NCBI RefSeq assembly: GCF_014696135.1 | Contig: NZ_JACJPP010000022.1 | Coordinates: 62,001 to 126,000 of the forward strand | Direction of reading: 5' to 3' | Source: Nodosilinea sp. FACHB-141 | Lineage (GTDB): Bacteria; Cyanobacteriota; Cyanobacteriia; Phormidesmidales; Phormidesmidaceae | DNA: 64,000 bases | In this document: positions 1 through 64,000 of the stretch, in pieces | How the letters are laid out: every line of letters begins with the position of its first letter | How positions within the stretch are numbered: the first letter of the stretch is position 1 | Translations under genes and position numbers: made by a program | The notes under the pieces: model-generated | Database searches by the model: none | The model's input: only the letters and a program-made list of their open reading frames with translations | What the model was told of the DNA's origin: nothing

Positions 1-374
1 GGTTGTCAAGATATATCTTTTGGCCAGGGCTAAGATCGCAGTGATAAGGCATAGTTAACGTTGCTAATTCTGTTGATAACCTAAAACCGTTTTAATTCGT
101 TGGACCTGGGCTATAAATATGCTAGGGCGAGCCACTGACCTCTAGCCGGTTTTCCAAAATGTTTTTGGTTCATTGACTCGGTTTGGAGCTGGTTTAAGGC
201 TGCCCCAGGGCACTTTGGGAAAACTAATGACGGGCCAAAATAAGTGTTTTTGGACTCGCCAGCTAAAATCGGATAGTCCAATGAGTTCCTTATCTAAGGT
301 TGTAACTGCTAATCATTTAAGGAAGATATGCCCAAGTCTGGCTAGGTGGGCTGAGGTGTGGCGCGATCGCTGCC
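1..374. other. Non-coding leader upstream of the Nudix gene
   Basis: No convincing gene was found in this stretch on either strand. A short open frame at 173-382 has no recognisable protein features and runs into the Nudix gene in another frame. An AT-rich TATAAATATGCT segment near 112-123 could be a promoter -10 region for the gene that follows, but no good -35 partner is obvious, so this is only a suggestion. A HIP1 palindrome GCGATCGC sits at about 364-371, just before the start codon of the Nudix gene. Confidence 0.4.
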
Positions 375-848
375 ATGGCTAAAAAAAGCGCAGGGCTACT
401 CATGTATAGAACCCAGGATTCCCAGCTGGAGGTGCTGTTGGTGCACTCAGGTGGGCCTTACTGGGCTAATCGCCGTTGGCAAGCCTGGACAATTCCCAAG
501 GGCGAAATTGACCCTGGGGAAGACACCTTTGAAGCCGCCAAGCGCGAATTTTTAGAAGAAACTGGGCAGGTTCCGACCGGCAGCTTTCGTCCCCTACAGC
601 CGGTGCGCCAGGCAGGAGGCAAGCTAGTCTTTGCTTGGGCCTTTGAGGGCAACTTCAACCCTGCAAATCTGCACAGCAATACTTTCTTTTTAGAATGGCC
701 ACCCAACTCTGGCGTGCTACGGGAGTTTCCCGAGGTGGACCAAGCTGCCTGGTTTGAACTAGAAGAGGCCAAGAGACGCATTATTAAAGCCCAAGGCCAG
801 TTTTTAGACGAACTAGTGCAAGTGCTAGGGCAGGTGCCCTTAGCGTGA
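375..848 (+). CDS. Nudix hydrolase family protein
   Basis: A 157-residue Nudix protein that should hydrolyse a nucleoside diphosphate linked to another group, in the cytoplasm, with Mg2+. The full Nudix box lies at residues 43-65, from GEIDPGE through REFLEETG, and matches the consensus GX5EX7REUXEEXGU with all metal-binding glutamates present. The segment WTIPKGEIDPGE and the C-terminal WFELEEAKRRI resemble the cyanobacterial and eukaryotic group annotated as NTP pyrophosphohydrolase or DNA mismatch repair MutT-like, about 150 residues long, so the protein appears complete. The ATG at 375 follows a HIP1 site; no strong Shine-Dalgarno motif is visible. The gene is convergent with the small gene at 873-1259. 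The substrate cannot be told from sequence. Confidence 0.9.
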   Translation: MAKKSAGLLMYRTQDSQLEVLLVHSGGPYWANRRWQAWTIPKGEIDPGEDTFEAAKREFLEETGQVPTGSFRPLQPVRQAGGKLVFAWAFEGNFNPANLHSNTFFLEWPPNSGVLREFPEVDQAAWFELEEAKRRIIKAQGQFLDELVQVLGQVPLA

Positions 849-872
849 GTGCTTTTAGGTGCTTGGCACGCT

Positions 873-1259
873 TCAAAGGTCAGATTGCTGCAAAAACTGC
901 CGCAGCCGCGCCATCGCCAGACTTTGACCGAGATTCAAAGGCAGAGCCGACACACCCTCCAGTCGCGACTGCACCCACTGATCACCCCAGTACCATTCAT
1001 GGAAACCATCAATTCCGCCAGATAGCACCATGTAAAGGCTGTGGTCGTCTACCTGTTTGACGTCGTGGTGAATTTCGACTGGGCCAAGGTAACTGTTAAA
1101 GCTCAGCCCACTGTGGATCTTGCCGGGCAATCCCTGGCTAAACTGCTGGGGCCAAAGCCATCGGCGAAACTGACTGGGCTGCACCAAGCTCGCCTGAATA
1201 TGCTCGTGGTTGGCATTGACTTCGATGCGGAGGTGGCTGTGCTGAAATGTGCCTAGCAT
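873..1259 (-). CDS. Conserved hypothetical protein, possibly SRPBCC-like
   Basis: A 128-residue soluble protein on the minus strand. I prefer this frame to two overlapping plus-strand frames because its composition is that of a folded protein: alternating hydrophobic strands, the aromatic stretch GIDGFHEWYWGDQWVQSRLEG and an amphipathic C-terminal helix with PLNLGQ and LRQFL. The order (N-terminal strand with a charged helix, long sheet, C-terminal helix packing across it) resembles small SRPBCC/START-like proteins, but this is inference from pattern only. The ATG at 1259 is taken as start; a GTG at 1286 is an alternative. The stop lies 25 bases from that of the convergent Nudix gene. Function unknown. 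Confidence 0.6.
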   Translation of the reverse strand: MLGTFQHSHLRIEVNANHEHIQASLVQPSQFRRWLWPQQFSQGLPGKIHSGLSFNSYLGPVEIHHDVKQVDDHSLYMVLSGGIDGFHEWYWGDQWVQSRLEGVSALPLNLGQSLAMARLRQFLQQSDL

Positions 1260-1437
1260 AGAGTGACGGTGGCCCGCAAACAACACCTCTCAGTATGCCA
1301 AAAGAAACCCGATGGGATGTGGGCACAGAGGCGGCAAACAAGCTCTCTCCTAGAGGTGGGTAAACTGCCCTAAACCCGCCCTCCCAAACCTCTTACAATA
1401 ATTAATAAGCAATATTAAGTGAAAACTGGGGCAGCGC

Positions 1438-2349
1438 ATGGTAGATCAACTGATTCGGGCTACCGCCGCCGATGGCGGTGTACGGGTGGTAGGCGTTATC
1501 ACGACTAAACTCACTGAGGTGGCCCGGCAGCGCCACAACCTCTCCTACGTAGCGACCGCTGCCCTGGGTCGTACCCTTTCGGCGGGCCTGCTGTTGGCCT
1601 CCAGCATGAAACAACCCCAAGGCCGGGTAAACATTCGCGTGCGGGGAGATGGCCCCCTAGGCGGCGTTCTGGTAGATGCCGGTATGGATGGCACTGCCCG
1701 TGGCTATGTGGATAACCCTGCTGTGGAGTTGCCTCCCAATGCCCAGGGCAAACTCGATGTCGGCGGGGCCGTAGGCCGCAACGGCTATGTTTATGTAGTG
1801 CGTGATATGGGCTACGGCTACCCCTACTCCAGTACCGTTGAGCTAGTCTCAGGGGAAATTGGCGATGACCTCACTCACTACCTAGTGAGTTCTGAGCAAA
1901 CCCCCTCGGCCTTGATATTAGGTGTATTTGTAGGCGCCAATGGGGTTGAGGCAGCTGGGGGCCTGCTGCTGCAAATTTTGCCTCGTGCTGCCGAAGATAC
2001 CGAAATGGTGGCTCTAATTGAAAGTCGCCTGGCCGGATTGACCGGCTTTACCCCCCTGCTGCGGGCCAACAAGACGCTACCTCAGATTTTTGATGAGCTG
2101 GTGGGCGATCTGGGCCTAGAAATTTTGCCCGAAACTCAAATGGTGCAGTTTTCCTGCCCCTGCTCGTTCGATCGCATGCTGAGGGCGCTCAAGATGCTGG
2201 GCGAAGATGAGCTGCAAGACATGATTGAAACAGATGATGGGGCCGAAGCCGTCTGTCATTTTTGCAATGAGGTCTACCACACCGACAGCGATCAGCTAGC
2301 GCAGCTAATCGTTGATCTACGGGAAGAGCGCCAGGAGGCGGGGCGTTGA
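1438..2349 (+). CDS. hslO: Hsp33 redox-regulated molecular chaperone
   Basis: Hsp33 is a cytoplasmic holdase chaperone activated by oxidation: four C-terminal cysteines bind zinc when reduced and form disulfides under oxidative stress. The 303-residue product has the usual length. The N-terminal domain carries the family segments QLIRATAADGGVRVVG and LLASSMK near residues 4-57, with a glycine-rich sheet around 60-125. The zinc switch is present as C240-x-C242 (SCPCSF) and C273-x-x-C276 (CHFC), the CXC plus CXXC pattern of the family, 30 residues apart. The ATG at 1438 gives the canonical N terminus. An AT-rich region at 1395-1430 upstream probably holds the promoter. Stands alone, ending about 100 bases before a convergent gene. 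Confidence 0.96.
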   Translation: MVDQLIRATAADGGVRVVGVITTKLTEVARQRHNLSYVATAALGRTLSAGLLLASSMKQPQGRVNIRVRGDGPLGGVLVDAGMDGTARGYVDNPAVELPPNAQGKLDVGGAVGRNGYVYVVRDMGYGYPYSSTVELVSGEIGDDLTHYLVSSEQTPSALILGVFVGANGVEAAGGLLLQILPRAAEDTEMVALIESRLAGLTGFTPLLRANKTLPQIFDELVGDLGLEILPETQMVQFSCPCSFDRMLRALKMLGEDELQDMIETDDGAEAVCHFCNEVYHTDSDQLAQLIVDLREERQEAGR

Positions 2350-2446
2350 GGGCTTATGGAGATGAGAAAGATTGGAAATTCTGTTGTCAGATTGCTCCCT
2401 ATAGGGTTTAACTGCTCCTGATCGCAGCATCTCCTCGTTTTTCCTA

Positions 2447-3763
2447 CTAGTCCATCAATCGCTGATAGGCTAGCGTCAGAGCCCCCTCGTCTCCCACATT
2501 GCCGGGGAAAAGCACCACTGGCAGATCAGGAAACTGGGGGTGATCGGCGGGGGTGCGCACGGCAGAGACGCCAGGTAGAATTTGGCCAAGTAGCCGGGCG
2601 GTACGCAGCGCTAGCCCAGTGCTGAGGGTGTCGTTGGAGGTGATGCCGCCCTTGCTGATCAGGAACCCGATATCGTCGGGTAATCCTTTAATTACGTCCA
2701 TTAGTAGGGAAGAGACTTCGACACCAAAGTCGAGCCGGGCCTGAACGGTGTCAAAGGCAAGTTCCTGGCGACTAGTGTAGACCACAGGCACCTGGCCGAC
2801 GTTGTGGGCTTCGTTTACCTGGTCAAGAATATTTGATAGCACCGCTTTGTGATTGCCTGGCTCTCCGTCTCGGAGCTGTGCCACGTCCACTTCGATGCCG
2901 GTCACCCCAGGTTCCTGTAAGAGCTGCTCAAGCTGCTGGGTAGTTTTCTTCACATGAGAGCCGACAATGATGGCTCCAGGTTTACCACCGCGCACGTAGG
3001 TACGCATGTGGCTGGCGTCGATGGGCTGGGGTGGCAGAGCGGCTAGGGCCGTGAGAATGCTGGCAGCGCTGCGAAACAGAAACTTTTTGCCTTGAGCGGC
3101 CGCCGCGAGCAAATCCTGGGCGAACTGGTTTAGGTCAGCTTGGGTTTCGCCATCCACAGCACAGCAGACGTTGTGCTCTAGGGTCATCAGCTGACCTAGC
3201 GAACCCGCCCGAATATTCCCAAGGGTAAAGCGTTCTACAGATGCAGCCGGGATGCGCCCAGCGGTTTTTTCGGCGACGTAGTCGGGTAGATAGCTGGTGC
3301 TGTAGCCAAACACCGAATCTTTGGCGAACTCGGTCTCGTGCACGGGAGTAGGCACACCATCCACCATCAGGTAGTGAACGCTGTCGCGAGTGATGCGGCC
3401 TCCTTCAAAAAAGGCGGGCACCAAGAAGTGGGCGTCAAAGGGGCCGAGTTCTTGGGCGATCGCATCGGTCTCCACCGGATAGTGGCCCCGCAGGGTTGAG
3501 TCGGAGCGACTGACAACGAGAAAATCCTGGATGCCTTCAAGGGCGATCGCCTGCTTGAGATGCTGGCAAACCTCTCGGGTCACCTGCTCAGCGTCAGCGG
3601 CGGTGAGCGCGCGGGTGTTGGTCAGCACAAAGAAAATTGGCGAGGCGTCGCGCAGCCCCTGGCGCAGCGTGTCTACGTCCCACTGCATCAGCAGTAGGCA
3701 GCTGTGCACCGTTTGAGAACCGGTAGGGTCGTCGTCTAAAACAATGATCTTGGGCTGAGCCAT
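2447..3763 (-). CDS. Four-carbon acid sugar kinase family protein (DUF1537)
   Basis: A 438-residue protein with the two-domain fold of the four-carbon acid sugar kinases (OtnK/DtnK family, formerly DUF1537), which phosphorylate compounds such as erythronate or threonate at the 4-OH. The N-terminal domain begins with IIVLDDDPTGSQTVHS (DDDPTG at residues 10-15) and includes the LTNTRALTA segment. The C-terminal nucleotide-binding domain shows LISKGGITSNDT and ends with the FPGNVGDEGAL glycine-rich loop. ATG 3763 is chosen over an in-frame TTG at 3790 because it gives the short family-like N terminus and a GAGG motif lies upstream. The physiological sugar acid is unknown here: no aldolase or epimerase partner is adjacent. 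The gene lies just downstream of an initiator tRNA and its terminator. Confidence 0.85.
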   Translation of the reverse strand: MAQPKIIVLDDDPTGSQTVHSCLLLMQWDVDTLRQGLRDASPIFFVLTNTRALTAADAEQVTREVCQHLKQAIALEGIQDFLVVSRSDSTLRGHYPVETDAIAQELGPFDAHFLVPAFFEGGRITRDSVHYLMVDGVPTPVHETEFAKDSVFGYSTSYLPDYVAEKTAGRIPAASVERFTLGNIRAGSLGQLMTLEHNVCCAVDGETQADLNQFAQDLLAAAAQGKKFLFRSAASILTALAALPPQPIDASHMRTYVRGGKPGAIIVGSHVKKTTQQLEQLLQEPGVTGIEVDVAQLRDGEPGNHKAVLSNILDQVNEAHNVGQVPVVYTSRQELAFDTVQARLDFGVEVSSLLMDVIKGLPDDIGFLISKGGITSNDTLSTGLALRTARLLGQILPGVSAVRTPADHPQFPDLPVVLFPGNVGDEGALTLAYQRLMD

Positions 3764-3833
3764 CGGTGCCGGCCTCGACGGGATGAACAAAAATCACTAT
3801 CGCCCATTGAGGACGCGTTGGCCAAGGTGACTC

Positions 3834-3877
3834 AAAAAAATAGGGTTCCTAGCCATGGCTAGGAACCCTATTTTTGT
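3834..3877 (-). terminator. Rho-independent terminator of the initiator tRNA gene
   Basis: A perfect palindrome centred between 3855 and 3856 (arms TAGGGTTCCTAGCC and its complement, flanked by A and T runs) lies immediately 3' of the tRNA on the minus strand. Read on that strand it is a long hairpin followed by seven T residues. Because A and T runs flank both sides it could act in both directions. It separates the tRNA transcript from the sugar kinase gene. Confidence 0.85.
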
Positions 3878-3879
3878 TT

Positions 3880-3956
<77 letters not shown>

Positions 3957-4177
3957 TCGGTTTATTCAATATAGCGCTAAATGTTCTCAGATAACAATCT
4001 AATTTTCTTTTTCAATCAAATTTCTTCAGAAATTGCCTGCGTGTCTGTTCTCCAAGGCATGCTGAATCGGTTGAATAGCGGCACAGAGTCGTTTCCTGAG
4101 TGCAGTCGTCTGTCCTCACAGGTAAGCTGGCCTACTAGGTAATGTCCCCAGAGGCGAAAGGACATGACTGCGGATAG

Positions 4178-5140
4178 CTAGTACATCATAGGCAGATCGC
4201 CGACAACATCAAGCCGCGTAAAATCGCCAACTTTCATATAGGTTTCGGCCAGGGTGTCGGCCACTGTGGGGGTGATCCAGCCGAGCTGCCGCAGGGTAAA
4301 GATCGCGGTAGCGTACTTAGCCCGCTTGGCCCCGTCGATCACCTTGATCGACAGGCCTAGACCTTCACCCACCCGCCCAATGCACTGAATGCCTTCGGCC
4401 CCCGATTTGCTAACCAGGGCTCCATGGGTGAGATTCATCAGCGTGGTGTCGAAGCTGCCGGGGCCGCCCACCATGTCGGGATGGCTAATCATGGCCCGGA
4501 CGATGCGCTCCATGTCGAGGTTGTTGCCCGAGGAGAGCATGGCAAACAGGGAGGCCATCTGGCTCAGCTGCATAAAGTAGGTCGGAGCACCGCAGTCGTC
4601 GTGGGCGCAGATAAACTCGTCAGAGGGCATGCCCAGCAGCTCTGAAATGCGGGTCAAAATCAGCTTTTGTACTGGATGGCTGCGATCGAGATAGGTCGCT
4701 AGGGGCCAGTTGCGCTGCTGACAGACGGCTAGCATACCGGCGTGCTTGCCTGAGCAGTTGTGCTCAAGGGGGCTTTTCTTGCCTGCCGGAGTAGGACAGC
4801 GCAGGGCCGTGGGGTCGAGATCGGCCTGCCAGAGAATGTGGAAGGCCTGACGCGCCTGCTCGATGGTGCCCTGGTGAGAGCCGCACATGATGGCTAGGTC
4901 GCGATCGCCAAGGCTGTAGCGCTCTAGCGCTCCGGCTGCGGTCACCGCCAGGGCCTGAAATGGTTTGAGGGCAGAGCGAATAAAGGTACCTAGCTCGCCA
5001 TTGCCCGCCACCGATAGGGTGCGCCCTCGATCGTCGCATACTGCTACGTGGGCCAGGTGGGTAGCCTCTACAATGCCCTCCCGCAGCAGCTGAATTTCTA
5101 GCTCTTTGGTTTGGTGGCGATTAACCCGACTGCTGGTCAT
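4178..5140 (-). CDS. Class 3 (Rhizobium etli ReAV-type) L-asparaginase
   Basis: A 320-residue protein of the asparaginase II family (PF06089) that should hydrolyse L-asparagine to aspartate and ammonia in the cytoplasm. The serine-lysine pair of class 3 enzymes is seen as S56-A-L-K59, and the metal-site residues as C129, K132 (NCSGKHAG) and C183 (HDDCGAP). The spacing of these three residues equals that of the Rhizobium enzyme. The segments SGAEGIQ and GLGLSIKVIDGAKRA are also typical. ATG 5140 is preferred over an in-frame TTG at 5188, which would sit two bases from the upstream gene and add an unrelated tail. It lies 48 bases after the Ycf36-like gene on the same strand and may share its transcript. 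Substrate breadth is unproven. Confidence 0.88.
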   Translation of the reverse strand: MTSSRVNRHQTKELEIQLLREGIVEATHLAHVAVCDDRGRTLSVAGNGELGTFIRSALKPFQALAVTAAGALERYSLGDRDLAIMCGSHQGTIEQARQAFHILWQADLDPTALRCPTPAGKKSPLEHNCSGKHAGMLAVCQQRNWPLATYLDRSHPVQKLILTRISELLGMPSDEFICAHDDCGAPTYFMQLSQMASLFAMLSSGNNLDMERIVRAMISHPDMVGGPGSFDTTLMNLTHGALVSKSGAEGIQCIGRVGEGLGLSIKVIDGAKRAKYATAIFTLRQLGWITPTVADTLAETYMKVGDFTRLDVVGDLPMMY

Positions 5141-5188
5141 AGGGACGCTCTGCGGTGGTGTACAACGATGATGTAGCGGCGATGACAA

Positions 5189-5677
5189 CTATACCAGGGG
5201 CCAGGCAATTAGCCCCAGGGCAAGCAGTAGGGCCATGACTCCCAGCGTGCGGCGAATGCGTTGGAGGACGGGCTGTACCTCATAATCTACGATCAGGCGA
5301 TCGCGGTTTGAGACCTCTTCAGGCTTGACCCAGAGCTGACCGTCGTACCAGCCCGACTCTTCGTAGGGTACGGTGGTCTCCCGCAGGCGTCCGCCTACGT
5401 GGGCCCACCCCACATAGAGCTGAAGAAGGGCCAGCACAGGCAGTACCATAGCCCCCAAGGCTCCACTGAGACCAAAGGAAAGGGGATGTTTTGCTGGAGC
5501 AAAGCTGGCGGCAGCCATAGGCCCAGCCACAACCCAGCCTACAAGCCAAAGAATCGCAACGGGTTTGAGGTAGCTTGTTAGATCTCGGCTGCCCCAGCCG
5601 TAAAACCAGGACTCGCGCACGTCCTGATATTCGTTGATGGGCTGTTGCTCAGCCGGTACTGGACATCGTTGAGGCAT
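5189..5677 (-). CDS. Ycf36/CGLD27-like membrane protein (DUF1230)
   Basis: A 162-residue integral membrane protein of the DUF1230 family found in cyanobacteria, red-algal plastids (Ycf36) and green plants (CGLD27). The N terminus has the family pattern CPVPAEQQPINEYQ followed by SWFYGWG. Hydrophobic segments occur at about 40-60 (LKPVAILWLVGWVVAG), 70-95 and the C-terminal 140-160. Between them lies the conserved soluble loop PYEESGWYDGQLWVKP. Plant CGLD27 has been linked to growth under iron limitation; the molecular role is unknown. ATG 5677 is chosen because MPQRCPVP matches the family start; a TTG at 5692 is possible. The protein very likely acts in a thylakoid or plasma membrane. It is first in a possible two-gene unit with the asparaginase. 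Confidence 0.8.
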   Translation of the reverse strand: MPQRCPVPAEQQPINEYQDVRESWFYGWGSRDLTSYLKPVAILWLVGWVVAGPMAAASFAPAKHPLSFGLSGALGAMVLPVLALLQLYVGWAHVGGRLRETTVPYEESGWYDGQLWVKPEEVSNRDRLIVDYEVQPVLQRIRRTLGVMALLLALGLIAWPLV

Positions 5678-5804
5678 GACCACCGACAACACGCAAATCT
5701 AGCTATAGCCTAAACGAATTGCCTACCAATAGGAATCGCTGATCGGGAATTTGTGTCTCAACGAACAATGGCCGCGAGGGCGAAGAGGTAATCCCAACTC
5801 GGTT

Positions 5805-6245
5805 TTAAAACTGGGCTGGGCTAAAGTGTTGGCCTGAGGGCTGGTAGAGAATTTGGTTGGCATGACCCCAAAACGCCTCTAGATCGTAGTAGTCTCGGGC
5901 TTCGGGCATGAAGATATGGGCAATGACTTCACCATAATCCATCACGATCCAGCTGCCCTCACCCTGACCTTCGACCCGCAGGGGACGGCGGTTGTGGTCG
6001 CTTTCGAGAGTAGCCTCAATGGAGCGGGTAATAGCGCGCACTTGAACAGCCGAAAAGCCGGTGGCCACCACAAAATAATCAGCTAAGTACGACACATCTC
6101 CCACCTGGAGAATCGTGATGTTGCCTGCTTTACGCTCATCGGCGGCGGCCGCAATGGCGTAGGCCAGCTTGAGGGCGTCGTCCTCAGTTTGATTTGGCGC
6201 AGGGGTATCGGTAGCAGCAGGCGGGCGGTGGGAAGACTGGGTCAT
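5805..6245 (-). CDS. rsfS: Ribosomal silencing factor RsfS (Iojap/DUF143)
   Basis: RsfS binds protein L14 of the large ribosomal subunit and blocks joining of the subunits, lowering translation when nutrients are short. The 146-residue product matches the family: after a variable N terminus, the core shows ERKAGNITILQV, then SYLADYFVVATGFSAVQVRAI, the RVEGQGEGSWIVMDYG segment and VIAHIFMPEARDYYDLEAFW, all hallmark stretches. ATG 6245 (MTQSSHRPP) is taken as start; an upstream ATG at 6320 would add 25 residues with no family resemblance. The gene is divergent from the acidic coiled-coil gene at 6568, with about 320 bases between their starts that should hold both promoters. Confidence 0.93.
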   Translation of the reverse strand: MTQSSHRPPAATDTPAPNQTEDDALKLAYAIAAAADERKAGNITILQVGDVSYLADYFVVATGFSAVQVRAITRSIEATLESDHNRRPLRVEGQGEGSWIVMDYGEVIAHIFMPEARDYYDLEAFWGHANQILYQPSGQHFSPAQF

Positions 6246-6567
6246 ACGCAAAGACGTAATGGGACAATTACGGTAGCTGTGGCTCAGATTTACTGCGCCA
6301 CCGACACACCGTAGCTTCATTCTAGAGGATGACTCTCGGGGGTCGCAGAGTGGCTCTCTCCACGGTCATAATCTGTTATGGAAAGTCCTAGCCCTGCACG
6401 CGGTGGGGCAAAGTCTGAGATCCCAAACGGGGCGCAGCGTATATCATTGATCGTCAATATTTAGCGGCTGAAAAGTGGCTGCAAAGGCGGGGTGGCGGCT
6501 GGTTTTCTGCCCCTCAGGCGTGGATACTCTACGGCTCGTCTTTGAACTCTACAGGGGAAGATACACC

Positions 6568-9048
6568 ATGCCTCAACTTACGCAAGGGCTCATCGTTGCT
6601 GCTTTAATCGGCCTGCTGCTGGCGATCATCGTGGGGTATTACCTGCGCCAGAGTCAGGTAAATGAGTTGACCGAGGCCTTGCAGCAGAGCCAAAAGCGCC
6701 AAGAAGAGTTAGAAAAAGCCCACGAGCAGCGGCTACGCAACGCCACTCAGCAGCTGCAAAAAGATTACGAAGCTCAGCTTGCTGAGAAAATGGAGCAGTA
6801 TCAGGATCAGTTTGAGGAGCGCCGTGGCCAGCTAGAGTCTGAGTACCGCACCCGCCAGAGCGTGATGGGCGGTGCCTCCGTCGATGCCGATAGCACCACT
6901 GAACAGCGCATTCGCAAACAGTACGAGACCCGCCTCAAAGAAGCGGCTACCAAGATTCAGCAAGCCTACGAACAGCACCTACAAGACAAGCTGGTGGAGG
7001 CGCGATCGCAGGCCCAGCAAGACTATGACCAGCGGCTAGCAGAGGCGATCGCCCACTACCAAGATCAAGAGCAGACTCGCCAGACCCAGGCCCCTGGGGC
7101 TCTTCCCCTGGGTGCCCTGGTGCCAGAGCCGACAGCCGTAGCTAGCGTGAGTCCCCCTGACACCGCTGAGATCGAAGCTCGGCTTCAGGCTGAGTACGAC
7201 CAGCGTCTAGCCGAATACGAAGATGACATAGCCCAACGCCTGGCCCAATTGGAGCAAGAGTACGAGGCCCGGCTTCAGATGGTCCAGGCCGGTAACTCAG
7301 TGCCCGGTGACTCAGTGCCCGCTGACCTAGCCCCCTCCACTGCAGAGCTAGAACTCAATTTGCGCCGAGAGCTAGAAGAAAGTCTCAGAGTCGAGTACGA
7401 GCAAAAGCTAGCCGAGAAAATCGAGCACTACCAGGATGAGCTGACCCAGCGCACCCAAGAGCTTGAGCAGGCCTACGAAGCCCGTCTGCAACTACAAGTC
7501 GCACCTTTTCCAGAGCTAACTGCCCCTATGGCTGCTGAGCCAGCGGTTGATTTAGACATGGCCATGCTCGAGGAGGCTATGCCGCCGGAAGCTGCGATCG
7601 CCGACGAAGCTGCTTTGATAGCTGACAGCGAGATCAGCCTAGATATGAACGAGTTTTCCTCAGCAGTGCCCTCACCGGCAGTAGATGAGGAAGACCCAGA
7701 CCTTGCTGTAATGCTGGAGAGTGAGATACCTAGTGGCCAAGTTGATGATTGGGGCCTAAGCGCTGACATCGACAGCGATGAGCTCAACGTAGATGCATTC
7801 AATACATCAGAGCCAGACACCATCTCTGATCTATCTGAGCTGAATTTTGATGACGCTGACGAATTTTCCTCCGAGCCGACCTCGCCAGGGTCAGCAGCGG
7901 GCGACTTTGGCTTAGCCAGCCTCGAAGAGAGCGAAGCAGACAGCAGCCAAATCGACAATTTTGGCCTAGAGCCTGAGGTTGACGCTGACAGTCTCGATTT
8001 CAATGCCCTACTCAACAATTCTGCTTCAGAGCCCAGTTCCGAGTTTGTTGTGGACGAGCTGGCTCCCGAGGCAGCACCGACGCCAGATGCCAACGACTTT
8101 GGCCTAGCTGGTCTGCTTGAAGATGAAACATACAGTGGTCAAGCCGGTGAGCTGGATCTAGACACCGACTTTAGCGCCGACAGTCTCGATTTCAATACCC
8201 TGCTCAACGAACCTGTCTCAGAACCCAGTTCCGAGTTTGCTGTAGACGAGCTTGCAACTGAGGCGGCACCGTCATCGGATCAAAGCGATTTTGGCCTGGC
8301 TAACCTGCTCGAAGATGAAACATACGGTGGTCAGGCCGCTGATCTAGGTCTAGACACCGACTTTAACGCCGACAGTCTCGATCTCAATACCCTGCTCAAC
8401 GAACCTGTCTCAGAACCTAGTTCCGAATTTGCTGTAGATGAGCTTACGCCTGAGGCAGCACCGTCATCGGATCAAAGCGATTTTGGCTTGGCTAGCCTGC
8501 TCGAAGATGAAACATACGGTGGTCAAACCGCTGATCTAGGTCTAGACACCGACTTTAACGCCGACACTCTCGATCTAAATGCCCTACTCAATGAACCTGT
8601 CTCAGAACCTAGCACCGAGTTCGTTGAAGACGAACTGGCTCCCAATGCAGCACCAACATCAGACGAAAGTAACTTTGGTTTAGCTGGTCTGCTCGAAAAT
8701 GAAACCGATAGCGGTCAAATCAATGAATTTAACCTAGGCGAAGATTTTAGCGCTGACAGTCTCGATCTCAACGCCCTACTCAACGAACCTGTTTCAGGAC
8801 CCAGCCCGGAGTTTGCTTTAGATGAGTTTGCTCCTGAGACGGCCTCGTCTGGGTTAGATGAGGAGGAATTTGGCTTGGCTGCCCTATTAGAAGGTGAAGC
8901 AGACAGCAGCCAAGTCGACGAATTTAGCCTGGACGACGACTTTAACGCCAACGATCTCGATCTTGACGCCCTGCTCAACACGCCTGCACCAAAATCCAAC
9001 TCTGACGACTTGCTCGACGATCTCGATGACTTGAGCAATCTGAGCTAA
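6568..9048 (+). CDS. Membrane-anchored coiled-coil protein with acidic 64-residue repeats
   Basis: A protein of 826 residues that I cannot assign to a named family. ATG 6568 has AGGGGAAG upstream and places a single hydrophobic segment (GLIVAALIGLLLAIIVGYYL) at residues 6-25, so it is likely anchored in the plasma or thylakoid membrane by its N terminus. Residues 26-310 are strongly charged heptad-like coiled coil with repeated modules such as EYEQKLAEKIEHYQDEL and LEQEYEARLQ. From residue about 446 to the end, six copies of a 64-residue acidic unit follow (FGLAxLLEDE, then DSLDLNALLNEPVSEPSSEF). It has very few basic residues, so the tail is probably extended and disordered. It could be a scaffold or a docking surface for basic partners. 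A GTG at 6475 would extend the frame but removes the good ribosome site. Confidence 0.8.
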   Translation: MPQLTQGLIVAALIGLLLAIIVGYYLRQSQVNELTEALQQSQKRQEELEKAHEQRLRNATQQLQKDYEAQLAEKMEQYQDQFEERRGQLESEYRTRQSVMGGASVDADSTTEQRIRKQYETRLKEAATKIQQAYEQHLQDKLVEARSQAQQDYDQRLAEAIAHYQDQEQTRQTQAPGALPLGALVPEPTAVASVSPPDTAEIEARLQAEYDQRLAEYEDDIAQRLAQLEQEYEARLQMVQAGNSVPGDSVPADLAPSTAELELNLRRELEESLRVEYEQKLAEKIEHYQDELTQRTQELEQAYEARLQLQVAPFPELTAPMAAEPAVDLDMAMLEEAMPPEAAIADEAALIADSEISLDMNEFSSAVPSPAVDEEDPDLAVMLESEIPSGQVDDWGLSADIDSDELNVDAFNTSEPDTISDLSELNFDDADEFSSEPTSPGSAAGDFGLASLEESEADSSQIDNFGLEPEVDADSLDFNALLNNSASEPSSEFVVDELAPEAAPTPDANDFGLAGLLEDETYSGQAGELDLDTDFSADSLDFNTLLNEPVSEPSSEFAVDELATEAAPSSDQSDFGLANLLEDETYGGQAADLGLDTDFNADSLDLNTLLNEPVSEPSSEFAVDELTPEAAPSSDQSDFGLASLLEDETYGGQTADLGLDTDFNADTLDLNALLNEPVSEPSTEFVEDELAPNAAPTSDESNFGLAGLLENETDSGQINEFNLGEDFSADSLDLNALLNEPVSGPSPEFALDEFAPETASSGLDEEEFGLAALLEGEADSSQVDEFSLDDDFNANDLDLDALLNTPAPKSNSDDLLDDLDDLSNLS
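7903..9045 (+). repeat. Six tandem 192-bp repeats encoding acidic 64-residue units
   Basis: Units begin with (D/N/E)FGLA at 7903, 8095, 8287, 8479, 8671 and 8866. The first four steps are exactly 192 bases and the fifth is 195. The central copies (8287 and 8479) are nearly identical at the nucleotide level, whereas the outer ones are more diverged, the usual sign of expansion from the middle by slippage or unequal crossing over. A degenerate earlier copy is recognisable from about 7693. All copies keep the reading frame. Confidence 0.9.
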
Positions 9049-9111
9049 TTGTCGCTCTATACCCCCAGAACGCTTCGGCCTTCAAAATCCTAGCCTCGGC
9101 CCGATCGAGCT

Positions 9112-9543
9112 TTAGAGCACATTGGGTGTATAAGGCCCAAATTCCTCACAGCTGCCTTTTTTGACCGTAATCACTGTCTTTACGCCGCCGCGGCGGGTGT
9201 AATCGCCGATTACCCGCAACCCCTGGGGCTGTAGCTCATTCCACAGGCGATCGGCAATCTGGTTGGCTACGTTCTCATGGCTGATTCGCTGATCGCGAAA
9301 GCTGTTGATGTAAAGCTTAAACGCTTTGAGTTCCACCACCCAAGGCCCTGGGCAATAGTCCACCACAATGGTGCCAAAGTCTGGGTAACCCGATCGCGGG
9401 CACAGCGCCGTAAATTCTGGGTGCTCTAGGTGAATGGTATAGACATTCTCTGAAGGATTCGGCCATTTCTCCAGCGGGTCCACGCTGGTTTGGAGAATGG
9501 CGCGATCGCCGTATTGAGAGGTCGAAGTTGAAGCGATAGTCAT
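9112..9543 (-). CDS. queF: NADPH-dependent 7-cyano-7-deazaguanine reductase QueF
   Basis: QueF reduces the nitrile preQ0 to the amine preQ1 in queuosine synthesis for tRNA wobble modification. The 143-residue product is the single-domain (YkvM-like) type. The nucleophilic cysteine is C48 in TALCPRSGYPDFG, with D55 as the general acid. The family signature ELKAFKLY lies at residues 71-78 and the substrate-binding HE pair at 89-90. ATG 9543 is chosen over a TTG at 9552. The gene is convergent with the acidic repeat gene. No other queuosine biosynthesis gene lies nearby, and no preQ1 riboswitch was recognised in the leader. Confidence 0.95.
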   Translation of the reverse strand: MTIASTSTSQYGDRAILQTSVDPLEKWPNPSENVYTIHLEHPEFTALCPRSGYPDFGTIVVDYCPGPWVVELKAFKLYINSFRDQRISHENVANQIADRLWNELQPQGLRVIGDYTRRGGVKTVITVKKGSCEEFGPYTPNVL

Positions 9544-9552
9544 GGGCAGCAA

Positions 9553-9929
9553 GAAATGGGGTAGACAGGATCAGTTCAGGCTGATTACAGAGCGGGTGAG
9601 ACCAGCTTTACCAACGCTTAGCATTCCCAAAAAAATGCGGCTGCGGCGTAGACTGCCTCCTTGGGTAATGTAGCCTTTTTCAATGTTTCTTAACTAAAGT
9701 GGCGGCGATCGATCACCCTTAGATAGCTCGGCTGCGGCAAAAGTTCCCGGTTAGAGCATTGACCAAAGTTATTCCAATCGCTTAATCAAAACTTTATACT
9801 TCTTCCTTAACACCTTTGGCTGTGCCCCAAACCCTGTGATAAGTTCACCAAGCGTTGGGAGTAGTTTTTGTAGCACATTTGTAGCATCAACTTCCCAATT
9901 GCATTGGAAGACGCTTTTTCAGGAGAGAC
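9553..9929. other. Divergent intergenic region between queF and an exported acidic protein
   Basis: About 375 bases without a gene. It should contain promoters for both flanking genes. A short direct repeat TTTGTAGCA occurs twice in close succession near 9867-9890, upstream of the acidic exported protein gene, and could be a regulator site, but the evidence is slight. An AT-rich stretch around 9780-9810 (AAAACTTTATACTTC) could be part of a promoter. Confidence 0.35.
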
Positions 9930-10616
9930 ATGATGACGATTTACCGTAAGCTTGCCCTCGCTGCCGGTAGCCTCACCCTCGCTGGCCTGGCCCTAGGTCT
10001 GCCCGTCCAAGCCGAAGACCCCAAGGCCGAAACTGTAACTGAAGGCACTGAAGCCGTTGCCCCCGAGACTGAAGCCGCCGCCCCCACGGTTGACGTCGAA
10101 GCAATCGAAGCTGAACTCGATGCCGAGCGCGAAGCTGGGATCGAAGCCGCAACCCCTGATGGTGCTCCCGTAGTTGATGTTGAGGCGATCGAGGCTGAGC
10201 TTGATGCCGAGCGTGAGGCTGCGATCGAAGCCGCCACCCCTGACATTCTGACCGAAGAATCTGACGCTGAAACGGCGACTGAAGAAACCACCGCTGAAGA
10301 AGTTGACTCCGAAGCAGCGACCGAAGAAACTGCCGTTGAAGAAGCCGACTCTGAAGCGGTGACCGAAGAGCCTAGCGCCGAAGATATTGCCCCTGAAGCG
10401 GCCGCCGAAGAGACCACTGACACCGTTGACGCCGAGGCAGAAGCTCCTGCTGACGTCGAAGCCACCGGCGAAGAGGTTGACGCCGAAGCTGCTGTTGAAG
10501 AGGCCGATCCCGAAGTAACTGTTGAGGAGACCCCCGATGCAGTTGACGCCTCTGAAGCCAAAACCAGCGTCGAAGAAGCGGCTGAGCCTGCCTCTGACGC
10601 TACCTCGGGTAGCTAA
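9930..10616 (+). CDS. Exported Glu/Ala-rich acidic repeat protein
   Basis: A 228-residue protein with a clear Sec signal peptide: basic start, hydrophobic core LALAAGSLTLAGLALGLPV and cleavage after QA near residue 28. The mature part is made almost wholly of E, A, D, T, V and P, with no aromatic residues after the signal. Two copies of a 28-residue unit (VDVEAIEAELDAEREA then IEAATPD) begin at 10089 and 10173, and several shorter units of the TEETAVEEADSEA type follow. It must be highly acidic and largely helical or disordered. It probably sits in the periplasm or is secreted, and might bind cations or a basic surface (inference). Two adjacent ATG codons exist at 9930 and 9933; AGGAG lies just upstream and suits the second slightly better. 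Confidence 0.8.
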   Translation: MMTIYRKLALAAGSLTLAGLALGLPVQAEDPKAETVTEGTEAVAPETEAAAPTVDVEAIEAELDAEREAGIEAATPDGAPVVDVEAIEAELDAEREAAIEAATPDILTEESDAETATEETTAEEVDSEAATEETAVEEADSEAVTEEPSAEDIAPEAAAEETTDTVDAEAEAPADVEATGEEVDAEAAVEEADPEVTVEETPDAVDASEAKTSVEEAAEPASDATSGS

Positions 10617-10626
10617 ACGCTTGGGG

Positions 10627-11919
10627 CTAGAGCTGCCGCTTGACCCACTCCAGGGCCTCTTCGCGGCTGCTCACTAGCCCCTCAGCCTGGGCTAGATGAA
10701 CGGCCTCTAACAGTTCACCAATTTTAGGACCTGGTTTGAGGGCAAGCCCTTGCACCAGGTCTTTGCCTGTAACTAGGGGTTGGGGATGAGCAACGGGGTC
10801 GTTGGGAGTGAGGTATCGCTCCACCAGCGGCAAAATAAAGGCCTCGGGCATACCGTAAGCGAGACTCAGCAGAGCAACGCCTCCAAAGCCCGCCCCGGCA
10901 GTTTTGAACAACTGATATTGCTGGCCAGGAAGTAGGAGGGTGTCGCTCTGGTGCTGATGTAGGTACTGCCAGCCCCTGAGAATGCTCAGCACCGCCTGCT
11001 GCTCGGCTCGGCTGTATTTGAGTTTTGCCAAGGTCGTCTCGGCACTGGCCAGGTCGGGCGGCAGCAGCTGACTGAGCTTGACCGCCTTGAGCCAGCTGCG
11101 GTGCAGGCCGGGGGTAGTCTGTTCTTTGACCCAGCTGTGCAGCAGGTACGAAAAATCGGGCCAGCGCTCGTGGTACTGGGCAGCCAGTTGATCGATGGTG
11201 GCCAGGCGGTCTAGATGGAGGCGATCGACCTCGGGCAGCCAGGCTTGCAGCAGGCCGTCCTGCCAGGCCAGACTCAGCAGGACAGATCCCTCGGGCTGGC
11301 TGAGCAAGCAGTCTAGCTCACCGCGCACCCGTTCGGCTGCCATGCGCCCCAGGGCCGGGGCCAGGCCGCGAATGGTTTGCTGAGTTGTGGGGTCGAGGCT
11401 AAAGCCTAGCTGAGCGGCCTGGCGGTAAGCCCGCAGCAGCCGCAGGGGATCGTCTTTAAGATTTTCGGCGGCGACCATGCAGAGGGTTTTGCGGGCCAGA
11501 TCGGCGCAGCCATCGAGGGGGTCGAGCAGAGTTTCGCTGTGGGGGCTATAGGCGATCGCATTGATCGTAAAGTCGCGCCGATGCAGGTCGGAGTAAATCG
11601 TTGGCCCCACCTGCTGGGCAAAGTCAACGGTGGCATGGGGAAACACCACCCGCGCGATCTGGTGCTCGGTGTCGAGCACCACAAAACCGGCGCTGTAGTG
11701 CTGAGCAATAGACTTTGCGGTGGCGATCGCCCTTTCGGGCAGCACAAAGTCGAGGTCTAAATAGTCGGCCTGACGATGCAGCAGAGCATCTCTGACACTT
11801 CCCCCCACCAGGTAGGCTTGCTGTGGCAGTAGCGACACACTGAAGGGCCAGGTTTTTGGCGAAAGCGCCGATTTTTCAGAAGCCACTGCAAGGGAGAAGG
11901 GTGATAGCGTTGGATTCAA
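10627..11919 (-). CDS. cca: CCA-adding tRNA nucleotidyltransferase / poly(A) polymerase family
   Basis: A class II nucleotidyltransferase that should add or repair the 3' CCA end of tRNAs, or part of it (some cyanobacteria split the job between CC- and A-adding enzymes). The head domain has YLVGGSVRDALL, the catalytic LDLDFVL aspartates, HRRDFTINAIA, and the ENLKDDPLRLLRAYRQA segment; the helical neck and body follow. The frame is open upstream to a TTG at 12048, but the extra segment does not resemble the family. I take the TTG at 11919, which has a GAGG motif about six bases before it; a GTG at 11886 is another candidate. So the start is uncertain while the identity is firm. The gene is convergent with the exported acidic protein. 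Confidence 0.88.
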   Translation of the reverse strand: MNPTLSPFSLAVASEKSALSPKTWPFSVSLLPQQAYLVGGSVRDALLHRQADYLDLDFVLPERAIATAKSIAQHYSAGFVVLDTEHQIARVVFPHATVDFAQQVGPTIYSDLHRRDFTINAIAYSPHSETLLDPLDGCADLARKTLCMVAAENLKDDPLRLLRAYRQAAQLGFSLDPTTQQTIRGLAPALGRMAAERVRGELDCLLSQPEGSVLLSLAWQDGLLQAWLPEVDRLHLDRLATIDQLAAQYHERWPDFSYLLHSWVKEQTTPGLHRSWLKAVKLSQLLPPDLASAETTLAKLKYSRAEQQAVLSILRGWQYLHQHQSDTLLLPGQQYQLFKTAGAGFGGVALLSLAYGMPEAFILPLVERYLTPNDPVAHPQPLVTGKDLVQGLALKPGPKIGELLEAVHLAQAEGLVSSREEALEWVKRQL

Positions 11920-12193
11920 TGAACCCTCATTTCTTTCATTACAACAGGGTTTTTTAGTCTTGACACCCTGACCCCGCAGAGCACAGCTGAAAACCCAAGC
12001 TAGGTTTTCATTTTGCAACTTCTGGGCTGGGCCACCCGGGACATTCAAAAAACTTGAGCTAGACTACCAGAAAACGCATCCCCTTTACGGTAAAAGCCCT
12101 TTACTGCCTTGAGAATGACGGCCATTTAGCCGAGGGCTGGCTAGACTGGAGATGTCAGCTTTGACCTTGCTGTGTTCCTGCCGGGGGCGTGCT

Positions 12194-12442
12194 ATGTGCA
12201 TTTGTGTAAACTGCCACTACGTCGATCGCTGCACCACTTACCACGCGGTGGAAGAGCTGCACAGACAACCTCATTTGACTGATTCCCCCAGCTTCGAGGC
12301 AGTGAATCCCACGGTCAACGCCAACATTCGTATGCTCGATGACGGGGTTGAACAGGAGTTTGACGTAGTCGGCTGCGACAGCTTTGTCGCAGAACAGGGT
12401 AAGTGGGCGAAGCTGCGGCCCGGTGAGTTGGTACCGACTTAG
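12194..12442 (+). CDS. ycf34: Ycf34 family iron-sulfur protein
   Basis: An 82-residue protein matching Ycf34, a small protein conserved in cyanobacteria and algal plastids. In Synechocystis it has been reported to bind an iron-sulfur cluster and to affect photosynthetic electron transport. Four N-terminal cysteines are present (C2, C4, C7, C13 in MCICVNC and DRC), followed by the family segments QPHLTDSP, DVVGCDSF and the C-terminal GKWAKLRPGELVPT. ATG 12194 gives exactly the family N terminus; an upstream ATG at 12152 would add 14 residues. A minus-strand frame across the same bases has no family features. The next gene, a Ser/Thr kinase, begins 117 bases downstream on the same strand. Confidence 0.93.
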   Translation: MCICVNCHYVDRCTTYHAVEELHRQPHLTDSPSFEAVNPTVNANIRMLDDGVEQEFDVVGCDSFVAEQGKWAKLRPGELVPT

Positions 12443-12559
12443 AGGTAGATGGGTAGGCGGGTGAGCCTCCCTATTCATGTCCACGGTAAGGGTGGGCAAT
12501 GCCCAGCGGCATAGAATCTCTAACATCGCAGATTGTTGGATAGTGAATAGAGCCATTCT

Positions 12560-14416
12560 TTGACCAGTCTTTGCGTCAATCCCACTTGTTCACAGCCGAA
12601 GAATGAGGATAGGGCAAGGGTTTGCACCGCCTGTGGTCAACCTCTATGGGTAGCCGATCGCTACCGTTGTCAGCGCTATCTGGGGCAGGGTGGCTTTGGG
12701 CGTACCTACCTGGCGGTGAACGAAGGTGGCGAGCTGCCCTTGCTCTGTGTCGTCAAACAGATGTTCTTGGCAATTGGGGAAAATTGGCCAGATCGCCACC
12801 AGCGCTTTCACCGTGAGGCTGATCGTCTGGCTACCCTGGGCCAGCATTCTCAGATTCCCGCCCTGCTGGATGTGATTGACAGTGCCCAGGGGCAGTTTTT
12901 GGTGCAGGAGTACCTTCCTGGCCCTAACCTCGACCAGCTGATTCAACAGTCCTCCAACCCGAGTGGTGAAGCTCTGGTGCAGCGGGTGCTCTACGAGCTG
13001 CTGCCCGTGTTGGCTTACATTCACGACCACAGCGTGATTCATCGCGATATCAAGCCTGCAAACATTGTTGCGCCGCCGGCACCGCAACCCTTCGCACTGG
13101 TGGATTTTGGGGCGGCCAAGGCGATCGCTGACTCTGAACAGCTCCAGCGCACTGCTACGGTGATCGGCAGTGCGGGGTATGCCGCCCCTGAGCAGGCCCT
13201 AGGCAAGGCGGTCTACGCCAGCGACATTTTTAGCTTGGGGGTGACCTGCCTACACCTGCTTACCGGGCTGCATCCCTTCGACCTTTATTCTGTCAGTGAC
13301 GATGCCTGGGTGTGGCGGCCCTACGTGACGACACCCATCAGCCCCGCCCTGGGGCGCGTGTTAGATCGCATGGTCAACCGCCGCCTGCAAGAGCGCTACA
13401 GCAATGCCCAAGAGGTGCTCGCCGACCTGCGCTGGAGCGGTTTGGCTCTGGGTGCCCAAGACTCAAAATTGCCTCAGGTCTTAACTAAATCGTTGAATGC
13501 TACACCGGCCTGGGAGCAGCGGTTTGCCCTCAACCTATCGGGGGTTATGGCTAACGGCCTAGCGATGAGTCCGAATGGGAGGGCGATCGCCACTGCCTGT
13601 TCCGATGGTTCTGTGCGCCTGTGGGACTGCACCAACGGAGAGTTGATTCACGCCTTTCGCCGATCGCTGGGCTTACTGGGCGTGGGCCATCGTGGTGCCG
13701 TTAACGCGGTGGCGTTTACCCACGCTGGAGATGCGATTATCAGCGGTGGTGAAGACAGTCAGCTGATCCGGTGGAATTTAGACGATTACACTGGCCAGAA
13801 ATTGCCGGTGTCGAGCTGGCAGATTTCCTCACTGTTGATTGCTCCACCTGGCGATACCCTCGCGGTGGGCAGCGGCGACGGGCGCATTCATCTGTGGTCT
13901 TTGGCCCAGGAGAATGCGCCAAAGATGCTGGTGCATCACCAAGACCAGGTAACGGCACTGGCGGTAGATATCGTAGGGAATCTGCTGGTGAGTGGGGGGC
14001 GCGATCGCACCCTTCGCCTCTGGTCATTGCCCTCGGGGCGGCTGACTCGCACCCTCACGGCCCCCAAAGCCCCAATTATGGCCCTTGCTTGCCATCCCCA
14101 GGATGGCCGCATTATCAGCGGCGACCGCGACGGCCACGTGCAGGTTTGGAGCGGCGAGAATCCTGACCAGGGACTGGTGATCCACAAAGCTCCTAGCCCG
14201 ATTACGGCGTTAGCGATTAGCTTTAACGGACACTGGCTGGCGATCGGGGCAGACGATGGTCACCTGACCCTAAAGAACCTGCAAGGACTGGGCCAAACTA
14301 CTCAACTGCGCCACGCCTGGGGCGTGCGGGCAATCGCCTTTACTCCCGACAGCCGCATGCTGGTCAGCACTAGCGCCGATCAAACCATTCGCTTTTGGTG
14401 CTTTGAGGCGGCCTAG
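12560..14416 (+). CDS. Zinc-ribbon Ser/Thr protein kinase with C-terminal WD40 propeller
   Basis: A 618-residue eukaryote-type kinase of the cyanobacterial Spk group. The N terminus has a zinc-ribbon-like cluster (C5, C10, C22, C25). The kinase domain spans about residues 35-295: glycine loop GQGGFGRTY at 42-50, lysine K66 in VVKQ, catalytic loop HRDIKPAN at 161-168 with D163, and DFG at 182-184. All catalytic residues are present, so it should be active. From about residue 325 to the end there are roughly seven WD40 repeats with LWD, RLW and RFW endings, enough for one propeller that may bind substrates or sense ligands. No transmembrane segment is evident, so it is probably cytoplasmic. The start is a TTG at 12560, four codons after an in-frame stop. 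Targets are unknown. Confidence 0.92.
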   Translation: MTSLCVNPTCSQPKNEDRARVCTACGQPLWVADRYRCQRYLGQGGFGRTYLAVNEGGELPLLCVVKQMFLAIGENWPDRHQRFHREADRLATLGQHSQIPALLDVIDSAQGQFLVQEYLPGPNLDQLIQQSSNPSGEALVQRVLYELLPVLAYIHDHSVIHRDIKPANIVAPPAPQPFALVDFGAAKAIADSEQLQRTATVIGSAGYAAPEQALGKAVYASDIFSLGVTCLHLLTGLHPFDLYSVSDDAWVWRPYVTTPISPALGRVLDRMVNRRLQERYSNAQEVLADLRWSGLALGAQDSKLPQVLTKSLNATPAWEQRFALNLSGVMANGLAMSPNGRAIATACSDGSVRLWDCTNGELIHAFRRSLGLLGVGHRGAVNAVAFTHAGDAIISGGEDSQLIRWNLDDYTGQKLPVSSWQISSLLIAPPGDTLAVGSGDGRIHLWSLAQENAPKMLVHHQDQVTALAVDIVGNLLVSGGRDRTLRLWSLPSGRLTRTLTAPKAPIMALACHPQDGRIISGDRDGHVQVWSGENPDQGLVIHKAPSPITALAISFNGHWLAIGADDGHLTLKNLQGLGQTTQLRHAWGVRAIAFTPDSRMLVSTSADQTIRFWCFEAA

Positions 14417-14479
14417 CTGGGGCGATCGGGTTCGTTTTGGACTTGGGGTAGCCAAACTTGTTGGGATACCGGGCGGAGG

Positions 14480-14935
14480 CTACTGTCGCGCCGAGGGAGT
14501 CTCAGAAAATTGACGCACGGTGGCGCTAAACCCCGACGCCTTAAACTGCTTGAGCTTGAGCGGCTCGGGCTGGCTGGCGGCCACAGAAATTCGCAGTTCA
14601 AAGGGGCTCTCGCCGGGGGGCACTTCTGGAATACCGCCCAATCGCCCTCGGTTTTGCATGACGGGATTGTCGTCGGCGTCAAAAATGCGGCCAAAAATGT
14701 CGGCGTCAATTACTGATTTGCCGGTGCGGTTGATCGCTTTACCGGTAATTAAAAAACACTTCGCCTCTTGAATTGAGCCGGCGGCCACCATACCCTCGGC
14801 GTAGTCGGGGGGGCAGGGGGCGTAGCTGAGGTCGCTGATTTCAACGGGAGTTAAGGCTTGAGCCGTTAGCCCGGCTCCGCTAATAAGCCAAAGGCCCGCG
14901 ATTAAAAGAGCGGTGAAGATCCCACGTAGTGCCAT
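14480..14935 (-). CDS. Exported conserved protein of unknown function
   Basis: A 151-residue protein beginning with a signal peptide (hydrophobic core FTALLIAGLWLISGAGL, then TAQA at a likely cleavage site). The mature part carries two cysteines (PCPPDY and EAKCFLITG), the latter in a beta-rich segment (CFLITGKAINRTGKSVIDADIFG) that looks like an immunoglobulin-like or FxLYD-type sheet domain for a secreted protein. The segment EVPPGESPFELRISV also fits this. I do not recognise a named family with certainty. ATG 14935 gives the cleanest signal peptide; an ATG or alternative start at 14962 would add nine residues. The gene is convergent with the kinase gene. Confidence 0.65.
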   Translation of the reverse strand: MALRGIFTALLIAGLWLISGAGLTAQALTPVEISDLSYAPCPPDYAEGMVAAGSIQEAKCFLITGKAINRTGKSVIDADIFGRIFDADDNPVMQNRGRLGGIPEVPPGESPFELRISVAASQPEPLKLKQFKASGFSATVRQFSETPSARQ

Positions 14936-15045
14936 AGGTCGCCTGCTGGTAAGCAAAATCAAGCCCTTATCAGCTTATCGCGATTTGCCCTGGCAGGAGG
15001 GCAAGGGTGGTTTGCCCCGGCGCTGGTTAAAGAGGTAGCCCGAAC

Positions 15046-15363
15046 CTAGGGCAGCCGCTCCTCAACATAGGCTTTGGCGTCGCCCAGGCTACAGCCATTG
15101 ACCTCTCTGACGCGTTTAACGGCATCGATCAGCTTGCCCTGGCCCAGCAGGTCGCGCACTTGGCGATCGAGGTCGGTCGCTGGAGCGCCAGCGGACGGGT
15201 TTTGGAAGGAGGGAGAACTAGACCTGGCTGGCAGCGATCGCCCCTGCAAGCCAGCAGTCGATTTTTGATCCGCGGCTGGGCGAGGGCGCTGGAGCCGTCG
15301 AGTCAACCAAAACGACAGGCAAAAGGCCAACAGACCCGCCACAACACAAACAACAACGACCAT
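15046..15363 (-). CDS. Small membrane protein with L7/L12 C-terminal-like domain
   Basis: A 105-residue protein with an N-terminal membrane segment (VVVVCVVAGLLAFCLSFWL), a basic and serine/proline-rich linker, and a C-terminal segment DRQVRDLLGQGKLIDAVKRV plus REVNGCSLGDAKAYVEERL. This last part has the helix pattern of the ribosomal protein L7/L12 C-terminal domain, which turns up fused to membrane segments in many small bacterial proteins of unknown role. ATG 15363 is chosen; GTG 15369 and TTG 15375 lie upstream in frame. The gene is divergent from the large fusion gene at 15501. Function unknown. Confidence 0.6.
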   Translation of the reverse strand: MVVVVCVVAGLLAFCLSFWLTRRLQRPRPAADQKSTAGLQGRSLPARSSSPSFQNPSAGAPATDLDRQVRDLLGQGKLIDAVKRVREVNGCSLGDAKAYVEERLP

Positions 15364-15500
15364 GGCCACGCCCAACGAAGTGCCTCTACTCTAGCCGCTG
15401 CATGGGCCAACCTTCCTCTCCTGCCCGGCAAAAAATCCTTCCAACCCCCGCCCCAGCGTGTATCCTTTAGCAGATCATTTACTGACCTCTGGGTACCGCC

Positions 15501-18500
15501 ATGAATCAGTTTCCTAAGCCGTCTCTGGCCATGCTAGCGCTGCTCAGCGCCCTGGCTGCGCTGCCGATCAATGCGCTCAGGTCTGAGCCTCGGCTGCTGG
15601 CTCAGGTGACTGAGAAACCCACACCAACCTTTACCGTGAAAGAGAGCATCCCCCCCGGCACTACCCTCTCCATCGAGGGGTCACCGTCGATGGTGGAGAT
15701 CAACGAGAGCCTGGGCGAAGGCTTTGAGGCTCGCTACCCCGATACCGATGTGGTGGCTTCGACCAGTGGTGACGATCAGGCGCTCCAGGCACTGCGGAGC
15801 GGCGACGTGGACTTGGCGGCTCTGGGGCGATCGCTCAGTGACGACGAGGAAGATCCGAGCCTGACATCAATTCCGGTGGCGCGGGAAAAAATTGCCATTA
15901 TCGTGGGGCGCGACAACCCGTTTCGAGGTGATTTGACCTTTGATGAGTTTGCCGCCATTTTTCGCGGCGAAATCACCAACTGGTCGCAGCTAGGTGGCCC
16001 CGATGTGCCGCTGCGGTTTGTCGATCGCCCCGTTGAAAGCTCTACCCGTTTGGCCCTAGCCGACTACGAAATCTTTCAAACCCAGCCCTTTGAGACCGGC
16101 GACAACGCCGTGCAGATAGAGGAGGACGACACCGCTGCGGTGGTGCGTGAGCTGGGCAACGATGGCATCAGCTATGCGATCGCCTCCGAAGTGTTAGGAC
16201 AGGACGCCGTGCGCCCGGTGAGCCTAGACGGCACCCTACCTGACGATCCCCGCTATCCCTATTCCCAACCCCGCAACTACATCTATCAGGGTACACCGAG
16301 CCTGCCCGTAGAGGCATTTTTGGGTTTTGCCACCAACGACGAAGGCCAGGCGGCCGTGGCCGAGGCGCAGCAAACCGCCCGCGCCAATGTCACTGTGGGG
16401 GCTAATAAACTGCCTGGCGGTGTAGCCCTGGCCCCCGATGGCCAGTTCATGGTGCGCGGCACTGAAGACGGCCAGCTGCAATGGCTGGATGCTGACGGCA
16501 ATCTCACAAAAACAGTGGTAGCCGATGCCCATCGGGGGGCCGTATCGGCTGTAGTTGTTAGCCCCGATGGCCAAACCGTTGTCTCCAGCGGAGCCGATGG
16601 TACCCTGCGCCGGTGGGATCGCATTGGCAACTCGCTCGGCGAGCCGATCGAAGGGCAGGGCGGCCCAATTTTGGCCCTGGCCGTCAGCCCTGACGGTCAA
16701 ACCTTGGCTAGTGGCAGCGCCGATGGCACCGTAGAGCGCTGGTCGCTGGCCGATGGCACCCGTGTGGGTGAACCCATTGCTGCCCCCGGTGGGCCGGTGC
16801 AGGCTCTCCACTATCCGGTAGGTGGTCAAACGCTGATTACGGGCAGCCGCGACGGTAACCTGGGCGTTTGGAATGCGGATGGCACAGCTGCGGGCCAAAC
16901 CGCTAACGCCCACCCCGAGGGCGTAACCACCATTACCAGCAGCCCCGATGGCCAGGTCTTAACTACCACGGGCGGCGACGGCAGCCTGCGAAACTGGGAT
17001 CGCTCCACTCTTCAGCCCAGAGGAAATACCATTCAAGCCCATGGCGATAAGGTGAGCGCTGTGGCCTACAGCCCCGACGGCAGCACTCTAGCTACCGCCG
17101 GGGCCGACAGCACCCTCCAGCTGTGGTCGGCGGATGGCAGTAAGCAGCTGGCGGAACCGGTGCAGCTCGATGAGCCTGCGGCTTCCCTGGGGTATACCCC
17201 AGCGGGGCTGCTGGTGGTGGGAGGAAGCGATCGCCAGGTTGAGCTCCGCAATGACCAGGGCGAGCTGGTGTCTAACAGTGACGGGGCCGGCTCGGGAGAT
17301 TCCGGCGGTCCCATCACTGGCTTGGGAGATTTCTGGCAGCGCCTGCGAAACCTACCTCCCAGCGCTTGGTGGATGCTGGCTGTGATTCCAGCACTGTTTC
17401 TGCTGGTTGGCATTGCGGGGTCGCTATTTGGCAAAGACGATGAGGATGAGCTAGAGGCCGACGATGATCGCGGCCCGGCGTTGGGTCTCGTGCCTGGTCC
17501 AGATATCGATTTTTCTAAGGTAAGTAGCCAGCCCCCGGCGGACAGGCCAGTGGTTCCCCCAACCCCCCTGCCCGAGGTAGAGGGAGTGCCCCCCGAGGCC
17601 GAACTCGTGCCTAACGGTGAATATCTAGGAGCCGTGCCGCCCGGCAAACTAGAGCAGGCCCGCATCGACCTAGCTGAGGGCCGCCGCCTGATGCGCGAGG
17701 GCCGTTACGACAACGCTCTGATCTATTTCAACCAGGCTGTAGAAGCTACCGAAGTGGAGCGCCGCAAGACCGACGCTACCGCGACACCAGCCGGAGGCAT
17801 CAACGCCATTGCTGCCCAGGCCCAGGGCGAGCGGGGAACTGCCCTAGCGCTTCTCGGGCAGGCCGACGACGCAATGGATAGCTTTAACGCAGCGCTGCGG
17901 CTCGACGCCAGCGTTATCGACGCTTGGATTGGCAAAGGCCGGTTGCTCAACACCATGACCCGCTACGGAGAAGCTCTCTTCTGCTTTGACACTGCCCTAG
18001 AACTCGACCCAGCGTCGGTGCCGGCTCAGCTGGGCAAGGGGCAAGCGCTCATAGCGATGGGGCGCCAGAGTGAGGGACAAGCCTGCCTCGATCGGGCCGC
18101 TGCCTTGGATAGCGGCGATTCTACCTGGGAGCTACCTGGGGTGGATGTTGCCCCACCTGAAGACGGGGTATCTATCGACCCAGCGTCTTTAGGGATTGGC
18201 AGCACCTCTGGGTCTGGAATGGTGGTGCCTGAATATGCGCCTCCGGTGGACTATGGCTACGACCCCGACGTGCCCATGGAGCTACAGCAGATGGTGCAGG
18301 GGCTGCCCTCCGCCGATGTGGAAATGGCCGGGACTACGATCGCCAGCAGCTTTGACGTGCCCCCAGAGCTAGCGGCAGAGGCGGCTAATTTGCCCGATCG
18401 CGCCGAAGATGCCAGCGCGATCGCCCCTAACTTGTCACCTGCTGCCCCTAGCTCTGTCCCCGATGGTGACATCCCAGCGTCGAGTTCCTCCGAGGCCACG

Positions 18501-19199
18501 GTGTCAGAGCCGATGCCCAGCACCTTGGAGGAAGAACTACTCAGCCAAGTGCGGTTAGGAAATGCCCCTCCCGTTGAGGCCGAGCCTACGGCGCTGCCGA
18601 TGGAAAGCAACAGTACTGCCGCTGCTGCAACAATGCCGCCCCTGCGACCGGCCCCTATGCCGGTGCCGCCGCCGGTGCCCGTGGAACCGGGCGACTATGT
18701 GCCGCCCCCAGCAGAGGTAGCGGGAAGCGAAGACCTGTCTGGACTGGAAGGGCTGCCACCCGAGGTTGTGGCGGCGTTAGCCAGCATTCCGCCCGGCTCG
18801 CCCGACAGCTTTGGAGTGGTGCCCACCAGCCCTGAGCCGTTACCAGAGGTCGCTGACGATACCGCTGCTGCCAGTTGGATTCGCCTATCCATTGACCAGG
18901 ATGGGGGACGGTTTTACGCGGTGTGGCAGATCGATGAGGGCGATCGCGACCGGGCCAAGGCCGACGGCGGTGAAACCATGACCCTGCGCCTCTACGATGT
19001 CACGGGTCGGGCCACCCAAGCACCGCTGCCCTCAGCGGTGGTGGAGCAGCGCTGCCGCGACGACTTTGCCCAAGACTGGTACCTGCCTATTCCCCAGTGG
19101 GATCGCATATATGTGGTTGAGGTGGGTTATTTAAGTGCGGCTGGCGATTGGATGGCGATCGCGCAATCGATTGAGGTAGCGGCGATTTCTGCCGCTTGA
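15501..19199 (+). CDS. PstS-like/WD40/TPR/DUF4912 multidomain membrane protein
   Basis: A 1232-residue fusion. Residues 1-35 form a signal peptide or anchor. Residues about 50-300 resemble a phosphate-type periplasmic binding protein (SPSMVEINES, LALAALGR-like and IAIIVGRDNPF segments; then GEITNWSQLGGPD). Residues 300-590 hold about seven WD40 repeats (VSPDGQTL, LRRWDR). A membrane segment follows at 621-644 (WWMLAVIPALFLLVGIAG). Residues 715-870 contain TPR helices (AIIYFNQAVEA-type and SFNAALRLDASVIDAWIGKG). After a proline-rich linker, the C terminus (about 1120-1232) matches DUF4912, ending with MTLRLYDVTGRA and the YVVEVGY segment. If residues 50-590 are outside, the protein links an external sensor to a cytoplasmic TPR scaffold. 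The precise role is unknown. The start ATG 15501 is well placed. Confidence 0.82.
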   Translation: MNQFPKPSLAMLALLSALAALPINALRSEPRLLAQVTEKPTPTFTVKESIPPGTTLSIEGSPSMVEINESLGEGFEARYPDTDVVASTSGDDQALQALRSGDVDLAALGRSLSDDEEDPSLTSIPVAREKIAIIVGRDNPFRGDLTFDEFAAIFRGEITNWSQLGGPDVPLRFVDRPVESSTRLALADYEIFQTQPFETGDNAVQIEEDDTAAVVRELGNDGISYAIASEVLGQDAVRPVSLDGTLPDDPRYPYSQPRNYIYQGTPSLPVEAFLGFATNDEGQAAVAEAQQTARANVTVGANKLPGGVALAPDGQFMVRGTEDGQLQWLDADGNLTKTVVADAHRGAVSAVVVSPDGQTVVSSGADGTLRRWDRIGNSLGEPIEGQGGPILALAVSPDGQTLASGSADGTVERWSLADGTRVGEPIAAPGGPVQALHYPVGGQTLITGSRDGNLGVWNADGTAAGQTANAHPEGVTTITSSPDGQVLTTTGGDGSLRNWDRSTLQPRGNTIQAHGDKVSAVAYSPDGSTLATAGADSTLQLWSADGSKQLAEPVQLDEPAASLGYTPAGLLVVGGSDRQVELRNDQGELVSNSDGAGSGDSGGPITGLGDFWQRLRNLPPSAWWMLAVIPALFLLVGIAGSLFGKDDEDELEADDDRGPALGLVPGPDIDFSKVSSQPPADRPVVPPTPLPEVEGVPPEAELVPNGEYLGAVPPGKLEQARIDLAEGRRLMREGRYDNALIYFNQAVEATEVERRKTDATATPAGGINAIAAQAQGERGTALALLGQADDAMDSFNAALRLDASVIDAWIGKGRLLNTMTRYGEALFCFDTALELDPASVPAQLGKGQALIAMGRQSEGQACLDRAAALDSGDSTWELPGVDVAPPEDGVSIDPASLGIGSTSGSGMVVPEYAPPVDYGYDPDVPMELQQMVQGLPSADVEMAGTTIASSFDVPPELAAEAANLPDRAEDASAIAPNLSPAAPSSVPDGDIPASSSSEATVSEPMPSTLEEELLSQVRLGNAPPVEAEPTALPMESNSTAAAATMPPLRPAPMPVPPPVPVEPGDYVPPPAEVAGSEDLSGLEGLPPEVVAALASIPPGSPDSFGVVPTSPEPLPEVADDTAAASWIRLSIDQDGGRFYAVWQIDEGDRDRAKADGGETMTLRLYDVTGRATQAPLPSAVVEQRCRDDFAQDWYLPIPQWDRIYVVEVGYLSAAGDWMAIAQSIEVAAISAA

Positions 19200-19261
19200 G
19201 CAAAACTGGGTGACGGGTTAGCAGTTTCGAACCTTTCAACCTACTAACCCGCCACCCAAAA

Positions 19262-19290
19262 TTAAGAAAGCCCGAAGCGGAGCCTCGGGC
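19262..19290 (-). terminator. Terminator of the ferritin-like protein gene
   Basis: On the minus strand the hairpin GCCCGAGGC, loop, GCTTCGGGC is followed by TTTCTTAATTTT. It lies 75 bases beyond the stop of the ferritin-like gene, in the gap between that gene and the convergent fusion gene. The stem is GC-rich and the T run is broken by one C, so it should be a moderately strong terminator. Confidence 0.7.
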
Positions 19291-19364
19291 AAAAGTCAGG
19301 AGTGACTTTAGATCCAGATAGTGACGATTTCAGGAAAGTCTGTTGGACAGCGCCATCAGGTGGC

Positions 19365-20066
19365 TCACACCTTGAGCACCCACTGCTCGCGGGTGTCGGC
19401 GCTGACAAAGGGGGCGGGCACGAAGGGAATCTCGACCCCCAGCGAAATGAAGGCGGCGCGAATGGTGGTGGCGTGGGCTGCTTCAGCAGCGGCAATGGAT
19501 GCCCCAGCGGTGATCAGCTCAGGGGTTCTGAGCCGGGCGACCTCACTGGCGTAGGCGATCGCAGCATCGGTTTCGAGGGCCAGGGCCAGCTTGGCGATGT
19601 TGACGTCAGAGTCGAGGCCGCCGTCGCCCCGCTCCAGATAGGCCGAGAGGTCGTAGCTATCTTCGGCCATGACGGGGGTGCCGCCCAGGTCGCTCACAAC
19701 TTGAATAAGCAAATCGCGGTGGACCATGTGGTCTGCTTGGTTGGCCAGGGCGATCGCCAGCACGGCTTTGCCCACGTCGGTATCGCTGAGACCCCCGGCA
19801 GCAGCTCCATAGGCCCAAATAGCCTGATGCTCGTAATAGAGAGCCCCATTGAGAATTGCAGCGTCGTTAGCGGCTGCTCTGCCGCGGATTCCCCCTCTGT
19901 TGCGGTTCTGCGCGCTAAGGCTCTCGGCCTGGGCTGCACTCTTGGTTAAGGCAGAGAAACCAAGGGTGCCAACTAGACCCGCGATCGTGCCGCCAACCAT
20001 AACCCGACGACGAGAAACCCCTGCTCTGGGGGAAGCTAGATCGTCAGACATGAGATCATGATTCAT
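19365..20066 (-). CDS. Tat-exported ferritin-like domain protein
   Basis: A 233-residue protein with a twin-arginine signal (SRRRVMVGG at residues 18-26, then a hydrophobic core and an SAAQA cleavage site near 47). The mature part is a four-helix bundle of the bacterial ferritin-like domain class: E79-H80 in ALYYEHQAIW, DHMVHRDLL, a second acidic helix with LETDAAIAYASE, and AAEAAHATT near the end. Such proteins fold before export, which fits a metal cofactor. ATG 20066 is chosen; ATG 20051 is possible. It lies divergent to the ECF sigma gene, with about 195 bases between, and may belong to the sigma factor's regulon (inference). Whether it binds a di-iron centre is not certain because the usual EXXH pairs are only partly present. 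Confidence 0.82.
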   Translation of the reverse strand: MNHDLMSDDLASPRAGVSRRRVMVGGTIAGLVGTLGFSALTKSAAQAESLSAQNRNRGGIRGRAAANDAAILNGALYYEHQAIWAYGAAAGGLSDTDVGKAVLAIALANQADHMVHRDLLIQVVSDLGGTPVMAEDSYDLSAYLERGDGGLDSDVNIAKLALALETDAAIAYASEVARLRTPELITAGASIAAAEAAHATTIRAAFISLGVEIPFVPAPFVSADTREQWVLKV

Positions 20067-20260
20067 TGCAGTATCCTTTGCGCTAATGTCGTGGGCAAGC
20101 GTAATTGCTCTCAGACCCGCCACAATACGACTAGCTTTGATCTATGGATGGCAAGTGCTCCCATTGATGTTTGAGTTCAGCACATCCACCGTGTTTTGTA
20201 TCCGTTTCTCCCCCGGCCATCCATAAGGGTGGTCTGAGTCGTATTCCTGATGTGTAGTTA

Positions 20261-20848
20261 ATGCCCCCATTGCCGCCCCCCGACCCCCAGATGTCTTCTC
20301 CAGTTAGCGATCGCGATCTGGTTACCCGTCTGTGGGCCGGTGATACCGCTGCCCTCGCTGCCCTCTACGACCGCTATTCGTCGATGGTCTATACCCTGGC
20401 CCTCAAAATGCTGTCTAACCCTGCTGAGGCCGAAGACCTCACCCAGGAGGTGTTCGTCAATTTTTGGCAGCGGCGACAGTATGACGCCGAGCGGGGCACC
20501 GTGGGCAGCTACCTGGCTACCAACACCCGCTCTCGCGCCCTCGATCGCCTGCGGATAAACAGCGGACGGGCGGTAATTTTGCAGCGGTTTCAGCGCATCA
20601 GCGAAGCCTCGGCGCGATCGCCCAACCCCGTCGACTACGCCACCCAGCACGAGCAAAATCAGCACCTGCGCGCCGCCCTCGACCAGCTTCCCCCTACCGA
20701 GCGCGAAGTCCTAGAAATCGCCTATTTTCAAGGCCTCACCCAAGTCGAAATTGCTGCCCAGCTCGGCATTCCCCTAGGCACCGTCAAATCTCGCTGCCGC
20801 CAAGGTCTCCTGCGCCTGCGCGATCTCCTCCAGCACCAAAAAGACTAG
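20261..20848 (+). CDS. ECF-type RNA polymerase sigma factor
   Basis: A 195-residue extracytoplasmic function sigma factor. Region 2 runs from about residue 22 (ALYDRYSSMVYTLALKML) through EDLTQEVFVNFWQRR and contains the core-binding and -10 recognising helices. Region 4 (LPPTEREVLEIAYFQGLTQV and the helix-turn-helix GIPLGTVKSRCRQGL) binds the -35 element. No extra C-terminal domain is present. Two in-frame ATG codons (20261 and 20291) are possible starts; the second drops a ten-residue proline-rich tip. The downstream anti-sigma gene begins 70 bases later. That spacer has two tandem copies of a 22-base C-rich unit starting at 20856 and 20878. It probably directs the divergent ferritin-like gene and itself. 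Confidence 0.92.
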   Translation: MPPLPPPDPQMSSPVSDRDLVTRLWAGDTAALAALYDRYSSMVYTLALKMLSNPAEAEDLTQEVFVNFWQRRQYDAERGTVGSYLATNTRSRALDRLRINSGRAVILQRFQRISEASARSPNPVDYATQHEQNQHLRAALDQLPPTEREVLEIAYFQGLTQVEIAAQLGIPLGTVKSRCRQGLLRLRDLLQHQKD

Positions 20849-20918
20849 GCACCTCCTACCCATCCACTCCCCACCCCCTACCCATCTACTCCCCACCCCT
20901 CACCCTCCCCGCCCACCG

Positions 20919-21728
20919 ATGACCTCACCTCCCCTTCCTGACAATTGGCGCTCGCTGTTGGCGGGGTATGTGCTCGACGACCTTACCGCCGAAGAAGCTG
21001 CCCAGGTCGAGCAGTGGCTCGAGCAATATCCCGAAGTGGCGACTGAACTGGCTGCCCTGCAAGCCACCTGGGGCAGCCTTGCCCTTGGGCCAACGCCAGT
21101 AGCGCCGCCGCCAGACCTGCGCGATCGCACCCTGGCTGCTGCCCTAGCCGCTGCCGCACCTGTCGCCGTGTCTGCGGCCGCTGAGCCTGAGCCTACAACT
21201 TCCGCAGACGTACTCGTTCCAAGCCAGTTGCCCAGCACTGCGCCAGTCGTCCGCCGCCGCTTTCCTTGGGGGCGAGTGGGGCTAGCCTGCGGCTGGGCCG
21301 CCACCGCCCTGGCCCTGGCGTTCACCCTGCAAGAAAATCAGCGCCTGCGCCTGGCCCTGCGCCAAACCGAAGCCGTGGTGGCTAGCTTTAGCCAGCCCGC
21401 CAACCGCCTCTACACCCTGGCGGGTACCGATGCTGAGCCCCAGGCCAACGCCCGCTTGGTGGTCAACCCTGCCGACCAAACCGCGCTCATTGTCACCACT
21501 GATCTGCCGCCCCTGGACGACGACCAGGTCTATCGTCTCTGGGCGCTGGCCGACAGCGATCCCGTATTTTGTGGAGAATTTAACCCGGCTACGGCGGAAG
21601 ACACCAATCAGTGGGCGCTGCCCGATGCTGCCTGTGGCACTGCTCCAGTGCAGATGTTGATCACGGCCGAGCGGGCGGATGATCCACCGGTGCCGGCGGG
21701 GGATTTAGTGTTGCAGAGTGAGTCGTAG
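20919..21728 (+). CDS. RskA-like anti-sigma factor
   Basis: A 269-residue membrane protein. The N-terminal 60 residues (LLAGYVLDDLTAEEAAQVEQ, then WLEQYPEVATELAALQATW) form the anti-sigma domain typical of the RskA/anti-sigma-K group, without a zinc-binding HxxxCxxC motif. After a variable linker, one transmembrane segment lies near residues 124-143 (GLACGWAATALALAFTL). The outer C-terminal domain ends in QVYRLWALADSDPVFCGEF and further beta strands, matching the RskA C-terminal domain. It should hold the upstream sigma factor inactive at the membrane and release it upon a periplasmic signal by regulated proteolysis (family knowledge). Two external cysteines (FCGEF and AACGT) could form a disulfide. 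Confidence 0.85.
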   Translation: MTSPPLPDNWRSLLAGYVLDDLTAEEAAQVEQWLEQYPEVATELAALQATWGSLALGPTPVAPPPDLRDRTLAAALAAAAPVAVSAAAEPEPTTSADVLVPSQLPSTAPVVRRRFPWGRVGLACGWAATALALAFTLQENQRLRLALRQTEAVVASFSQPANRLYTLAGTDAEPQANARLVVNPADQTALIVTTDLPPLDDDQVYRLWALADSDPVFCGEFNPATAEDTNQWALPDAACGTAPVQMLITAERADDPPVPAGDLVLQSES

Positions 21729-21813
21729 GGGAGTGGAAGGGTGAGGGGGCGATCGCCCCACCCTCTAAGGCGTCCTGGGTCACAATAGATTAAGCACGTT
21801 TATTTCTGCACCT

Positions 21814-23256
21814 ATGGCTCCTTTGGCACCGTCGCGATCGCAACCCGCCACCGCATCCACCTCAGCGCTGTGGGCAGGGGCGATCGCTCAGCCCGCTAAC
21901 GAATTTGCCGCTACCACGCTATCCGTCCTGGAGGGGCAGTTGCCCGTTGGTCTGCGGGGCACTCTCTACCGCAACGGTCCGGCTCGCCTGGAGCGCGGCG
22001 GCACCCGAGTCGGCCACTGGTTCGACGGCGATGGAGCGGTGCTGCGGGTGAATTTTGATGGCGAGCGCGCCGTGGCCAACTACCGCTACGTGCGCTCTGC
22101 CGGGTTTGTGGAGGAAGAAGAGACTGAGCAGTGTCTCTATCGGGGCTATGGCAGCCTACCGCCCGTTTCCATCTGGCAGCGGTGGCAGACCCAAATGAAG
22201 AATGCGGCCAATACTTCGGTGCTGGCCCTGCCCGATCGCCTCTTGACCTTATGGGAAGGCGGCCTGCCCCACCGCCTCGATCTAGAGACCCTAGAGACCG
22301 TTGGCTTAGATAACCTAACAGGACTCCAGCCTGGCGATACCTTCACCGCCCACCCCAAGCGCCACCCTCGCACTGGCAAAATCTTTAGCTTTGGTACGAT
22401 TCCGGGTGGCAATGCCACCCTCAAGCTCTACCGTCTCAGCGCCACTGGGGTCGTTGAGAAAACCGGCACGATTCCCCTGGCGGGGATTCCGCTGATTCAC
22501 GACTTTGTGCTGGCCGATCGCTACTTTGTGTTTTGCGTGTCGCCTGTGCGCCTTAACCCGCTGCCTGCTTTGTTTGCTCTATCTAGTTTCAGCGATGCCT
22601 TACAGTGGCAGCCTCAGCAGGGCACCCAGATTATTGTGGTGGATGCCGACAGTTTAGAGGCGATCGCCCTCAACCCCGTAGACCCCTGGTACCAGTGGCA
22701 CTTTGGCCACAGCTACCTCGATTTCGACGGCTCGATTGTGTTTGACGTGGTGCGCTACCCCGACTTCACCACCAATCAGCAGCTCAAAGAAGTGGCCTCG
22801 GGCCAGGTCACCACGACCGCTGATGCCCAACTCTGGCAGTACCGCATCGACCCCAAAACCGGCAGGATTCTCGATCAGCAGTGTTTGATCGATCGCCACT
22901 GCGAGTTTCCGGTCGCGTTTGGCCACGACGAGACGGCCACCACCTATCTGAATGTGCATCGTACAGTGCCTACTCCAGTGGGGGATCTATTTGGGGCGAT
23001 CGCCCGCTTTGATCCTAAAACTGGCCTCACCGTTGCCGATGCCGGTGAGGGCCGCTATCCCTCGGAACCGATCGCCGTTGAAAACCCGGCGAACCCCCAG
23101 CAGCCCTGGGTGCTCACCGTGGTCTACGACGGCACCCAGCACCGCAGCGAACTGTGGATATATGAAGGGAATGAGCTGGAGAAGGGGCCGATCTGTCGGC
23201 TAGGGCTGCCGGAAGTAGTGCCCCACAGTTTTCACGGCACTTGGATAAGTGAGTAA
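21814..23256 (+). CDS. Carotenoid cleavage oxygenase (RPE65/apocarotenoid oxygenase family)
   Basis: A 480-residue iron enzyme that cleaves a double bond of carotenoids or apocarotenoids, in many cyanobacteria forming retinal. The seven-bladed propeller family signs are LRGTLYRNGP at 47-56 and HWFDGDG at 68-74. Likely iron-binding histidines are H180 (TAHPKRHP), H229 (LIHDF), H296 or H299 (WHFGHSY) and H474 (HSFHGTW). Length and order agree with Synechocystis Diox1/ACO. No signal peptide is visible; these enzymes associate with membranes through a surface patch. The gene stands alone behind the anti-sigma gene. Its likely product, retinal, would be the chromophore of the rhodopsin encoded at 44492-45199. 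Substrate preference is not decided by sequence. Confidence 0.92.
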   Translation: MAPLAPSRSQPATASTSALWAGAIAQPANEFAATTLSVLEGQLPVGLRGTLYRNGPARLERGGTRVGHWFDGDGAVLRVNFDGERAVANYRYVRSAGFVEEEETEQCLYRGYGSLPPVSIWQRWQTQMKNAANTSVLALPDRLLTLWEGGLPHRLDLETLETVGLDNLTGLQPGDTFTAHPKRHPRTGKIFSFGTIPGGNATLKLYRLSATGVVEKTGTIPLAGIPLIHDFVLADRYFVFCVSPVRLNPLPALFALSSFSDALQWQPQQGTQIIVVDADSLEAIALNPVDPWYQWHFGHSYLDFDGSIVFDVVRYPDFTTNQQLKEVASGQVTTTADAQLWQYRIDPKTGRILDQQCLIDRHCEFPVAFGHDETATTYLNVHRTVPTPVGDLFGAIARFDPKTGLTVADAGEGRYPSEPIAVENPANPQQPWVLTVVYDGTQHRSELWIYEGNELEKGPICRLGLPEVVPHSFHGTWISE

Positions 23257-23343
23257 ATGCGATCTTTACATTGAGGCTGGCTTTGTGGAAAAGTAAGTCG
23301 CTAGGAAAAACCAGGCTATAGTAAATGGCAATAATTCGCCTCA

Positions 23344-25200
23344 TTGCCCCCTTTCGCTGTGCCAGGCTCCCCTGACTTCTCTCAACGACTCCAGCTCAGT
23401 CAGCGGCTTTCGTCGTTGCCGGGTTCACAGCTCGACCAGGTAATTTTTGCTCTCAATCCGCCGAAGGGTAATATTCCGCCAGCGTCAGCGCCTCCTTCAG
23501 ACCGGGTGATGGCGCTGCTGACCTGGGCTGAAAGTGAGATTGGCTGTGGGCTAGAAACACTGCAACAGGTGCTCAATTCCGTACTGGCGCGGCCTGAGGA
23601 TGCGACATCTCCCCCATCGGAGGGGGCTCGGGTGTTTATTAGCTATCGGGCTCAGGTTCCCGATCAGGCTCTGGCCCAAACCCTGTATCAAGACTTGCAG
23701 ACGGCTGGGCATCAGCCCTTTTTAGCGGGGTCTAGTTTGCAACTGGGGGATCTCTGGGCGCAGCGGATTTTGCAAGAGCTGGAGCGGAGTGACTACTTTG
23801 TGCTGCTGCTTTCGCCCCAGTCGGTCACCAGTGAAATGGTGATGGATGAAGTCAAACATGCCAAAGAGCTGCAAGAAAGCCGGGCAGAACAGCGGCCGAT
23901 CATTCTGCCGATTCGGGTGCAGTTTCCGCTAGAGTCGCCCCTGACCTACAACCTGCGGGGCTACCTGAACCAGATACAGCAGCGCCAGTGGTACTCGCCC
24001 GCAGATACCCCAGCTCTAGTGGCAGAAGTGCTACAGCTGATTGCTTCGGGCCAAGCACCCCCAGCGGTAGAACTCCCGGAAGCCCAACCCCTGTTTGCCG
24101 ACACCCCCGACGACCCGCCCCTGCCCGTAGCAGAACCAGAGCTAAAGCGCGAACCGGGCGGCGCGGTGCCGCTGAAATCGGGCCTGTATGTGGAGCGCTA
24201 CAGCACCGAGACCGGCAAAGCCAACATCACCATCGAAGCCGACTGTTTTGAAGAAATCACCCAGCCGGGGGCGTTGATTCGCATCAAGGCACCCCGGCAG
24301 ATGGGCAAGACTTCGCTGATGGCGCGCATTTTGCACCATGCCGAAAGCCAGGGCTACCAGACCATTGCGGTGAGTATGCAGCGGGCCGACAGCACCATGT
24401 TTGGCGACCTCGATCAGCTGCTGCGCTGGCTGTGCTCGCGGGTGGGCAGACGGCTCAAGCGGTTGGATGAGCTGGCCGATTATTGGGACCCCGCTGTGGG
24501 CGTAAAAGACCGCTGCAACGACTACTTCTTTGAGTGCCTGCTAGAAGAGATCGACGAACCGATTGTGCTGGCCCTGGATGAAGTGGATCTGGTGTTTCCC
24601 CACCGAGTGGTGGCCGACGACTTTTTTGGGTTGCTGCGATCGTGGTATGAGGCCGCCCGCTACGGCGACAGGGGCAGCGAACTGTGGGAAAAACTGCGGC
24701 TGATTGTGGTGCACTCGACCGAGGCCTATGTGCCGCTAGAAATTAACCAGTCGCCCTTTAACGTGGGCAAAAACGTGGAGCTGCCCGAGTTTACCCAAGC
24801 CCAGGTGCAAGATTTGGCCCACCGCTACAACCTGCCCTTTGGCGAAGCTGAGGTAGACCAGATTATGGCTTTGGTAGGGGGACACCCTTACCTGCTGCGC
24901 AAGGGGTTTTATCACCTGCGACGGCAAGATTTGTCGATCGCAGCCCTCTTAGAAACTGGCCCCACCGAAGCGGGTATCTACAGCGACCACCTACGGCGGC
25001 ACCTGCTAAACCTGAAACGCTACCCCGAACTGGCCACCGCCTGTCGCGATGTGGTGCGCCGCAAAACCCCGGTCGATTTGGATGCAGATGTGGCCTTTAA
25101 GCTAGAGAGCATGGGGCTGATTCGGTTGCAGCGCAACCAGGCAACCCCAAGAAATAGCCTGTACCAGCAGTATTTTCTTGAGCATTTGAAGGGAATGTAG
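23344..25200 (+). CDS. TIR domain and AAA-like ATPase protein
   Basis: A 618-residue protein with three parts. Residues 11-82 are a small helical domain (FSQRLQLSQRLSSLPGSQLD, later WAESEIGCGLETL) resembling the effector-associated adaptor domains of cyanobacterial conflict proteins. Residues 95-235 are a TIR domain (VFISYRAQVPDQ, LLLSPQSVTSEMVMDEV) with a conserved glutamate in the last motif that is catalytic in NAD-cleaving TIRs. Residues 278-618 are an AAA-like (AAA_35) domain: Walker A APRQMGKTS at 316-324 and Walker B IVLALDEVDL with D412-E413. The start TTG at 23344 is uncertain. A second AAA-like gene follows after 54 bases in the same direction, very likely in one operon. I infer a STAND-like switch in which nucleotide binding controls the TIR effector. 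Confidence 0.85.
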   Translation: MPPFAVPGSPDFSQRLQLSQRLSSLPGSQLDQVIFALNPPKGNIPPASAPPSDRVMALLTWAESEIGCGLETLQQVLNSVLARPEDATSPPSEGARVFISYRAQVPDQALAQTLYQDLQTAGHQPFLAGSSLQLGDLWAQRILQELERSDYFVLLLSPQSVTSEMVMDEVKHAKELQESRAEQRPIILPIRVQFPLESPLTYNLRGYLNQIQQRQWYSPADTPALVAEVLQLIASGQAPPAVELPEAQPLFADTPDDPPLPVAEPELKREPGGAVPLKSGLYVERYSTETGKANITIEADCFEEITQPGALIRIKAPRQMGKTSLMARILHHAESQGYQTIAVSMQRADSTMFGDLDQLLRWLCSRVGRRLKRLDELADYWDPAVGVKDRCNDYFFECLLEEIDEPIVLALDEVDLVFPHRVVADDFFGLLRSWYEAARYGDRGSELWEKLRLIVVHSTEAYVPLEINQSPFNVGKNVELPEFTQAQVQDLAHRYNLPFGEAEVDQIMALVGGHPYLLRKGFYHLRRQDLSIAALLETGPTEAGIYSDHLRRHLLNLKRYPELATACRDVVRRKTPVDLDADVAFKLESMGLIRLQRNQATPRNSLYQQYFLEHLKGM

Positions 25201-25254
25201 GGGCGCACGGCGTGCGCCCAAACAGGAGATCTAGGACGTTTTGAGGGGTAAACC

Positions 25255-28200
25255 ATGGCTGCACCCAACACCTACAAATACCAGGTCGGCGGCAGCCTTG
25301 AGAAAGATGCCCCTACCTATGTCGAACGCCAGGCCGATCGCGAGTTTGTGACGGCGCTGAAGCAGGGAGAGTTTTGCTATGTGTTTAACTCTCGGCAAAT
25401 GGGCAAATCGAGCCTGCGGGTGCACACCATGCAGACCCTGCAAAGCGAGGGCATTGCCTGCGGGGTCATCGACATTACTTCTATTGGCAGTCAAGACATT
25501 ACCCAGGAGCAGTGGTATTGGGGCATTGCCCAGCGCCTGGCCCGCAGCTTTGGCCTGCGCCAAGCCAAAGCCTGGTGGAACGACCACAGCGACCTGTTTC
25601 CGGTGCAGCGGCTGGGGGAATTTATCGAAACGGTGCTGCTGCCCCAGGTGAGTGCCCCGATCGTGGTTTTTATCGATGAAATCGACAGCATTCTGCGAAT
25701 TGACTTCAAAGACGACTTCTTTGCCCTAATTCGCGCCTGCTTTAACCAGCGGGCTGAGAACGCCGACTATCGCCGCCTCACCTTTGCCCTGCTGGGGGTC
25801 ACCACGCCTCCAGACCTGATTCAAGACAAAACTCGTACCCCTTTTAACATTGGCCAGGCCATAGACCTGAAGGGCTTTCAGCTTGATGAGGTTGGGCCGC
25901 TGACCACAGGGCTAGAGGCCCTGGCGGCAGACCCTACCGCCATTATGGCGGCTATTTTAGTCTGGACTGGTGGACAACCCCTACTCACCCAAAAGCTCTG
26001 TCGCCTGGTGGCCGAAGCTAATGCACCCATTGCCCTAGGGCAGGAAGCCGGTAAGATCGCCAGCCTGGTGCACAGCCGTATCCTGCACAATTGGGAAGCC
26101 CAGGATGAACCCGAGCACCTGCGCACCATTCGCGACCGGCTGCTGCGGAATGAGCGCAGCACTGGACGCCTGTTGGGGCTTTACCAGCAAATTTTGCGGG
26201 AGGGCAGTATCGCCGCCACGGGCGACCCGAACTATATCGAGCTGCGGCTGTCGGGCCTGGTGGTAGAAGTCCAGGGGCGGCTGTGGGTGTATAACCGCAT
26301 TTACCAGTCGGTGTTTGATCTTGGGTGGGTGCAGGAGCGGTTGGCGGGGCTGCGGCCCTATGGGGAAGCCATTGCTGCCTGGATTGCCTCGGAGGGTAGG
26401 GATGAGTCGCGGTTGCTGGGGGGGCAGGCGCTAGAGGATGCCCAGGCCTGGGCGATGGGCAAAAACCTGGGAGAGGTAGACTATCGGTTTTTGACGGAGA
26501 GCGAGAAGAAAGATAAGCGGGCAATACAGGAAGCAAACCGGATTTTGGAGGCGGCACAGCAGGAAGCCGATCTCGAACTACAGAAAGCCAGAACGACGAA
26601 TCGTCGGGCTAGGCGTTTGCTCGTTGGTGCGGCCATCTTGGCTTGTGCCACAGGAGGAGCTGCCATCTTGGCTACTAAAGAAGCTCGTATGGCCAGGGCC
26701 GATGCCACAGCGAGCGAGATTGATGCTGCACAGCAGCAACGTACGGCTAACTTTTCTGCCATAAAAGCTAGGTTCAATGTGGGGGTGGCTGATATTCGTG
26801 AGGGAGTGGCCAATCGGCAGGTTGCGATTGCACAAAAAGAGCGGCAACGGCTCAACGCCGAACGGCAGGATGCCATAGAGCAACAAGAAGCGGCAGAAGC
26901 AGGGCGACAGCAGGCTGTAGCCGACCAGCAAATTGCTCTGCAAGGAGCCGAAGCCGCCAGACAAGCCTCTGCTACCGCCCAAGAAGCCGCCGACAACGCC
27001 ATACAACTGCAACAAGAAGCCGAACTGGCCCAGGACATAGCCCGCCAAGGCGGTAGCCTGGAACGTCGGGGGGCAGTGCTGCAGAGATACCAGCCAGAAC
27101 GCTTTTTTGAAATTGAGACGCTGCTGGAAGCGCTGAACCTGGGGCAAGAGTTGAGGCAGCTAGTGCAAACAAGTTCTAGCAATAAGGCTCAACTCACGCT
27201 CAGTGAATACCCTGCTACCAGCCCATTCTTAGCTTTGCGGCAGACTGTCAACCAGGTAGTGCAGATCAACCAACTGCAGGGAAGAAACCCTAACTTCAGT
27301 GCTGATGGCCAGCGCATCGCCACTTATTCAGAATGGGACAATACTAGTTGGGTTTATTCCAAAGATGGTCAAGAACTGTTCCAGCTAAAGGGGAGTTACC
27401 CCAGCTTCAGCACCGATGGCGAGCGCATCGCCACTTATTCATCTTCATCCAACGACAATACTAGTTGGGTTTATTCCAAAGACGGCCAAGAACTCAACCA
27501 ACTACAGGGGCGTTTCCCCAGCTTTAGTACTGATAGCCAGCACATCACCACCTTTTCATCTAACGAAAATACCAGTTGGGTCTATTCCAAAGACGGCCAA
27601 GAACTGTTCCAATTGCAGGGGCACTCCCCCAGCTTCAGTGCTGATGGCCAACGCATCGCCACATATTCATACTTTGACAATATCAGTTGGCTCTATTCTC
27701 AAGACGGCCAAGAACTGTTCCAACGGCAAGGGAGTTTCTCCAACTTCAGTGCTGATGGCCAGCGCATCGCCACTTATTCAGAAGGGGACAATGCCAGTTG
27801 GATTTATTCTAAAGATGGCCAAGAACTGTTTCAGCTACAGGGGGGTTATCCCAGCTTCAGTGCCGATGGCGACCGCATCGCCACTTATTCATTTAATGAC
27901 AATACTAGTTGGGTTTATTCTGGAGACGGCGAAGAGCTGTTCCAACTGCAGGGGCATTCCCCCAGCTTCAGTGCTGATGGCGAGCGCATCGCCACTTATT
28001 CATCCAACGACAATGCTAGTTGGGTTTATTCTCGAGACGGTGAAGAGCTATTCCAACCGCAGGGGATTTTCCCCAGCTTCAGTACCGATGGCCAGCGTAT
28101 CCTCACCTTTTCAGAAAGCGCCAATGCTAGTTGGCTCTATTCTCGAGACGGTCAAGAACTCAACCAACTGCAAGGAAATTACCCCAGCTTCAGTGACGAT

Positions 28201-29595
28201 GGCCAGCGCATCGTCACCTATTCATATATCGACAATATCATTTGGGTTTATTCCAAAGATGGCCAAGAACTGTTCCAACTGCAGGGGCGTTTCCCTATCT
28301 TCAGTGCCGACGGCCAGCGCATTGCCAATGATTCAGGCAACAACAATGCCAGTTCGGTTGCTTCCCGAGATTGGCAGGAACTGTTCCAACTGCAGGGACA
28401 TTCCCCCAGCTTCAGTGCCGATGGTCAGCGTATCACCACCTATTTACCCAGCGCCAATACCAGTTGGGTTTATTCCAGAGATGGCCAGGAACTTTCCCAG
28501 CTCCAGGGGCGTTCCCCTAGCTTCAGTGCTGATAGCCAGCGCATTGCTACCTATTCAGAAAGGGACGATGCCAGTTGGGTCTATTCCCGAGACGGTCAAG
28601 AATTATTCCAACTGCAAGGGCGTTTACCTAGCTTCAGTACCGACGGCCAGCGCATTGCCACCTCTTCAGAAAGGGACGATGCCAGTTGGGTCTATTCCCG
28701 AGACGGTCAAGAACTCAACCAGCTAGAAGGAAACTACCCCAGCTTCAGTGCCGATAGCCAGCGCATTGCCACTAATTCACTTACCTTTGATGTTAGTTGG
28801 ATCTATTCCCGAGACGGCCAAGAACTGTTTCAACTGCAGGGAAGTTACCCCACCTTCAGTGCCGATGGCCAACGCGTTGCCACCTCTTTTTACGACGAAA
28901 ATGCTAGTTGGATCTATTCCCGAGACGGCCAAGAACTGTTTCAACTGCAGGGAACTTACCCCAGCTTCAGCGCCGATGGCCAGCATATCCTTACCTATTC
29001 ATCCATCGAAAATGCCAGCTGGGTCTATTCCCGAGACGGCCAAGAACTGTTTCAACTGCAGGGAAGTTATCCCAGTTTCAGTGCCGATGGTCAACGCATC
29101 CTCACTTATTCATTCATCGAAAATGCCAGCTGGGTCTATTCCCGAGACGGTCAAGAACTCAACCAACTGCAGGGGAGTTTCCCCAGCTTCAGTGCCGATG
29201 GTCAACGCATCCTCACCTCTTCATCCGTCGACGATGCCAGCTGGGTCTATTTCCGAGACGGACGAGAACTCAACCAACTGCAAGGGAGTTCCCCTAGCTT
29301 CAGTACTGATGGACAACGCATCCTCACCTCTTCACAGCAAGAGCGCCTTACTCGCATTTACAATCGCGATGGCAACCTCATAGCTGAATACCCCGGCTAC
29401 GGTGCCAGTTTCATCCTTAACCGACAATATTTAATTCTCACCTCCGCAAGAGGCAGTTGGTTAGAGGCTTGGCCCATCGACAACGGCCTTGACGATTTGC
29501 TTGCCCAAGGTTGTCACTGGCTGCGCCATTACTTCGTTAGCTACCCCAATCAGAAACCTGAAATTTGCACTGTCCTATGGAACGAGTCTCAGTAG
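25255..29595 (+). CDS. AAA-like ATPase with membrane segment and 19 propeller-like repeats
   Basis: A 1446-residue protein. Residues 1-330 form an AAA-like (AAA_35) ATPase related to that of the preceding gene: Walker [11 protein letters not shown] at 44-53, Walker [13 protein letters not shown] with D141-E142, then a helical lid. Residues 370-445 carry a charged helix. A membrane segment follows at about 449-475 ([20 protein letters not shown]). Residues 475-620 are an alanine- and glutamine-rich coiled coil. From residue 673 there are 19 tandem 37-residue repeats (consensus [20 protein letters not shown], then [15 protein letters not shown]) and a divergent closing unit. They look like WD40 blades that lost about five residues. 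ATG 25255 follows the TIR gene by 54 bases. The repeats would be a large ligand-sensing surface; the ligand is unknown. Confidence 0.87.
27271..29385 (+). repeat. Nineteen tandem 111-bp repeats encoding shortened WD40-like blades
   Basis: Units begin with codon CAA at 27271 and recur every 111 bases; the second copy is six bases longer. Copies near the 3' end are the most alike (for example units starting near 28830, 28941 and 29052 share long identical runs), pointing to recent expansion or gene conversion there. Each codes for G[12 protein letters not shown], then a variable loop and [10 protein letters not shown]. Because the period is a multiple of three, long empty frames appear in the other plus-strand reading frames. 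Confidence 0.93.
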
Positions 29596-30127
29596 TCAGC
29601 TTTTTAGCAGTGCTGTTCTTCAAAAGTAAGAACACCGCTATAACCAATGCCTAAGCATTACCAACTAACGCTTAAGTAATGCCTATGGTTGACCAGATAT
29701 TTGGGCCGATCGCCAGCCCCACCTCACCTCACCTCCGCACTAACCACAGGCTTCAAGCCCCAACAATTAGCATTGCTTAAGCATTAGTTACTAACGCATA
29801 AGCAATAGCCCACATTGCCTACCCAGTTAGACTAAACGCCTTGGCATTATCGACTATGGCTTGCATCTCAGCTCTAAATCTCCGTAGCTACACAGAGCCA
29901 GCGCAAAAAATAGAGACATTAGCAGTTACGAATGGCTACTCAAGCGATCGCCCATTTCTGCCGCCTAAATTGGGTAAATAACTGAGCCGCGCAACTCCAG
30001 GGATGCATCTTGGAAACGGTAAGCCATGACGCTTTTGTGAGCAACCATAAAAGCCCTTTTATACTGCTAAATCCATTACCCGTGACTGCAAACTCAGTCT
30101 TACCGTTTCAACTTTGGAGATACCCAA
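29596..30127. other. Intergenic region after the propeller gene
   Basis: About 530 bases with no convincing gene. A weak hairpin (TGTTCTT and AAGAACA arms) lies just after the stop at about 29616-29636 but lacks a T run. Two related hairpin-forming repeats are described separately. The base composition is more AT-rich than in neighbouring genes. Confidence 0.5.
29646..29810. repeat. Pair of hairpin-forming repeats in opposite orientation
   Basis: Two segments, 29646-29683 and 29770-29810, match in inverted orientation at about 29 of 37 positions. Each is itself a near palindrome; in the right copy ATTGCTTA and TAAGCAAT close a stem of about 16 pairs with a three-base loop. They may be small dispersed REP-like elements, or the pair could fold into one long structure in the RNA. 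Relation to similar repeats elsewhere in the genome cannot be tested here. Confidence 0.6.
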
Positions 30128-30493
30128 ATGCCTAGACAAAAGAGAAGTTCCCCAGCGCTCGAAAAAGCCCTGCGCCGCATCGCCGGGATGCAGTCTGTCA
30201 CTAGAACGATCGATTTTGGTAACGGCTACACCATGGACGCCTATGACGAGCACATTCTGGCCATGCAAGAAAAGCTCATGGCCTATAACCGCATGCTGTC
30301 GATGGTAGATGGTGCCTACAACGACATGCTCATGGCCGAGCGCAAGCTCATGGATTTTTCCGACCACATGCTCTCTGGCTTTGGCGTTCGCTACGGCAAA
30401 GACAGCTCTGAGTATGAAATGGCCGGAGGCTGCCGCAAATCTGACCGCCAAAAGCGCACTCGCCGCACCGCCAATACTATGAATGTTGCTTAA
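30128..30493 (+). CDS. Conserved hypothetical protein (cyanobacterial)
   Basis: A 121-residue basic, methionine-rich protein. The N-terminal part has RQKRSSPALEKALRRIAGMQ, the middle is a long amphipathic helix rich in Met and Leu (AMQEKLMAYNRMLSMVDGAY then MLMAERKLMDF), and the C terminus is GVRYGKDSSEYEMAGGCRKS followed by basic residues. Proteins with the same RYGKDSSEYEMAGG ending recur in cyanobacteria, to my recollection, without known function. The basic tail could contact nucleic acid (inference). ATG 30128 follows TGGAGAT. It stands alone between the propeller gene and a minus-strand membrane gene. Confidence 0.65.
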   Translation: MPRQKRSSPALEKALRRIAGMQSVTRTIDFGNGYTMDAYDEHILAMQEKLMAYNRMLSMVDGAYNDMLMAERKLMDFSDHMLSGFGVRYGKDSSEYEMAGGCRKSDRQKRTRRTANTMNVA

Positions 30494-30622
30494 CCCTAAG
30501 AGGGCGTTTAAAAGCGATCTGCTGTAGCTTTTGGTCCCCTGCTGATCCCCCTGATTCCTATTTAAAGGGAGTAGGGGGATCTTCATTTTCGCTACAAGAA
30601 ACAAGACTTTTCAAATATCCTT

Positions 30623-31246
30623 TCAAGACCGCCTGGGCGATCGAGGCTGACGCCGCAGCATCACGCCTGAGACGATTCCTGCAATGCTGCCAAACAGCAT
30701 TGCGCCGAATGAACCAGCACCCAGGCCAAACGTGATACCAAAGAGCCAGCCAATAGCAGGAACCCCATGGGCGGCTCCCAGCCCAGTGATGAAGTTGCCG
30801 TACACATACCCACCAACGGCTCCCCCGATCGCAGCACTAGCCATGACCCCCAGCACACCAAGCAGCAAGCTCAATACCAGCCCCTGCTTGACGCGGGGTG
30901 AAGCTTGGGCAGCGTCGAGATTCTGTCTCATCCATCTAGTCAGTACCAATGACAGGTCTGAACCCCGCGTAGAGGTCATTGCAGGCCCATGGATGCTCCC
31001 CAAAATCAGGCTATTCATGATTCCGGCATAAAAGAGAACAGCAACTGCAACACTCCACGTAGCCCAGTGCTGTGACGAGCCGCAACCCGCAATGCCTATG
31101 CCACAGGCTTCTGTTACGTGAGAGGCCCCGTTTCTCAAGGCGGCGATCGTGCCACCAAACATCACACTCGTTGCTCCAGAAGTCACCGACAGCAGGATGT
31201 GAAACAAAGCAGTCTGCCAAGCTGGCGGGGTCTCGTGTTGCATCAT
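30623..31246 (-). CDS. Multi-pass membrane protein of unknown function
   Basis: A 207-residue protein with four or more hydrophobic segments: ALFHILLSVTSGATSVMFGG, WATWSVAVAVLFYAGIMNSL, GLVLSLLLGVLGVMASAAIG and a long glycine-rich C-terminal pair (FGITFGLGAGSFGAMLFGSI). The glycine-rich helices suggest tight packing, as in GlsB/YeaQ-like or channel-like proteins, but I recognise no named family. Two cysteines lie in the outer loop ACGIGIAGCGSS. ATG 31246 is chosen because GAGG lies about nine bases upstream; the frame stays open to 31309. No operon partner is visible. Confidence 0.65.
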   Translation of the reverse strand: MMQHETPPAWQTALFHILLSVTSGATSVMFGGTIAALRNGASHVTEACGIGIAGCGSSQHWATWSVAVAVLFYAGIMNSLILGSIHGPAMTSTRGSDLSLVLTRWMRQNLDAAQASPRVKQGLVLSLLLGVLGVMASAAIGGAVGGYVYGNFITGLGAAHGVPAIGWLFGITFGLGAGSFGAMLFGSIAGIVSGVMLRRQPRSPRRS

Positions 31247-31511
31247 GATCAAGGTCCTCAAAGCGGTTGCCTTTGCGCTGTCGAGAGGCCGTGATGGCCT
31301 CACTGGCAAAAGCCTCTGCCCTATCGTTCCTCAAACCAGGCCTTGTCGAACGCTGCCGTTAACGCTATAACCCACGCAACATCAGGCTGGTGAATCCAAT
31401 AGTCAGGTTGAGTAAGTGAGTAACCTGAGTTCGGAATGAGCCCGGCATCGCAACCGCTGTGTACCTTCGCTTGGCTGGCGTTGTGGCCCGCCCTGCGGGA
31501 AGCAAGCTACA

Positions 31512-31595
31512 CCCTAAACCCCTCTCCCTGAGGGAGAGGGACTTTGAGCGCTTCCGGCTCCCCTCTCCTCGTGGGAGAGGGGCTGGGGGAGAGGG
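31512..31595 (-). repeat. Dispersed palindromic repeat, copy 1
   Basis: An 84-base element made of CCCTCTCCC/GGGAGAGGG palindromes joined by CTTCCGGCTC. The same element occurs at 37552-37646 in the opposite orientation, with the parts in the same order. Elements of this type (CCCTCTCCC and GGGAGAGGG hairpins) are widely dispersed in bacterial genomes. It lies in the otherwise empty 410 bases between the membrane protein gene and the dihydroorotase-like gene. It could also act as a transcription stop for the gene that ends at 31657. Confidence 0.8.
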
Positions 31596-31656
31596 CTGCC
31601 GGGGAACATCGCTAACTATGCCTAACCCGAACTGAGGTTGAGTAGGCCATCGGCAA

Positions 31657-32955
31657 CTAACGCGGCGGCACCCAAGTCCGCAGGACGCGACATGGGATCG
31701 CTTTCCCTAGCCAGGGGGTATTGGCTGAGAGAGAGCAAAGGGTTGAAGGCGTGACCGTCCAGGTCGCGCCAGGGTCAAACAAGATCATTTCCGCAGGCTG
31801 CTGGGGCTGGATAGTCGGCGGGGTTTGGCCCCAGCACGCTGCCGGGTTTGTGCTTAGTGCTTGAACCAGTTGCAGGGGCGACCAGTCGCCCTGGGTGACA
31901 AATCTATCCCACAAAATCCCCAGCGCTAGCTCCAGGCCGATCGCACCGGGGGGCGCAGAGGGAAAACCCACGGTTTTGTCTTCGTAGGTGTGGGGGGTAT
32001 GGTCGATCGCGATCGCATCCACCACCCCCGCCTTCACTCCCTCAATTAGCGCTGCCTGGTCTTCAGGATTTCCCAACGGTGGCGATAATCGCAGGTTGGG
32101 GTCGTAGCTGTGCAGATCCTTGGCACTCCACAGCAGGTGCATCCAGGTGGTGCTGGCGGTGACGGGCAGCCCGCGCTCTTTGGCCTGACGCACTAGTTCG
32201 ACCCCGCGCCCGGTCGAAATTCGCATTAGGTGCACAGGGGTGCCAACCTCGGCCACACATTCCAGCAGTGCCGCCAATGCAGCAGTTTCAGAGCTGGCCG
32301 GGTCGCCCACCAGGCCGTAGATCAGCGAAAACGGCCCTTCGCGGGCAACGCCGCTGTCTCGCAGGGTGCGATCGCAGCTCCACAGCGCCACCGGCTTCCC
32401 CAAGGGTCGCAGGTACTGCAACAACCGCTGCACCAGGAGTGAATTCTGAATCGCTCGACCGTCGGCAAAACCTGCGATCGGAGCCTCGGACAACTCCACC
32501 AGCTCCACCATCTGCTGCCCCTGGGCACCCTGGGTCAGGGCACCCCAGGGATACAGGTGAGGCAGACTAGCATTTGTACGCGCGATCGAGTCCCGCCGGG
32601 CCAGCAGCTTCTCCACCATTGCTGGGTGATCGATCGCAGGCTCCGTATTTGGCAAAATGCCCAACCGGGTGAAGCCGCCTGCCTGACCCGCCGCCAGCAG
32701 CGACTCCAAGGTTTCCCTCGGCTCGTGGCCCGGTTCCCCCGAGTGGCTGTAGAGATCGACTAGCCCCGGCAAGAGAATTTTTCCCTGGCCGTCGAGCATC
32801 TCGGCCCTGGCGGGAATGACGGTGATTGACGGGGCGATCTCTGTCACCACGCCATCCTGTACGAGCACATCGGCGACCTGATCCCTCTGGGTCACCGCAT
32901 CCAACACTCGCACCTGCTGAATCAGCTGCGCTCCAGTTCCCGGCACCGCCGTCAC
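31657..32955 (-). CDS. Dihydroorotase-like protein with lost metal ligands
   Basis: A 432-residue amidohydrolase-fold protein closest to class I dihydroorotase (pyrimidine synthesis, carbamoyl-aspartate to dihydroorotate). The metal motif is altered: where active enzymes have D-x-H-x-H-x-R-x-P-G, here D67-L-Y69-S-H71-S-G73-E-P-G replaces one zinc histidine by Tyr and the substrate arginine by Gly. The later CHVST-type motif reads MRIST, losing another histidine, while IDHTPHTYEDK keeps the final aspartate. It may be a non-catalytic partner of an aspartate transcarbamoylase (as PyrC' is in some bacteria) or have another role. It starts with GTG at 32955; this GTGA overlaps the stop of the upstream phosphatase gene by four bases, so the two are translationally coupled. 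Confidence 0.82.
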   Translation of the reverse strand: MTAVPGTGAQLIQQVRVLDAVTQRDQVADVLVQDGVVTEIAPSITVIPARAEMLDGQGKILLPGLVDLYSHSGEPGHEPRETLESLLAAGQAGGFTRLGILPNTEPAIDHPAMVEKLLARRDSIARTNASLPHLYPWGALTQGAQGQQMVELVELSEAPIAGFADGRAIQNSLLVQRLLQYLRPLGKPVALWSCDRTLRDSGVAREGPFSLIYGLVGDPASSETAALAALLECVAEVGTPVHLMRISTGRGVELVRQAKERGLPVTASTTWMHLLWSAKDLHSYDPNLRLSPPLGNPEDQAALIEGVKAGVVDAIAIDHTPHTYEDKTVGFPSAPPGAIGLELALGILWDRFVTQGDWSPLQLVQALSTNPAACWGQTPPTIQPQQPAEMILFDPGATWTVTPSTLCSLSANTPWLGKAIPCRVLRTWVPPR

Positions 32956-34310
32956 AGGGCCCCCGCGGCGGTCTTATCGAGCACGCTGCCCGACAGGTGA
33001 ATGGTAATGTTAGCCGCGGTCAGCACCGGGGCGCTATCGATGCCGTCAGGGTAGTCGATCACGCTGACTGCGCCATTGCCCTGCTTAAACCGCCAGAAAA
33101 ACTCTGGCCCCATGCCCAGCACGTGGCAGAGCAGCGCCTTGTTGACCGCATCATGAGCGACAACGAGAATGGTTTGCACCTCGTCGCCACCGCTGTGGGC
33201 CGCGACGATTTCCTTCCAGGCGGCGATCGATCGCATCCACACCTCCTCCAGGTTCTCGCCCCCCGGCATTTGCACAGTTTCGGGAGCGCTTTGCCACTGC
33301 TCCAGCAGCCCCGGATAGCTGCTCTCGATCTCAGATTCGTAGAGCCCTTCCCATTCGCCGTGGCTAATCTCTCGCAGCTCGTTGACCGAGTGCAGCGTCA
33401 GCCCCAGGTGGTGCTGCAAAATGATTTCCGCCGTTTCTTTGGGCCGCGCCATAAAGCTGGTGTAGGCCGCATCGATCGCCACGGGTTTGAGAAACTCTGC
33501 CGCCTTAGCGCCCTGGGCGCGACCGTTGTCGTTAAGGGGCACGTCGATCTGACCCTGAAAGCGGCCTTGGCGGTTCCACTCGGTTTCGCCGTGGCGCACC
33601 AGCAGCATGCGGGGGCCTTTGTGACCACGTCGCATCTCGGGCAGCGGTGCCCCCATATGGCTGGTCAGGTTCATGGCCTCAACCTGTACCGGGCTGCCCC
33701 AGCCCCCCTCAAAGTTCAGCACGCTAATGCTGCAATTGGCCTGGTGCAGGTTGTTGAAATATTCTTGCCCTAGTCCAATGGCGGTGCTAATCAGCGCTCG
33801 GTTGATGGCGCTGTGGGCGACCACGAGCAGGGTTTTGCCCTGGTGCTCGGCCAGCAAGCCCTGCCAAAACCGCGCCGCCTGCTGATACAGCTCGCGAATG
33901 GGGTAAAAATCAACCGTTGTGCCGTCTGCTTGGGGCACCGCCATCACCAGGTTAGCTGGGTCGGTGCGCCACTGGTGAAAGGTCTCGGGGTGCTGGGCTT
34001 CGGCCTCGCTAAAGGCAACGCCCTCCCACAGCGGCAGGCAAATTTCTTTGAGGTCGTCGGTAAAGGTGGGGGTTAAGCCCGCGATCTGTGTCCGCAGCTC
34101 AGCGGCGATAATCTCAGCGGTTTTGCGCGCGCGTTTGAGAGGGCTGGCCCATACCCCATCAAAGGGAATGCCCACTAACGCCTGACCCACCTGGAGCGCC
34201 TGAGCCTCGCCCTCGGGGGTCAGCTCTGACTCGTCGCAGTGGCCTTGAATGAGTTTGAGCTGGTTGTAGGTGCTCTGCCCGTGACGAACGATAATAACGC
34301 GGGTTTTCAG
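32952..34310 (-). CDS. Two-domain histidine phosphatase family protein, apparent CTG start
   Basis: A 452-residue protein of the phosphoglycerate-mutase-like histidine phosphatase superfamily with two catalytic domains in tandem. The first begins VIIVRHGQSTYNQ, the second LLVRHGETEWNRQGRFQGQI; each has the nucleophile RHG and a later histidine (VVAHSAINRAL and VVAHDAVNKALL). Cyanobacterial two-domain proteins of this kind include phosphoserine and sugar-phosphate phosphatases. The first RHG lies upstream of any ATG, GTG or TTG in frame: the only suitable start between the in-frame TGA near 34325 and that motif is CTG at 34310, preceded by GAGAGGA at seven bases. A start at GTG 34190 would delete the first active site. 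The downstream dihydroorotase-like gene overlaps by four bases. Confidence 0.85.
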   Translation of the reverse strand: MKTRVIIVRHGQSTYNQLKLIQGHCDESELTPEGEAQALQVGQALVGIPFDGVWASPLKRARKTAEIIAAELRTQIAGLTPTFTDDLKEICLPLWEGVAFSEAEAQHPETFHQWRTDPANLVMAVPQADGTTVDFYPIRELYQQAARFWQGLLAEHQGKTLLVVAHSAINRALISTAIGLGQEYFNNLHQANCSISVLNFEGGWGSPVQVEAMNLTSHMGAPLPEMRRGHKGPRMLLVRHGETEWNRQGRFQGQIDVPLNDNGRAQGAKAAEFLKPVAIDAAYTSFMARPKETAEIILQHHLGLTLHSVNELREISHGEWEGLYESEIESSYPGLLEQWQSAPETVQMPGGENLEEVWMRSIAAWKEIVAAHSGGDEVQTILVVAHDAVNKALLCHVLGMGPEFFWRFKQGNGAVSVIDYPDGIDSAPVLTAANITIHLSGSVLDKTAAGAL

Positions 34311-34668
34311 GGGTCTGTCCTCTCAAGTTGCTCAACCAACGTCAGATTTTACCCTGTTGGGGAGCCGCACCGCAGCTTTGCAGAGTACTTGACTTAGCTC
34401 AACTGGGTTCATGGAGACGGTAACGCACCGTCAGGCGTGGTAGACATTTCGGTGTAGATGCGATCGCCCCTATGCTCAACCCCCCAAAGCTATTCGCCCA
34501 GCAGAACTGCCGAAGGTTATCAATATTCAACCATTGCAGCCAGCTAACTCCCGAAACCTCGAATTACCGCGTTTGGTAGATGTTGAATAATCGCACTCTT
34601 GCAAAACTGTTGGGCATAGATCCCAGGTTAGACCGGCCCGACAGAACCCAGCTCTGAGCGATAAATCC
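34311..34668. other. Divergent intergenic region
   Basis: About 360 bases between the minus-strand phosphatase gene and the plus-strand LLM oxidoreductase gene. No gene, tRNA or clear palindrome was found. It should hold the promoters of both transcription units. A single HIP1-like GCGATCGC occurs near 34459. Confidence 0.4.
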
Positions 34669-35628
34669 ATGGTGAAATTTGCTTATCACGCTTCCCACGA
34701 GCAGTTTGCCCCCAGCGCGCTGCTGGGCTGGGCTCAAAAAGCAGAACAGGCTGGCTTTACCGCCGTCACCTCCTCCGACCACTTTCATCCCTGGAGCGAG
34801 CGCCAGGGAGAATGCGGTTTTGCCTGGTCTTGGCTAGGGGCGGCTATGCATGCGACCTCGCTGCCCTTTGGTGTTGTCTGCGCCCCTGGCCAACGTTACC
34901 ATCCCGCCATTATTGCCCAGGCGGCAGCAACCTTGGGGGAGATGTTCAGCGATCGCTTTTGGGTTGCCCTGGGTACCGGCCAGGCGATGAACGAAGCAAT
35001 TACCGGCCAGCCCTGGCCAATCAAAGCCGAGCGCAATGCGCGGCTCAAAGAATGTGTCGATGTAATCCGCGCCCTCTGGGCTGGCGAAACCGTTACCCAC
35101 CACGGTCTGGTGCAGGTAGAAGAGGCCAAACTCTACTCCCGCCCCGCCAACCCGCCCCGCATTATGGGGGCGGCCATTACCCCTAAAACCGCTGAGTGGG
35201 TGGGAAGTTGGGCCGACGGCTTAATTACTATTTCTCACCCCCATGACAAACTGCGGGAGATGGTTGAGGCCTTTCGCCGCGGCGGCGGCGAGCACAAGCC
35301 GATGTACTTAAAGGTGCAGCTCTCCTACGCCCAAGACCAAGAAACGGCACTGCACGGAGCCCACGACCAGTGGCGCACCAATATTTTTGAAAGCCAAGTG
35401 CTGTCTGATTTTAGGATTCCTAGTCAGTTTGATGCCGCGGCCACCTTCGTCAAGCCAGAAGACATGTACCAATACGTGCGCGTTTCGGCTGACCCCCAGC
35501 AGCATATTGAGTGGTTGCAAAAGGATATAGAACTGGGTTTCGAAACCATCTCCTTACACAACGTCAATCGAGAACAGCAGCAATTTATTGAAGTTTTTGG
35601 TGAGAAGGTTCTGCCTTTTCTCAAATAA
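34669..35628 (+). CDS. LLM-class flavin-dependent oxidoreductase (TIGR03885-like)
   Basis: A 319-residue TIM-barrel protein of the luciferase-like monooxygenase superfamily. The start MVKFAYHASHEQFAPSALLG, the SSDHFHPWSERQGECGFAW segment and LGTGQAMNEAITGQ are as in the group annotated as non-F420 flavin oxidoreductases (TIGR03885), which probably use FMN. The C terminus IELGFETISLHNVNREQQQF is also typical. ATG 34669 is clear. A GH13 enzyme follows 121 bases downstream on the same strand; I recall this pairing from other genomes, but the oxidoreductase's substrate is unknown. Length is normal. No export signal. Confidence 0.85.
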   Translation: MVKFAYHASHEQFAPSALLGWAQKAEQAGFTAVTSSDHFHPWSERQGECGFAWSWLGAAMHATSLPFGVVCAPGQRYHPAIIAQAAATLGEMFSDRFWVALGTGQAMNEAITGQPWPIKAERNARLKECVDVIRALWAGETVTHHGLVQVEEAKLYSRPANPPRIMGAAITPKTAEWVGSWADGLITISHPHDKLREMVEAFRRGGGEHKPMYLKVQLSYAQDQETALHGAHDQWRTNIFESQVLSDFRIPSQFDAAATFVKPEDMYQYVRVSADPQQHIEWLQKDIELGFETISLHNVNREQQQFIEVFGEKVLPFLK

Positions 35629-35749
35629 TTGAGAGGGAAATTAATAGTTTTCAGGGTGGGACAAAATCCCAAGCCATCATATTAATGCTTTGGCCAAAAG
35701 CCGAAGCGTAGCCTAAAACTAAATTTATATCGGTTTACCCAGGTTTCTT

Positions 35750-37396
35750 ATGTTAGATCTTTGGTACAAAAACGCGGTTCTGTACTGTCTTGATGTAGAA
35801 ACCTACATGGATAGTGATGGCGATGGGGTGGGCGACTTTGTAGGACTAACCCAGCGTTTAGACTACATAGCTGGCCTAGGAATCACCTGCGTTTGGCTGA
35901 TGCCCTTTTACCCATCGCCTAACAAAGACAACGGCTACGACGTGATGGACTACTACACCGTCGATTCTCGGCTGGGTTCTCTGGGCGATTTTGTTGAGTT
36001 TGCCCGCCACGCCAAGGAGCGGGGCATTCGTATCCTGATCGATTTAGTGGTTAACCATACCTCTGATCAGCACCCCTGGTTTCAATCGGCGATTAAGGAC
36101 AAAAACTCCAAATATTTAGATTATTATTTCTGGTCAAAGAAAAAACCTGAAGATATTGATGAAGGCATTGTTTTCCCCGGTTTACAAAAGTCAACCTGGA
36201 CCTATCAACCTGAGGTAGGTGCTTACTATGCTCACAGGTTCTATAGTCACCAGGCAGATTTAAACATCACCAACCCTAAAGTCAGAGAAGAAATCAAAAA
36301 AATGATGGGCTTCTGGCTGGAACTCGGGGTGTCTGGGTTTCGCATTGATGCCGCTCCTTTCTTAATTGAGCTAACCCAGGCCGACAACGTATTTGAACAA
36401 GTCGAAGATCCCTTTATCTATATCAATGAACTGCGCGATTTTCTGTCGTGGCGGCGGGGGGATGCCATCTTACTGGCCGAGGCCAATGAGTCTTTGGAAA
36501 AGTTGCCTAAATATTTTGGCGATGGCGATCGCATGCAGATGTTGTTTAACTTTTGGGGCAACCAACATTTGGTATTGGCCCTCGCTAGAGAATCAGCGGC
36601 TCCCTTGGCCCAAGCTTTTAAGGAGTTGCCCCCGTCGCCGCCCGCCGGGCAGTGGGCCAACTTTGTGCGCAACCACGACGAGCTGAGTCTAGATAAACTC
36701 TCCTCCGATGAACAGGATGAAATTGCGGCGGCCTTTGCCCCCGATCGCGAGACCATGTGGATCTTTGATCGGGGCATTCGCCGTCGGTTTGCGCCGCTGC
36801 TCGACGGCAATCTGCAACGGCTCAAGCTCACTTACAGTCTGCTTTTCACCCTACCCGGCACGCCCGTGGTCAACTATGGCGAAGAGCTGGGTATGGGTGA
36901 CGATCTGTCGCTAGAGGAACGCAAGCCCGCCCGCACTCCCATGCAGTGGTCAAAGGCACCGAATGGTGGGTTTTCTACAGCGCCTGCTGACCAAGTGATT
37001 TTGCCGGTGGTTTCCACTGGCGACTACAGCTACAGAAAGCTAAACGTCAATACCCAGCAGCGCAATCCTAATTCGCTGTTGAACTGGATGGAGCGGGCGA
37101 TTCGCCTACGTAAGGAATGCCCGGAGTTTGGCTGGGGCCAATTGCAACTGTTAGACACTGGCCATGACAGCGTTTTTGCCCACCGCTGCGAGTGGCGAGG
37201 CAAAGCCGTGATCGCGGTGCACAATTTCAGTCAGTCTGACTGCAAGGCGACGCTAACACTGAAGGATGACGTGGGCAAATGCTTGATCGATCTATTTGAA
37301 GATCAGCCGGAGGCGGAGATCTCAGAGTCTGGCTACGATCTTCACCTGCCCGGCTATGGCTACCGCTGGTTTCAGGTGGGGCATTCCTTTGATTAA
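35750..37396 (+). CDS. GH13 alpha-amylase / trehalose-synthase-like enzyme
   Basis: A 548-residue glycoside hydrolase family 13 protein acting on alpha-1,4-linked glucose or on maltose/trehalose. The four conserved regions are seen: LIDLVVNHTSDQH (about 96-107), GFRIDAAPF with nucleophile D200, LLAEAN with acid/base E244, and FVRNHDEL with D310. The N terminus (WYKNAVLYCLDVETYMDSDG) and the DGVGDFVGLTQRLDYIAGLG segment are those of the trehalose synthase (maltose isomerising) and related subfamilies, though the protein is shorter than fused TreS-maltokinase enzymes. There is no signal peptide, so it is cytoplasmic and likely works in glycogen/maltose/trehalose turnover. Possibly co-transcribed with the LLM oxidoreductase gene before it. 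Hydrolase versus isomerase cannot be settled from sequence. Confidence 0.88.
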   Translation: MLDLWYKNAVLYCLDVETYMDSDGDGVGDFVGLTQRLDYIAGLGITCVWLMPFYPSPNKDNGYDVMDYYTVDSRLGSLGDFVEFARHAKERGIRILIDLVVNHTSDQHPWFQSAIKDKNSKYLDYYFWSKKKPEDIDEGIVFPGLQKSTWTYQPEVGAYYAHRFYSHQADLNITNPKVREEIKKMMGFWLELGVSGFRIDAAPFLIELTQADNVFEQVEDPFIYINELRDFLSWRRGDAILLAEANESLEKLPKYFGDGDRMQMLFNFWGNQHLVLALARESAAPLAQAFKELPPSPPAGQWANFVRNHDELSLDKLSSDEQDEIAAAFAPDRETMWIFDRGIRRRFAPLLDGNLQRLKLTYSLLFTLPGTPVVNYGEELGMGDDLSLEERKPARTPMQWSKAPNGGFSTAPADQVILPVVSTGDYSYRKLNVNTQQRNPNSLLNWMERAIRLRKECPEFGWGQLQLLDTGHDSVFAHRCEWRGKAVIAVHNFSQSDCKATLTLKDDVGKCLIDLFEDQPEAEISESGYDLHLPGYGYRWFQVGHSFD

Positions 37397-37551
37397 AGAG
37401 CGCTTTTTTGAGACTTGTTGGGAATTTGCCAATTTGTGCAGACGCACCGTCCGATCGCACTAGTGCTTTGTCCAATCAAAGAATTAAGGCCCTTTTGAGT
37501 TGGGCGCAAGGAGTGGATGCTGTTGGCGAATTGCTCTCATGCCTTGTTTGA

Positions 37552-37646
37552 CCCTCACCCCCAACCCCTCTCCCAGGGAGGAGAGGGGAGCCGGAAAATC
37601 CTGAAAAGTCCCTCTCCCAATTTGGGAGAGGGATTTAGGGAGAGGG
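37552..37646 (+). repeat. Dispersed palindromic repeat, copy 2
   Basis: The reverse complement of this 95-base segment matches the repeat at 31512-31595 across its length, including the central CCGGCTCCCCTCTCCT part. It includes the hairpin CCCTCTCCC-AATTT-GGGAGAGGG at about 37610-37632. It lies in the 380-base gap between the convergent GH13 gene and histidine kinase gene, where it may also serve as a two-way transcription stop. Nothing else was found in this gap. Confidence 0.8.
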
Positions 37647-37776
37647 CAAACTGGGCCAAAAAAATCACCAACAGCAACGCCCCTGGCGGGTGCCGCTACG
37701 CTCTACCCGACCTGCTAAAGCCAGAAATTGTTAAGCTCGTAGGTGCGCACCGCTCGATCGCACCAGTTCAAGAAAA

Positions 37777-40700
37777 CTACGACTGCACCAGTTGGGCGAC
37801 GGCCCGAGCGATCGCATCAGGTTCGATGGGCTTAGACAGGTGCCGCTGAAAGCCACTGTCTAACGCTTTTTGGGAGTCTTCTTCGCGCACGTAGGCGGTG
37901 AGGGCGATCGCCGATATCTGCCCTCCTTGTTCGGGCGGCAAGGCGCGAATTTTTCGGAGCAGCTCATAGCCATCCATGCCGGGCATGCCAATGTCGCTGA
38001 CCAAGACATGGGGTTGAAAGCTAGCTAGATTACTCAGCACCTCGGCAGCAGATTCGAGACCGAGCACCTCTGCCCCATACTCACCCAGCAGGAGCGTTAG
38101 CAAGGCCAGCCCATCAGGGTTGTCATCTACGGCGATGACCCGCACACCGGTCAGATCAATCTGCCCCGGCAAAGCGGCCATTTTCCGTGGGCTGGGGCGC
38201 TGGTTGAGCAGCGGCAAACTTACGGTGAACGTGGCCCCTTTGCCCTCGCCGGGGCTGTCGGCGCTGATGGTGCCGCCGTGGGCCTCAGCCAGGTAGCGCA
38301 CGATCGCCAAACCCAAGCCCAGACCACCAAATTGACGGGTAATCGAGGCGTCTGCCTGGCGAAAGGATTCAAAAATGTGGGGCAAAAATTCTGGCCGAAT
38401 CCCCTGGCCGGTGTCGGTGACCTTAAGCTGGGCCCAGTGGTCTACCTGGGTTAGCTGAATGGTGATCTGGCCCTGTTCGGGGGTGAATTTGATCGCATTG
38501 GTCAGCAGGTTCCAGATGATCTGCTGAATGCGTGCCCCGTCGCCCTGAATGGGCCCAATCTCAGGCAAATCGGTCTGGATGCGAATGGATTTGGCATCCG
38601 CTGCGGCCTGCACGGTTTCGATCGCCGCTTCAACCACAAACACCGGATCGACCGAGGCGGGTTCGATCTTGAGCTTACCGCGCAAAATTTTGGCAATGTC
38701 TAAGAGGTCGTCGATTAGCTGAGTCTGCAACTTGGCGTTGCGCTCAATCGTTTCGAGGGCGCGAGCAGTTTTCTCCGCATCGAGTTTTTTGGTTTGCAGC
38801 AGCTTGGCCCAGCCCAAAATTGGGTTGAGGGGTGACCTCAGCTCGTGGGATAAAATTGCCAAAAATTCGTCTTTAATACGGTTGGCTCGTTCAGCGGCTT
38901 CGCGGGCGGCCTGCTCTCGGCACAGCAGCTGTTCGCGGGCGACTTCGGCCTGCTTTTGCTGAGTGATGTCGAGAATGGTGCCGGTAAAGCGCAGGGGGTT
39001 GCCATCGCCATCAAAATAGGTCTGCCCCTTGGCCCGCACCCACCGTTCTACCCGGTCTTGCAGGCCAATCACCCGATATTCCACATCGTAGTTGCCGCCA
39101 GTCTCCTGGGTAAGCGATTCGGCGATCACCTGTCGGATACGATCGCGATCGTCGGGATGCACCCCTTCATAAAATCGCTCAGGGCTGCTGTCTGCCTCGG
39201 GGGGAAGGCCAAATATAGCTTTACAGCCCGTGTCCCAGTTCAGCTGATTAGTGAGTAGGTTCCAGTCCCAAATGCCCATGTTGGCCGACTCGATCGCCAT
39301 GCGCAGGCAGTCTTCACTCTCCTGCAAGGCCGTTGTGGCCTGCTGGCGTTCGGTGGCAATCTGAACTCTTTCACTGATGTCTACAGCGGCGCAGGTGACG
39401 CCGATAATGGCGTTTTGGTCATCGTGAATGGGGTCGATGGTGAGGTCGTAGTAGGAGGTTTGCCCGTTGGCAACCACCTTGACCTCTTCGCGCAGGCCGA
39501 TGCCGGTGGTAATGACCTGGCGCTTAAGGTAGGTCAAGCGGGCCGCCGTCTCGGGCGATGCCAGATCTTCGTCGCGCTGGCCGATCACCTGGTCTTTATC
39601 TAGATCGTGGGTAGGGTTGTAGATCCAGGTGTAGCGCAGGTCAAGGTCTTGGTTAAACAGGCTAATCGGCGCGCTCTTGAGGGCAACATTGAGCCGTTCG
39701 GTGGTCTGTTGCAGGGCTAGCTCGGCCTGCTTGCGATCGGTAATGTCGATATCAATGCCCGTCATATTAAGCGGAATGCCCATAGCGCTATAGAAAACCC
39801 GCCCTAAGCTCAAGATCCAGCACACCGTGCCATCGGACCTGATGACCCGTAACTCAACATTGTACTCGGCCTGTTTATGAACCGCGTCATGCAGCGCGCG
39901 CTCAACCCGAGGTAAATCGTCGGGGTGAACCATAGCCATGACGCTTTCGTAGCAGTCGTCGCGATCGCGATCGAGGTCAAATAGGCGTTTTACGTTGTCA
40001 GAAAACTGCACCACATCAAGCTGAATATCCCAGTCCCAGCTGCCCATGCGGGCGGCTGCCATAGCCAGATTTAGGTGTTCCTGGTGGCGTTGTAGGGCAA
40101 TTTCGGTTTGCTTGAACTCGGTGATGTCTCGCCAGGCGATAATGCCGCCAGTGATCGTGCCCTCCTGGTTGTAAATTGGGCCAGCGTTGCACAACAGCAC
40201 CAGTCTTTGCCCAGCCGCGGTTTGCAGTAGCCATTCCTCGTTGGTAATGACCTCACCGTTTTGCACGGCGCGGGTGAGGGGCAGCGCTTCGGGGGTGGCG
40301 AGGCTGCCGTCGGGGGAAAAAACCTGCCATGCTTTTGGATGGGCGGCGGCGGGCAGGCCCTCCACTTCTTCTAAGGGGCGCCCAGTCAACTGTTGCCCGT
40401 AGCGGCTGACTTGGCGAACGCGCACATCGGGCGCATCGGCGATGGTAATGCCTTCGGGAATGTAGGCCATCAAGGCATCGAGGGTGCGTTGGCTGGCTTC
40501 AGCCTCCTGATTTTTTTGCTTTAGGGCGATTTCAACGCGCTTGCGATCGCTAATGTCGGCCAGTGCACCGGGAAAAATCACGGCATTGCCCTCGCTGTCG
40601 TATTCAGCCTGCCCGCGCGCAATTACCCAACGCTCCTCACCCTGGGGATTGCAGATGCGAAACTCGGCGGCACAGCTGTCTCCAGTGGCGATCGCCTGGT

Positions 40701-42135
40701 CAATAGCTGCCGCTACCCGCTCCCGGTCGTCCGGGTGAATGATGGCGATAAACTTCTCCAGACGCACCCCGGCAGCAACGCGCTCGGGGTCAAGGCCAAG
40801 CAGTTGGGCAAAGCTGCGGTTGGCCACCACCCGATTTTTGCGAATACTCCAGCACCAGGTGTAGACCGACCCGGCAGAGAGAGCCGCTTCTAGCTGAATT
40901 AGGGCTTTGCGCAGCTGCAGTTCAGCCTGGTTGCGATCGCGCAGGGCCGCCTGCTGCTGGCTGATATCGACTGTAGAACCCACCACGCGCACCACCTGCC
41001 CCTGCTCATCGCGCACCAGGCAGCCCCGCTCCCAGACATCGACCCAGCGATCCTCCTCGTGGCGAATCCGGTAGTCTAATTCATAGAGCTGGCTAGAGCT
41101 GGCGAAGAGCTCCAGCATGCGGTGGCGCAGTCGTGCCCGATCGTCCGGATGAATGCGATCTTCCCACCACCGCGATGTGGGTGGGGCCTCGGCGGCAGGC
41201 ACCCCAACTAGATCGAACAGTTGCTCAGAGCGGTAGACGCGATCGTCCCCGTCTAGGCTCACCTTGCTGACGTCAAACACCAGCCCATTCACCGCTTGAA
41301 CAACGAGCTGAAAGCGCTCCTCTAGGTACTTCTGGTCATCGATATCGATCATGGTGCCCACCCAGCCCGTGAGCTGTCCGTCGGGGTCGTGGGTGGGCAC
41401 ACCCCGGTTCATCACCCAGCGATAAACACCATCGTGGCGGCGCAGACGGTGCTCGATGGCAAAGGTCTGGCCTGCGGCCATCGCTTCGGTCCACCTGAGC
41501 AGGGTGGGGTCATAGTCGTGGGGTTGGCAGCCAGCACCAGCCACCTCCATCGACTCGGCTGCATTGCGGCCAGTGTACTCATACCAACGCTGGTTCCAGT
41601 AGTTGATGGCCCCTGTGCGATCGGCTATCCACACAATTTGCGGCAGGGCGGCGACCAGCGCTGCGTAAGGAGGCTGGGGGTTCGCAAGTGCGGCTTCGAG
41701 CGAGGTGGTGCTGGGCTGATGGTTTAAGTTTGCTGAGGCGCTAGGTTTAGCGCTCCCTTCAGGTATCGCCGATCGCAGCGCTAAACTTAGCGCCTCGGGG
41801 GTGAGCTGATCTCTCACTAAATAGTCGGCAGCTCCAGCTTTGAGGGTTGCCACAGCCGTTTTAAGATTGTTCTCGCCTACAACAACTATGGGCGCAGCTT
41901 CTCCCCACGACTGTTGCAGCTGCTTGAGCCGGTCTCCGCCATCCCCATCTGAGGGGTAAAGGTCAAGCAAAATGCTATCGACCTGTAGCAGCTGGTCTTG
42001 GCTTACCTGGCCATTACCAGAGGGGCCAACTACCCGGTAGGAGAAAGCTGCCTCGGGCTGCAGCATGTGCCTCAAGCGATCAGCCTGTCCAGGCGAGCTA
42101 CTGACCAATAGAACTGTTCGCTCTGGGGGTGTCAT
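37777..42135 (-). CDS. Hybrid sensor histidine kinase with seven PAS domains
   Basis: A 1452-residue signalling protein. It opens with a receiver-like domain (residues about 8-125, SILLDLYPSD with the acceptor-like aspartate). Seven PAS/PAC modules follow from about 155 to 1060, recognisable by repeated HPDDRxR-type and WVxxxGxxxxDxxG-type motifs linked by ITDRKQAE-like segments. Then comes the kinase core: H box FLAILSHELRSPLNPILGW near 1080, the N box WNLLTNAIKFT, and G boxes DTGQGIRPEF and GGLGLGLAIV. A C-terminal receiver (VIAVDDNP, LVSDIGMPGMDGYELL) completes it. No membrane segment is evident. The signals may be redox, light or small molecules bound by PAS; no canonical chromophore residue could be judged. 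ATG 42135 gives a natural N terminus. The histidine-kinase partner is unknown. Confidence 0.92.
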   Translation of the reverse strand: MTPPERTVLLVSSSPGQADRLRHMLQPEAAFSYRVVGPSGNGQVSQDQLLQVDSILLDLYPSDGDGGDRLKQLQQSWGEAAPIVVVGENNLKTAVATLKAGAADYLVRDQLTPEALSLALRSAIPEGSAKPSASANLNHQPSTTSLEAALANPQPPYAALVAALPQIVWIADRTGAINYWNQRWYEYTGRNAAESMEVAGAGCQPHDYDPTLLRWTEAMAAGQTFAIEHRLRRHDGVYRWVMNRGVPTHDPDGQLTGWVGTMIDIDDQKYLEERFQLVVQAVNGLVFDVSKVSLDGDDRVYRSEQLFDLVGVPAAEAPPTSRWWEDRIHPDDRARLRHRMLELFASSSQLYELDYRIRHEEDRWVDVWERGCLVRDEQGQVVRVVGSTVDISQQQAALRDRNQAELQLRKALIQLEAALSAGSVYTWCWSIRKNRVVANRSFAQLLGLDPERVAAGVRLEKFIAIIHPDDRERVAAAIDQAIATGDSCAAEFRICNPQGEERWVIARGQAEYDSEGNAVIFPGALADISDRKRVEIALKQKNQEAEASQRTLDALMAYIPEGITIADAPDVRVRQVSRYGQQLTGRPLEEVEGLPAAAHPKAWQVFSPDGSLATPEALPLTRAVQNGEVITNEEWLLQTAAGQRLVLLCNAGPIYNQEGTITGGIIAWRDITEFKQTEIALQRHQEHLNLAMAAARMGSWDWDIQLDVVQFSDNVKRLFDLDRDRDDCYESVMAMVHPDDLPRVERALHDAVHKQAEYNVELRVIRSDGTVCWILSLGRVFYSAMGIPLNMTGIDIDITDRKQAELALQQTTERLNVALKSAPISLFNQDLDLRYTWIYNPTHDLDKDQVIGQRDEDLASPETAARLTYLKRQVITTGIGLREEVKVVANGQTSYYDLTIDPIHDDQNAIIGVTCAAVDISERVQIATERQQATTALQESEDCLRMAIESANMGIWDWNLLTNQLNWDTGCKAIFGLPPEADSSPERFYEGVHPDDRDRIRQVIAESLTQETGGNYDVEYRVIGLQDRVERWVRAKGQTYFDGDGNPLRFTGTILDITQQKQAEVAREQLLCREQAAREAAERANRIKDEFLAILSHELRSPLNPILGWAKLLQTKKLDAEKTARALETIERNAKLQTQLIDDLLDIAKILRGKLKIEPASVDPVFVVEAAIETVQAAADAKSIRIQTDLPEIGPIQGDGARIQQIIWNLLTNAIKFTPEQGQITIQLTQVDHWAQLKVTDTGQGIRPEFLPHIFESFRQADASITRQFGGLGLGLAIVRYLAEAHGGTISADSPGEGKGATFTVSLPLLNQRPSPRKMAALPGQIDLTGVRVIAVDDNPDGLALLTLLLGEYGAEVLGLESAAEVLSNLASFQPHVLVSDIGMPGMDGYELLRKIRALPPEQGGQISAIALTAYVREEDSQKALDSGFQRHLSKPIEPDAIARAVAQLVQS

Positions 42136-42425
42136 AACAAGACTGATGGTGCAAACCTTGAATTGGCCCCGTTGCAAGGAGCGATCGCCCATTGCAACCG
42201 CTAGCTGTTAGACAAGCGCAGCCCCCAAAAAAGCTGTGAACCCCAAAAATAGGGCGATGGGTGCAAATTGCTGAAGGGATCTTATATTGTCTACTACGAC
42301 ACCAGGAATATGTCTAAGGGAATAAATACTTAGGGCAGTACTATAGCGGCTGGTGGAGCGGGTCATCACTGTGGTTTGAGCACCGTCTAGCAGCGGCAGA
42401 GCCCATAGCTAAAGCGTCTGCTGCC

Positions 42426-43007
42426 TCAATTGCCCGCAATGGCGACTTCATTAGTTGCAGCTTCTCTATCTGAAACTGTGATCACTAGTACATCGTCATA
42501 ATGCACCTCAGCCCAAGTTAGGTTGTTGAGTGGCGATAAGCTCAACTTTGCTGAGCTGTGCTCGCTGACGTTAAAGTGCACCTGGTAGCCTAGGCTCTCA
42601 AAGCAACCTTTTAATGTCTGCATCAGCAGTGGATCACTTGAAGGGGATTGACCCTGCCAGATGGTTACACATTTCGCCTCTTTGGCCCAGTCTTTGGCAG
42701 ATAAAAGGCTGTCTGTGCCGCGATAATGACGCATCACCGCGCCGCGGATGCGCTTTTTGCTGACCTTTTCACCTAGGGCGATCGACAGCTTTTTCCAAAG
42801 CTTATAGCCCACCGATTTCTCAACATACTCAGGATTGAGCGGGTGAATCTCTTCATAGGTTTTTCCTTCCCAAGAGCCGAGAAATATGCGGCTTTCTAAA
42901 TCGTTAAGGCGTCTTCCTTCAGTGTTGTAAAGAGCATTGTCGACAAATATGAGCGCAGCCTGAGGTGTAATTTCTTCTGGATTGAGTGTCTTTAATCTAT
43001 CTTGCAT
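42426..43007 (-). CDS. Stand-alone vWA-MoxR-associated N-terminal HTH-like domain protein
   Basis: A 193-residue soluble protein. Residues about 18-95 (FVDNALYNTEGRRLNDLESR, then IFLGSWEGKTYEEI, VGYKLWKKLSIALGEKVSKK) match the helix-turn-helix-like domain that in cyanobacteria usually forms the N terminus of vWA-MoxR-associated or NB-ARC/WD40 proteins. Here it is not followed by an ATPase: the C-terminal half has ECVTIWQGQS-like and GYQVHFNVSEHSSAKLSLSP beta strands and ends with DDVLVITVSDREAA. That half is unassigned. ATG 43007 has AGAGGT seven bases upstream. The gene lies upstream of the hybrid kinase on the same strand, about 290 bases apart. It may bind DNA or act as an adaptor for a STAND protein coded elsewhere (inference). 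Confidence 0.72.
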   Translation of the reverse strand: MQDRLKTLNPEEITPQAALIFVDNALYNTEGRRLNDLESRIFLGSWEGKTYEEIHPLNPEYVEKSVGYKLWKKLSIALGEKVSKKRIRGAVMRHYRGTDSLLSAKDWAKEAKCVTIWQGQSPSSDPLLMQTLKGCFESLGYQVHFNVSEHSSAKLSLSPLNNLTWAEVHYDDVLVITVSDREAATNEVAIAGN

Positions 43008-43450
43008 TACGAATACCTCTTGAACTGCATGAAAAGGAATTCGCTCCTTCTTGGTTGGTAGAAAAGCGACGGGGGCTGAAATTTATGCATCATTCTAGGT
43101 CTGGCAAATATGTTCAAAGCTGATCCAGATCACACTCAAGAGTGATAATACGGGTTTGTGGAATCATAAAAATCACACTCAGGCCCTATGTATTTGGCTA
43201 AACTTTATCTAAGTCTGACAAAAACCTCGTCTGTTATTGAGAAACTCTGAGTTTTTAAGAGGTTTGCAGCAGTCAGTTGGTTTTTATGACGGTTTTCTAA
43301 GGCAAGATTATTGCTGGAAATTTTCGCTCAAGTAATGAGTTTTTATGGTTGATTAAATTGTTTTAAGCAGGAACATTGTGTTTATGTTCTCTCTCCCTAG
43401 GGTGCCAACTCGACTCGGTTAACTATGCATTGAATGAATGGAGGGAAATC
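43008..43450. other. Divergent AT-rich intergenic region
   Basis: About 440 bases, clearly more AT-rich than the surroundings, separating the minus-strand HTH-like gene from the plus-strand HD gene. The decamer ATCACACTCA occurs twice (near 43127 and 43170), and the first copy is part of a dyad ATCACACTC-AA-GAGTGAT. These could be binding sites for a regulator of one or both genes. No gene was found. Confidence 0.4.
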
Positions 43451-44371
43451 ATGTCTCAAAATCTTTTTAAGTCTGTAGAAAGCCGGCTTTGGGAGAGCTA
43501 CAGCACCATGTTTGGCTGTACTGCGCTGAGCTATTGGCAATCTTTTACGACGCTGGCCAACGAGATTATCTCCTACCTGCAAGGCACTGATGCTCCCTAT
43601 CACAACGCTGACCACACTCTGCAAGTGATGTTGGTGGGGCAGACGATTTTAGCAGGGCGCTATCTGCAACACCACGACCTAACTCCCCAAGACTGGCTCA
43701 ACGCCATGGTCGCTCTGCTCTGCCATGACATTGGCTATGTAAAAGGTATTTGCCCTGGCGACAACAAGACGATCAATCACTTTGTCACCGGACAGGGAGA
43801 CGGCTGGGTAGCGTTATCATCTCGCTCAACGGATGCTAGTTTGACCCCTTACCACGTGAGCCGGAGCCAGAGGTTTGTCCGCCATCGGCTGGCAGAACAG
43901 TCCCTAGCCGATGTTGATGTTGTCGTAGATTGCATCGAACACACCCGGTTTCCTGTGCCGCCCGAGTCTAAATATCAAACCACCAACGATTTGCCGGGGC
44001 TATGCCGAGCTGCTGACCTGCTGGGGCAGCTAAGCGATTCCGATTACCTCAAGAAGCTCTCATCTCTATTTTGCGAATTTGCAGAAACAGGAACGAATAC
44101 CGCGCTGGGATATAAGTCTGTGGCCGATTTGCGGGCTAACTATCCCCACTTCTATTGGTATGTGGTGTATCCATTCATTCAAGCAGCGCTTCGGTACTTA
44201 GCCGTAACGGCCCAAGGGCGCGAGGTGATTGCTCGCCTCTTTACCAACGTGTATCTGGTGGAGCTAGAGCAGTCGTTGTCTGAGACGGGTTCAGCAGGCT
44301 TAAAACAGCAGGCCGCTAGCCAAAAAGTTTTGCCCTTTTGCCTTACCGACAACCTCGGCTATGGCTTGTAG
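43451..44371 (+). CDS. HD-domain phosphodiesterase-like protein, copy 1
   Basis: A 306-residue metal-dependent phosphohydrolase-like protein. The motif Y50-H-N-A-D-H55 followed by TLQVMLVGQ recalls the YHNxxHxxxV signature of class I cyclic-nucleotide phosphodiesterases, and the HD pair is H92-D93 in LLCHDIGYVKG. Further conserved pieces are DASLTPYHVSRSQRFV and EHTRFPVPPES, then LRANYPHFYWYVVYPFI. ATG 43451 has GGAGGGAAA upstream and is preferred to a start at 43376. A paralogue with the same motifs lies at 52506-53354. It precedes the rhodopsin gene by 120 bases in the same direction, so they may be expressed together. Whether it acts on cyclic nucleotides is inference. Confidence 0.82.
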   Translation: MSQNLFKSVESRLWESYSTMFGCTALSYWQSFTTLANEIISYLQGTDAPYHNADHTLQVMLVGQTILAGRYLQHHDLTPQDWLNAMVALLCHDIGYVKGICPGDNKTINHFVTGQGDGWVALSSRSTDASLTPYHVSRSQRFVRHRLAEQSLADVDVVVDCIEHTRFPVPPESKYQTTNDLPGLCRAADLLGQLSDSDYLKKLSSLFCEFAETGTNTALGYKSVADLRANYPHFYWYVVYPFIQAALRYLAVTAQGREVIARLFTNVYLVELEQSLSETGSAGLKQQAASQKVLPFCLTDNLGYGL

Positions 44372-44491
44372 ACCTGGGATCATTTTTCGATTAGCTAGCT
44401 TGGGTGTCGCAAAATCTATCCACAGAACCATATCGCTCTAGCGGCAGTTCTGAGACAGTGTTGACGAATTGATCAGGGCGATCGCAACTAC

Positions 44492-45199
44492 ATGGCTCAA
44501 ACATGGCTTTGGATTGGAGTAGGTTCTATGGCGCTGGGCGCTGCATTCTTTGGCTTTGGTGCCCACAGCGCTAAGACCGAAGGCTGGAGAAAGCTGTATA
44601 CCCTCAGCTTCTTTATCTGCTTGATTGCTAGTGCTTTGTATCTATCTATGGCGCTGGGCCAAGGTCAGCTCATGCTCAACGATCGCCCCACGGTTTGGGT
44701 GCGCTACATTACCTGGTCACTGTCTACGCCGCTGCTGCTGCTGATCTTTGCCTTTTTAGGCCACACTAGCCTGACGCTGACCGGCAGTTTGCTAGGAACC
44801 AACGCCTTTATGATTGCGACCGGGCTGGCGGGAGCCCTCTCCCCTGACCCTATCAACTACATTTGGTATGTCGTCAGCTGTGCAGCATATTTGGCTGCCG
44901 TCTACCTCCTGTTGGTGCCCTTTAGGCACGAGGCCGAGCGCAATCGCCCCCGTACCAAGAAGGTTTTTGGCCAGCTAGTTGCTGTTCATTTAATTCTCTG
45001 GACGGCTTACCCAATCGTTTGGATTTTAGCTCCCACTGGTATTGACGCCATTGGCCAGGATTTTGAAACTATGTTCTACACAATCTTAGATATCTCGTCT
45101 AAGGTTGGCTTCGGCCTGCTCTCGCTCAACACCTATAGCAAAATTGAGCATATTGGCGCTGCTACAAAAGATTTAGAACCCACGGCTTCGCTGCGATAA
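44492..45199 (+). CDS. Microbial rhodopsin, halorhodopsin-like (TSI motif)
   Basis: A 235-residue seven-helix retinal protein for the plasma membrane. The retinal lysine is K204 in DISSKVGFGLL, with counter-ion D200. Helix F has LILWTAYPIVWIL, nearly that of bacteriorhodopsin. Helix C reads RYITWSLSTPLLLLIF: R71 is kept, and the positions equal to bacteriorhodopsin Asp85, Thr89 and Asp96 are T74, S78 and I85. Loss of both proton-path aspartates with Thr-Ser in place is the pattern of light-driven chloride pumps (archaeal TSA, cyanobacterial TSD), so an inward anion pump is the best guess; a sensory role is possible. ATG 44492 lies nine bases after a HIP1 site. The neighbours are an HD protein upstream and small/DUF2267 proteins downstream. 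Confidence 0.93.
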   Translation: MAQTWLWIGVGSMALGAAFFGFGAHSAKTEGWRKLYTLSFFICLIASALYLSMALGQGQLMLNDRPTVWVRYITWSLSTPLLLLIFAFLGHTSLTLTGSLLGTNAFMIATGLAGALSPDPINYIWYVVSCAAYLAAVYLLLVPFRHEAERNRPRTKKVFGQLVAVHLILWTAYPIVWILAPTGIDAIGQDFETMFYTILDISSKVGFGLLSLNTYSKIEHIGAATKDLEPTASLR

Positions 45200-45543
45200 A
45201 GGGCGAGTTTTAGTAATTGACTTCCTGCCGATACTTGGGATGGGTATCGACAGAAAGTCACTTTAGTTGGCTCTAAAGAAATTGCTTCAAAATAACAGTT
45301 ACCTATTCAATTCACTGCATTTTTGCGAGGGATGGTTTGCAGAGCTAGGCGCGATCGCAGATCACAATCTTGCTAAGGGATGAGGTTAGCCAAACTGTGA
45401 TCTGCTCCTAATGACAGTGCTGGGCTTTATGATAGCCACGTTAACATCTCTTTAGAAATGTCGCAGTTGTTATAGATCGGGCGATCGCAGCTAATCATGA
45501 CGGGTCTTTGCCCTGCGACGGCTGTAATCACTACTTAATTACC
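45200..45543. other. Intergenic region after the rhodopsin gene, with an inverted repeat
   Basis: About 340 bases without a gene. It contains a perfect 10-base inverted repeat, GCAGATCACA at 45357-45366 and TGTGATCTGC at 45396-45405, separated by 29 bases. The inner ends carry TCACA and TGTGA, as in CRP-type sites but in the reverse order. No T run follows, so a classical terminator is unlikely. It may be a regulatory site for the next gene. Confidence 0.5.
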
Positions 45544-45834
45544 ATGACTGACCAAAATAACCGCTCTAACCAAGTTGGCAATCCTAAAGAGGCCGAACCG
45601 GGCCGTGGGGCTCCTGGCAATCAGTGGGCTGTGCAAACGGCTCAGTCAACCAACGTCAACCCTGCTGATGAAGTGATTCCATCTAATGTCGATGTGGAGA
45701 AAAATCGGCAGCAAATAGCAGACTACGCCGCCCAAGAAGAGGGAACTCTACCAACCTCCCATGGCTTCGTCATCGATGAGTCCGGCAGGATTGACAACTT
45801 TGCCGTTGAACCCCCTATGTACGTCGAAGAGTAG
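45544..45834 (+). CDS. Small acidic hydrophilic protein, unknown function
   Basis: A 96-residue protein with no signal peptide or membrane segment, rich in Asn, Gln, Asp and Glu (start MTDQNNRSNQVGNPKEAEPG; middle ADEVIPSNVDVEKNRQQIAD; end IDNFAVEPPMYVEE). The lack of hydrophobic residues in the first half suggests a disordered protein; only the C-terminal third (GFVIDESGRIDNFAVEPP) looks ordered. ATG 45544 is chosen over an alternative start at 45508. It precedes a DUF2267 gene by 73 bases in the same direction and could be in one transcript with it. It may be a stress-related protein, but this is only a guess. Confidence 0.65.
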   Translation: MTDQNNRSNQVGNPKEAEPGRGAPGNQWAVQTAQSTNVNPADEVIPSNVDVEKNRQQIADYAAQEEGTLPTSHGFVIDESGRIDNFAVEPPMYVEE

Positions 45835-45907
45835 CGCTCAGCCTTCATGGGTAGCAACGTTACCAAATAGAACTTTCTATTCACTCAAAAGTTACTAAGG
45901 AGGCGCT

Positions 45908-46783
45908 ATGCCAATTTCTATTCGAGATGATGTGGTGTTTATCATCCTCAGCAAGGTCAACGAATTTAATCAAGAAAATCAGCAGGGAGACATTGATTTT
46001 TCTTCTACCGATTTTACTGGTCTAGGATTGACTGAGTCCGATCTACTGGGACACCTAGACTATCTGAATCAGAGGCAGTATATCAAAGCCGAATTTAGCG
46101 GCAATGCCTATGCCAATCAAGAAGATGTGCCTAGCGTAGTAGATTCAGACGAGGTAGGATTTCGTGTGGCCAACACTTATGGTGCCGCAGACGGTCCCCT
46201 GCCTCACCTAATTGAGTTTAAGCGAGCTACGCTGACTGAAAAGGGTCAGCGCATGCTAGAAGACATGGAGCAAAACCCTCCTAAAGATATGGACAAAGGG
46301 CCAGCAGTGCCATTGCTCAACGAGCACTCGCCTTTCTTAGAGAAGGTCAAAATCAAGGGCGGTCTGCCTGATATCTACGATGCTCGCGATATTACCGAGA
46401 CCGTCTTTCGGGTAATGCGCGACGTAATGACCACCGCTGAAGCCGATCGCATAGCGGACGAGTTGCACAACGATGCACTACCCACCGACGAAAAAGCTCT
46501 GCAAATGGAGGTATCTGACCTCTGGAAAGACAGAAACCCCATTGTCGGCTTTTTGAGCCGTATCCGTCCGCCTCTAAAAGGGCCAGCTCCTCTGGGCATC
46601 GACTCTAAGCTGTTTTTGACGCGGGTGGATAACGAAGCCGGTGTGCCGAAGACGGTGAATGCGGAAATTGTGGTTTCCGCCGTGTTTTCAGCCACCAAAG
46701 ATGAGCTGTCCCAGGAGCGCATTCAGGCAGTTGCCGAGTGGCTGCCAGAAGGTAAAGTGCGCGAAATTTGGCAAGCGGCCTAG
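45908..46783 (+). CDS. DUF2267 domain protein with winged-helix-like N terminus
   Basis: A 291-residue soluble protein. Residues about 1-120 (DDVVFIILSKVNEFN, DLLGHLDYLNQRQYIKAEF, ATLTEKGQRMLEDM) follow the pattern of a winged helix with a three-stranded wing, ending with the TEKGQRML motif common in such folds. Residues about 150-291 form a DUF2267 domain: VFRVMRDVMTTAEADRIADE, then LWKDRNPIVGFLSRI, a second helical half and the LPEGKVREIW ending. DUF2267 proteins are often linked to stress or oxidative responses but have no proven function. The ribosome site AAGGAGG lies four to ten bases before ATG 45908, strong for this window, so high expression is likely. A terminator at 46914-46938 may end the unit. 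Confidence 0.8.
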   Translation: MPISIRDDVVFIILSKVNEFNQENQQGDIDFSSTDFTGLGLTESDLLGHLDYLNQRQYIKAEFSGNAYANQEDVPSVVDSDEVGFRVANTYGAADGPLPHLIEFKRATLTEKGQRMLEDMEQNPPKDMDKGPAVPLLNEHSPFLEKVKIKGGLPDIYDARDITETVFRVMRDVMTTAEADRIADELHNDALPTDEKALQMEVSDLWKDRNPIVGFLSRIRPPLKGPAPLGIDSKLFLTRVDNEAGVPKTVNAEIVVSAVFSATKDELSQERIQAVAEWLPEGKVREIWQAA

Positions 46784-46913
46784 TGCTATGGTCGCAAGGT
46801 GTGCGATCGCTCAGTGTGAAGCACCACTTGCGGCAAAAGCCCCCCTCAATAAGGCGACGCGCTGCGGTTAAGACCAGCTAGCCATAGTCAGCCTTCTGAC
46901 ACCGCCAGCGCCC

Positions 46914-46938
46914 ATGCCCCTACTAGGGGCTTTTTTTT
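46914..46938 (+). terminator. Rho-independent terminator after the DUF2267 gene
   Basis: The hairpin GCCCCTACTAGGGGC at 46916-46930 is followed at once by eight T residues. It lies 130 bases beyond the DUF2267 stop codon and 260 bases before the next gene. The rest of the gap (46784-47200) shows no gene; an AT-rich segment near 47000-47045 (TTTTTCGCTCTTC and TTGCTATAACT) probably holds the promoter of the next gene. Confidence 0.85.
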
Positions 46939-47200
46939 GCCTGCAGGAGGTGAAGTCTAGGCAGCCCAAAACGCCAAGGACTCAAGCCCATTGAGCATCT
47001 TTTCAATTTTTCGCTCTTCTATTTTCGTTCTTTTGCTATAACTTGTTGCTCAAGCACTGCCCCCCTTGCGGCACACACAACCCGCCTCTACCGGCTTCTT
47101 GGTCCGTTCGAGCCCATCCTGTAACCGATTTTGTAACCACGCCTCGCAGCGCTAAGGGGCTGGCTATGGTAATGGAGCAAAGCAAAACACTGTTGAGACT

Positions 47201-48088
47201 ATGGCTCCCTTACCTCTTCGAACCAAAACCCTAATCGCGCTGCTGGCCCTCGGTACGATCGCAACTCAAGGCATGGCAGCGGCCTGTATCGACCCCAACT
47301 TGGGAGTCGGCCAATTGCCAGAGCAGAGTGAACCTCGCCCTGCCCAGCCAGAACCCCGCCCCGCGCTAGAGCCAGAGCCCCGTCCAGGCAACTGGGAAGC
47401 AGCGACAGTTGAGGATCTGGTTACCCGAGCGATGAGCCGTCGCATCTTGCGAACCGTCGCCTCCGAGGTCGATCGCCCCATCTCTAGCCTACGTATTGCC
47501 GCCGCCGAAACCGCTACTTGGGATGGCTGCATGGGCATTTATGAGCCCGACCAGTTTTGCACTATGATTGCCATTTCGGGTCTGCGTCTCGTCGTCACCG
47601 ATGGCGACCAAAGCTGGGTCTACCATGCCCGCCGAGATGGCCGGGAAATGGTGCAAAACCCTACGGCCATCAGCCGCAACGGTCTCATTCCCGACTTTAT
47701 TCCCCCAGTGATGTCTGAGCCGGAAGCGGAACCCGAAGCTCATATCTTTCGCTCAGTTGAGTCGGGCAGCTTAACTGGTGCCCAATTGGAGACTGTGCTG
47801 CTCACCGACGGCCGACTTTTGCGGAAAGAGAACGGCAAGGTTGTGTCAGAACGGCAACTCTCGGCAGAGCAAGTAGCAGCCTTTGAACAGGTTTTAGAAG
47901 ACCAGCGCTTCCCCAACCTCAATCGCCTGCGCTATATCACCGACGCGGCCTTTGCCGATTACCCCACGGTGCAGCTATCGGCCATGCATTACGAAACCAC
48001 CTACATTGACCTGGCCATCGACGATGCTCCACCCGCGCTTCAAGCCGTAGTGCAGGCCTGGAGCGAGCTTACAGCCGAGGTTCAGTAA
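47201..48088 (+). CDS. Exported conserved protein with proline-rich linker
   Basis: A 295-residue protein with a signal peptide (TKTLIALLALGTIATQ then GMAAA at the cleavage site) and an early cysteine. A Glu/Pro/Arg-rich linker with repeated EPRP units spans about residues 45-63. The folded part has two sections: residues 65-165 (VEDLVTRAMSRRILRTVASE and SSLRIAAAETATWDGCMGIY; then GLRLVVTDGDQSWVYHARRDG) and residues 185-295 (LETVLLTDGRLLRKENGKVV, then LSAEQVAAFEQVLEDQRF). The second section resembles PepSY-unrelated plant and cyanobacterial lumen-like proteins, but I do not recognise a named family. ATG 47201 gives a good signal peptide. It probably works in the periplasm or thylakoid lumen. 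Confidence 0.68.
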   Translation: MAPLPLRTKTLIALLALGTIATQGMAAACIDPNLGVGQLPEQSEPRPAQPEPRPALEPEPRPGNWEAATVEDLVTRAMSRRILRTVASEVDRPISSLRIAAAETATWDGCMGIYEPDQFCTMIAISGLRLVVTDGDQSWVYHARRDGREMVQNPTAISRNGLIPDFIPPVMSEPEAEPEAHIFRSVESGSLTGAQLETVLLTDGRLLRKENGKVVSERQLSAEQVAAFEQVLEDQRFPNLNRLRYITDAAFADYPTVQLSAMHYETTYIDLAIDDAPPALQAVVQAWSELTAEVQ

Positions 48089-48300
48089 ACACCGGAGCTA
48101 AATCAGCAATCCTTGAGGGCGTAGCGTGCTGCATCCCCAAGGTTGCTGGTGAAACACCGCACGCAACCAGGAGTCGGTGTCAATGCGATCGCTAGCGCTC
48201 TATTCCTCAATTCAGTGGGATTAGAGCGCAGGCGATTAACCTAAACATTCGTTTTATGATCGGGTGAGTTGGTCATTGAGTAGATATCTAGGAGCGTGAC

Positions 48301-48708
48301 ATGGGAACTTGGTCAGTGGATGCCTTTGGCAATGATGACGCCGCCGATTGGGTCATTGAGCTGACAAAATCTGACGATCTATCGCTGGTCGAAGCGGCTA
48401 TCAACGGGGTGTCAGCTGAGAGCGATTATCTAGATGCGGCGGATGCGGCGATCGCATTAGCGGCAATTGAGGTGATTGCCCGACTCAACGGTAACTGGGG
48501 CGATCGCAATGCCTACACCGAACCGGTTGACGATTGGGTCGCGCAGGTCAATGTGCAGCCAGAGCCTACACTACTGGCGCAGGCGCGGGCGGCCATTGAT
48601 CGCATTTTGAGCGAAGACTCGGAGATGTTAGAACTGTGGCAAGATAGCGGCGATTACGAGGATTGGTTAGGGTCGGTAGAAAATCTGCGATCGCGCATTG
48701 GCGAATAA
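48301..48708 (+). CDS. DUF4259 family protein
   Basis: A 135-residue acidic soluble protein. The start MGTWSVDAFGNDDAADWVIE and the downstream AADAAIALAAIEVIARLNG are the known pattern of DUF4259, a family of small bacterial proteins without experimentally known function. The C-terminal helices (LLAQARAAIDRILSEDSEML and LELWQDSGDYEDWLGSVENL) fit too. ATG 48301 is preceded by TAGGAGCGTGAC. The next gene follows after 53 bases in the same direction, so both may share a transcript. Confidence 0.85.
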   Translation: MGTWSVDAFGNDDAADWVIELTKSDDLSLVEAAINGVSAESDYLDAADAAIALAAIEVIARLNGNWGDRNAYTEPVDDWVAQVNVQPEPTLLAQARAAIDRILSEDSEMLELWQDSGDYEDWLGSVENLRSRIGE

Positions 48709-48761
48709 ATAATTGATTTAGCTATCGGAGTTGTTCAAGGATATAGGCACTAGCACTGATT

Positions 48762-49214
48762 ATGCAGATATGGGTTGATGCCGACGCCTGCCCCAATGTA
48801 ATCAAAGAGATCCTGTTTCGGGCTGCCAAACGGGTTGAGCTCAAGACCACCTTGGTCGCCAATCAAGAGTTGCAAATTCCAGGTTCTTCCTACATTGAGT
48901 CTGTCCTGGTGCGATCGGGTTTAGATGTAGCAGATAGCTACATCGTGCAGCACTTACAATCTGGCGATTTGGTAATCACAGCCGATATTCCTCTAGCGGC
49001 TGAAGCCATTGAGAAAGGTGCCTATGCCCTCAACCCTCGAGGCGAATTTTACGATCGCGGCAATATTCGAGAGCGTCTATCTATGCGAAACTTTTTAAAT
49101 GAGCTTCGCAGCGGTGGAGTAGAAACTGGCGGCCCTCCTCCGTTTAGCCAAAGAGATACGGCGGCATTTGCCAATCAGCTCGATCGCTTTTTAACCAAAC
49201 ACAGAAATAAGTAG
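48762..49214 (+). CDS. YaiI/YqxD family protein (DUF188, UPF0178)
   Basis: A 150-residue protein of a widely conserved family with a NYN/PIN-like nuclease fold in which the acidic residues are partly kept. The N terminus [17 protein letters not shown] is the hallmark; [19 protein letters not shown] and [20 protein letters not shown] form the second conserved block, and the C terminus has the [17 protein letters not shown] motif. Activity has not been established for the family; RNA processing is suspected from the fold. ATG 48762 gives the exact family start. Confidence 0.92.
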
Positions 49215-49426
49215 TGATGCCCGATTACTGCCCACAATTGCAATCTTCATTTACTCATAATGCCGTAGGTTTAAATGCATAAGCTTCTCCTTTGATGGTG
49301 ACGATCGGTAGTTTAGCTAACTTTGGGTGAGATCAAGCCAAAGCCTAGCAAAGCAAACCTGAAGCAGTGGCGTTGATTCACAGGTTTAGCCGCAAAAACA
49401 CAGATGATATTATTTGAGGAGCGGCT

Positions 49427-49540
49427 ATGGAACCTAGGCAAAAGCAGCTTATTTTAACGACCGTAGCCATCAGCCTTTTAATGGTTATTGACGTGGCCTG
49501 TGTACCTGAATCTTTATCCCTTACGAACACTTCAAAATAA
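49427..49540 (+). CDS. Possible 37-residue single-pass membrane peptide
   Basis: A short open frame with ATG 49427 preceded by GAGGAGCGGCT, a good ribosome site. The product has a basic, polar start (MEPRQKQ) and one hydrophobic segment (LILTTVAISLLMVIDVA) followed by a short polar tail. It lies alone in a 700-base gap between genes. The combination of ribosome site and hydrophobic core makes a genuine micropeptide possible, but there is no homologue I recognise. The rest of the gap (49215-49426 and 49541-49912) shows no convincing gene; the minus-strand frame at 49654-49866 lacks protein-like features. Confidence 0.4.
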   Translation: MEPRQKQLILTTVAISLLMVIDVACVPESLSLTNTSK

Positions 49541-49912
49541 AGGGCCATTCACCAACGCTACGAGTTCCATAAACTCAAGATTGCCCTACGGCCACCTTTG
49601 GCAGAACCTGTGATGTTGGGTTTCCTGTTGTTTTAGCCGCCAATCAACTTGATTTAAGCGTTGTTGGATCGTCTGTTTTGCTCTGGAAACACTAGCTTGT
49701 CTACAAGACTTAAACCTAGGACACAGAACTTTACTTGGTCAATAGAGATGATAGAAGAGCCTAAGGGGGCAGAATTACGTATGAGGAGTAATGTAATGTG
49801 CAATACATAACCCCTCATATGACTGCTCTCTATGGTGCAGGCAGTCTCTCGTGCTGCTAATAACACACGCCATCACCCCTCTATAGCCTGGTAAGTACTG
49901 ATCTTCGACACT

Positions 49913-51709
49913 ATGTTCCACAGCAAGTTTCGAGCTCTCTTAAAGCGGCTGGCAAAGCTAATTGCCAACTTGGTCTGCTGGGTCGGTCACATCCCAACTA
50001 TCGATCAGCTGGAGGCTCAGCTACAAGATAAGTGCTATCAGCTCGAGACCATTGATGCCCAGGAAAAAGCGCTTTACCGAGTGATCAGCAAAATTCGAGC
50101 GTCCTTAGATGTGGACATGATTTTTCGCACTACTACTAAAGAAACTTGTAAGTTACTGCGAATAGAACGCATTGCCGTCTATCGTTTTTTTGATGATTGG
50201 GGAGGAGAATTTGTTGAAGATTTTGAATTTGCTGAACCAGGTTGGGATTTTGGCAGGCTAGGACAGAATACTGTCTGGAATGATTCATATCTGCAAGAGC
50301 ATCAGGGCGGTCGATATCGTGCCAATGAGTGCTTGGTAGTTTCTGATATTTATGCCGCAGATCTGTCGCAATGCCATATAGAGGTTTTGGAGCAGTTCCA
50401 CATTCGTGCCTATGCTACAGCACCTATTTTCATTGGGCAAAAATTGTGGGGGGTACTGGCTGCTTATCAACATTCGCAACCCTATGAATGGCAACATCAA
50501 GAAATTCAGTTTTTGTCTCAAGTTGCGAATCAACTCGGATTTGCGGTAAAACAAGCTGAATTAATGGCGACAACCGAACGCGAGGCCGAAGATTTGCGGC
50601 TGCTCAATGAGCAACAAGAGATTTTGTTTAAACTGATTGCCGACATTCGTGAGTCGCTCGATCTAAACACGTTGTTTAGAACGACAGCCCGCGAGGTGCG
50701 CAAAGCTCTACACACCGATCGAGTTGCCATTTTTCAATTCGATATCGATTCTCAATACAATTCCGGAGAGTTTGTCGCTGAGAATGTATTGCCAGAATAC
50801 GATTCAGCGATCGCTCTAAAAGTAAGCGATCACTGCTTTGGCAGTCAATATGCCGCTAGGTATCAGCAGGGGCAGATACAGGTCATATCAGAGCTCTCCC
50901 AGGCTGGACTCAATCAATGCCACGTAGAACTACTGAAGAGTTTTCAGGTCAAGGCCCAAATTGTTGTGCCCCTTATGAAAGGAGGTGACCTATGGGGATT
51001 GCTTTGCGTCCATCAATGCGATCGCCCTCGCGCTTGGAACCCAGCTGAAGTTAATTTTATTAAACAGTTAGCGGCTCAGTTTAGCGTTGCCTTACGCCAT
51101 GCCGATTTACTAGCCCAAGCTGACTCTAAGGCCGAGCAACTAGACCAAGCCCTTCAAGCCCTTAAGCAGGCCAACGAAAAGTTAGAAGAGTTAAGTAATC
51201 TTGACTCATTAACGCAAATTTCGAACCGTCGATTTTTTGATAAGTCCTTAAGAAGCGAATGGAAACGATTGCTGCGAACTGAGAAATACTTATCTCTCAT
51301 TTTATTTGATATTGACTACTTCAAAATTTACAACGATTGCTATGGGCACCTAGCAGGCGACCAATGCTTGATCGATATCACGCGAGCAACTCAACTTGTC
51401 CTTAAGCGTTCCTCAGACGTTCTAGCTCGCTATGGTGGAGAAGAGTTTGCTGTAGTTTTACCAGACACAGATCGAGTGGGAGCAGTCAAAATTGCCGAAG
51501 AAATTCGAGAAACCGTTAAAAGTTTGCAAATTCCTAATAAGTGTATGCAAACAGAGCATCCCTACGTCACAATTAGCCTAGGCATTGCCAGTCAGATTCC
51601 AATGGCTGGTCAATCGGTTCGAGATGTCATCCGTCGAGCTGACCAAGCGTTGTATCAAGCAAAGGCGAAAGGTCGCGATACGGTGGTTTGTGCGCCTCTC
51701 GCTCAATGA
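49913..51709 (+). CDS. Diguanylate cyclase with two cyanobacteriochrome-type GAF domains
   Basis: A 598-residue enzyme that should make cyclic di-GMP. Two GAF domains span about residues 48-220 and 235-400. Each has the bilin-binding Cys-His of cyanobacteriochromes: C154-H155 in ADLSQCHIEVLEQF and C336-H337 in GLNQCHVELLKSF. The second GAF also has a DXCF motif (D306-H-C-F309), the mark of blue/green or blue/teal photosensors with a second thioether bond; the first lacks it. The C-terminal GGDEF domain has GGEEF at 508-512 and an inhibitory RxxD site (R499 to D502). So light colour may set cyclic di-GMP level. An N-terminal helix carries basic residues and could touch the membrane. ATG 49913 begins the frame. 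The neighbours are unrelated. Confidence 0.9.
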   Translation: MFHSKFRALLKRLAKLIANLVCWVGHIPTIDQLEAQLQDKCYQLETIDAQEKALYRVISKIRASLDVDMIFRTTTKETCKLLRIERIAVYRFFDDWGGEFVEDFEFAEPGWDFGRLGQNTVWNDSYLQEHQGGRYRANECLVVSDIYAADLSQCHIEVLEQFHIRAYATAPIFIGQKLWGVLAAYQHSQPYEWQHQEIQFLSQVANQLGFAVKQAELMATTEREAEDLRLLNEQQEILFKLIADIRESLDLNTLFRTTAREVRKALHTDRVAIFQFDIDSQYNSGEFVAENVLPEYDSAIALKVSDHCFGSQYAARYQQGQIQVISELSQAGLNQCHVELLKSFQVKAQIVVPLMKGGDLWGLLCVHQCDRPRAWNPAEVNFIKQLAAQFSVALRHADLLAQADSKAEQLDQALQALKQANEKLEELSNLDSLTQISNRRFFDKSLRSEWKRLLRTEKYLSLILFDIDYFKIYNDCYGHLAGDQCLIDITRATQLVLKRSSDVLARYGGEEFAVVLPDTDRVGAVKIAEEIRETVKSLQIPNKCMQTEHPYVTISLGIASQIPMAGQSVRDVIRRADQALYQAKAKGRDTVVCAPLAQ

Positions 51710-51761
51710 ATGCGATCGCGATTGTTCCAACACCAGTTCTTGTTATTGAAAAATTAAAAAA

Positions 51762-51833
51762 AGCGGGTGATCGGACTCGAACCGACGACATTCAGCTTGG
51801 GAAGCTGACGTTCTACCACTGAACTACACCCGC
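51762..51833 (-). tRNA. tRNA-Gly (anticodon CCC)
   Basis: A 72-base tRNA on the minus strand; CCA is not encoded. The acceptor stem pairs GCGGGTG with CACCCGC, followed by discriminator U, as in other bacterial glycine tRNAs. The anticodon stem TCAGC/GCTGA encloses the loop TTCCCAA, giving anticodon CCC. The T loop reads GGTTCGAGTCC. It is the minor glycine isoacceptor for GGG codons. Confidence 0.95.
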
Positions 51834-52505
51834 AAGGATGCCACTGAGCAAGCAATGTTGCTAGCGAAATTTCATTATACGATTATTTGTTCAAGGTATA
51901 TTCCTTTGTCGAAGTTTTTGATCCAGCAGGCGGGCTAGAGCTAAGGGGGATTGCTAAAACGGCTCAAGCACTTTGCGATCGCCCTATTCATCCAGGTAAT
52001 GTAGGTAAACAACCCTGACATCACCAGGGTTAGAGGTAGTAAAGCTCCCAGCGCTGCGAGCGTCATGGAGCTGCGGGTTTCTCTCCCGGCTCTAGTTTCA
52101 AGGCGATCTGCACCAGCCCGGTGAGGGTCGCAATCGAGGTCATTGGTAATGAGGTGTGTCAATCCTGCTCACCGATGAACCAGCTGTGGTCGCCAGAGGG
52201 GCAGAAGAATAGAGATTCTGCGCAGTCACGCCCTTTGGCTAGCGGCTAGATAGGTTACGAAATATTGATTTCTCCGTGATGGCTTAACGCCTCGTAGCCT
52301 TGGGATCGCTTGATATATCTAGGAAATTGCTTCCTCAACCAGTTTCCAGGGGCCAAGCTCATGATTTTTACTGATTTGAATCACACACCTGAATAGGGAA
52401 GGTTTGGTCTAATAGCATAGATATATACTGCGTGAGCTTTGTTCACCCCGTCGTCACTGCTCTCTCACGCCAACGGCTCGACTCTTTAAAAGGCAGGTCT
52501 TGGGA
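51834..52505. other. Mostly non-coding region after tRNA-Gly
   Basis: About 670 bases with at most one small gene on the minus strand (51941-52066, listed separately). An AT-rich stretch TAGCATAGATATATACTG at 52413-52430 resembles a promoter -10 region for the HD-domain gene that starts at 52506. No other gene, RNA or repeat was recognised. Confidence 0.4.
51941..52066 (-). CDS. Possible small single-pass membrane protein
   Basis: A 41-residue open frame from ATG 52066. The product has a hydrophobic segment (LAALGALLPLTLVMSGLFTYI) with an aromatic/positive edge (TWMNRAIAKC), a plausible topology for one of the many small membrane proteins of cyanobacteria such as subunits of photosynthetic complexes. 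I could not match it to PsbX, PsbY, PetN or similar. No clear ribosome site precedes it. The frame is also open upstream to 52162. It may be chance. Confidence 0.3.
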   Translation of the reverse strand: MTLAALGALLPLTLVMSGLFTYITWMNRAIAKCLSRFSNPP

Positions 52506-53354
52506 ATGTTTAACGCCACCGAAATCCTTATCAGTGACTTTGTCGACAAGCTGCGAGTGGGTTACCACCGCACCTACGGCGGCCAAAACCCCGACTATGA
52601 AGACATCATTGCCTGGGCGGGCAGCATGGCGCTCGAAAACATCGCCAACAGCGACGCGCTTTACCACAACGTCGAGCACACAGTTTTAGTCGCCCTAGTG
52701 GGCCAAGAGATTTTGCGGGGCAAGCACATTCGCGAAGGCGGCGTCACCTGCAAAGACTGGATGCACTTTATCATTTCCCTCGTCTGCCATGACATTGGCT
52801 ACGTGAAAGGAGTTTGCCGCAGTGACCAAGACCGTAACCACCTCTACGCCACAGGTCAGGGCGACGAAATGGTCATGCTCCAGCCCGGTGCCTCCGATGC
52901 CTCCCTTACCCCATACCATGTCGATCGGGGCAAGCGATTCATTGAAGAACGCTTCGGCGGCAACCCGGTGATTGAAGCCGACGCTATCAAGCGCAATATT
53001 GAGCTGACCCGCTTTCCGGTGCCCAAGGAAGAAGATCACCAAGATACCCAACACTTTCCTGGCCTGGTGCGGGCGGCTGACCTAATCGGTCAGCTCAGCG
53101 ACCCCCGCTATCTAAAAAAAATTGGGGCGCTGTACTACGAGTTTGAGGAAACGGGGCAGAACAAGTACCTGAGCTACGATCATCCCGGCGATCTGCGGGC
53201 CAACTATCCCAAGTTTTACTGGAATGTGGTGCATCCCTACATCCAGGATGGGCTGCGTTATCTATCGCTCACCCAAGAAGGTAAGCAAATAATTGCTAAC
53301 CTCTATTCAAATGTGTTTATGGTGGAGAACGAGCAAACCGTAATCCACACCTGA
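52506..53354 (+). CDS. HD-domain phosphodiesterase-like protein, copy 2
   Basis: A 282-residue paralogue of the HD protein at 43451-44371. The motifs are in the same order: YHNVEHTVLVALVGQ, VCHDIGYVKG with the HD pair, DASLTPYHVDRGKRFI, ELTRFPVPKEE, and LRANYPKFYWNVVHPYI. The YHNxxH and CHD motifs suggest a metal-dependent phosphodiesterase, possibly for cyclic nucleotides (inference). ATG 52506 is chosen; a TTG at 52500 is two codons upstream. The stop lies nine bases before the ATG of the permease gene, so the two are very likely in one operon, which is odd for an HD protein. The region between the two HD copies spans nine kilobases of mostly other genes. Confidence 0.82.
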   Translation: MFNATEILISDFVDKLRVGYHRTYGGQNPDYEDIIAWAGSMALENIANSDALYHNVEHTVLVALVGQEILRGKHIREGGVTCKDWMHFIISLVCHDIGYVKGVCRSDQDRNHLYATGQGDEMVMLQPGASDASLTPYHVDRGKRFIEERFGGNPVIEADAIKRNIELTRFPVPKEEDHQDTQHFPGLVRAADLIGQLSDPRYLKKIGALYYEFEETGQNKYLSYDHPGDLRANYPKFYWNVVHPYIQDGLRYLSLTQEGKQIIANLYSNVFMVENEQTVIHT

Positions 53355-53363
53355 TAACCGTCT

Positions 53364-54407
53364 ATGACCTGGTGGCGCAAGCTTAGAACGAATCGTCTGG
53401 CCCAGCTTGGGGCGATCCTGCTGATCGCCCTGTATGCCGTGGCCTTAGGGGCCGACTTCTTTGCCCCCTACAGTCCCTACGAGTCTCAGCTCAACGGGTC
53501 ACTGCTGCCGCCCACCCAGGTGTACTGGCGCGACGGCGAAACGGGGCGGTTCTTTCCCCACGTTTATCCCACCACCCAAGGGCCAGTAGATATAAACACT
53601 GGGGAACGCAGGATTGTCGTCGATCGCACCCAGCCCTCTGCCCTGCGGATTTTTCACCGCAATGATAAGGGACGACTGACCCTGTTCGACACGGCTGGGC
53701 CCGCCCGCATCAACCTGCTGGGCACCGATGAGCAGGCCCGTGACCAGTTCAGTCGGCTGATCCACGGCAGCCGGGTTAGCCTCAGCGTGGGGCTAATCGG
53801 TATCGCTATCTCCTTCCCGCTGGGCATGCTGGTGGGCGGCATGGCCGGGTATTTTGGCGGTGCGGTCGATGCCGTGCTGATGCGCCTGGTGGAGGTGTTG
53901 ATGACCATCCCCAGCATCTATCTGCTGGTAGCCCTGGCGGCGGTGCTGCCGGCGGGCATCTCTAGCACCCAGCGCTTCTTGCTGATTGTGCTGATTACGT
54001 CGCTGGTGGGCTGGGCTGGGCTAGCGCGAGTCATTCGTGGCCAGGTGCTGTCGATCAAAGAGCAGGAGTTTGTGCAGGCTAGCCGGGTGATGGGGGGGCG
54101 ATCGCTCTACATCATCACTCGCCACATTCTGCCCCAAACCGCTACCTACGGTATTATCGCCGCCACCCTAGCGATCCCTGGTTTTATTTTGGCAGAGGCG
54201 GTATTGAGCTTTATTGGCTTAGGCATTCAGCAGCCCGATGCCTCCTGGGGCAATATGCTTACCCTAGCGACGAATGCGTCTATTCTCGTTCTCCAGCCCT
54301 GGCTAGTGTGGCCTCCAGCCATTCTGATCGTGGTAACGTCTTTGGCATTCAACCTGTTAGGCGATGGTCTCCGCGATGCCTTAGATCCTCGAACGTTGAA
54401 GCAGTAA
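53364..54407 (+). CDS. ABC transporter permease (OppC/DppC/YejE-like)
   Basis: A 347-residue membrane permease for peptides or related solutes. The OppC N-terminal segment (NRLAQLGAILLIALYAVALG) is followed by a periplasmic part of about 85 residues with charged loops (WRDGETGRFF, HRNDKGRLTLFD), ending with NLLGTDEQARDQFSRLIHG. The permease domain starts at SLSVGLIGIAI and has five more hydrophobic segments and the EAA loop EFVQASRVMGGRSLYIITRH. The C terminus NLLGDGLRDALDPR is the family ending. ATP-binding, binding-protein and OppB partners are not in this window, so they must be coded elsewhere, as is common in cyanobacteria. It follows the HD gene by nine bases and may share its promoter. 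Confidence 0.93.
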   Translation: MTWWRKLRTNRLAQLGAILLIALYAVALGADFFAPYSPYESQLNGSLLPPTQVYWRDGETGRFFPHVYPTTQGPVDINTGERRIVVDRTQPSALRIFHRNDKGRLTLFDTAGPARINLLGTDEQARDQFSRLIHGSRVSLSVGLIGIAISFPLGMLVGGMAGYFGGAVDAVLMRLVEVLMTIPSIYLLVALAAVLPAGISSTQRFLLIVLITSLVGWAGLARVIRGQVLSIKEQEFVQASRVMGGRSLYIITRHILPQTATYGIIAATLAIPGFILAEAVLSFIGLGIQQPDASWGNMLTLATNASILVLQPWLVWPPAILIVVTSLAFNLLGDGLRDALDPRTLKQ

Positions 54408-54531
54408 TTAGGTTAAGCAGCTGGGTTGTTTGCGGCTCTGCTGTGAGATTTTTCAAAAGCTATGTCTTGTGCTAGGTGCCGCTTGGCTAGCTCAAAACTA
54501 TGCTGCTGATTGTTGAGGCTGAAGGTGGCTA

Positions 54532-54822
54532 ATGGAACTCATTGAGCTACTGGTCTTATTGATTGTGGCGGCTATCTGTGGTGGCATTGGCCAATCGTTA
54601 GCTGGCTATACAGCCGGGGGCTGCCTAACTTCGATTGTGGTGGGTTTTATCGGGTCGTACTTGGGCGTGTTGATTGCCCGCAATCTAGGCTTGCCAGAGC
54701 TGTTTGCCCTGCAAGTTGGAGGGCAGTCCTTTCCAATCATTTGGTCGATCATCGGAGCCACTATTTTTACCCTGATTCTGGCGCTGCTAAATCGGCTTTT
54801 AGTTGGGCGGCCTAGAATCTAG
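54532..54822 (+). CDS. GlsB/YeaQ/YmgE family membrane protein
   Basis: A 96-residue protein with three membrane segments: LLVLLIVAAICGGIGQSLAG, CLTSIVVGFIGSYLGVLIA and FPIIWSIIGATIFTLILALL. The glycine spacing (GGIGQ, GGCLTSIVVGFIG) is that of the transglycosylase-associated (YeaQ/GlsB) family, small stress-linked membrane proteins of unknown activity. The ATG at 54532 gives the usual start. The next gene follows after 31 bases and may be co-transcribed. Confidence 0.85.
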   Translation: MELIELLVLLIVAAICGGIGQSLAGYTAGGCLTSIVVGFIGSYLGVLIARNLGLPELFALQVGGQSFPIIWSIIGATIFTLILALLNRLLVGRPRI

Positions 54823-54853
54823 GGGCACAACATAGTGGACGGCTAGCCCCTGC

Positions 54854-56092
54854 ATGGTAGTTCTGTGGCAACTGGTCGATTGGGCGATCGCAGCACTAGC
54901 CGCGATCGCTCTGTTTTTAAGCCTCTGGATTGTCGTTCCCGCACCAACCTTCTCTCTATTGCCCTTAGGCGTGGGGGCTCCAGAGGTCAGCCCTTTTTTG
55001 CTGCTGGGTCAGGGAATCGTGCTGGCGTTGGCCTTGGTGCTGCGGGGGGCGAAAGTAGGCGATCGGGGGCGATCGCGCGATTTTGTGTGGCTCCTAACCC
55101 TAGGATTCAGTGCTACCGGCCTGGTGCTAAGTAGCCTGCCGCTGCTGCAACTGCCTGCTACGGTGCAGCAGGCAGAAGCCCAAATGCAAAAGGCATTAGG
55201 AGCAAACTACAGCAGCCAAATTCCGGCTCAGGTACGGCCCTTGCTGCGATCGCGCCCTTTCATCCTGAGGGATTTAATCCAGGGGCTGCCAGAGCCTGCC
55301 ATCAAGCCACAGCGCCAGACCGTCTTAACCCCGGACGGCGCCACTTTGGCATTGGACATTTACCAGCCGCCCCAATCTCCCACTCAGCCGGATCTGCACC
55401 CTGCCATCGTCACCATCTACGGCGGCGCTTGGCAACGTGGAGAACCCGCTGCAACGACCCGGTTTAGCGCCTATATGGCGGCCCAGGGCTATACGGTCGT
55501 GGCCATCGACTATCGCCACGCACCTGAGTACCGCTTCCCAACCCAGCTTGAGGATGTGCAAACAGCTCTGGAATGGGTGGGCGATCGCGCCCCAGACTAT
55601 GGCATTGACCTCAACCGCATTGCCCTGGTGGGATGGTCTGCTGGAGCCCATCTGGCCATGCTGGCCGCCTTTGCACCGGAGGGACTTCCCGTACAAGCGG
55701 TGGTTAACTACTACGGCCCGGTCAATCTGTCGGCAGGCTACTACGACCCACCAGTACCCGACCCCATTGATACTCGCGCCGTCTTAGAAACTTTTTTGGG
55801 TGGCTCCCCAGAGCAGTTCCCCGCGCTTTACCAGCAGGCCTCACCGATATTCTCCGTCAAGCCGGGGCTACCGCCAACGCTGTTGATCTACGGTCAGCGC
55901 GACCATGTGGTGAAACCTAGCTATGGTCGGCAACTGTACGAAAAACTTCAAGCCAGCGGTAATGTGACAGCGTGGATTGCCCTACCGTGGGCCGAACATT
56001 CCTTTGATGCCGTGTTTCGCGGCCCCAGCAACCAAATTGCTCTGTATCACACCGAGCGGTTTTTGGCCTGGGCGCTGCGTCCCAACCCCTAG
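54854..56092 (+). CDS. Membrane-anchored alpha/beta hydrolase (HSL-type esterase)
   Basis: A 412-residue protein. Three to four membrane segments occupy residues 1-100. The C-terminal part is an alpha/beta hydrolase of the hormone-sensitive-lipase/carboxylesterase type: oxyanion-loop motif YGGAWQRGE near 189-197, nucleophile S262 in GWSAGAH, likely acid D350 (GQRDHV) and base H382 (AEHSF). So it should cleave an ester, with the active domain on one side of the membrane. The segment AIDYRHAPEYRFPTQLED is also characteristic. ATG 54854 follows the YeaQ-type gene closely. The substrate is unknown; a lipid or polymer ester is possible. Confidence 0.88.
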   Translation: MVVLWQLVDWAIAALAAIALFLSLWIVVPAPTFSLLPLGVGAPEVSPFLLLGQGIVLALALVLRGAKVGDRGRSRDFVWLLTLGFSATGLVLSSLPLLQLPATVQQAEAQMQKALGANYSSQIPAQVRPLLRSRPFILRDLIQGLPEPAIKPQRQTVLTPDGATLALDIYQPPQSPTQPDLHPAIVTIYGGAWQRGEPAATTRFSAYMAAQGYTVVAIDYRHAPEYRFPTQLEDVQTALEWVGDRAPDYGIDLNRIALVGWSAGAHLAMLAAFAPEGLPVQAVVNYYGPVNLSAGYYDPPVPDPIDTRAVLETFLGGSPEQFPALYQQASPIFSVKPGLPPTLLIYGQRDHVVKPSYGRQLYEKLQASGNVTAWIALPWAEHSFDAVFRGPSNQIALYHTERFLAWALRPNP

Positions 56093-56169
56093 CCTTTCAT
56101 CCCCACCCATTTCTTCTGGGGACGTAAGGCAGTAGCCTGAAGGTAGCGGCTTTAAAGGAGAGATGCTCG

Positions 56170-56637
56170 ATGGGGACAATGGCATCGATGCGGCCAATCC
56201 GATGGGTTCTAATTAGTGTGCTTTGCCTGTCGCTGCTGGGGTGCGGGCTAATTAACCCCAAACCGCCTAGGGCGGTGGTTGAAGGGGCGATTGCCCAAAA
56301 GCTTTCTCAGACCCAAACGGTTCTTTACCGGCAGTTTTCCTCCGCTCCCACCGACCGAGCTGAGGTGGGTCGCATCCGCATCACCGATCACCATTGGTCT
56401 GAGATTGCTGGGCAGCCCACAGTAGAAGTAGCTGGTACCTATCATCTCAGAGGGGGCAACTTGACCAGTGCCCAACGCAGCCAGACCCGAGATTTTGAAG
56501 TCTACCTGCAGCGGGGCGCAACCAAAGACCAGTGGCTGCTGCTAGAGCCGGTTCCCAACCAGACTAGCGATGCCCTTCAGTGGCAAACAACCCCGGTCTT
56601 AACTGCAGCAGATAACGGGGCAACTAACCCAAGCTAA
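56170..56637 (+). CDS. Predicted lipoprotein, unknown function
   Basis: A 155-residue protein with a lipoprotein signal: a basic start, core VLISVLCLSLL and lipobox LLGC with C25 as the acylated residue. The mature part begins GLINPKPPRAVVEGAIAQKL, and holds strands such as RIRITDHHWSEIAGQPTVEV and FEVYLQRGATKDQWLLLEPV. This resembles small cyanobacterial outer-envelope lipoproteins with a cystatin-like or NTF2-like sheet, but I cannot name the family. Several in-frame ATG codons (56170, 56179, 56188) are possible. The stop is one base from the stop of the convergent glycosyltransferase gene, which is unusually tight. Confidence 0.7.
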   Translation: MGTMASMRPIRWVLISVLCLSLLGCGLINPKPPRAVVEGAIAQKLSQTQTVLYRQFSSAPTDRAEVGRIRITDHHWSEIAGQPTVEVAGTYHLRGGNLTSAQRSQTRDFEVYLQRGATKDQWLLLEPVPNQTSDALQWQTTPVLTAADNGATNPS

Positions 56638-56638
56638 C

Positions 56639-57883
56639 TTAGATAACAACACTAGTGTCCGCATCAACCGACGCTACTGGCTGGTAAGCTTCTCCAGCAA
56701 AGAGTTTGTAGAGTTTCTCAACTTCTGTCAAAGCGTTAAACTCTTGCTCGACCCTGGTTCTAGCCGCAGCGCCCAGACGATTTCGGGTATCGGCATCCTT
56801 CATCAGAAAACTAATGCATTCTGACAGAGCCTGGCGATCGCCAGGCGGCACCACGTAGCCATTTACCCCTGAATGCACCAGTTCACTCACCCCTGCAACC
56901 TGAGTGGCGACGACCGCAACGCCCGCCGCCATCGCTTCCATCAACACAACGGGGATGCCCTCAGCAAAGCTGGGCAGCACAAATATGTCAGTGTTCTTGA
57001 GATGTTCTCTCACCGCCGACTGAGATTGATAGCCCAAAAAGCGCACGTGGTTCTGTAATCCTAAGTCGCTCACCTGCTGCTCTAATAGCAGGCGATCGGC
57101 GCCGTCACCAACGACGGTTAAAATCACGTCAGGTTCAATGCTGATCAGCTCTGTCAACCCTTCTAGCAAAACCGGCAAACCTTTTTCAGCCGCTAATCTA
57201 CCCACATAGAGCAGACGTTTGCCTATCCCCTGATGAGTCACCGTTTCAAACAAACTGGGGTCAACCCCGCAGTGTACAATTTTCAGCTTGTCCCACTGAT
57301 CGGGGCGTGAAAAAATCATGCCTTGGCTGCGGCAGAAGTGACTAATGCAGGCCACGAATTTAGCGTGCTTAATCTTTTCATCCACCCGCCATCGGTAGGG
57401 TTCAAAAAAGATGTGGGGGCCATGCATTGTAAAGCTAAAGGTAAACCCACCCAATTCGGCCGCTAACATCGCTACCGTGCAGCTAGAGCTAGCAATGTGA
57501 TTATGCAGATGGGTAATATTTTGGGTCGTAATCAGGTGAGCTAGGATGCCTGCCTCTAAAAAGTAAATTACCTGGTAGAGAAAGCCCTTAAGCCCAGGCT
57601 GGCTCGTGGCCCAAGCCAGCTTAACGCTGCTCAAGTAGCGGCTCGGATTACCTAACAGCAATGTTAGATGGGCCTTTATCAGCAGACCTAGGTTGAACGG
57701 TAGTAGGTAACGGGTTTGCGATCGCTCCGCAGCTTGCTCAGGGCCTACGATATTTTCATCTCCGGGGCGGCGTACCGCAAAGGTGAAGACATCCAACCCT
57801 AGGTCTCTAAGCCCTACAACCTCACGCTGAATAAACGTGTCTGTGGCTCTAGGATAGGTACCGGTAAAGTAGGCAATACGCAT
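56639..57883 (-). CDS. Glycosyltransferase family 4 protein
   Basis: A 414-residue retaining GT-B glycosyltransferase, probably for exopolysaccharide or lipid-linked sugars. The N-terminal Rossmann half starts MRIAYFTGTYPRATDTFIQR and includes THLHNHIASSS; the C-terminal half has LLYVGRLAAEKGLPVLLEGL, then IFVLPSFAEGIPVVLMEAMA, which is the EX7E nucleotide-sugar motif. ATG 57883 is chosen; a start at 57898 would add five residues. A GT2 gene lies 69 bases upstream on the same strand, and both are likely in one operon. The sugar donor and acceptor are unknown. Confidence 0.9.
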   Translation of the reverse strand: MRIAYFTGTYPRATDTFIQREVVGLRDLGLDVFTFAVRRPGDENIVGPEQAAERSQTRYLLPFNLGLLIKAHLTLLLGNPSRYLSSVKLAWATSQPGLKGFLYQVIYFLEAGILAHLITTQNITHLHNHIASSSCTVAMLAAELGGFTFSFTMHGPHIFFEPYRWRVDEKIKHAKFVACISHFCRSQGMIFSRPDQWDKLKIVHCGVDPSLFETVTHQGIGKRLLYVGRLAAEKGLPVLLEGLTELISIEPDVILTVVGDGADRLLLEQQVSDLGLQNHVRFLGYQSQSAVREHLKNTDIFVLPSFAEGIPVVLMEAMAAGVAVVATQVAGVSELVHSGVNGYVVPPGDRQALSECISFLMKDADTRNRLGAAARTRVEQEFNALTEVEKLYKLFAGEAYQPVASVDADTSVVI

Positions 57884-57952
57884 GGGGCTTCTCGCCATTA
57901 CTAATGATAAAAATAGAAGAAAAATAGGGAAGTAGCGATTTTAGGGTTCTTT

Positions 57953-58972
57953 TTAAGACCCTGAGCCTGTCATTGGAACAGGCTTATACTCAATCAGCGT
58001 AGCTGGCTTTTTGCGCCAGCGGTTGAGCCAATATCGGCCTTGCCCAAGCACCTGAGGGAGTTTTGAGACGGTGCAGAAAAAAGCATACAACCGAGCGTTT
58101 CTAGCCTCGTCGCCTTGACTGTGGCGATATTTATAAATCTTCCATCCCAAGACCGGGTAGCCTAGCAGCAGCAAGAGACTTAGCCCGTGTGTAGGCCAGG
58201 CTAGGCCAATGGCCAGAGCCGGAACTATGGCCCCCCACAGCCAGCCGCTTTTGTCTTCCTTGACCATGTATGACTCAGGTGGTTGACCATACATGGCTTT
58301 TCCTTCTGCAACCGCCCAGCCCCCACGAATCGATCGCTTCCACCACTGACCAAAGCGAGTCATAGCTGCATCGTGTAGGGTCATATCGGCGTCAATACGC
58401 TCTATTCTCCAGCCTTTTCGCCTGAGACGAATACACATTTCTGGCTCTTCCCCGCAGATCATCGTAGGGTTGTAGCCGCCCACAGCTTTAATGGCTTCTA
58501 CGCGAGCTAGCATGTCGCCGCCACAGGCTCGGGTCTCACCCACGGGTGTGTTCCACTCTATGTCAGCCAAGCGGTTGTAGGGAGAGGCGTCAGGAAAGCG
58601 CTCGCGTCGTCGCCCACAGACAATGGCGAGGGTAGTGTTGCTCTCTAGGGCCCCCACAGCTGCCTCTATCCAGTTGGGCAGGAGTTCGCAATCGCCGTCG
58701 ATAAACTGTACGTAGGTAAGCTGAGGAAAGTGCTCGGCTAAGTATTGAAAGCCTGTGTTGCGCCCCCGTGCCATGGTGAACGGCACAGACATATCGAGCT
58801 CGACAACATGAATGCTCATTTCGCGAGCTTTAGCAACGCTGCCATCGGTAGAGCCTGAGTCTACATAGACAATGGGACTGCCCGACGGCACGTTGTCCTG
58901 TAGAGACCTGAGACAGCGAACTAGGCGCTCACCTTCATTGCGGCCAATCGTCACAACGCCAATTTGATGCAT
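57953..58972 (-). CDS. Glycosyltransferase family 2 protein with membrane segment
   Basis: A 339-residue inverting GT-A glycosyltransferase. The nucleotide-sugar site is IVYVDSGSTDGSVAKA with the DxD-type D92-G-D94 in QFIDGDCELLPN. The acceptor region shows ACGGDMLARVEAIKAVGGY, and the basic loop GEEPEMCIRLRRKGW is typical. Hydrophobic segments near residues 245-275 (LWGAIVPALAIGLAWP and LSLLLLLGYPVLGWKI) attach it to the membrane, as with polysaccharide-assembly GT2 enzymes. ATG 58972 gives MHQIGVVTIGRNEG. It precedes the GT4 gene in the direction of transcription. No Wzx/Wzy genes are present in the window. Confidence 0.9.
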   Translation of the reverse strand: MHQIGVVTIGRNEGERLVRCLRSLQDNVPSGSPIVYVDSGSTDGSVAKAREMSIHVVELDMSVPFTMARGRNTGFQYLAEHFPQLTYVQFIDGDCELLPNWIEAAVGALESNTTLAIVCGRRRERFPDASPYNRLADIEWNTPVGETRACGGDMLARVEAIKAVGGYNPTMICGEEPEMCIRLRRKGWRIERIDADMTLHDAAMTRFGQWWKRSIRGGWAVAEGKAMYGQPPESYMVKEDKSGWLWGAIVPALAIGLAWPTHGLSLLLLLGYPVLGWKIYKYRHSQGDEARNARLYAFFCTVSKLPQVLGQGRYWLNRWRKKPATLIEYKPVPMTGSGS

Positions 58973-59494
58973 ACCTAACAGGAGAATTAACGACTGAAGC
59001 TCACATTAAAAATACAGGCTTATGCATGAAATGCCGAGGTCAATACTAAGAAATTTACCAAGGCTTCATCGAGGCCGATAGTGAAAGCCAAAGCTTGAAT
59101 TTGCTGCACGAAGGGATAGAATCAATACTTCTGAAAGTATTTCCAGTAGAGGGGGGAAATAAGACACTCTGTTCACTTGAGTAGAAGCGTAGTTAAAAGA
59201 ATTTAGTCTCGCTTTTCTAAGCAGTGTTTTGCTCTTGCACAGCATTTTTAGGGCGGTCTTACCTTTCGTCTTTTTCCTTGAGTCTAAGTGTCAGAATCGA
59301 GGGTGTTTTATTATGGAAGTCAATTTTTAGTAGTAGTAAATTTTAAATAATAGTTAATTAATAATTCGCCGAGGTTTTAGTTGAGTTATAGCCTTAGTCA
59401 TTTTTCGAGAAAGCTTAGGTATTGCTAGGATGCTCAAGCCAAACCCCTAAACTCTAATATTAAAACTAGGGACTGCCTAGGTATAGTTTGCCCT
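58973..59494. other. AT-rich intergenic region upstream of the glycosyltransferase operon
   Basis: About 520 bases with no gene, notably AT-rich around 59320-59370 (TTTTTAGTAGTAGTAAATTTT and AATAATAGTTAATTAATAAT). It probably holds the promoter of the GT2-GT4 operon, which runs to the left. No tRNA or repeat was recognised. Confidence 0.45.
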
Positions 59495-59548
59495 AAAAAA
59501 AACTGATCATGTAGGCACTAGCATGTTTTCTCAGCCATACATGATCAG
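59495..59548 (-). terminator. Terminator of msrA
   Basis: On the minus strand the perfect 11-base stem CTGATCATGTA/TACATGATCAG (59503-59513 and 59538-59548) encloses 24 bases and is followed by eight T residues. It lies 40 bases beyond the msrA stop codon. Confidence 0.8.
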
Positions 59549-59586
59549 GGGTAATTCAGTTCAAGAATGAGCTGCTTGATATAGCG

Positions 59587-60252
59587 CTAGTGCTCTACTG
59601 CTACGCCCACTGGGCAAGCTACACTGGTGCCTCCCAAGCCGCAATAGCCACCCGGATTTTTAGCCAGATACTGCTGGTGGTAGTCCTCGGCGTAGTAATA
59701 CTCTGGAGCTTCCAAAATCTCAGTAGTAATGGGGCCATAGCCGGCGGCGTTGAGCGCGGGCTGATACGCCTGTTTAGAGGCTTCCGCTAGCTGGCGCTGG
59801 GCCTCAGAGTACACATAGATTCCTGAGCGGTACTGAGTGCCTGCGTCGTTGCCTTGGCGCATGCCCTGGGTGGGGTTGTGACTTTCCCAAAAGGTTTTAA
59901 GAACTTGCTCATAGCTGACTACCTTTGGATCAAATACAACCTGCACCACCTCGTTGTGGCCAGTTAACCCAGAGCACACCTCCTGATAGGTGGGGTTGGG
60001 GGTGTAGCCAGCAGCATAGCCAACTGAGGTAGAGTAGACCCCCTCTAGCTGCCAAAACTTGCGCTCGGCACCCCAAAAGCAACCCATGCCAAAGAGAGCC
60101 AACTCCATGCCAGCCGGAAAAGGAGGAGTCAGACGGTTGCCGTTGACATAGTGCTTTTCGGGTACGGGCATAGCTGTAGCTCTACCCGGCAGTGCCTCGT
60201 TAGGAGCGGGCATCTCTGACTTTTTGCCTTTGCCTAAACCAAAGAAAACCAT
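59587..60252 (-). CDS. msrA: Peptide methionine (S)-S-oxide reductase MsrA
   Basis: MsrA repairs oxidised methionine in proteins using thioredoxin. The catalytic cysteine is C58 in [13 protein letters not shown], with [19 protein letters not shown] and [12 protein letters not shown] typical of the family, followed by the [10 protein letters not shown] segment. Resolving cysteines are available in the C-terminal tail [14 protein letters not shown]. The 221-residue protein has an N-terminal extension of about 50 residues before the core, ordinary for cyanobacterial homologues; no clear transit signal is visible. ATG 60252 is the natural start. Confidence 0.96.
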
Positions 60253-60472
60253 AGGAATTATTGCAGTTTGTGTAGAAGAACTACCTCAACTATAGCGTCA
60301 ACACCTTGGTGTTTCCTGAGAGAGGGTGCGCCTCTGGACCATGGGGGGCGGGGTTATGATGAGCGATCGCAGCCCAATCAAAAAAACCTGGAGTCACGAC
60401 AGGCACCAATAGCTTTTGCAGATTAAATAGCCTCTAGTCTTAAAGATTAGCTTCACCAGCGTCTCTTGGGAC

Positions 60473-61711
60473 TTAGCGATAGTGGCGATCCAGCCTCAGC
60501 ACCGTTTCTAATAGCACGTTGGCTCCGTTGATGCACTCTTCGGGGGTGGTGTACTCCACCTCAGAGTGGCTGAAGCCGCCTGCGCTGGGCACAAAAATCA
60601 TACCCATGTCGGTAAATCGACCCATTTCAAGGGCATCGTGTCCAGCACGGCTGGGCATCGGCATATGGCTCAGGCCTAAGTTAATGCTTACCTCAGCAAT
60701 AACAGCTTGAATATGGTCAGCCGCTGGACTGGGTGCCACATTGAGCTGAGGTACAATCTCGATTTGAGTGCCGGTATTTTGAGCAATCAACCGCAATTCT
60801 TCTTTCAGATCGTCAATCAGATCATTGATGACGTACTGATTTAGGTCGCGCACGTCGATACTGCACTGTACTTGCCCTGGCACAATGTTGTCAGCATTGG
60901 GCCACACTTGCAGAGCACCCACCGTAGCCACCTGCTGGGCGGGGGGGCGCTTGCCCAAACGGTTTACCACCAGAACTACCTGAGCTGCTGCTACTAGAGC
61001 ATCCTGACGCTGATCCATAGGGGTGGTGCCAGCGTGGTTGGGCCGCCCAGTGATGTGGATTTGGTAGCGCTGCATACCCACTATGCCCTGCACTACGCCA
61101 ATTTGTTTCTGAGCTGTTTCTAACACTCCTCCCTGTTCAACGTGGAGTTCGACAAAGGCACAGATATCATCACGAGTGCGCTGGGAGAGAGAGAGCTGGT
61201 CCCAATTTCCCCCGGCGGCGTTGACGCACTCATCGATGGGGCGACCGTCTTTGCGGTGGTAGTCGGCAGCATCGAGCGAGGCAGTGCCGGCCATGGCACG
61301 CCCGCCAACCATAGTGTCTTCTTCGTCGGCAAACACAATCACCTCAAAGGGGTGGTCAAGGGTGATGTTGTTTTCTTGAAGGGTGCGGGCTACTTCGATA
61401 CCCGCTAGCACACCCAGGTTGCCGTCAAATTTGCCGCCACAGGGCACTGTGTCGATATGGGAGCCAGTGGCGATCGCTGGGGCGTTGGTGCGACCATTGC
61501 GGCGACCAATCAGGTTACCAGCGGTGTCAATACAGGTACTCAAACCTGCTTCTACCATCCATCGTCGTACCAGCTCGCGGCCCTGAATATCTTCTGAGCT
61601 AAAGGCCAGCCGACAAATGCCGCCGTTGCTGAGCTGCCCAATTTGGGCTAGATCGTCAATGCTTTGATTGAGCCGTTTGCCGTTGATGCTAAGGGTTTGT
61701 AAGCGAGCCAT
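60473..61711 (-). CDS. M20-family allantoate amidohydrolase / N-carbamoyl amino acid hydrolase
   Basis: A 412-residue zinc enzyme that hydrolyses a ureido or carbamoyl group, in purine (allantoate) or hydantoin breakdown, releasing ammonia and CO2. The binuclear metal site is seen as GSHIDTVPCGGKFDG (His and Asp), ADEED (Glu pair), ELHVEQG and GGFSHSEVE near the C terminus. Substrate residues include HAGTTPMD and the LEMGRFTDMGMIFVPS segment. ATG 61711 starts the frame. Which substrate is used is not decided. A 28-base perfect inverted repeat with two TGTATACA boxes lies 85-112 bases upstream and is a good candidate operator for a substrate-responsive regulator. Confidence 0.88.
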   Translation of the reverse strand: MARLQTLSINGKRLNQSIDDLAQIGQLSNGGICRLAFSSEDIQGRELVRRWMVEAGLSTCIDTAGNLIGRRNGRTNAPAIATGSHIDTVPCGGKFDGNLGVLAGIEVARTLQENNITLDHPFEVIVFADEEDTMVGGRAMAGTASLDAADYHRKDGRPIDECVNAAGGNWDQLSLSQRTRDDICAFVELHVEQGGVLETAQKQIGVVQGIVGMQRYQIHITGRPNHAGTTPMDQRQDALVAAAQVVLVVNRLGKRPPAQQVATVGALQVWPNADNIVPGQVQCSIDVRDLNQYVINDLIDDLKEELRLIAQNTGTQIEIVPQLNVAPSPAADHIQAVIAEVSINLGLSHMPMPSRAGHDALEMGRFTDMGMIFVPSAGGFSHSEVEYTTPEECINGANVLLETVLRLDRHYR

Positions 61712-61795
61712 AGGTATTCAGTTAAAAGGAGTTCAGTGAAGAGATGAAACGTTTGACTCCAGAAAACGTTACAGACCATCATATAACCGTGACGC

Positions 61796-61823
61796 CTCTG
61801 TATACAATAGACTGTATACAGAG
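61796..61823. promoter_or_regulatory. Candidate operator: two TGTATACA palindromes in a perfect inverted repeat
   Basis: The arms CTCTGTATACA (61796-61806) and TGTATACAGAG (61813-61823) are perfectly complementary, with a six-base spacer. Each arm contains the eight-base palindrome TGTATACA, centre to centre 14 bases apart. Boxes of this kind bind dimeric repressors such as GntR-family proteins (family knowledge). Position, 85 bases ahead of the amidohydrolase start and between it and PheS, fits control of that gene. The rest of the 330-base gap (61712-62047) shows no gene. Confidence 0.6.
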
Positions 61824-62047
61824 ACCTGGCAGAGTTCTGTTTAGAGAGAACTTTCTGCGAAACGATAGCTAGAAAGGTCCAATGAAGCCGCAACAGCAAC
61901 GCTGAGATTTAGCTCGGCGACCTACCGTATCGGAATAGGTGAACCGCTAAGCAATCGGAGCTTTGAACTGGGGGCCACATCAGCCATTTAAGAACTTGGT
62001 TCAGCTAACCCTAGCTTGCCCCTAAACAGGCCAGGGTTAGCAGGTAT

Positions 62048-63049
62048 TTAGAACTGTCGCAAAAACCGCAGGTCGCTGGTGTAAAGGCGGCGAATGTCGT
62101 CGATTTGGTGCTGAACCATGGCTAGGCGCTCTACCCCTAGTCCTGCCGCGAAGCCGCTGTAAACCTCAGGGTCATAACCGACAGATTTCAGCACGTTGGG
62201 GTCGATCATGCCGCAGCCCAGCACCTCTAGCCACTTGCCCTGCCACTCTACATCTACTTCAGCAGAGGGCTCGGTGAATGGGAAAAAGCTGGGCCGAAAC
62301 CGCACGGGAATCTCGCCGTAGAGCGCTTCTAGAAACACCTTGATGGTGCCTCGCAGGTCAGTGAAGGTAATGTCTGTATCCACTGCGAAGAACTCAATCT
62401 GGTGAAACACGGCGGCGTGGGTGGCATCTACTGTGTCGCGGCGATAGCAGCGCCCAATGGCAACGGCCCTCAAGGGCGGCTCATTGGCCTGCATGTAGCG
62501 AATTTGAGTGTTGGATGTGTGGGTGCGCATCAGATGGCCATTGGGCAGGTACAACGTGTCCTGCATATCGCGGGCCGGGTGGTCGGGCAGAAAGTTAAGG
62601 GCTTCGAAGTTATAGTAGTCAGTCTCAATTTCGGGGCCATCGGCGACGGTATAGCCCAACCCCACAAAAATATCAACGATGCGATCGATGATGCTATTGA
62701 TGGGGTGAATGCGGCCCTGGGGTTGGAAGATGCCAGGCATAGTGACATCTAAGGTTTCGGTGGCCAGCTGAGCCTCAATGCGAGCGGCTTCTAAAGCACT
62801 TTTGCCCTGATCAAGCTGGGTTTGAATGAGTTCTTTAACTTCGTTGGCCAACGCACCAATGCGGGGACGCTCTTCGGCGGAGAGTTTGCCCATGCCCCCC
62901 AGCACTTTAGAGAGTTGGCCCTTTTTGCCCAGGTAGCCAATGCGCAGCTGCTCCAGTTCATCTAGGGTGGCGGCGGCGGCGATCGCGCTCCTAGCAGCCT
63001 CCTTCATGGCCATTAGGTCGGTTTCGAGCGAGGTGGGTGCGGCGGTCAT
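62048..63049 (-). CDS. pheS: Phenylalanine-tRNA ligase alpha subunit
   Basis: PheS charges tRNA-Phe with phenylalanine together with PheT, which is not in this window. The 333-residue protein has the N-terminal coiled coil ([20 protein letters not shown]), then class II motif 1 ([20 protein letters not shown]), motif 2 ([12 protein letters not shown] and [10 protein letters not shown]) and motif 3 ([15 protein letters not shown]). The substrate-binding [12 protein letters not shown] segment is present. ATG 63049 ([11 protein letters not shown]) is preferred to one at 63106. The gene is divergent from surE, sharing a 118-base promoter region. Confidence 0.96.
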
Positions 63050-63167
63050 TCTGCGTGTATGGTGCAACAACAATATAGGGAGGCTAGCCCGGCCAGCTCT
63101 GGGCAATACCTTGGCGCTCTAGGCTAGCTTTGGGCTTTGATTATTTTAGTGTGGCGGGGGAACAGTC

Positions 63168-64000
63168 ATGAACATTCTCATCAGCAACGACGACGGTATT
63201 TTTGCCCTAGGGATGCGCACCTTAGCCTCTACCCTAGCGGCGGCGGGTCACCGGGTTACCGTGGTGTGCCCCGATCGCGAGCGTTCCGCTACCGGCCATG
63301 GGCTCACGATGCACAAGCCAATTCGTGCTGAGATGATCGAGTCGGTGTTCAAAGATGACATTGAAGCCTGGAGTTGCTCTGGCACCCCCGCCGACTGCGT
63401 CAAGCTGGCCCTGGGGGCGCTGATGGCAACGCCCCCAGAGGTTGTGGTCTCAGGCATTAACCACGGCGCTAACCTGGGCACCGACGTGGTCTATTCCGGC
63501 ACAGTGTCGGCGGCGATGGAGGGGGTAATGGAGGGCATTCCAGCGATCGCCGTTAGTCTGACTAGCTTTACCCAGGGCAGCTTCGTCCCCGCTGCCGACT
63601 TCATTCGCGATCTGCTAAGCGATCGCGATCGTTTCCCCCTAGAGCGCCCCATGCTGCTCAACGTCAACGTGCCGGCGGTGGCGGCAGCGGAGATCAAAGG
63701 GGCCAAGATTACTCGCCAGGGCATTCGCCGCTATTTCGACCAGTTTGAAAAACGCCTCGATCCTCGGGGCAAAACCTACTACTGGCTAGCGGGGGAAGCC
63801 GTCGAAGACATCGAGGATCCCTTACCTAACCAAGGCTGGCCTCCCGAATTGACTCAGGCCATGACGGGTATTCCGACCGATGTGCAAGCGATTCGCGATC
63901 GCTATATCTCGGTTACGCCGCTGCAATATAACCTGACTGCCGTAGGCGATCTGTTAGATTTAGCCCAGGGTGAGCGGCCTCTGCTGCCAGAGCAAGTAGA
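63168..64000 (+). CDS. surE: SurE 5'/3'-nucleotidase (truncated by window end)
   Basis: SurE is a metal-dependent phosphatase of nucleoside 5'- and 3'-monophosphates and short polyphosphates, linked to stress survival. The start [17 protein letters not shown] contains the metal-binding D-D pair; [15 protein letters not shown] and [20 protein letters not shown] carry the remaining ligands (S and N). The reading frame is still open at the window's right edge after 277 residues, longer than the bacterial core but normal for cyanobacterial SurE with its C-terminal extension. ATG 63168 follows GGGGGAAC. It is divergent from pheS. Confidence 0.95.

Follow-up and report, generated by a model that had tools for sequence, protein, structure and literature searches.

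Cyanobacterial halorhodopsins (CyHR) usually carry an aspartate at the third position of their helix C motif. Can a member of this group do without it and still drive chloride into the cell? The question is raised by a rhodopsin gene of Nodosilinea sp. FACHB-141, located in a stretch of 64,000 nucleotides that was analysed as a whole (the window). At the positions of Asp85, Thr89 and Asp96 of bacteriorhodopsin (BR), its product has Thr, Ser and Ile (TSI). Two characterised inward anion pumps serve as references (PMC9617919, PMC9525653): MrHR from Mastigocladopsis repens (PDB 6k6i, 6xl3) and SyHR from Synechocystis sp. PCC 7509 (PDB 7zou), which pumps both Cl- and SO4 2-. Both have a TSD motif. 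The role of the third residue, Asp85 in CyHR numbering, is stated to be unclear, prevention of chloride backflow being one proposal (PMC9617919).

The Gene and Its Helix C Motif

The rhodopsin gene and the residues discussed below are located as follows in the window.

44492-45199, + strand: rhodopsin gene of the CyHR clade, intact open reading frame from ATG to TAA, 235 aa
44606..44608, + strand: S39, codon AGC, in the column of N39 (hydrogen-bond partner of D85 in SyHR) and of BR T46
44702..44725, + strand: helix C anion-binding residues R71, T74, W75 and S78, ungapped against MrHR and SyHR, at BR R82/D85/W86/T89
44711-44713, + strand: T74, first residue of TS in the motif, from the ungapped alignment
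44723-44725, + strand: S78, second residue of TS in the motif, from the ungapped alignment
44744-44746, + strand: I85, codon ATC, in the column of BR D96 and of D85 in MrHR and SyHR
44987..44989, + strand: H166, the CyHR-specific histidine of helix F, equivalent to SyHR H167 in the cytoplasmic ion-release cavity (role: PMC9617919, PMC11995866)
45035..45037, + strand: T182, equivalent to SyHR T183 and to MrHR E182, the main sulfate-pumping switch (PMC9525653)
45089..45103, + strand: D200 (second counterion) to K204 (retinal Schiff-base lysine), from the alignment

A profile search matches the protein to Pfam PF01036 (Bac_rhodopsin) with 176 bits. In the PDB, the top solved-structure match is MrHR (E about 1e-93, 143/221 residues identical, 65%, ungapped), and SyHR is matched with E=8e-91 (138/216 identical, 64%). 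A SyHR-like sequence served as bait; later comparisons with SyHR used the sequence returned by the PDB. The BR sequence is verified at the numbered key residues only. Against MrHR, SyHR, BR and a fragment of the archaeal NpHR, the alignment is gap-free and bears out the original prediction, which had assigned T74, S78 and I85 to BR positions 85, 89 and 96. Because the alignment is ungapped and identity to MrHR reaches 65%, the third motif position cannot slide onto another residue, and misalignment of position 96 was thus ruled out. As read from the gene and its alignment, the TSI motif is real.

All the anion-pump residues that were checked are kept (R71, T74, S78, H166, D200 and K204), K204 being aligned with BR K216, the retinal lysine of helix G. 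Each residue checked in the retinal pocket is that of either MrHR or SyHR. With MrHR the protein shares the common anion site, H166 and the retinal pocket, and it differs by D85 to I85, N39 to S39 and E182 to T182. It resembles SyHR at T183/T182, E193/E192 and H167/H166 (SyHR/window numbering), and differs from it by the same replacements at 85 and 39 and by a less basic cytoplasmic end of helix F. If the topology of MrHR is applied, no acidic residue falls within the cytoplasmic half of the membrane core thus predicted.

Placement in the Cyanobacterial Clade

TS-type rhodopsins were gathered from the order, from several draws in the class and from one draw in the phylum. The alignment has 33 rows, two of them identical: 12 TSD, 11 TSL, 6 TSI, 2 TSV and 2 TST. 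In the tree, the window rhodopsin falls in the CyHR clade together with MrHR and with TSD and TSV rows, apart from XeR, CyR-II and BR, and MrHR is its closest characterised relative. The helix F histidine (H166, or H167 in SyHR), which among anion pumps is specific to the CyHR clade (PMC9617919), is present in 33/33 rows. By its sequence, the protein is a member of this clade; the usual CyHR Asp at the BR 96 position, which is not a defining feature, is replaced in it by I85.

The six TSI rows form a single clade (support 100/99), whose sister is a TSV protein of the same family (99/97). The node that unites TSI, TSV and MrHR rows has a support of 80/89. One TSV row (L017) has a long branch and is weakly attached. 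A tree in which all non-Asp rows are forced into one clade was not rejected (p-AU 0.176); either one loss of the acid within CyHR or several may lie behind the non-Asp states.

The known cyanobacterial members had been described in the original prediction as TSD proteins. This is too narrow a view. TSV, TSL and TSI variations within the CyHR clade are mentioned in PMC9617919, TSD, TSV and TSL are listed in PMC5877348, and the TSL, TST and TSV rows make up 11, 2 and 2 of the 33 in our genome sample. I85 is one among several CyHR states (D, L, V, T, I). Since TSV, TSL and TSI variation is already in print, the gene is mostly ordinary, one more CyHR gene carrying a variation that, like the clade, already has a name. 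The clade, with 31 genes, is treated in PMC11528372, according to which the CyHRs of two lineage C-II MAGs seem to be horizontally acquired.

The isoleucine had also been seen as closer to the archaeal state. This holds only for the shared absence of an acid: in NpHR, the PDB-verified fragment has T, S and A in the three motif columns, and the Thr-Ser anion site and an expected photocycle without M intermediate are further points of likeness. It does not hold for the placement, which is beside MrHR and a TSV protein in the cyanobacterial clade. The motif is TSI and not the archaeal TSA, and 65% identity to MrHR compares with only 30/81 identical among the aligned residues of the NpHR fragment (helices C to E). 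NpHR belongs to a clade separate from CyHR (PMC9617919) and has Thr218 where CyHR have the helix F histidine (PMC12538430). An archaeal origin was ruled out by these identities and by the placement with MrHR, in a tree that held no archaeal halorhodopsin.

A decayed halorhodopsin gene was seen in a Chroococcidiopsidaceae MAG (L009:3745-4426). Its helix C is interrupted by an in-frame stop, and there is a frameshift or else an assembly error.

Conservation Among Relatives

The gene is carried by 6 of the 28 genomes searched in the genus-level group. Homologues 87-99% identical to the window rhodopsin occur in the five further genomes, and the named carriers are Nodosilinea plus one Leptolyngbya bin. 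I85 and S39 are found together in all six species-level carrier genomes, independently sequenced strains among them, with ATC as codon 85 in five of them and ATT in the sixth. Across the six genomes, pairwise dN/dS values range from 0.03 to 0.07, which corresponds to strong purifying selection. Fixation of I85 under such selection means that the residue reflects neither error nor decay; a sequencing error and a pseudogene were both ruled out on these grounds.

Two relatives have the same arrangement of genes around the rhodopsin gene and a third has part of it; in Nodosilinea sp. LEGE 06152 the arrangement is not conserved. Directly upstream and on the same strand, the gene at 43376-44371 (+) encodes a protein whose HD/PDEase-like motif scores below the cut-off of Pfam (E=0.002); it also adjoins the rhodopsin gene in two relatives.

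The D85-N39 Pair

In SyHR, D85 is hydrogen-bonded to N39 (PMC9617919). The 27 TS rows that do not belong to the TSI clade have Asn39 without exception, even where residue 85 is Leu, Val or Thr, and Ser39 is found in 6/6 TSI rows. Hence, Asn39 is lost in the TSI group alone. No report of an N39S replacement accompanying TSI was found in the open-access literature, which covers part of the field.

The TSI proteins are thus natural variants in which Asp85 and Asn39 are both replaced under strong purifying selection, and they offer a direct test of the backflow proposal. Normal pumping by a TSI protein would show D85 to be dispensable, and a failure to do so would make the loss of D85 a candidate explanation for the lack of transport by a TSV protein from Cyanothece sp. 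PCC 7425, described below.

The TSL and TST halorhodopsins (L049-L061) have Asp at position 104, vs. Asn in TSD, TSI and TSV proteins, and Thr or Gln at position 82, near the retinal. Asp104 is possibly a relocated cytoplasmic acid. The TSI and TSV groups, with Asn at 104, are thus the poorest in acids near the cytoplasmic exit.

A Probable Inward Chloride Pump

The residues and the clade support the original prediction in that the protein is a probable anion pump, belongs to the cyanobacterial TS clade and lacks the third acidic residue. We consider it likely that the window rhodopsin is a light-driven inward anion (chloride) pump, its retinal binding, pumping, ion and direction being deduced from what the sequence, alignment, clade, residue conservation and selection show. 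In SyHR, T74 and S78 form the anion site by the Schiff base and H167 lines the release cavity (PMC9617919). In the window rhodopsin, retinal would be attached to K204 as a protonated Schiff base. A chloride ion held at T74 and S78, with water, near the Schiff base would act as counterion in place of the missing Asp85 carboxylate of BR, and R71 and D200 would complete the anion site. Upon photoisomerisation, the anion would pass the Schiff base into the cytoplasmic half and leave through the H166 cavity. As the Schiff base would stay protonated, a proton donor at position 96 would be unneeded.

Indeed, anion pumps of the halorhodopsin kind have no M state (PMC9617919), so that loss of the donor should matter little, and replacing D85 has no strong effect on the photocycle of MrHR (Harris 2018, as cited in PMC9617919). 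The changed reprotonation that had been envisaged for I85 is therefore unlikely to matter. Archaeal pumps have Ala at the third motif position (NpHR fragment), and the Myxosarcina halorhodopsin, with a TTV motif and no position-96 acid, pumps Cl- (PMC7979833), which means that a bacterial halorhodopsin can work without this acid. I85 and S39 would abolish the D85-N39 hydrogen bond and leave an acid-free cytoplasmic core half as in archaeal halorhodopsins. Because D85 is proposed to stop backflow, the two replacements may alter the speed or the tightness of the cytoplasmic gate; the ion and the direction would be expected to stay the same.

The main caveat comes from the Cyanothece sp. PCC 7425 rhodopsin (WP_012628826.1), also a cyanobacterial TS protein without position-96 acid, compared here by description only. 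It has V instead of I and an absorption maximum of 566 nm, and its expression in E. coli gave no substantial transport (PMC7979833). It is the only TSV cyanobacterial protein assayed, and it would count against pumping, its silence suggesting that cyanobacterial proteins devoid of D85 may be poor pumps. Loss of D85 could weaken pumping since D85 is proposed to prevent chloride backflow (PMC9617919). The window protein might then have the CyHR fold, bind retinal and an anion, and pump poorly, either sensing light or transporting very slowly. Replacement of both partners of the D85-N39 bond also fits such a protein. However, the remaining transport residues, H166 and R71 included, are conserved, no transducer-like gene adjoins the rhodopsin among the neighbours examined, the Myxosarcina TTV protein does pump, and the negative result with the Cyanothece protein may stem from expression in E. 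coli, according to its authors (PMC7979833). We therefore regard poor pumping as unlikely. The silent TSV protein also hints at a wider reading, to which we give a similarly low probability: with the D85-N39 lock fully lost, the Nodosilinea TSI proteins as a group would not be ordinary chloride pumps, and would act as light sensors, leaky anion conductors or pumps with a different gate. No measurement of any TSI protein was found in the open-access literature, of which coverage was partial. An outward proton pump is far less probable still. The scaffold allows this activity, as a single T74D replacement converts MrHR into such a pump (PMC9617919), but position 74 is Thr and not Asp in the window rhodopsin, and there is no donor at 85.

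Ion Choice and Sulfate

I85 had further been proposed to change the choice of ion. This is not where the determinants lie in the characterised pumps: ion choice was mapped to E182 in MrHR, whose glutamate has to be removed before sulfate can be pumped (PMC9525653), and to R71 and H167 in SyHR (PMC11995866). In addition to chloride, a broad-range pump could also carry sulfate, as SyHR does. This would extend the inward chloride pump rather than replace it, and we hold it to be possible but rather doubtful. The Thr at position 182 is shared with SyHR and makes some sulfate transport possible, and R71 and E192, part of the sulfate site, are present (PMC9525653, PMC11995866). However, Thr or Ser at 182 is the usual state of the clade, so that Thr182 alone says little; N63 and P118 are MrHR-like; and the cytoplasmic end of helix F (KKVFGQL) is devoid of SyHR R161/K162, which lie in a sulfate-boosting stretch (PMC9525653). 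Taken together, T182, R71, E192 and H166 on one side, and N63, P118 and the scarcity of basic residues where helix F starts on the other, make sulfate transport possible, without allowing a confident prediction.

Retinal Supply and Other Genes

The genome encodes three carotenoid-cleavage oxygenases. One of them (L063, contig C7) is very close to the Synechocystis apocarotenoid-15,15'-oxygenase, with 627 bits to 2biw. Given this strong homologue, retinal can probably be made in the host. Another oxygenase gene lies in the window:

21814..23256, + strand: divergent carotenoid-cleavage oxygenase, distant relative of apocarotenoid-15,15'-oxygenase (228 bits), about 21 kb upstream of the rhodopsin gene

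It is a possible retinal supplier and not the strongest candidate, L063 being the closer homologue. This gene adjoins sigma-factor-like and anti-sigma-like genes.

A second rhodopsin is encoded on another contig of the same genome (L001, contig C27, 15651-16307). It has a DTS motif and a proline at the position of BR D212, which we take to be a mark of xenorhodopsins and of Anabaena sensory rhodopsin. From this proline, its place in the tree and knowledge of the family, it is classified as a rhodopsin of the xenorhodopsin/Anabaena-sensory-rhodopsin type.

Two further genes of the window encode large proteins. At 25255-29595 (+), a 1446-aa protein has an ATPase-like N-terminus, and its C-terminal part is a long array in which near-identical repeats follow one another. 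At 23344-25200 (+), a 618-aa protein combines a TIR-like region (VFISYRAQ...) with an ATPase-like region and is possibly involved in signalling or defence.
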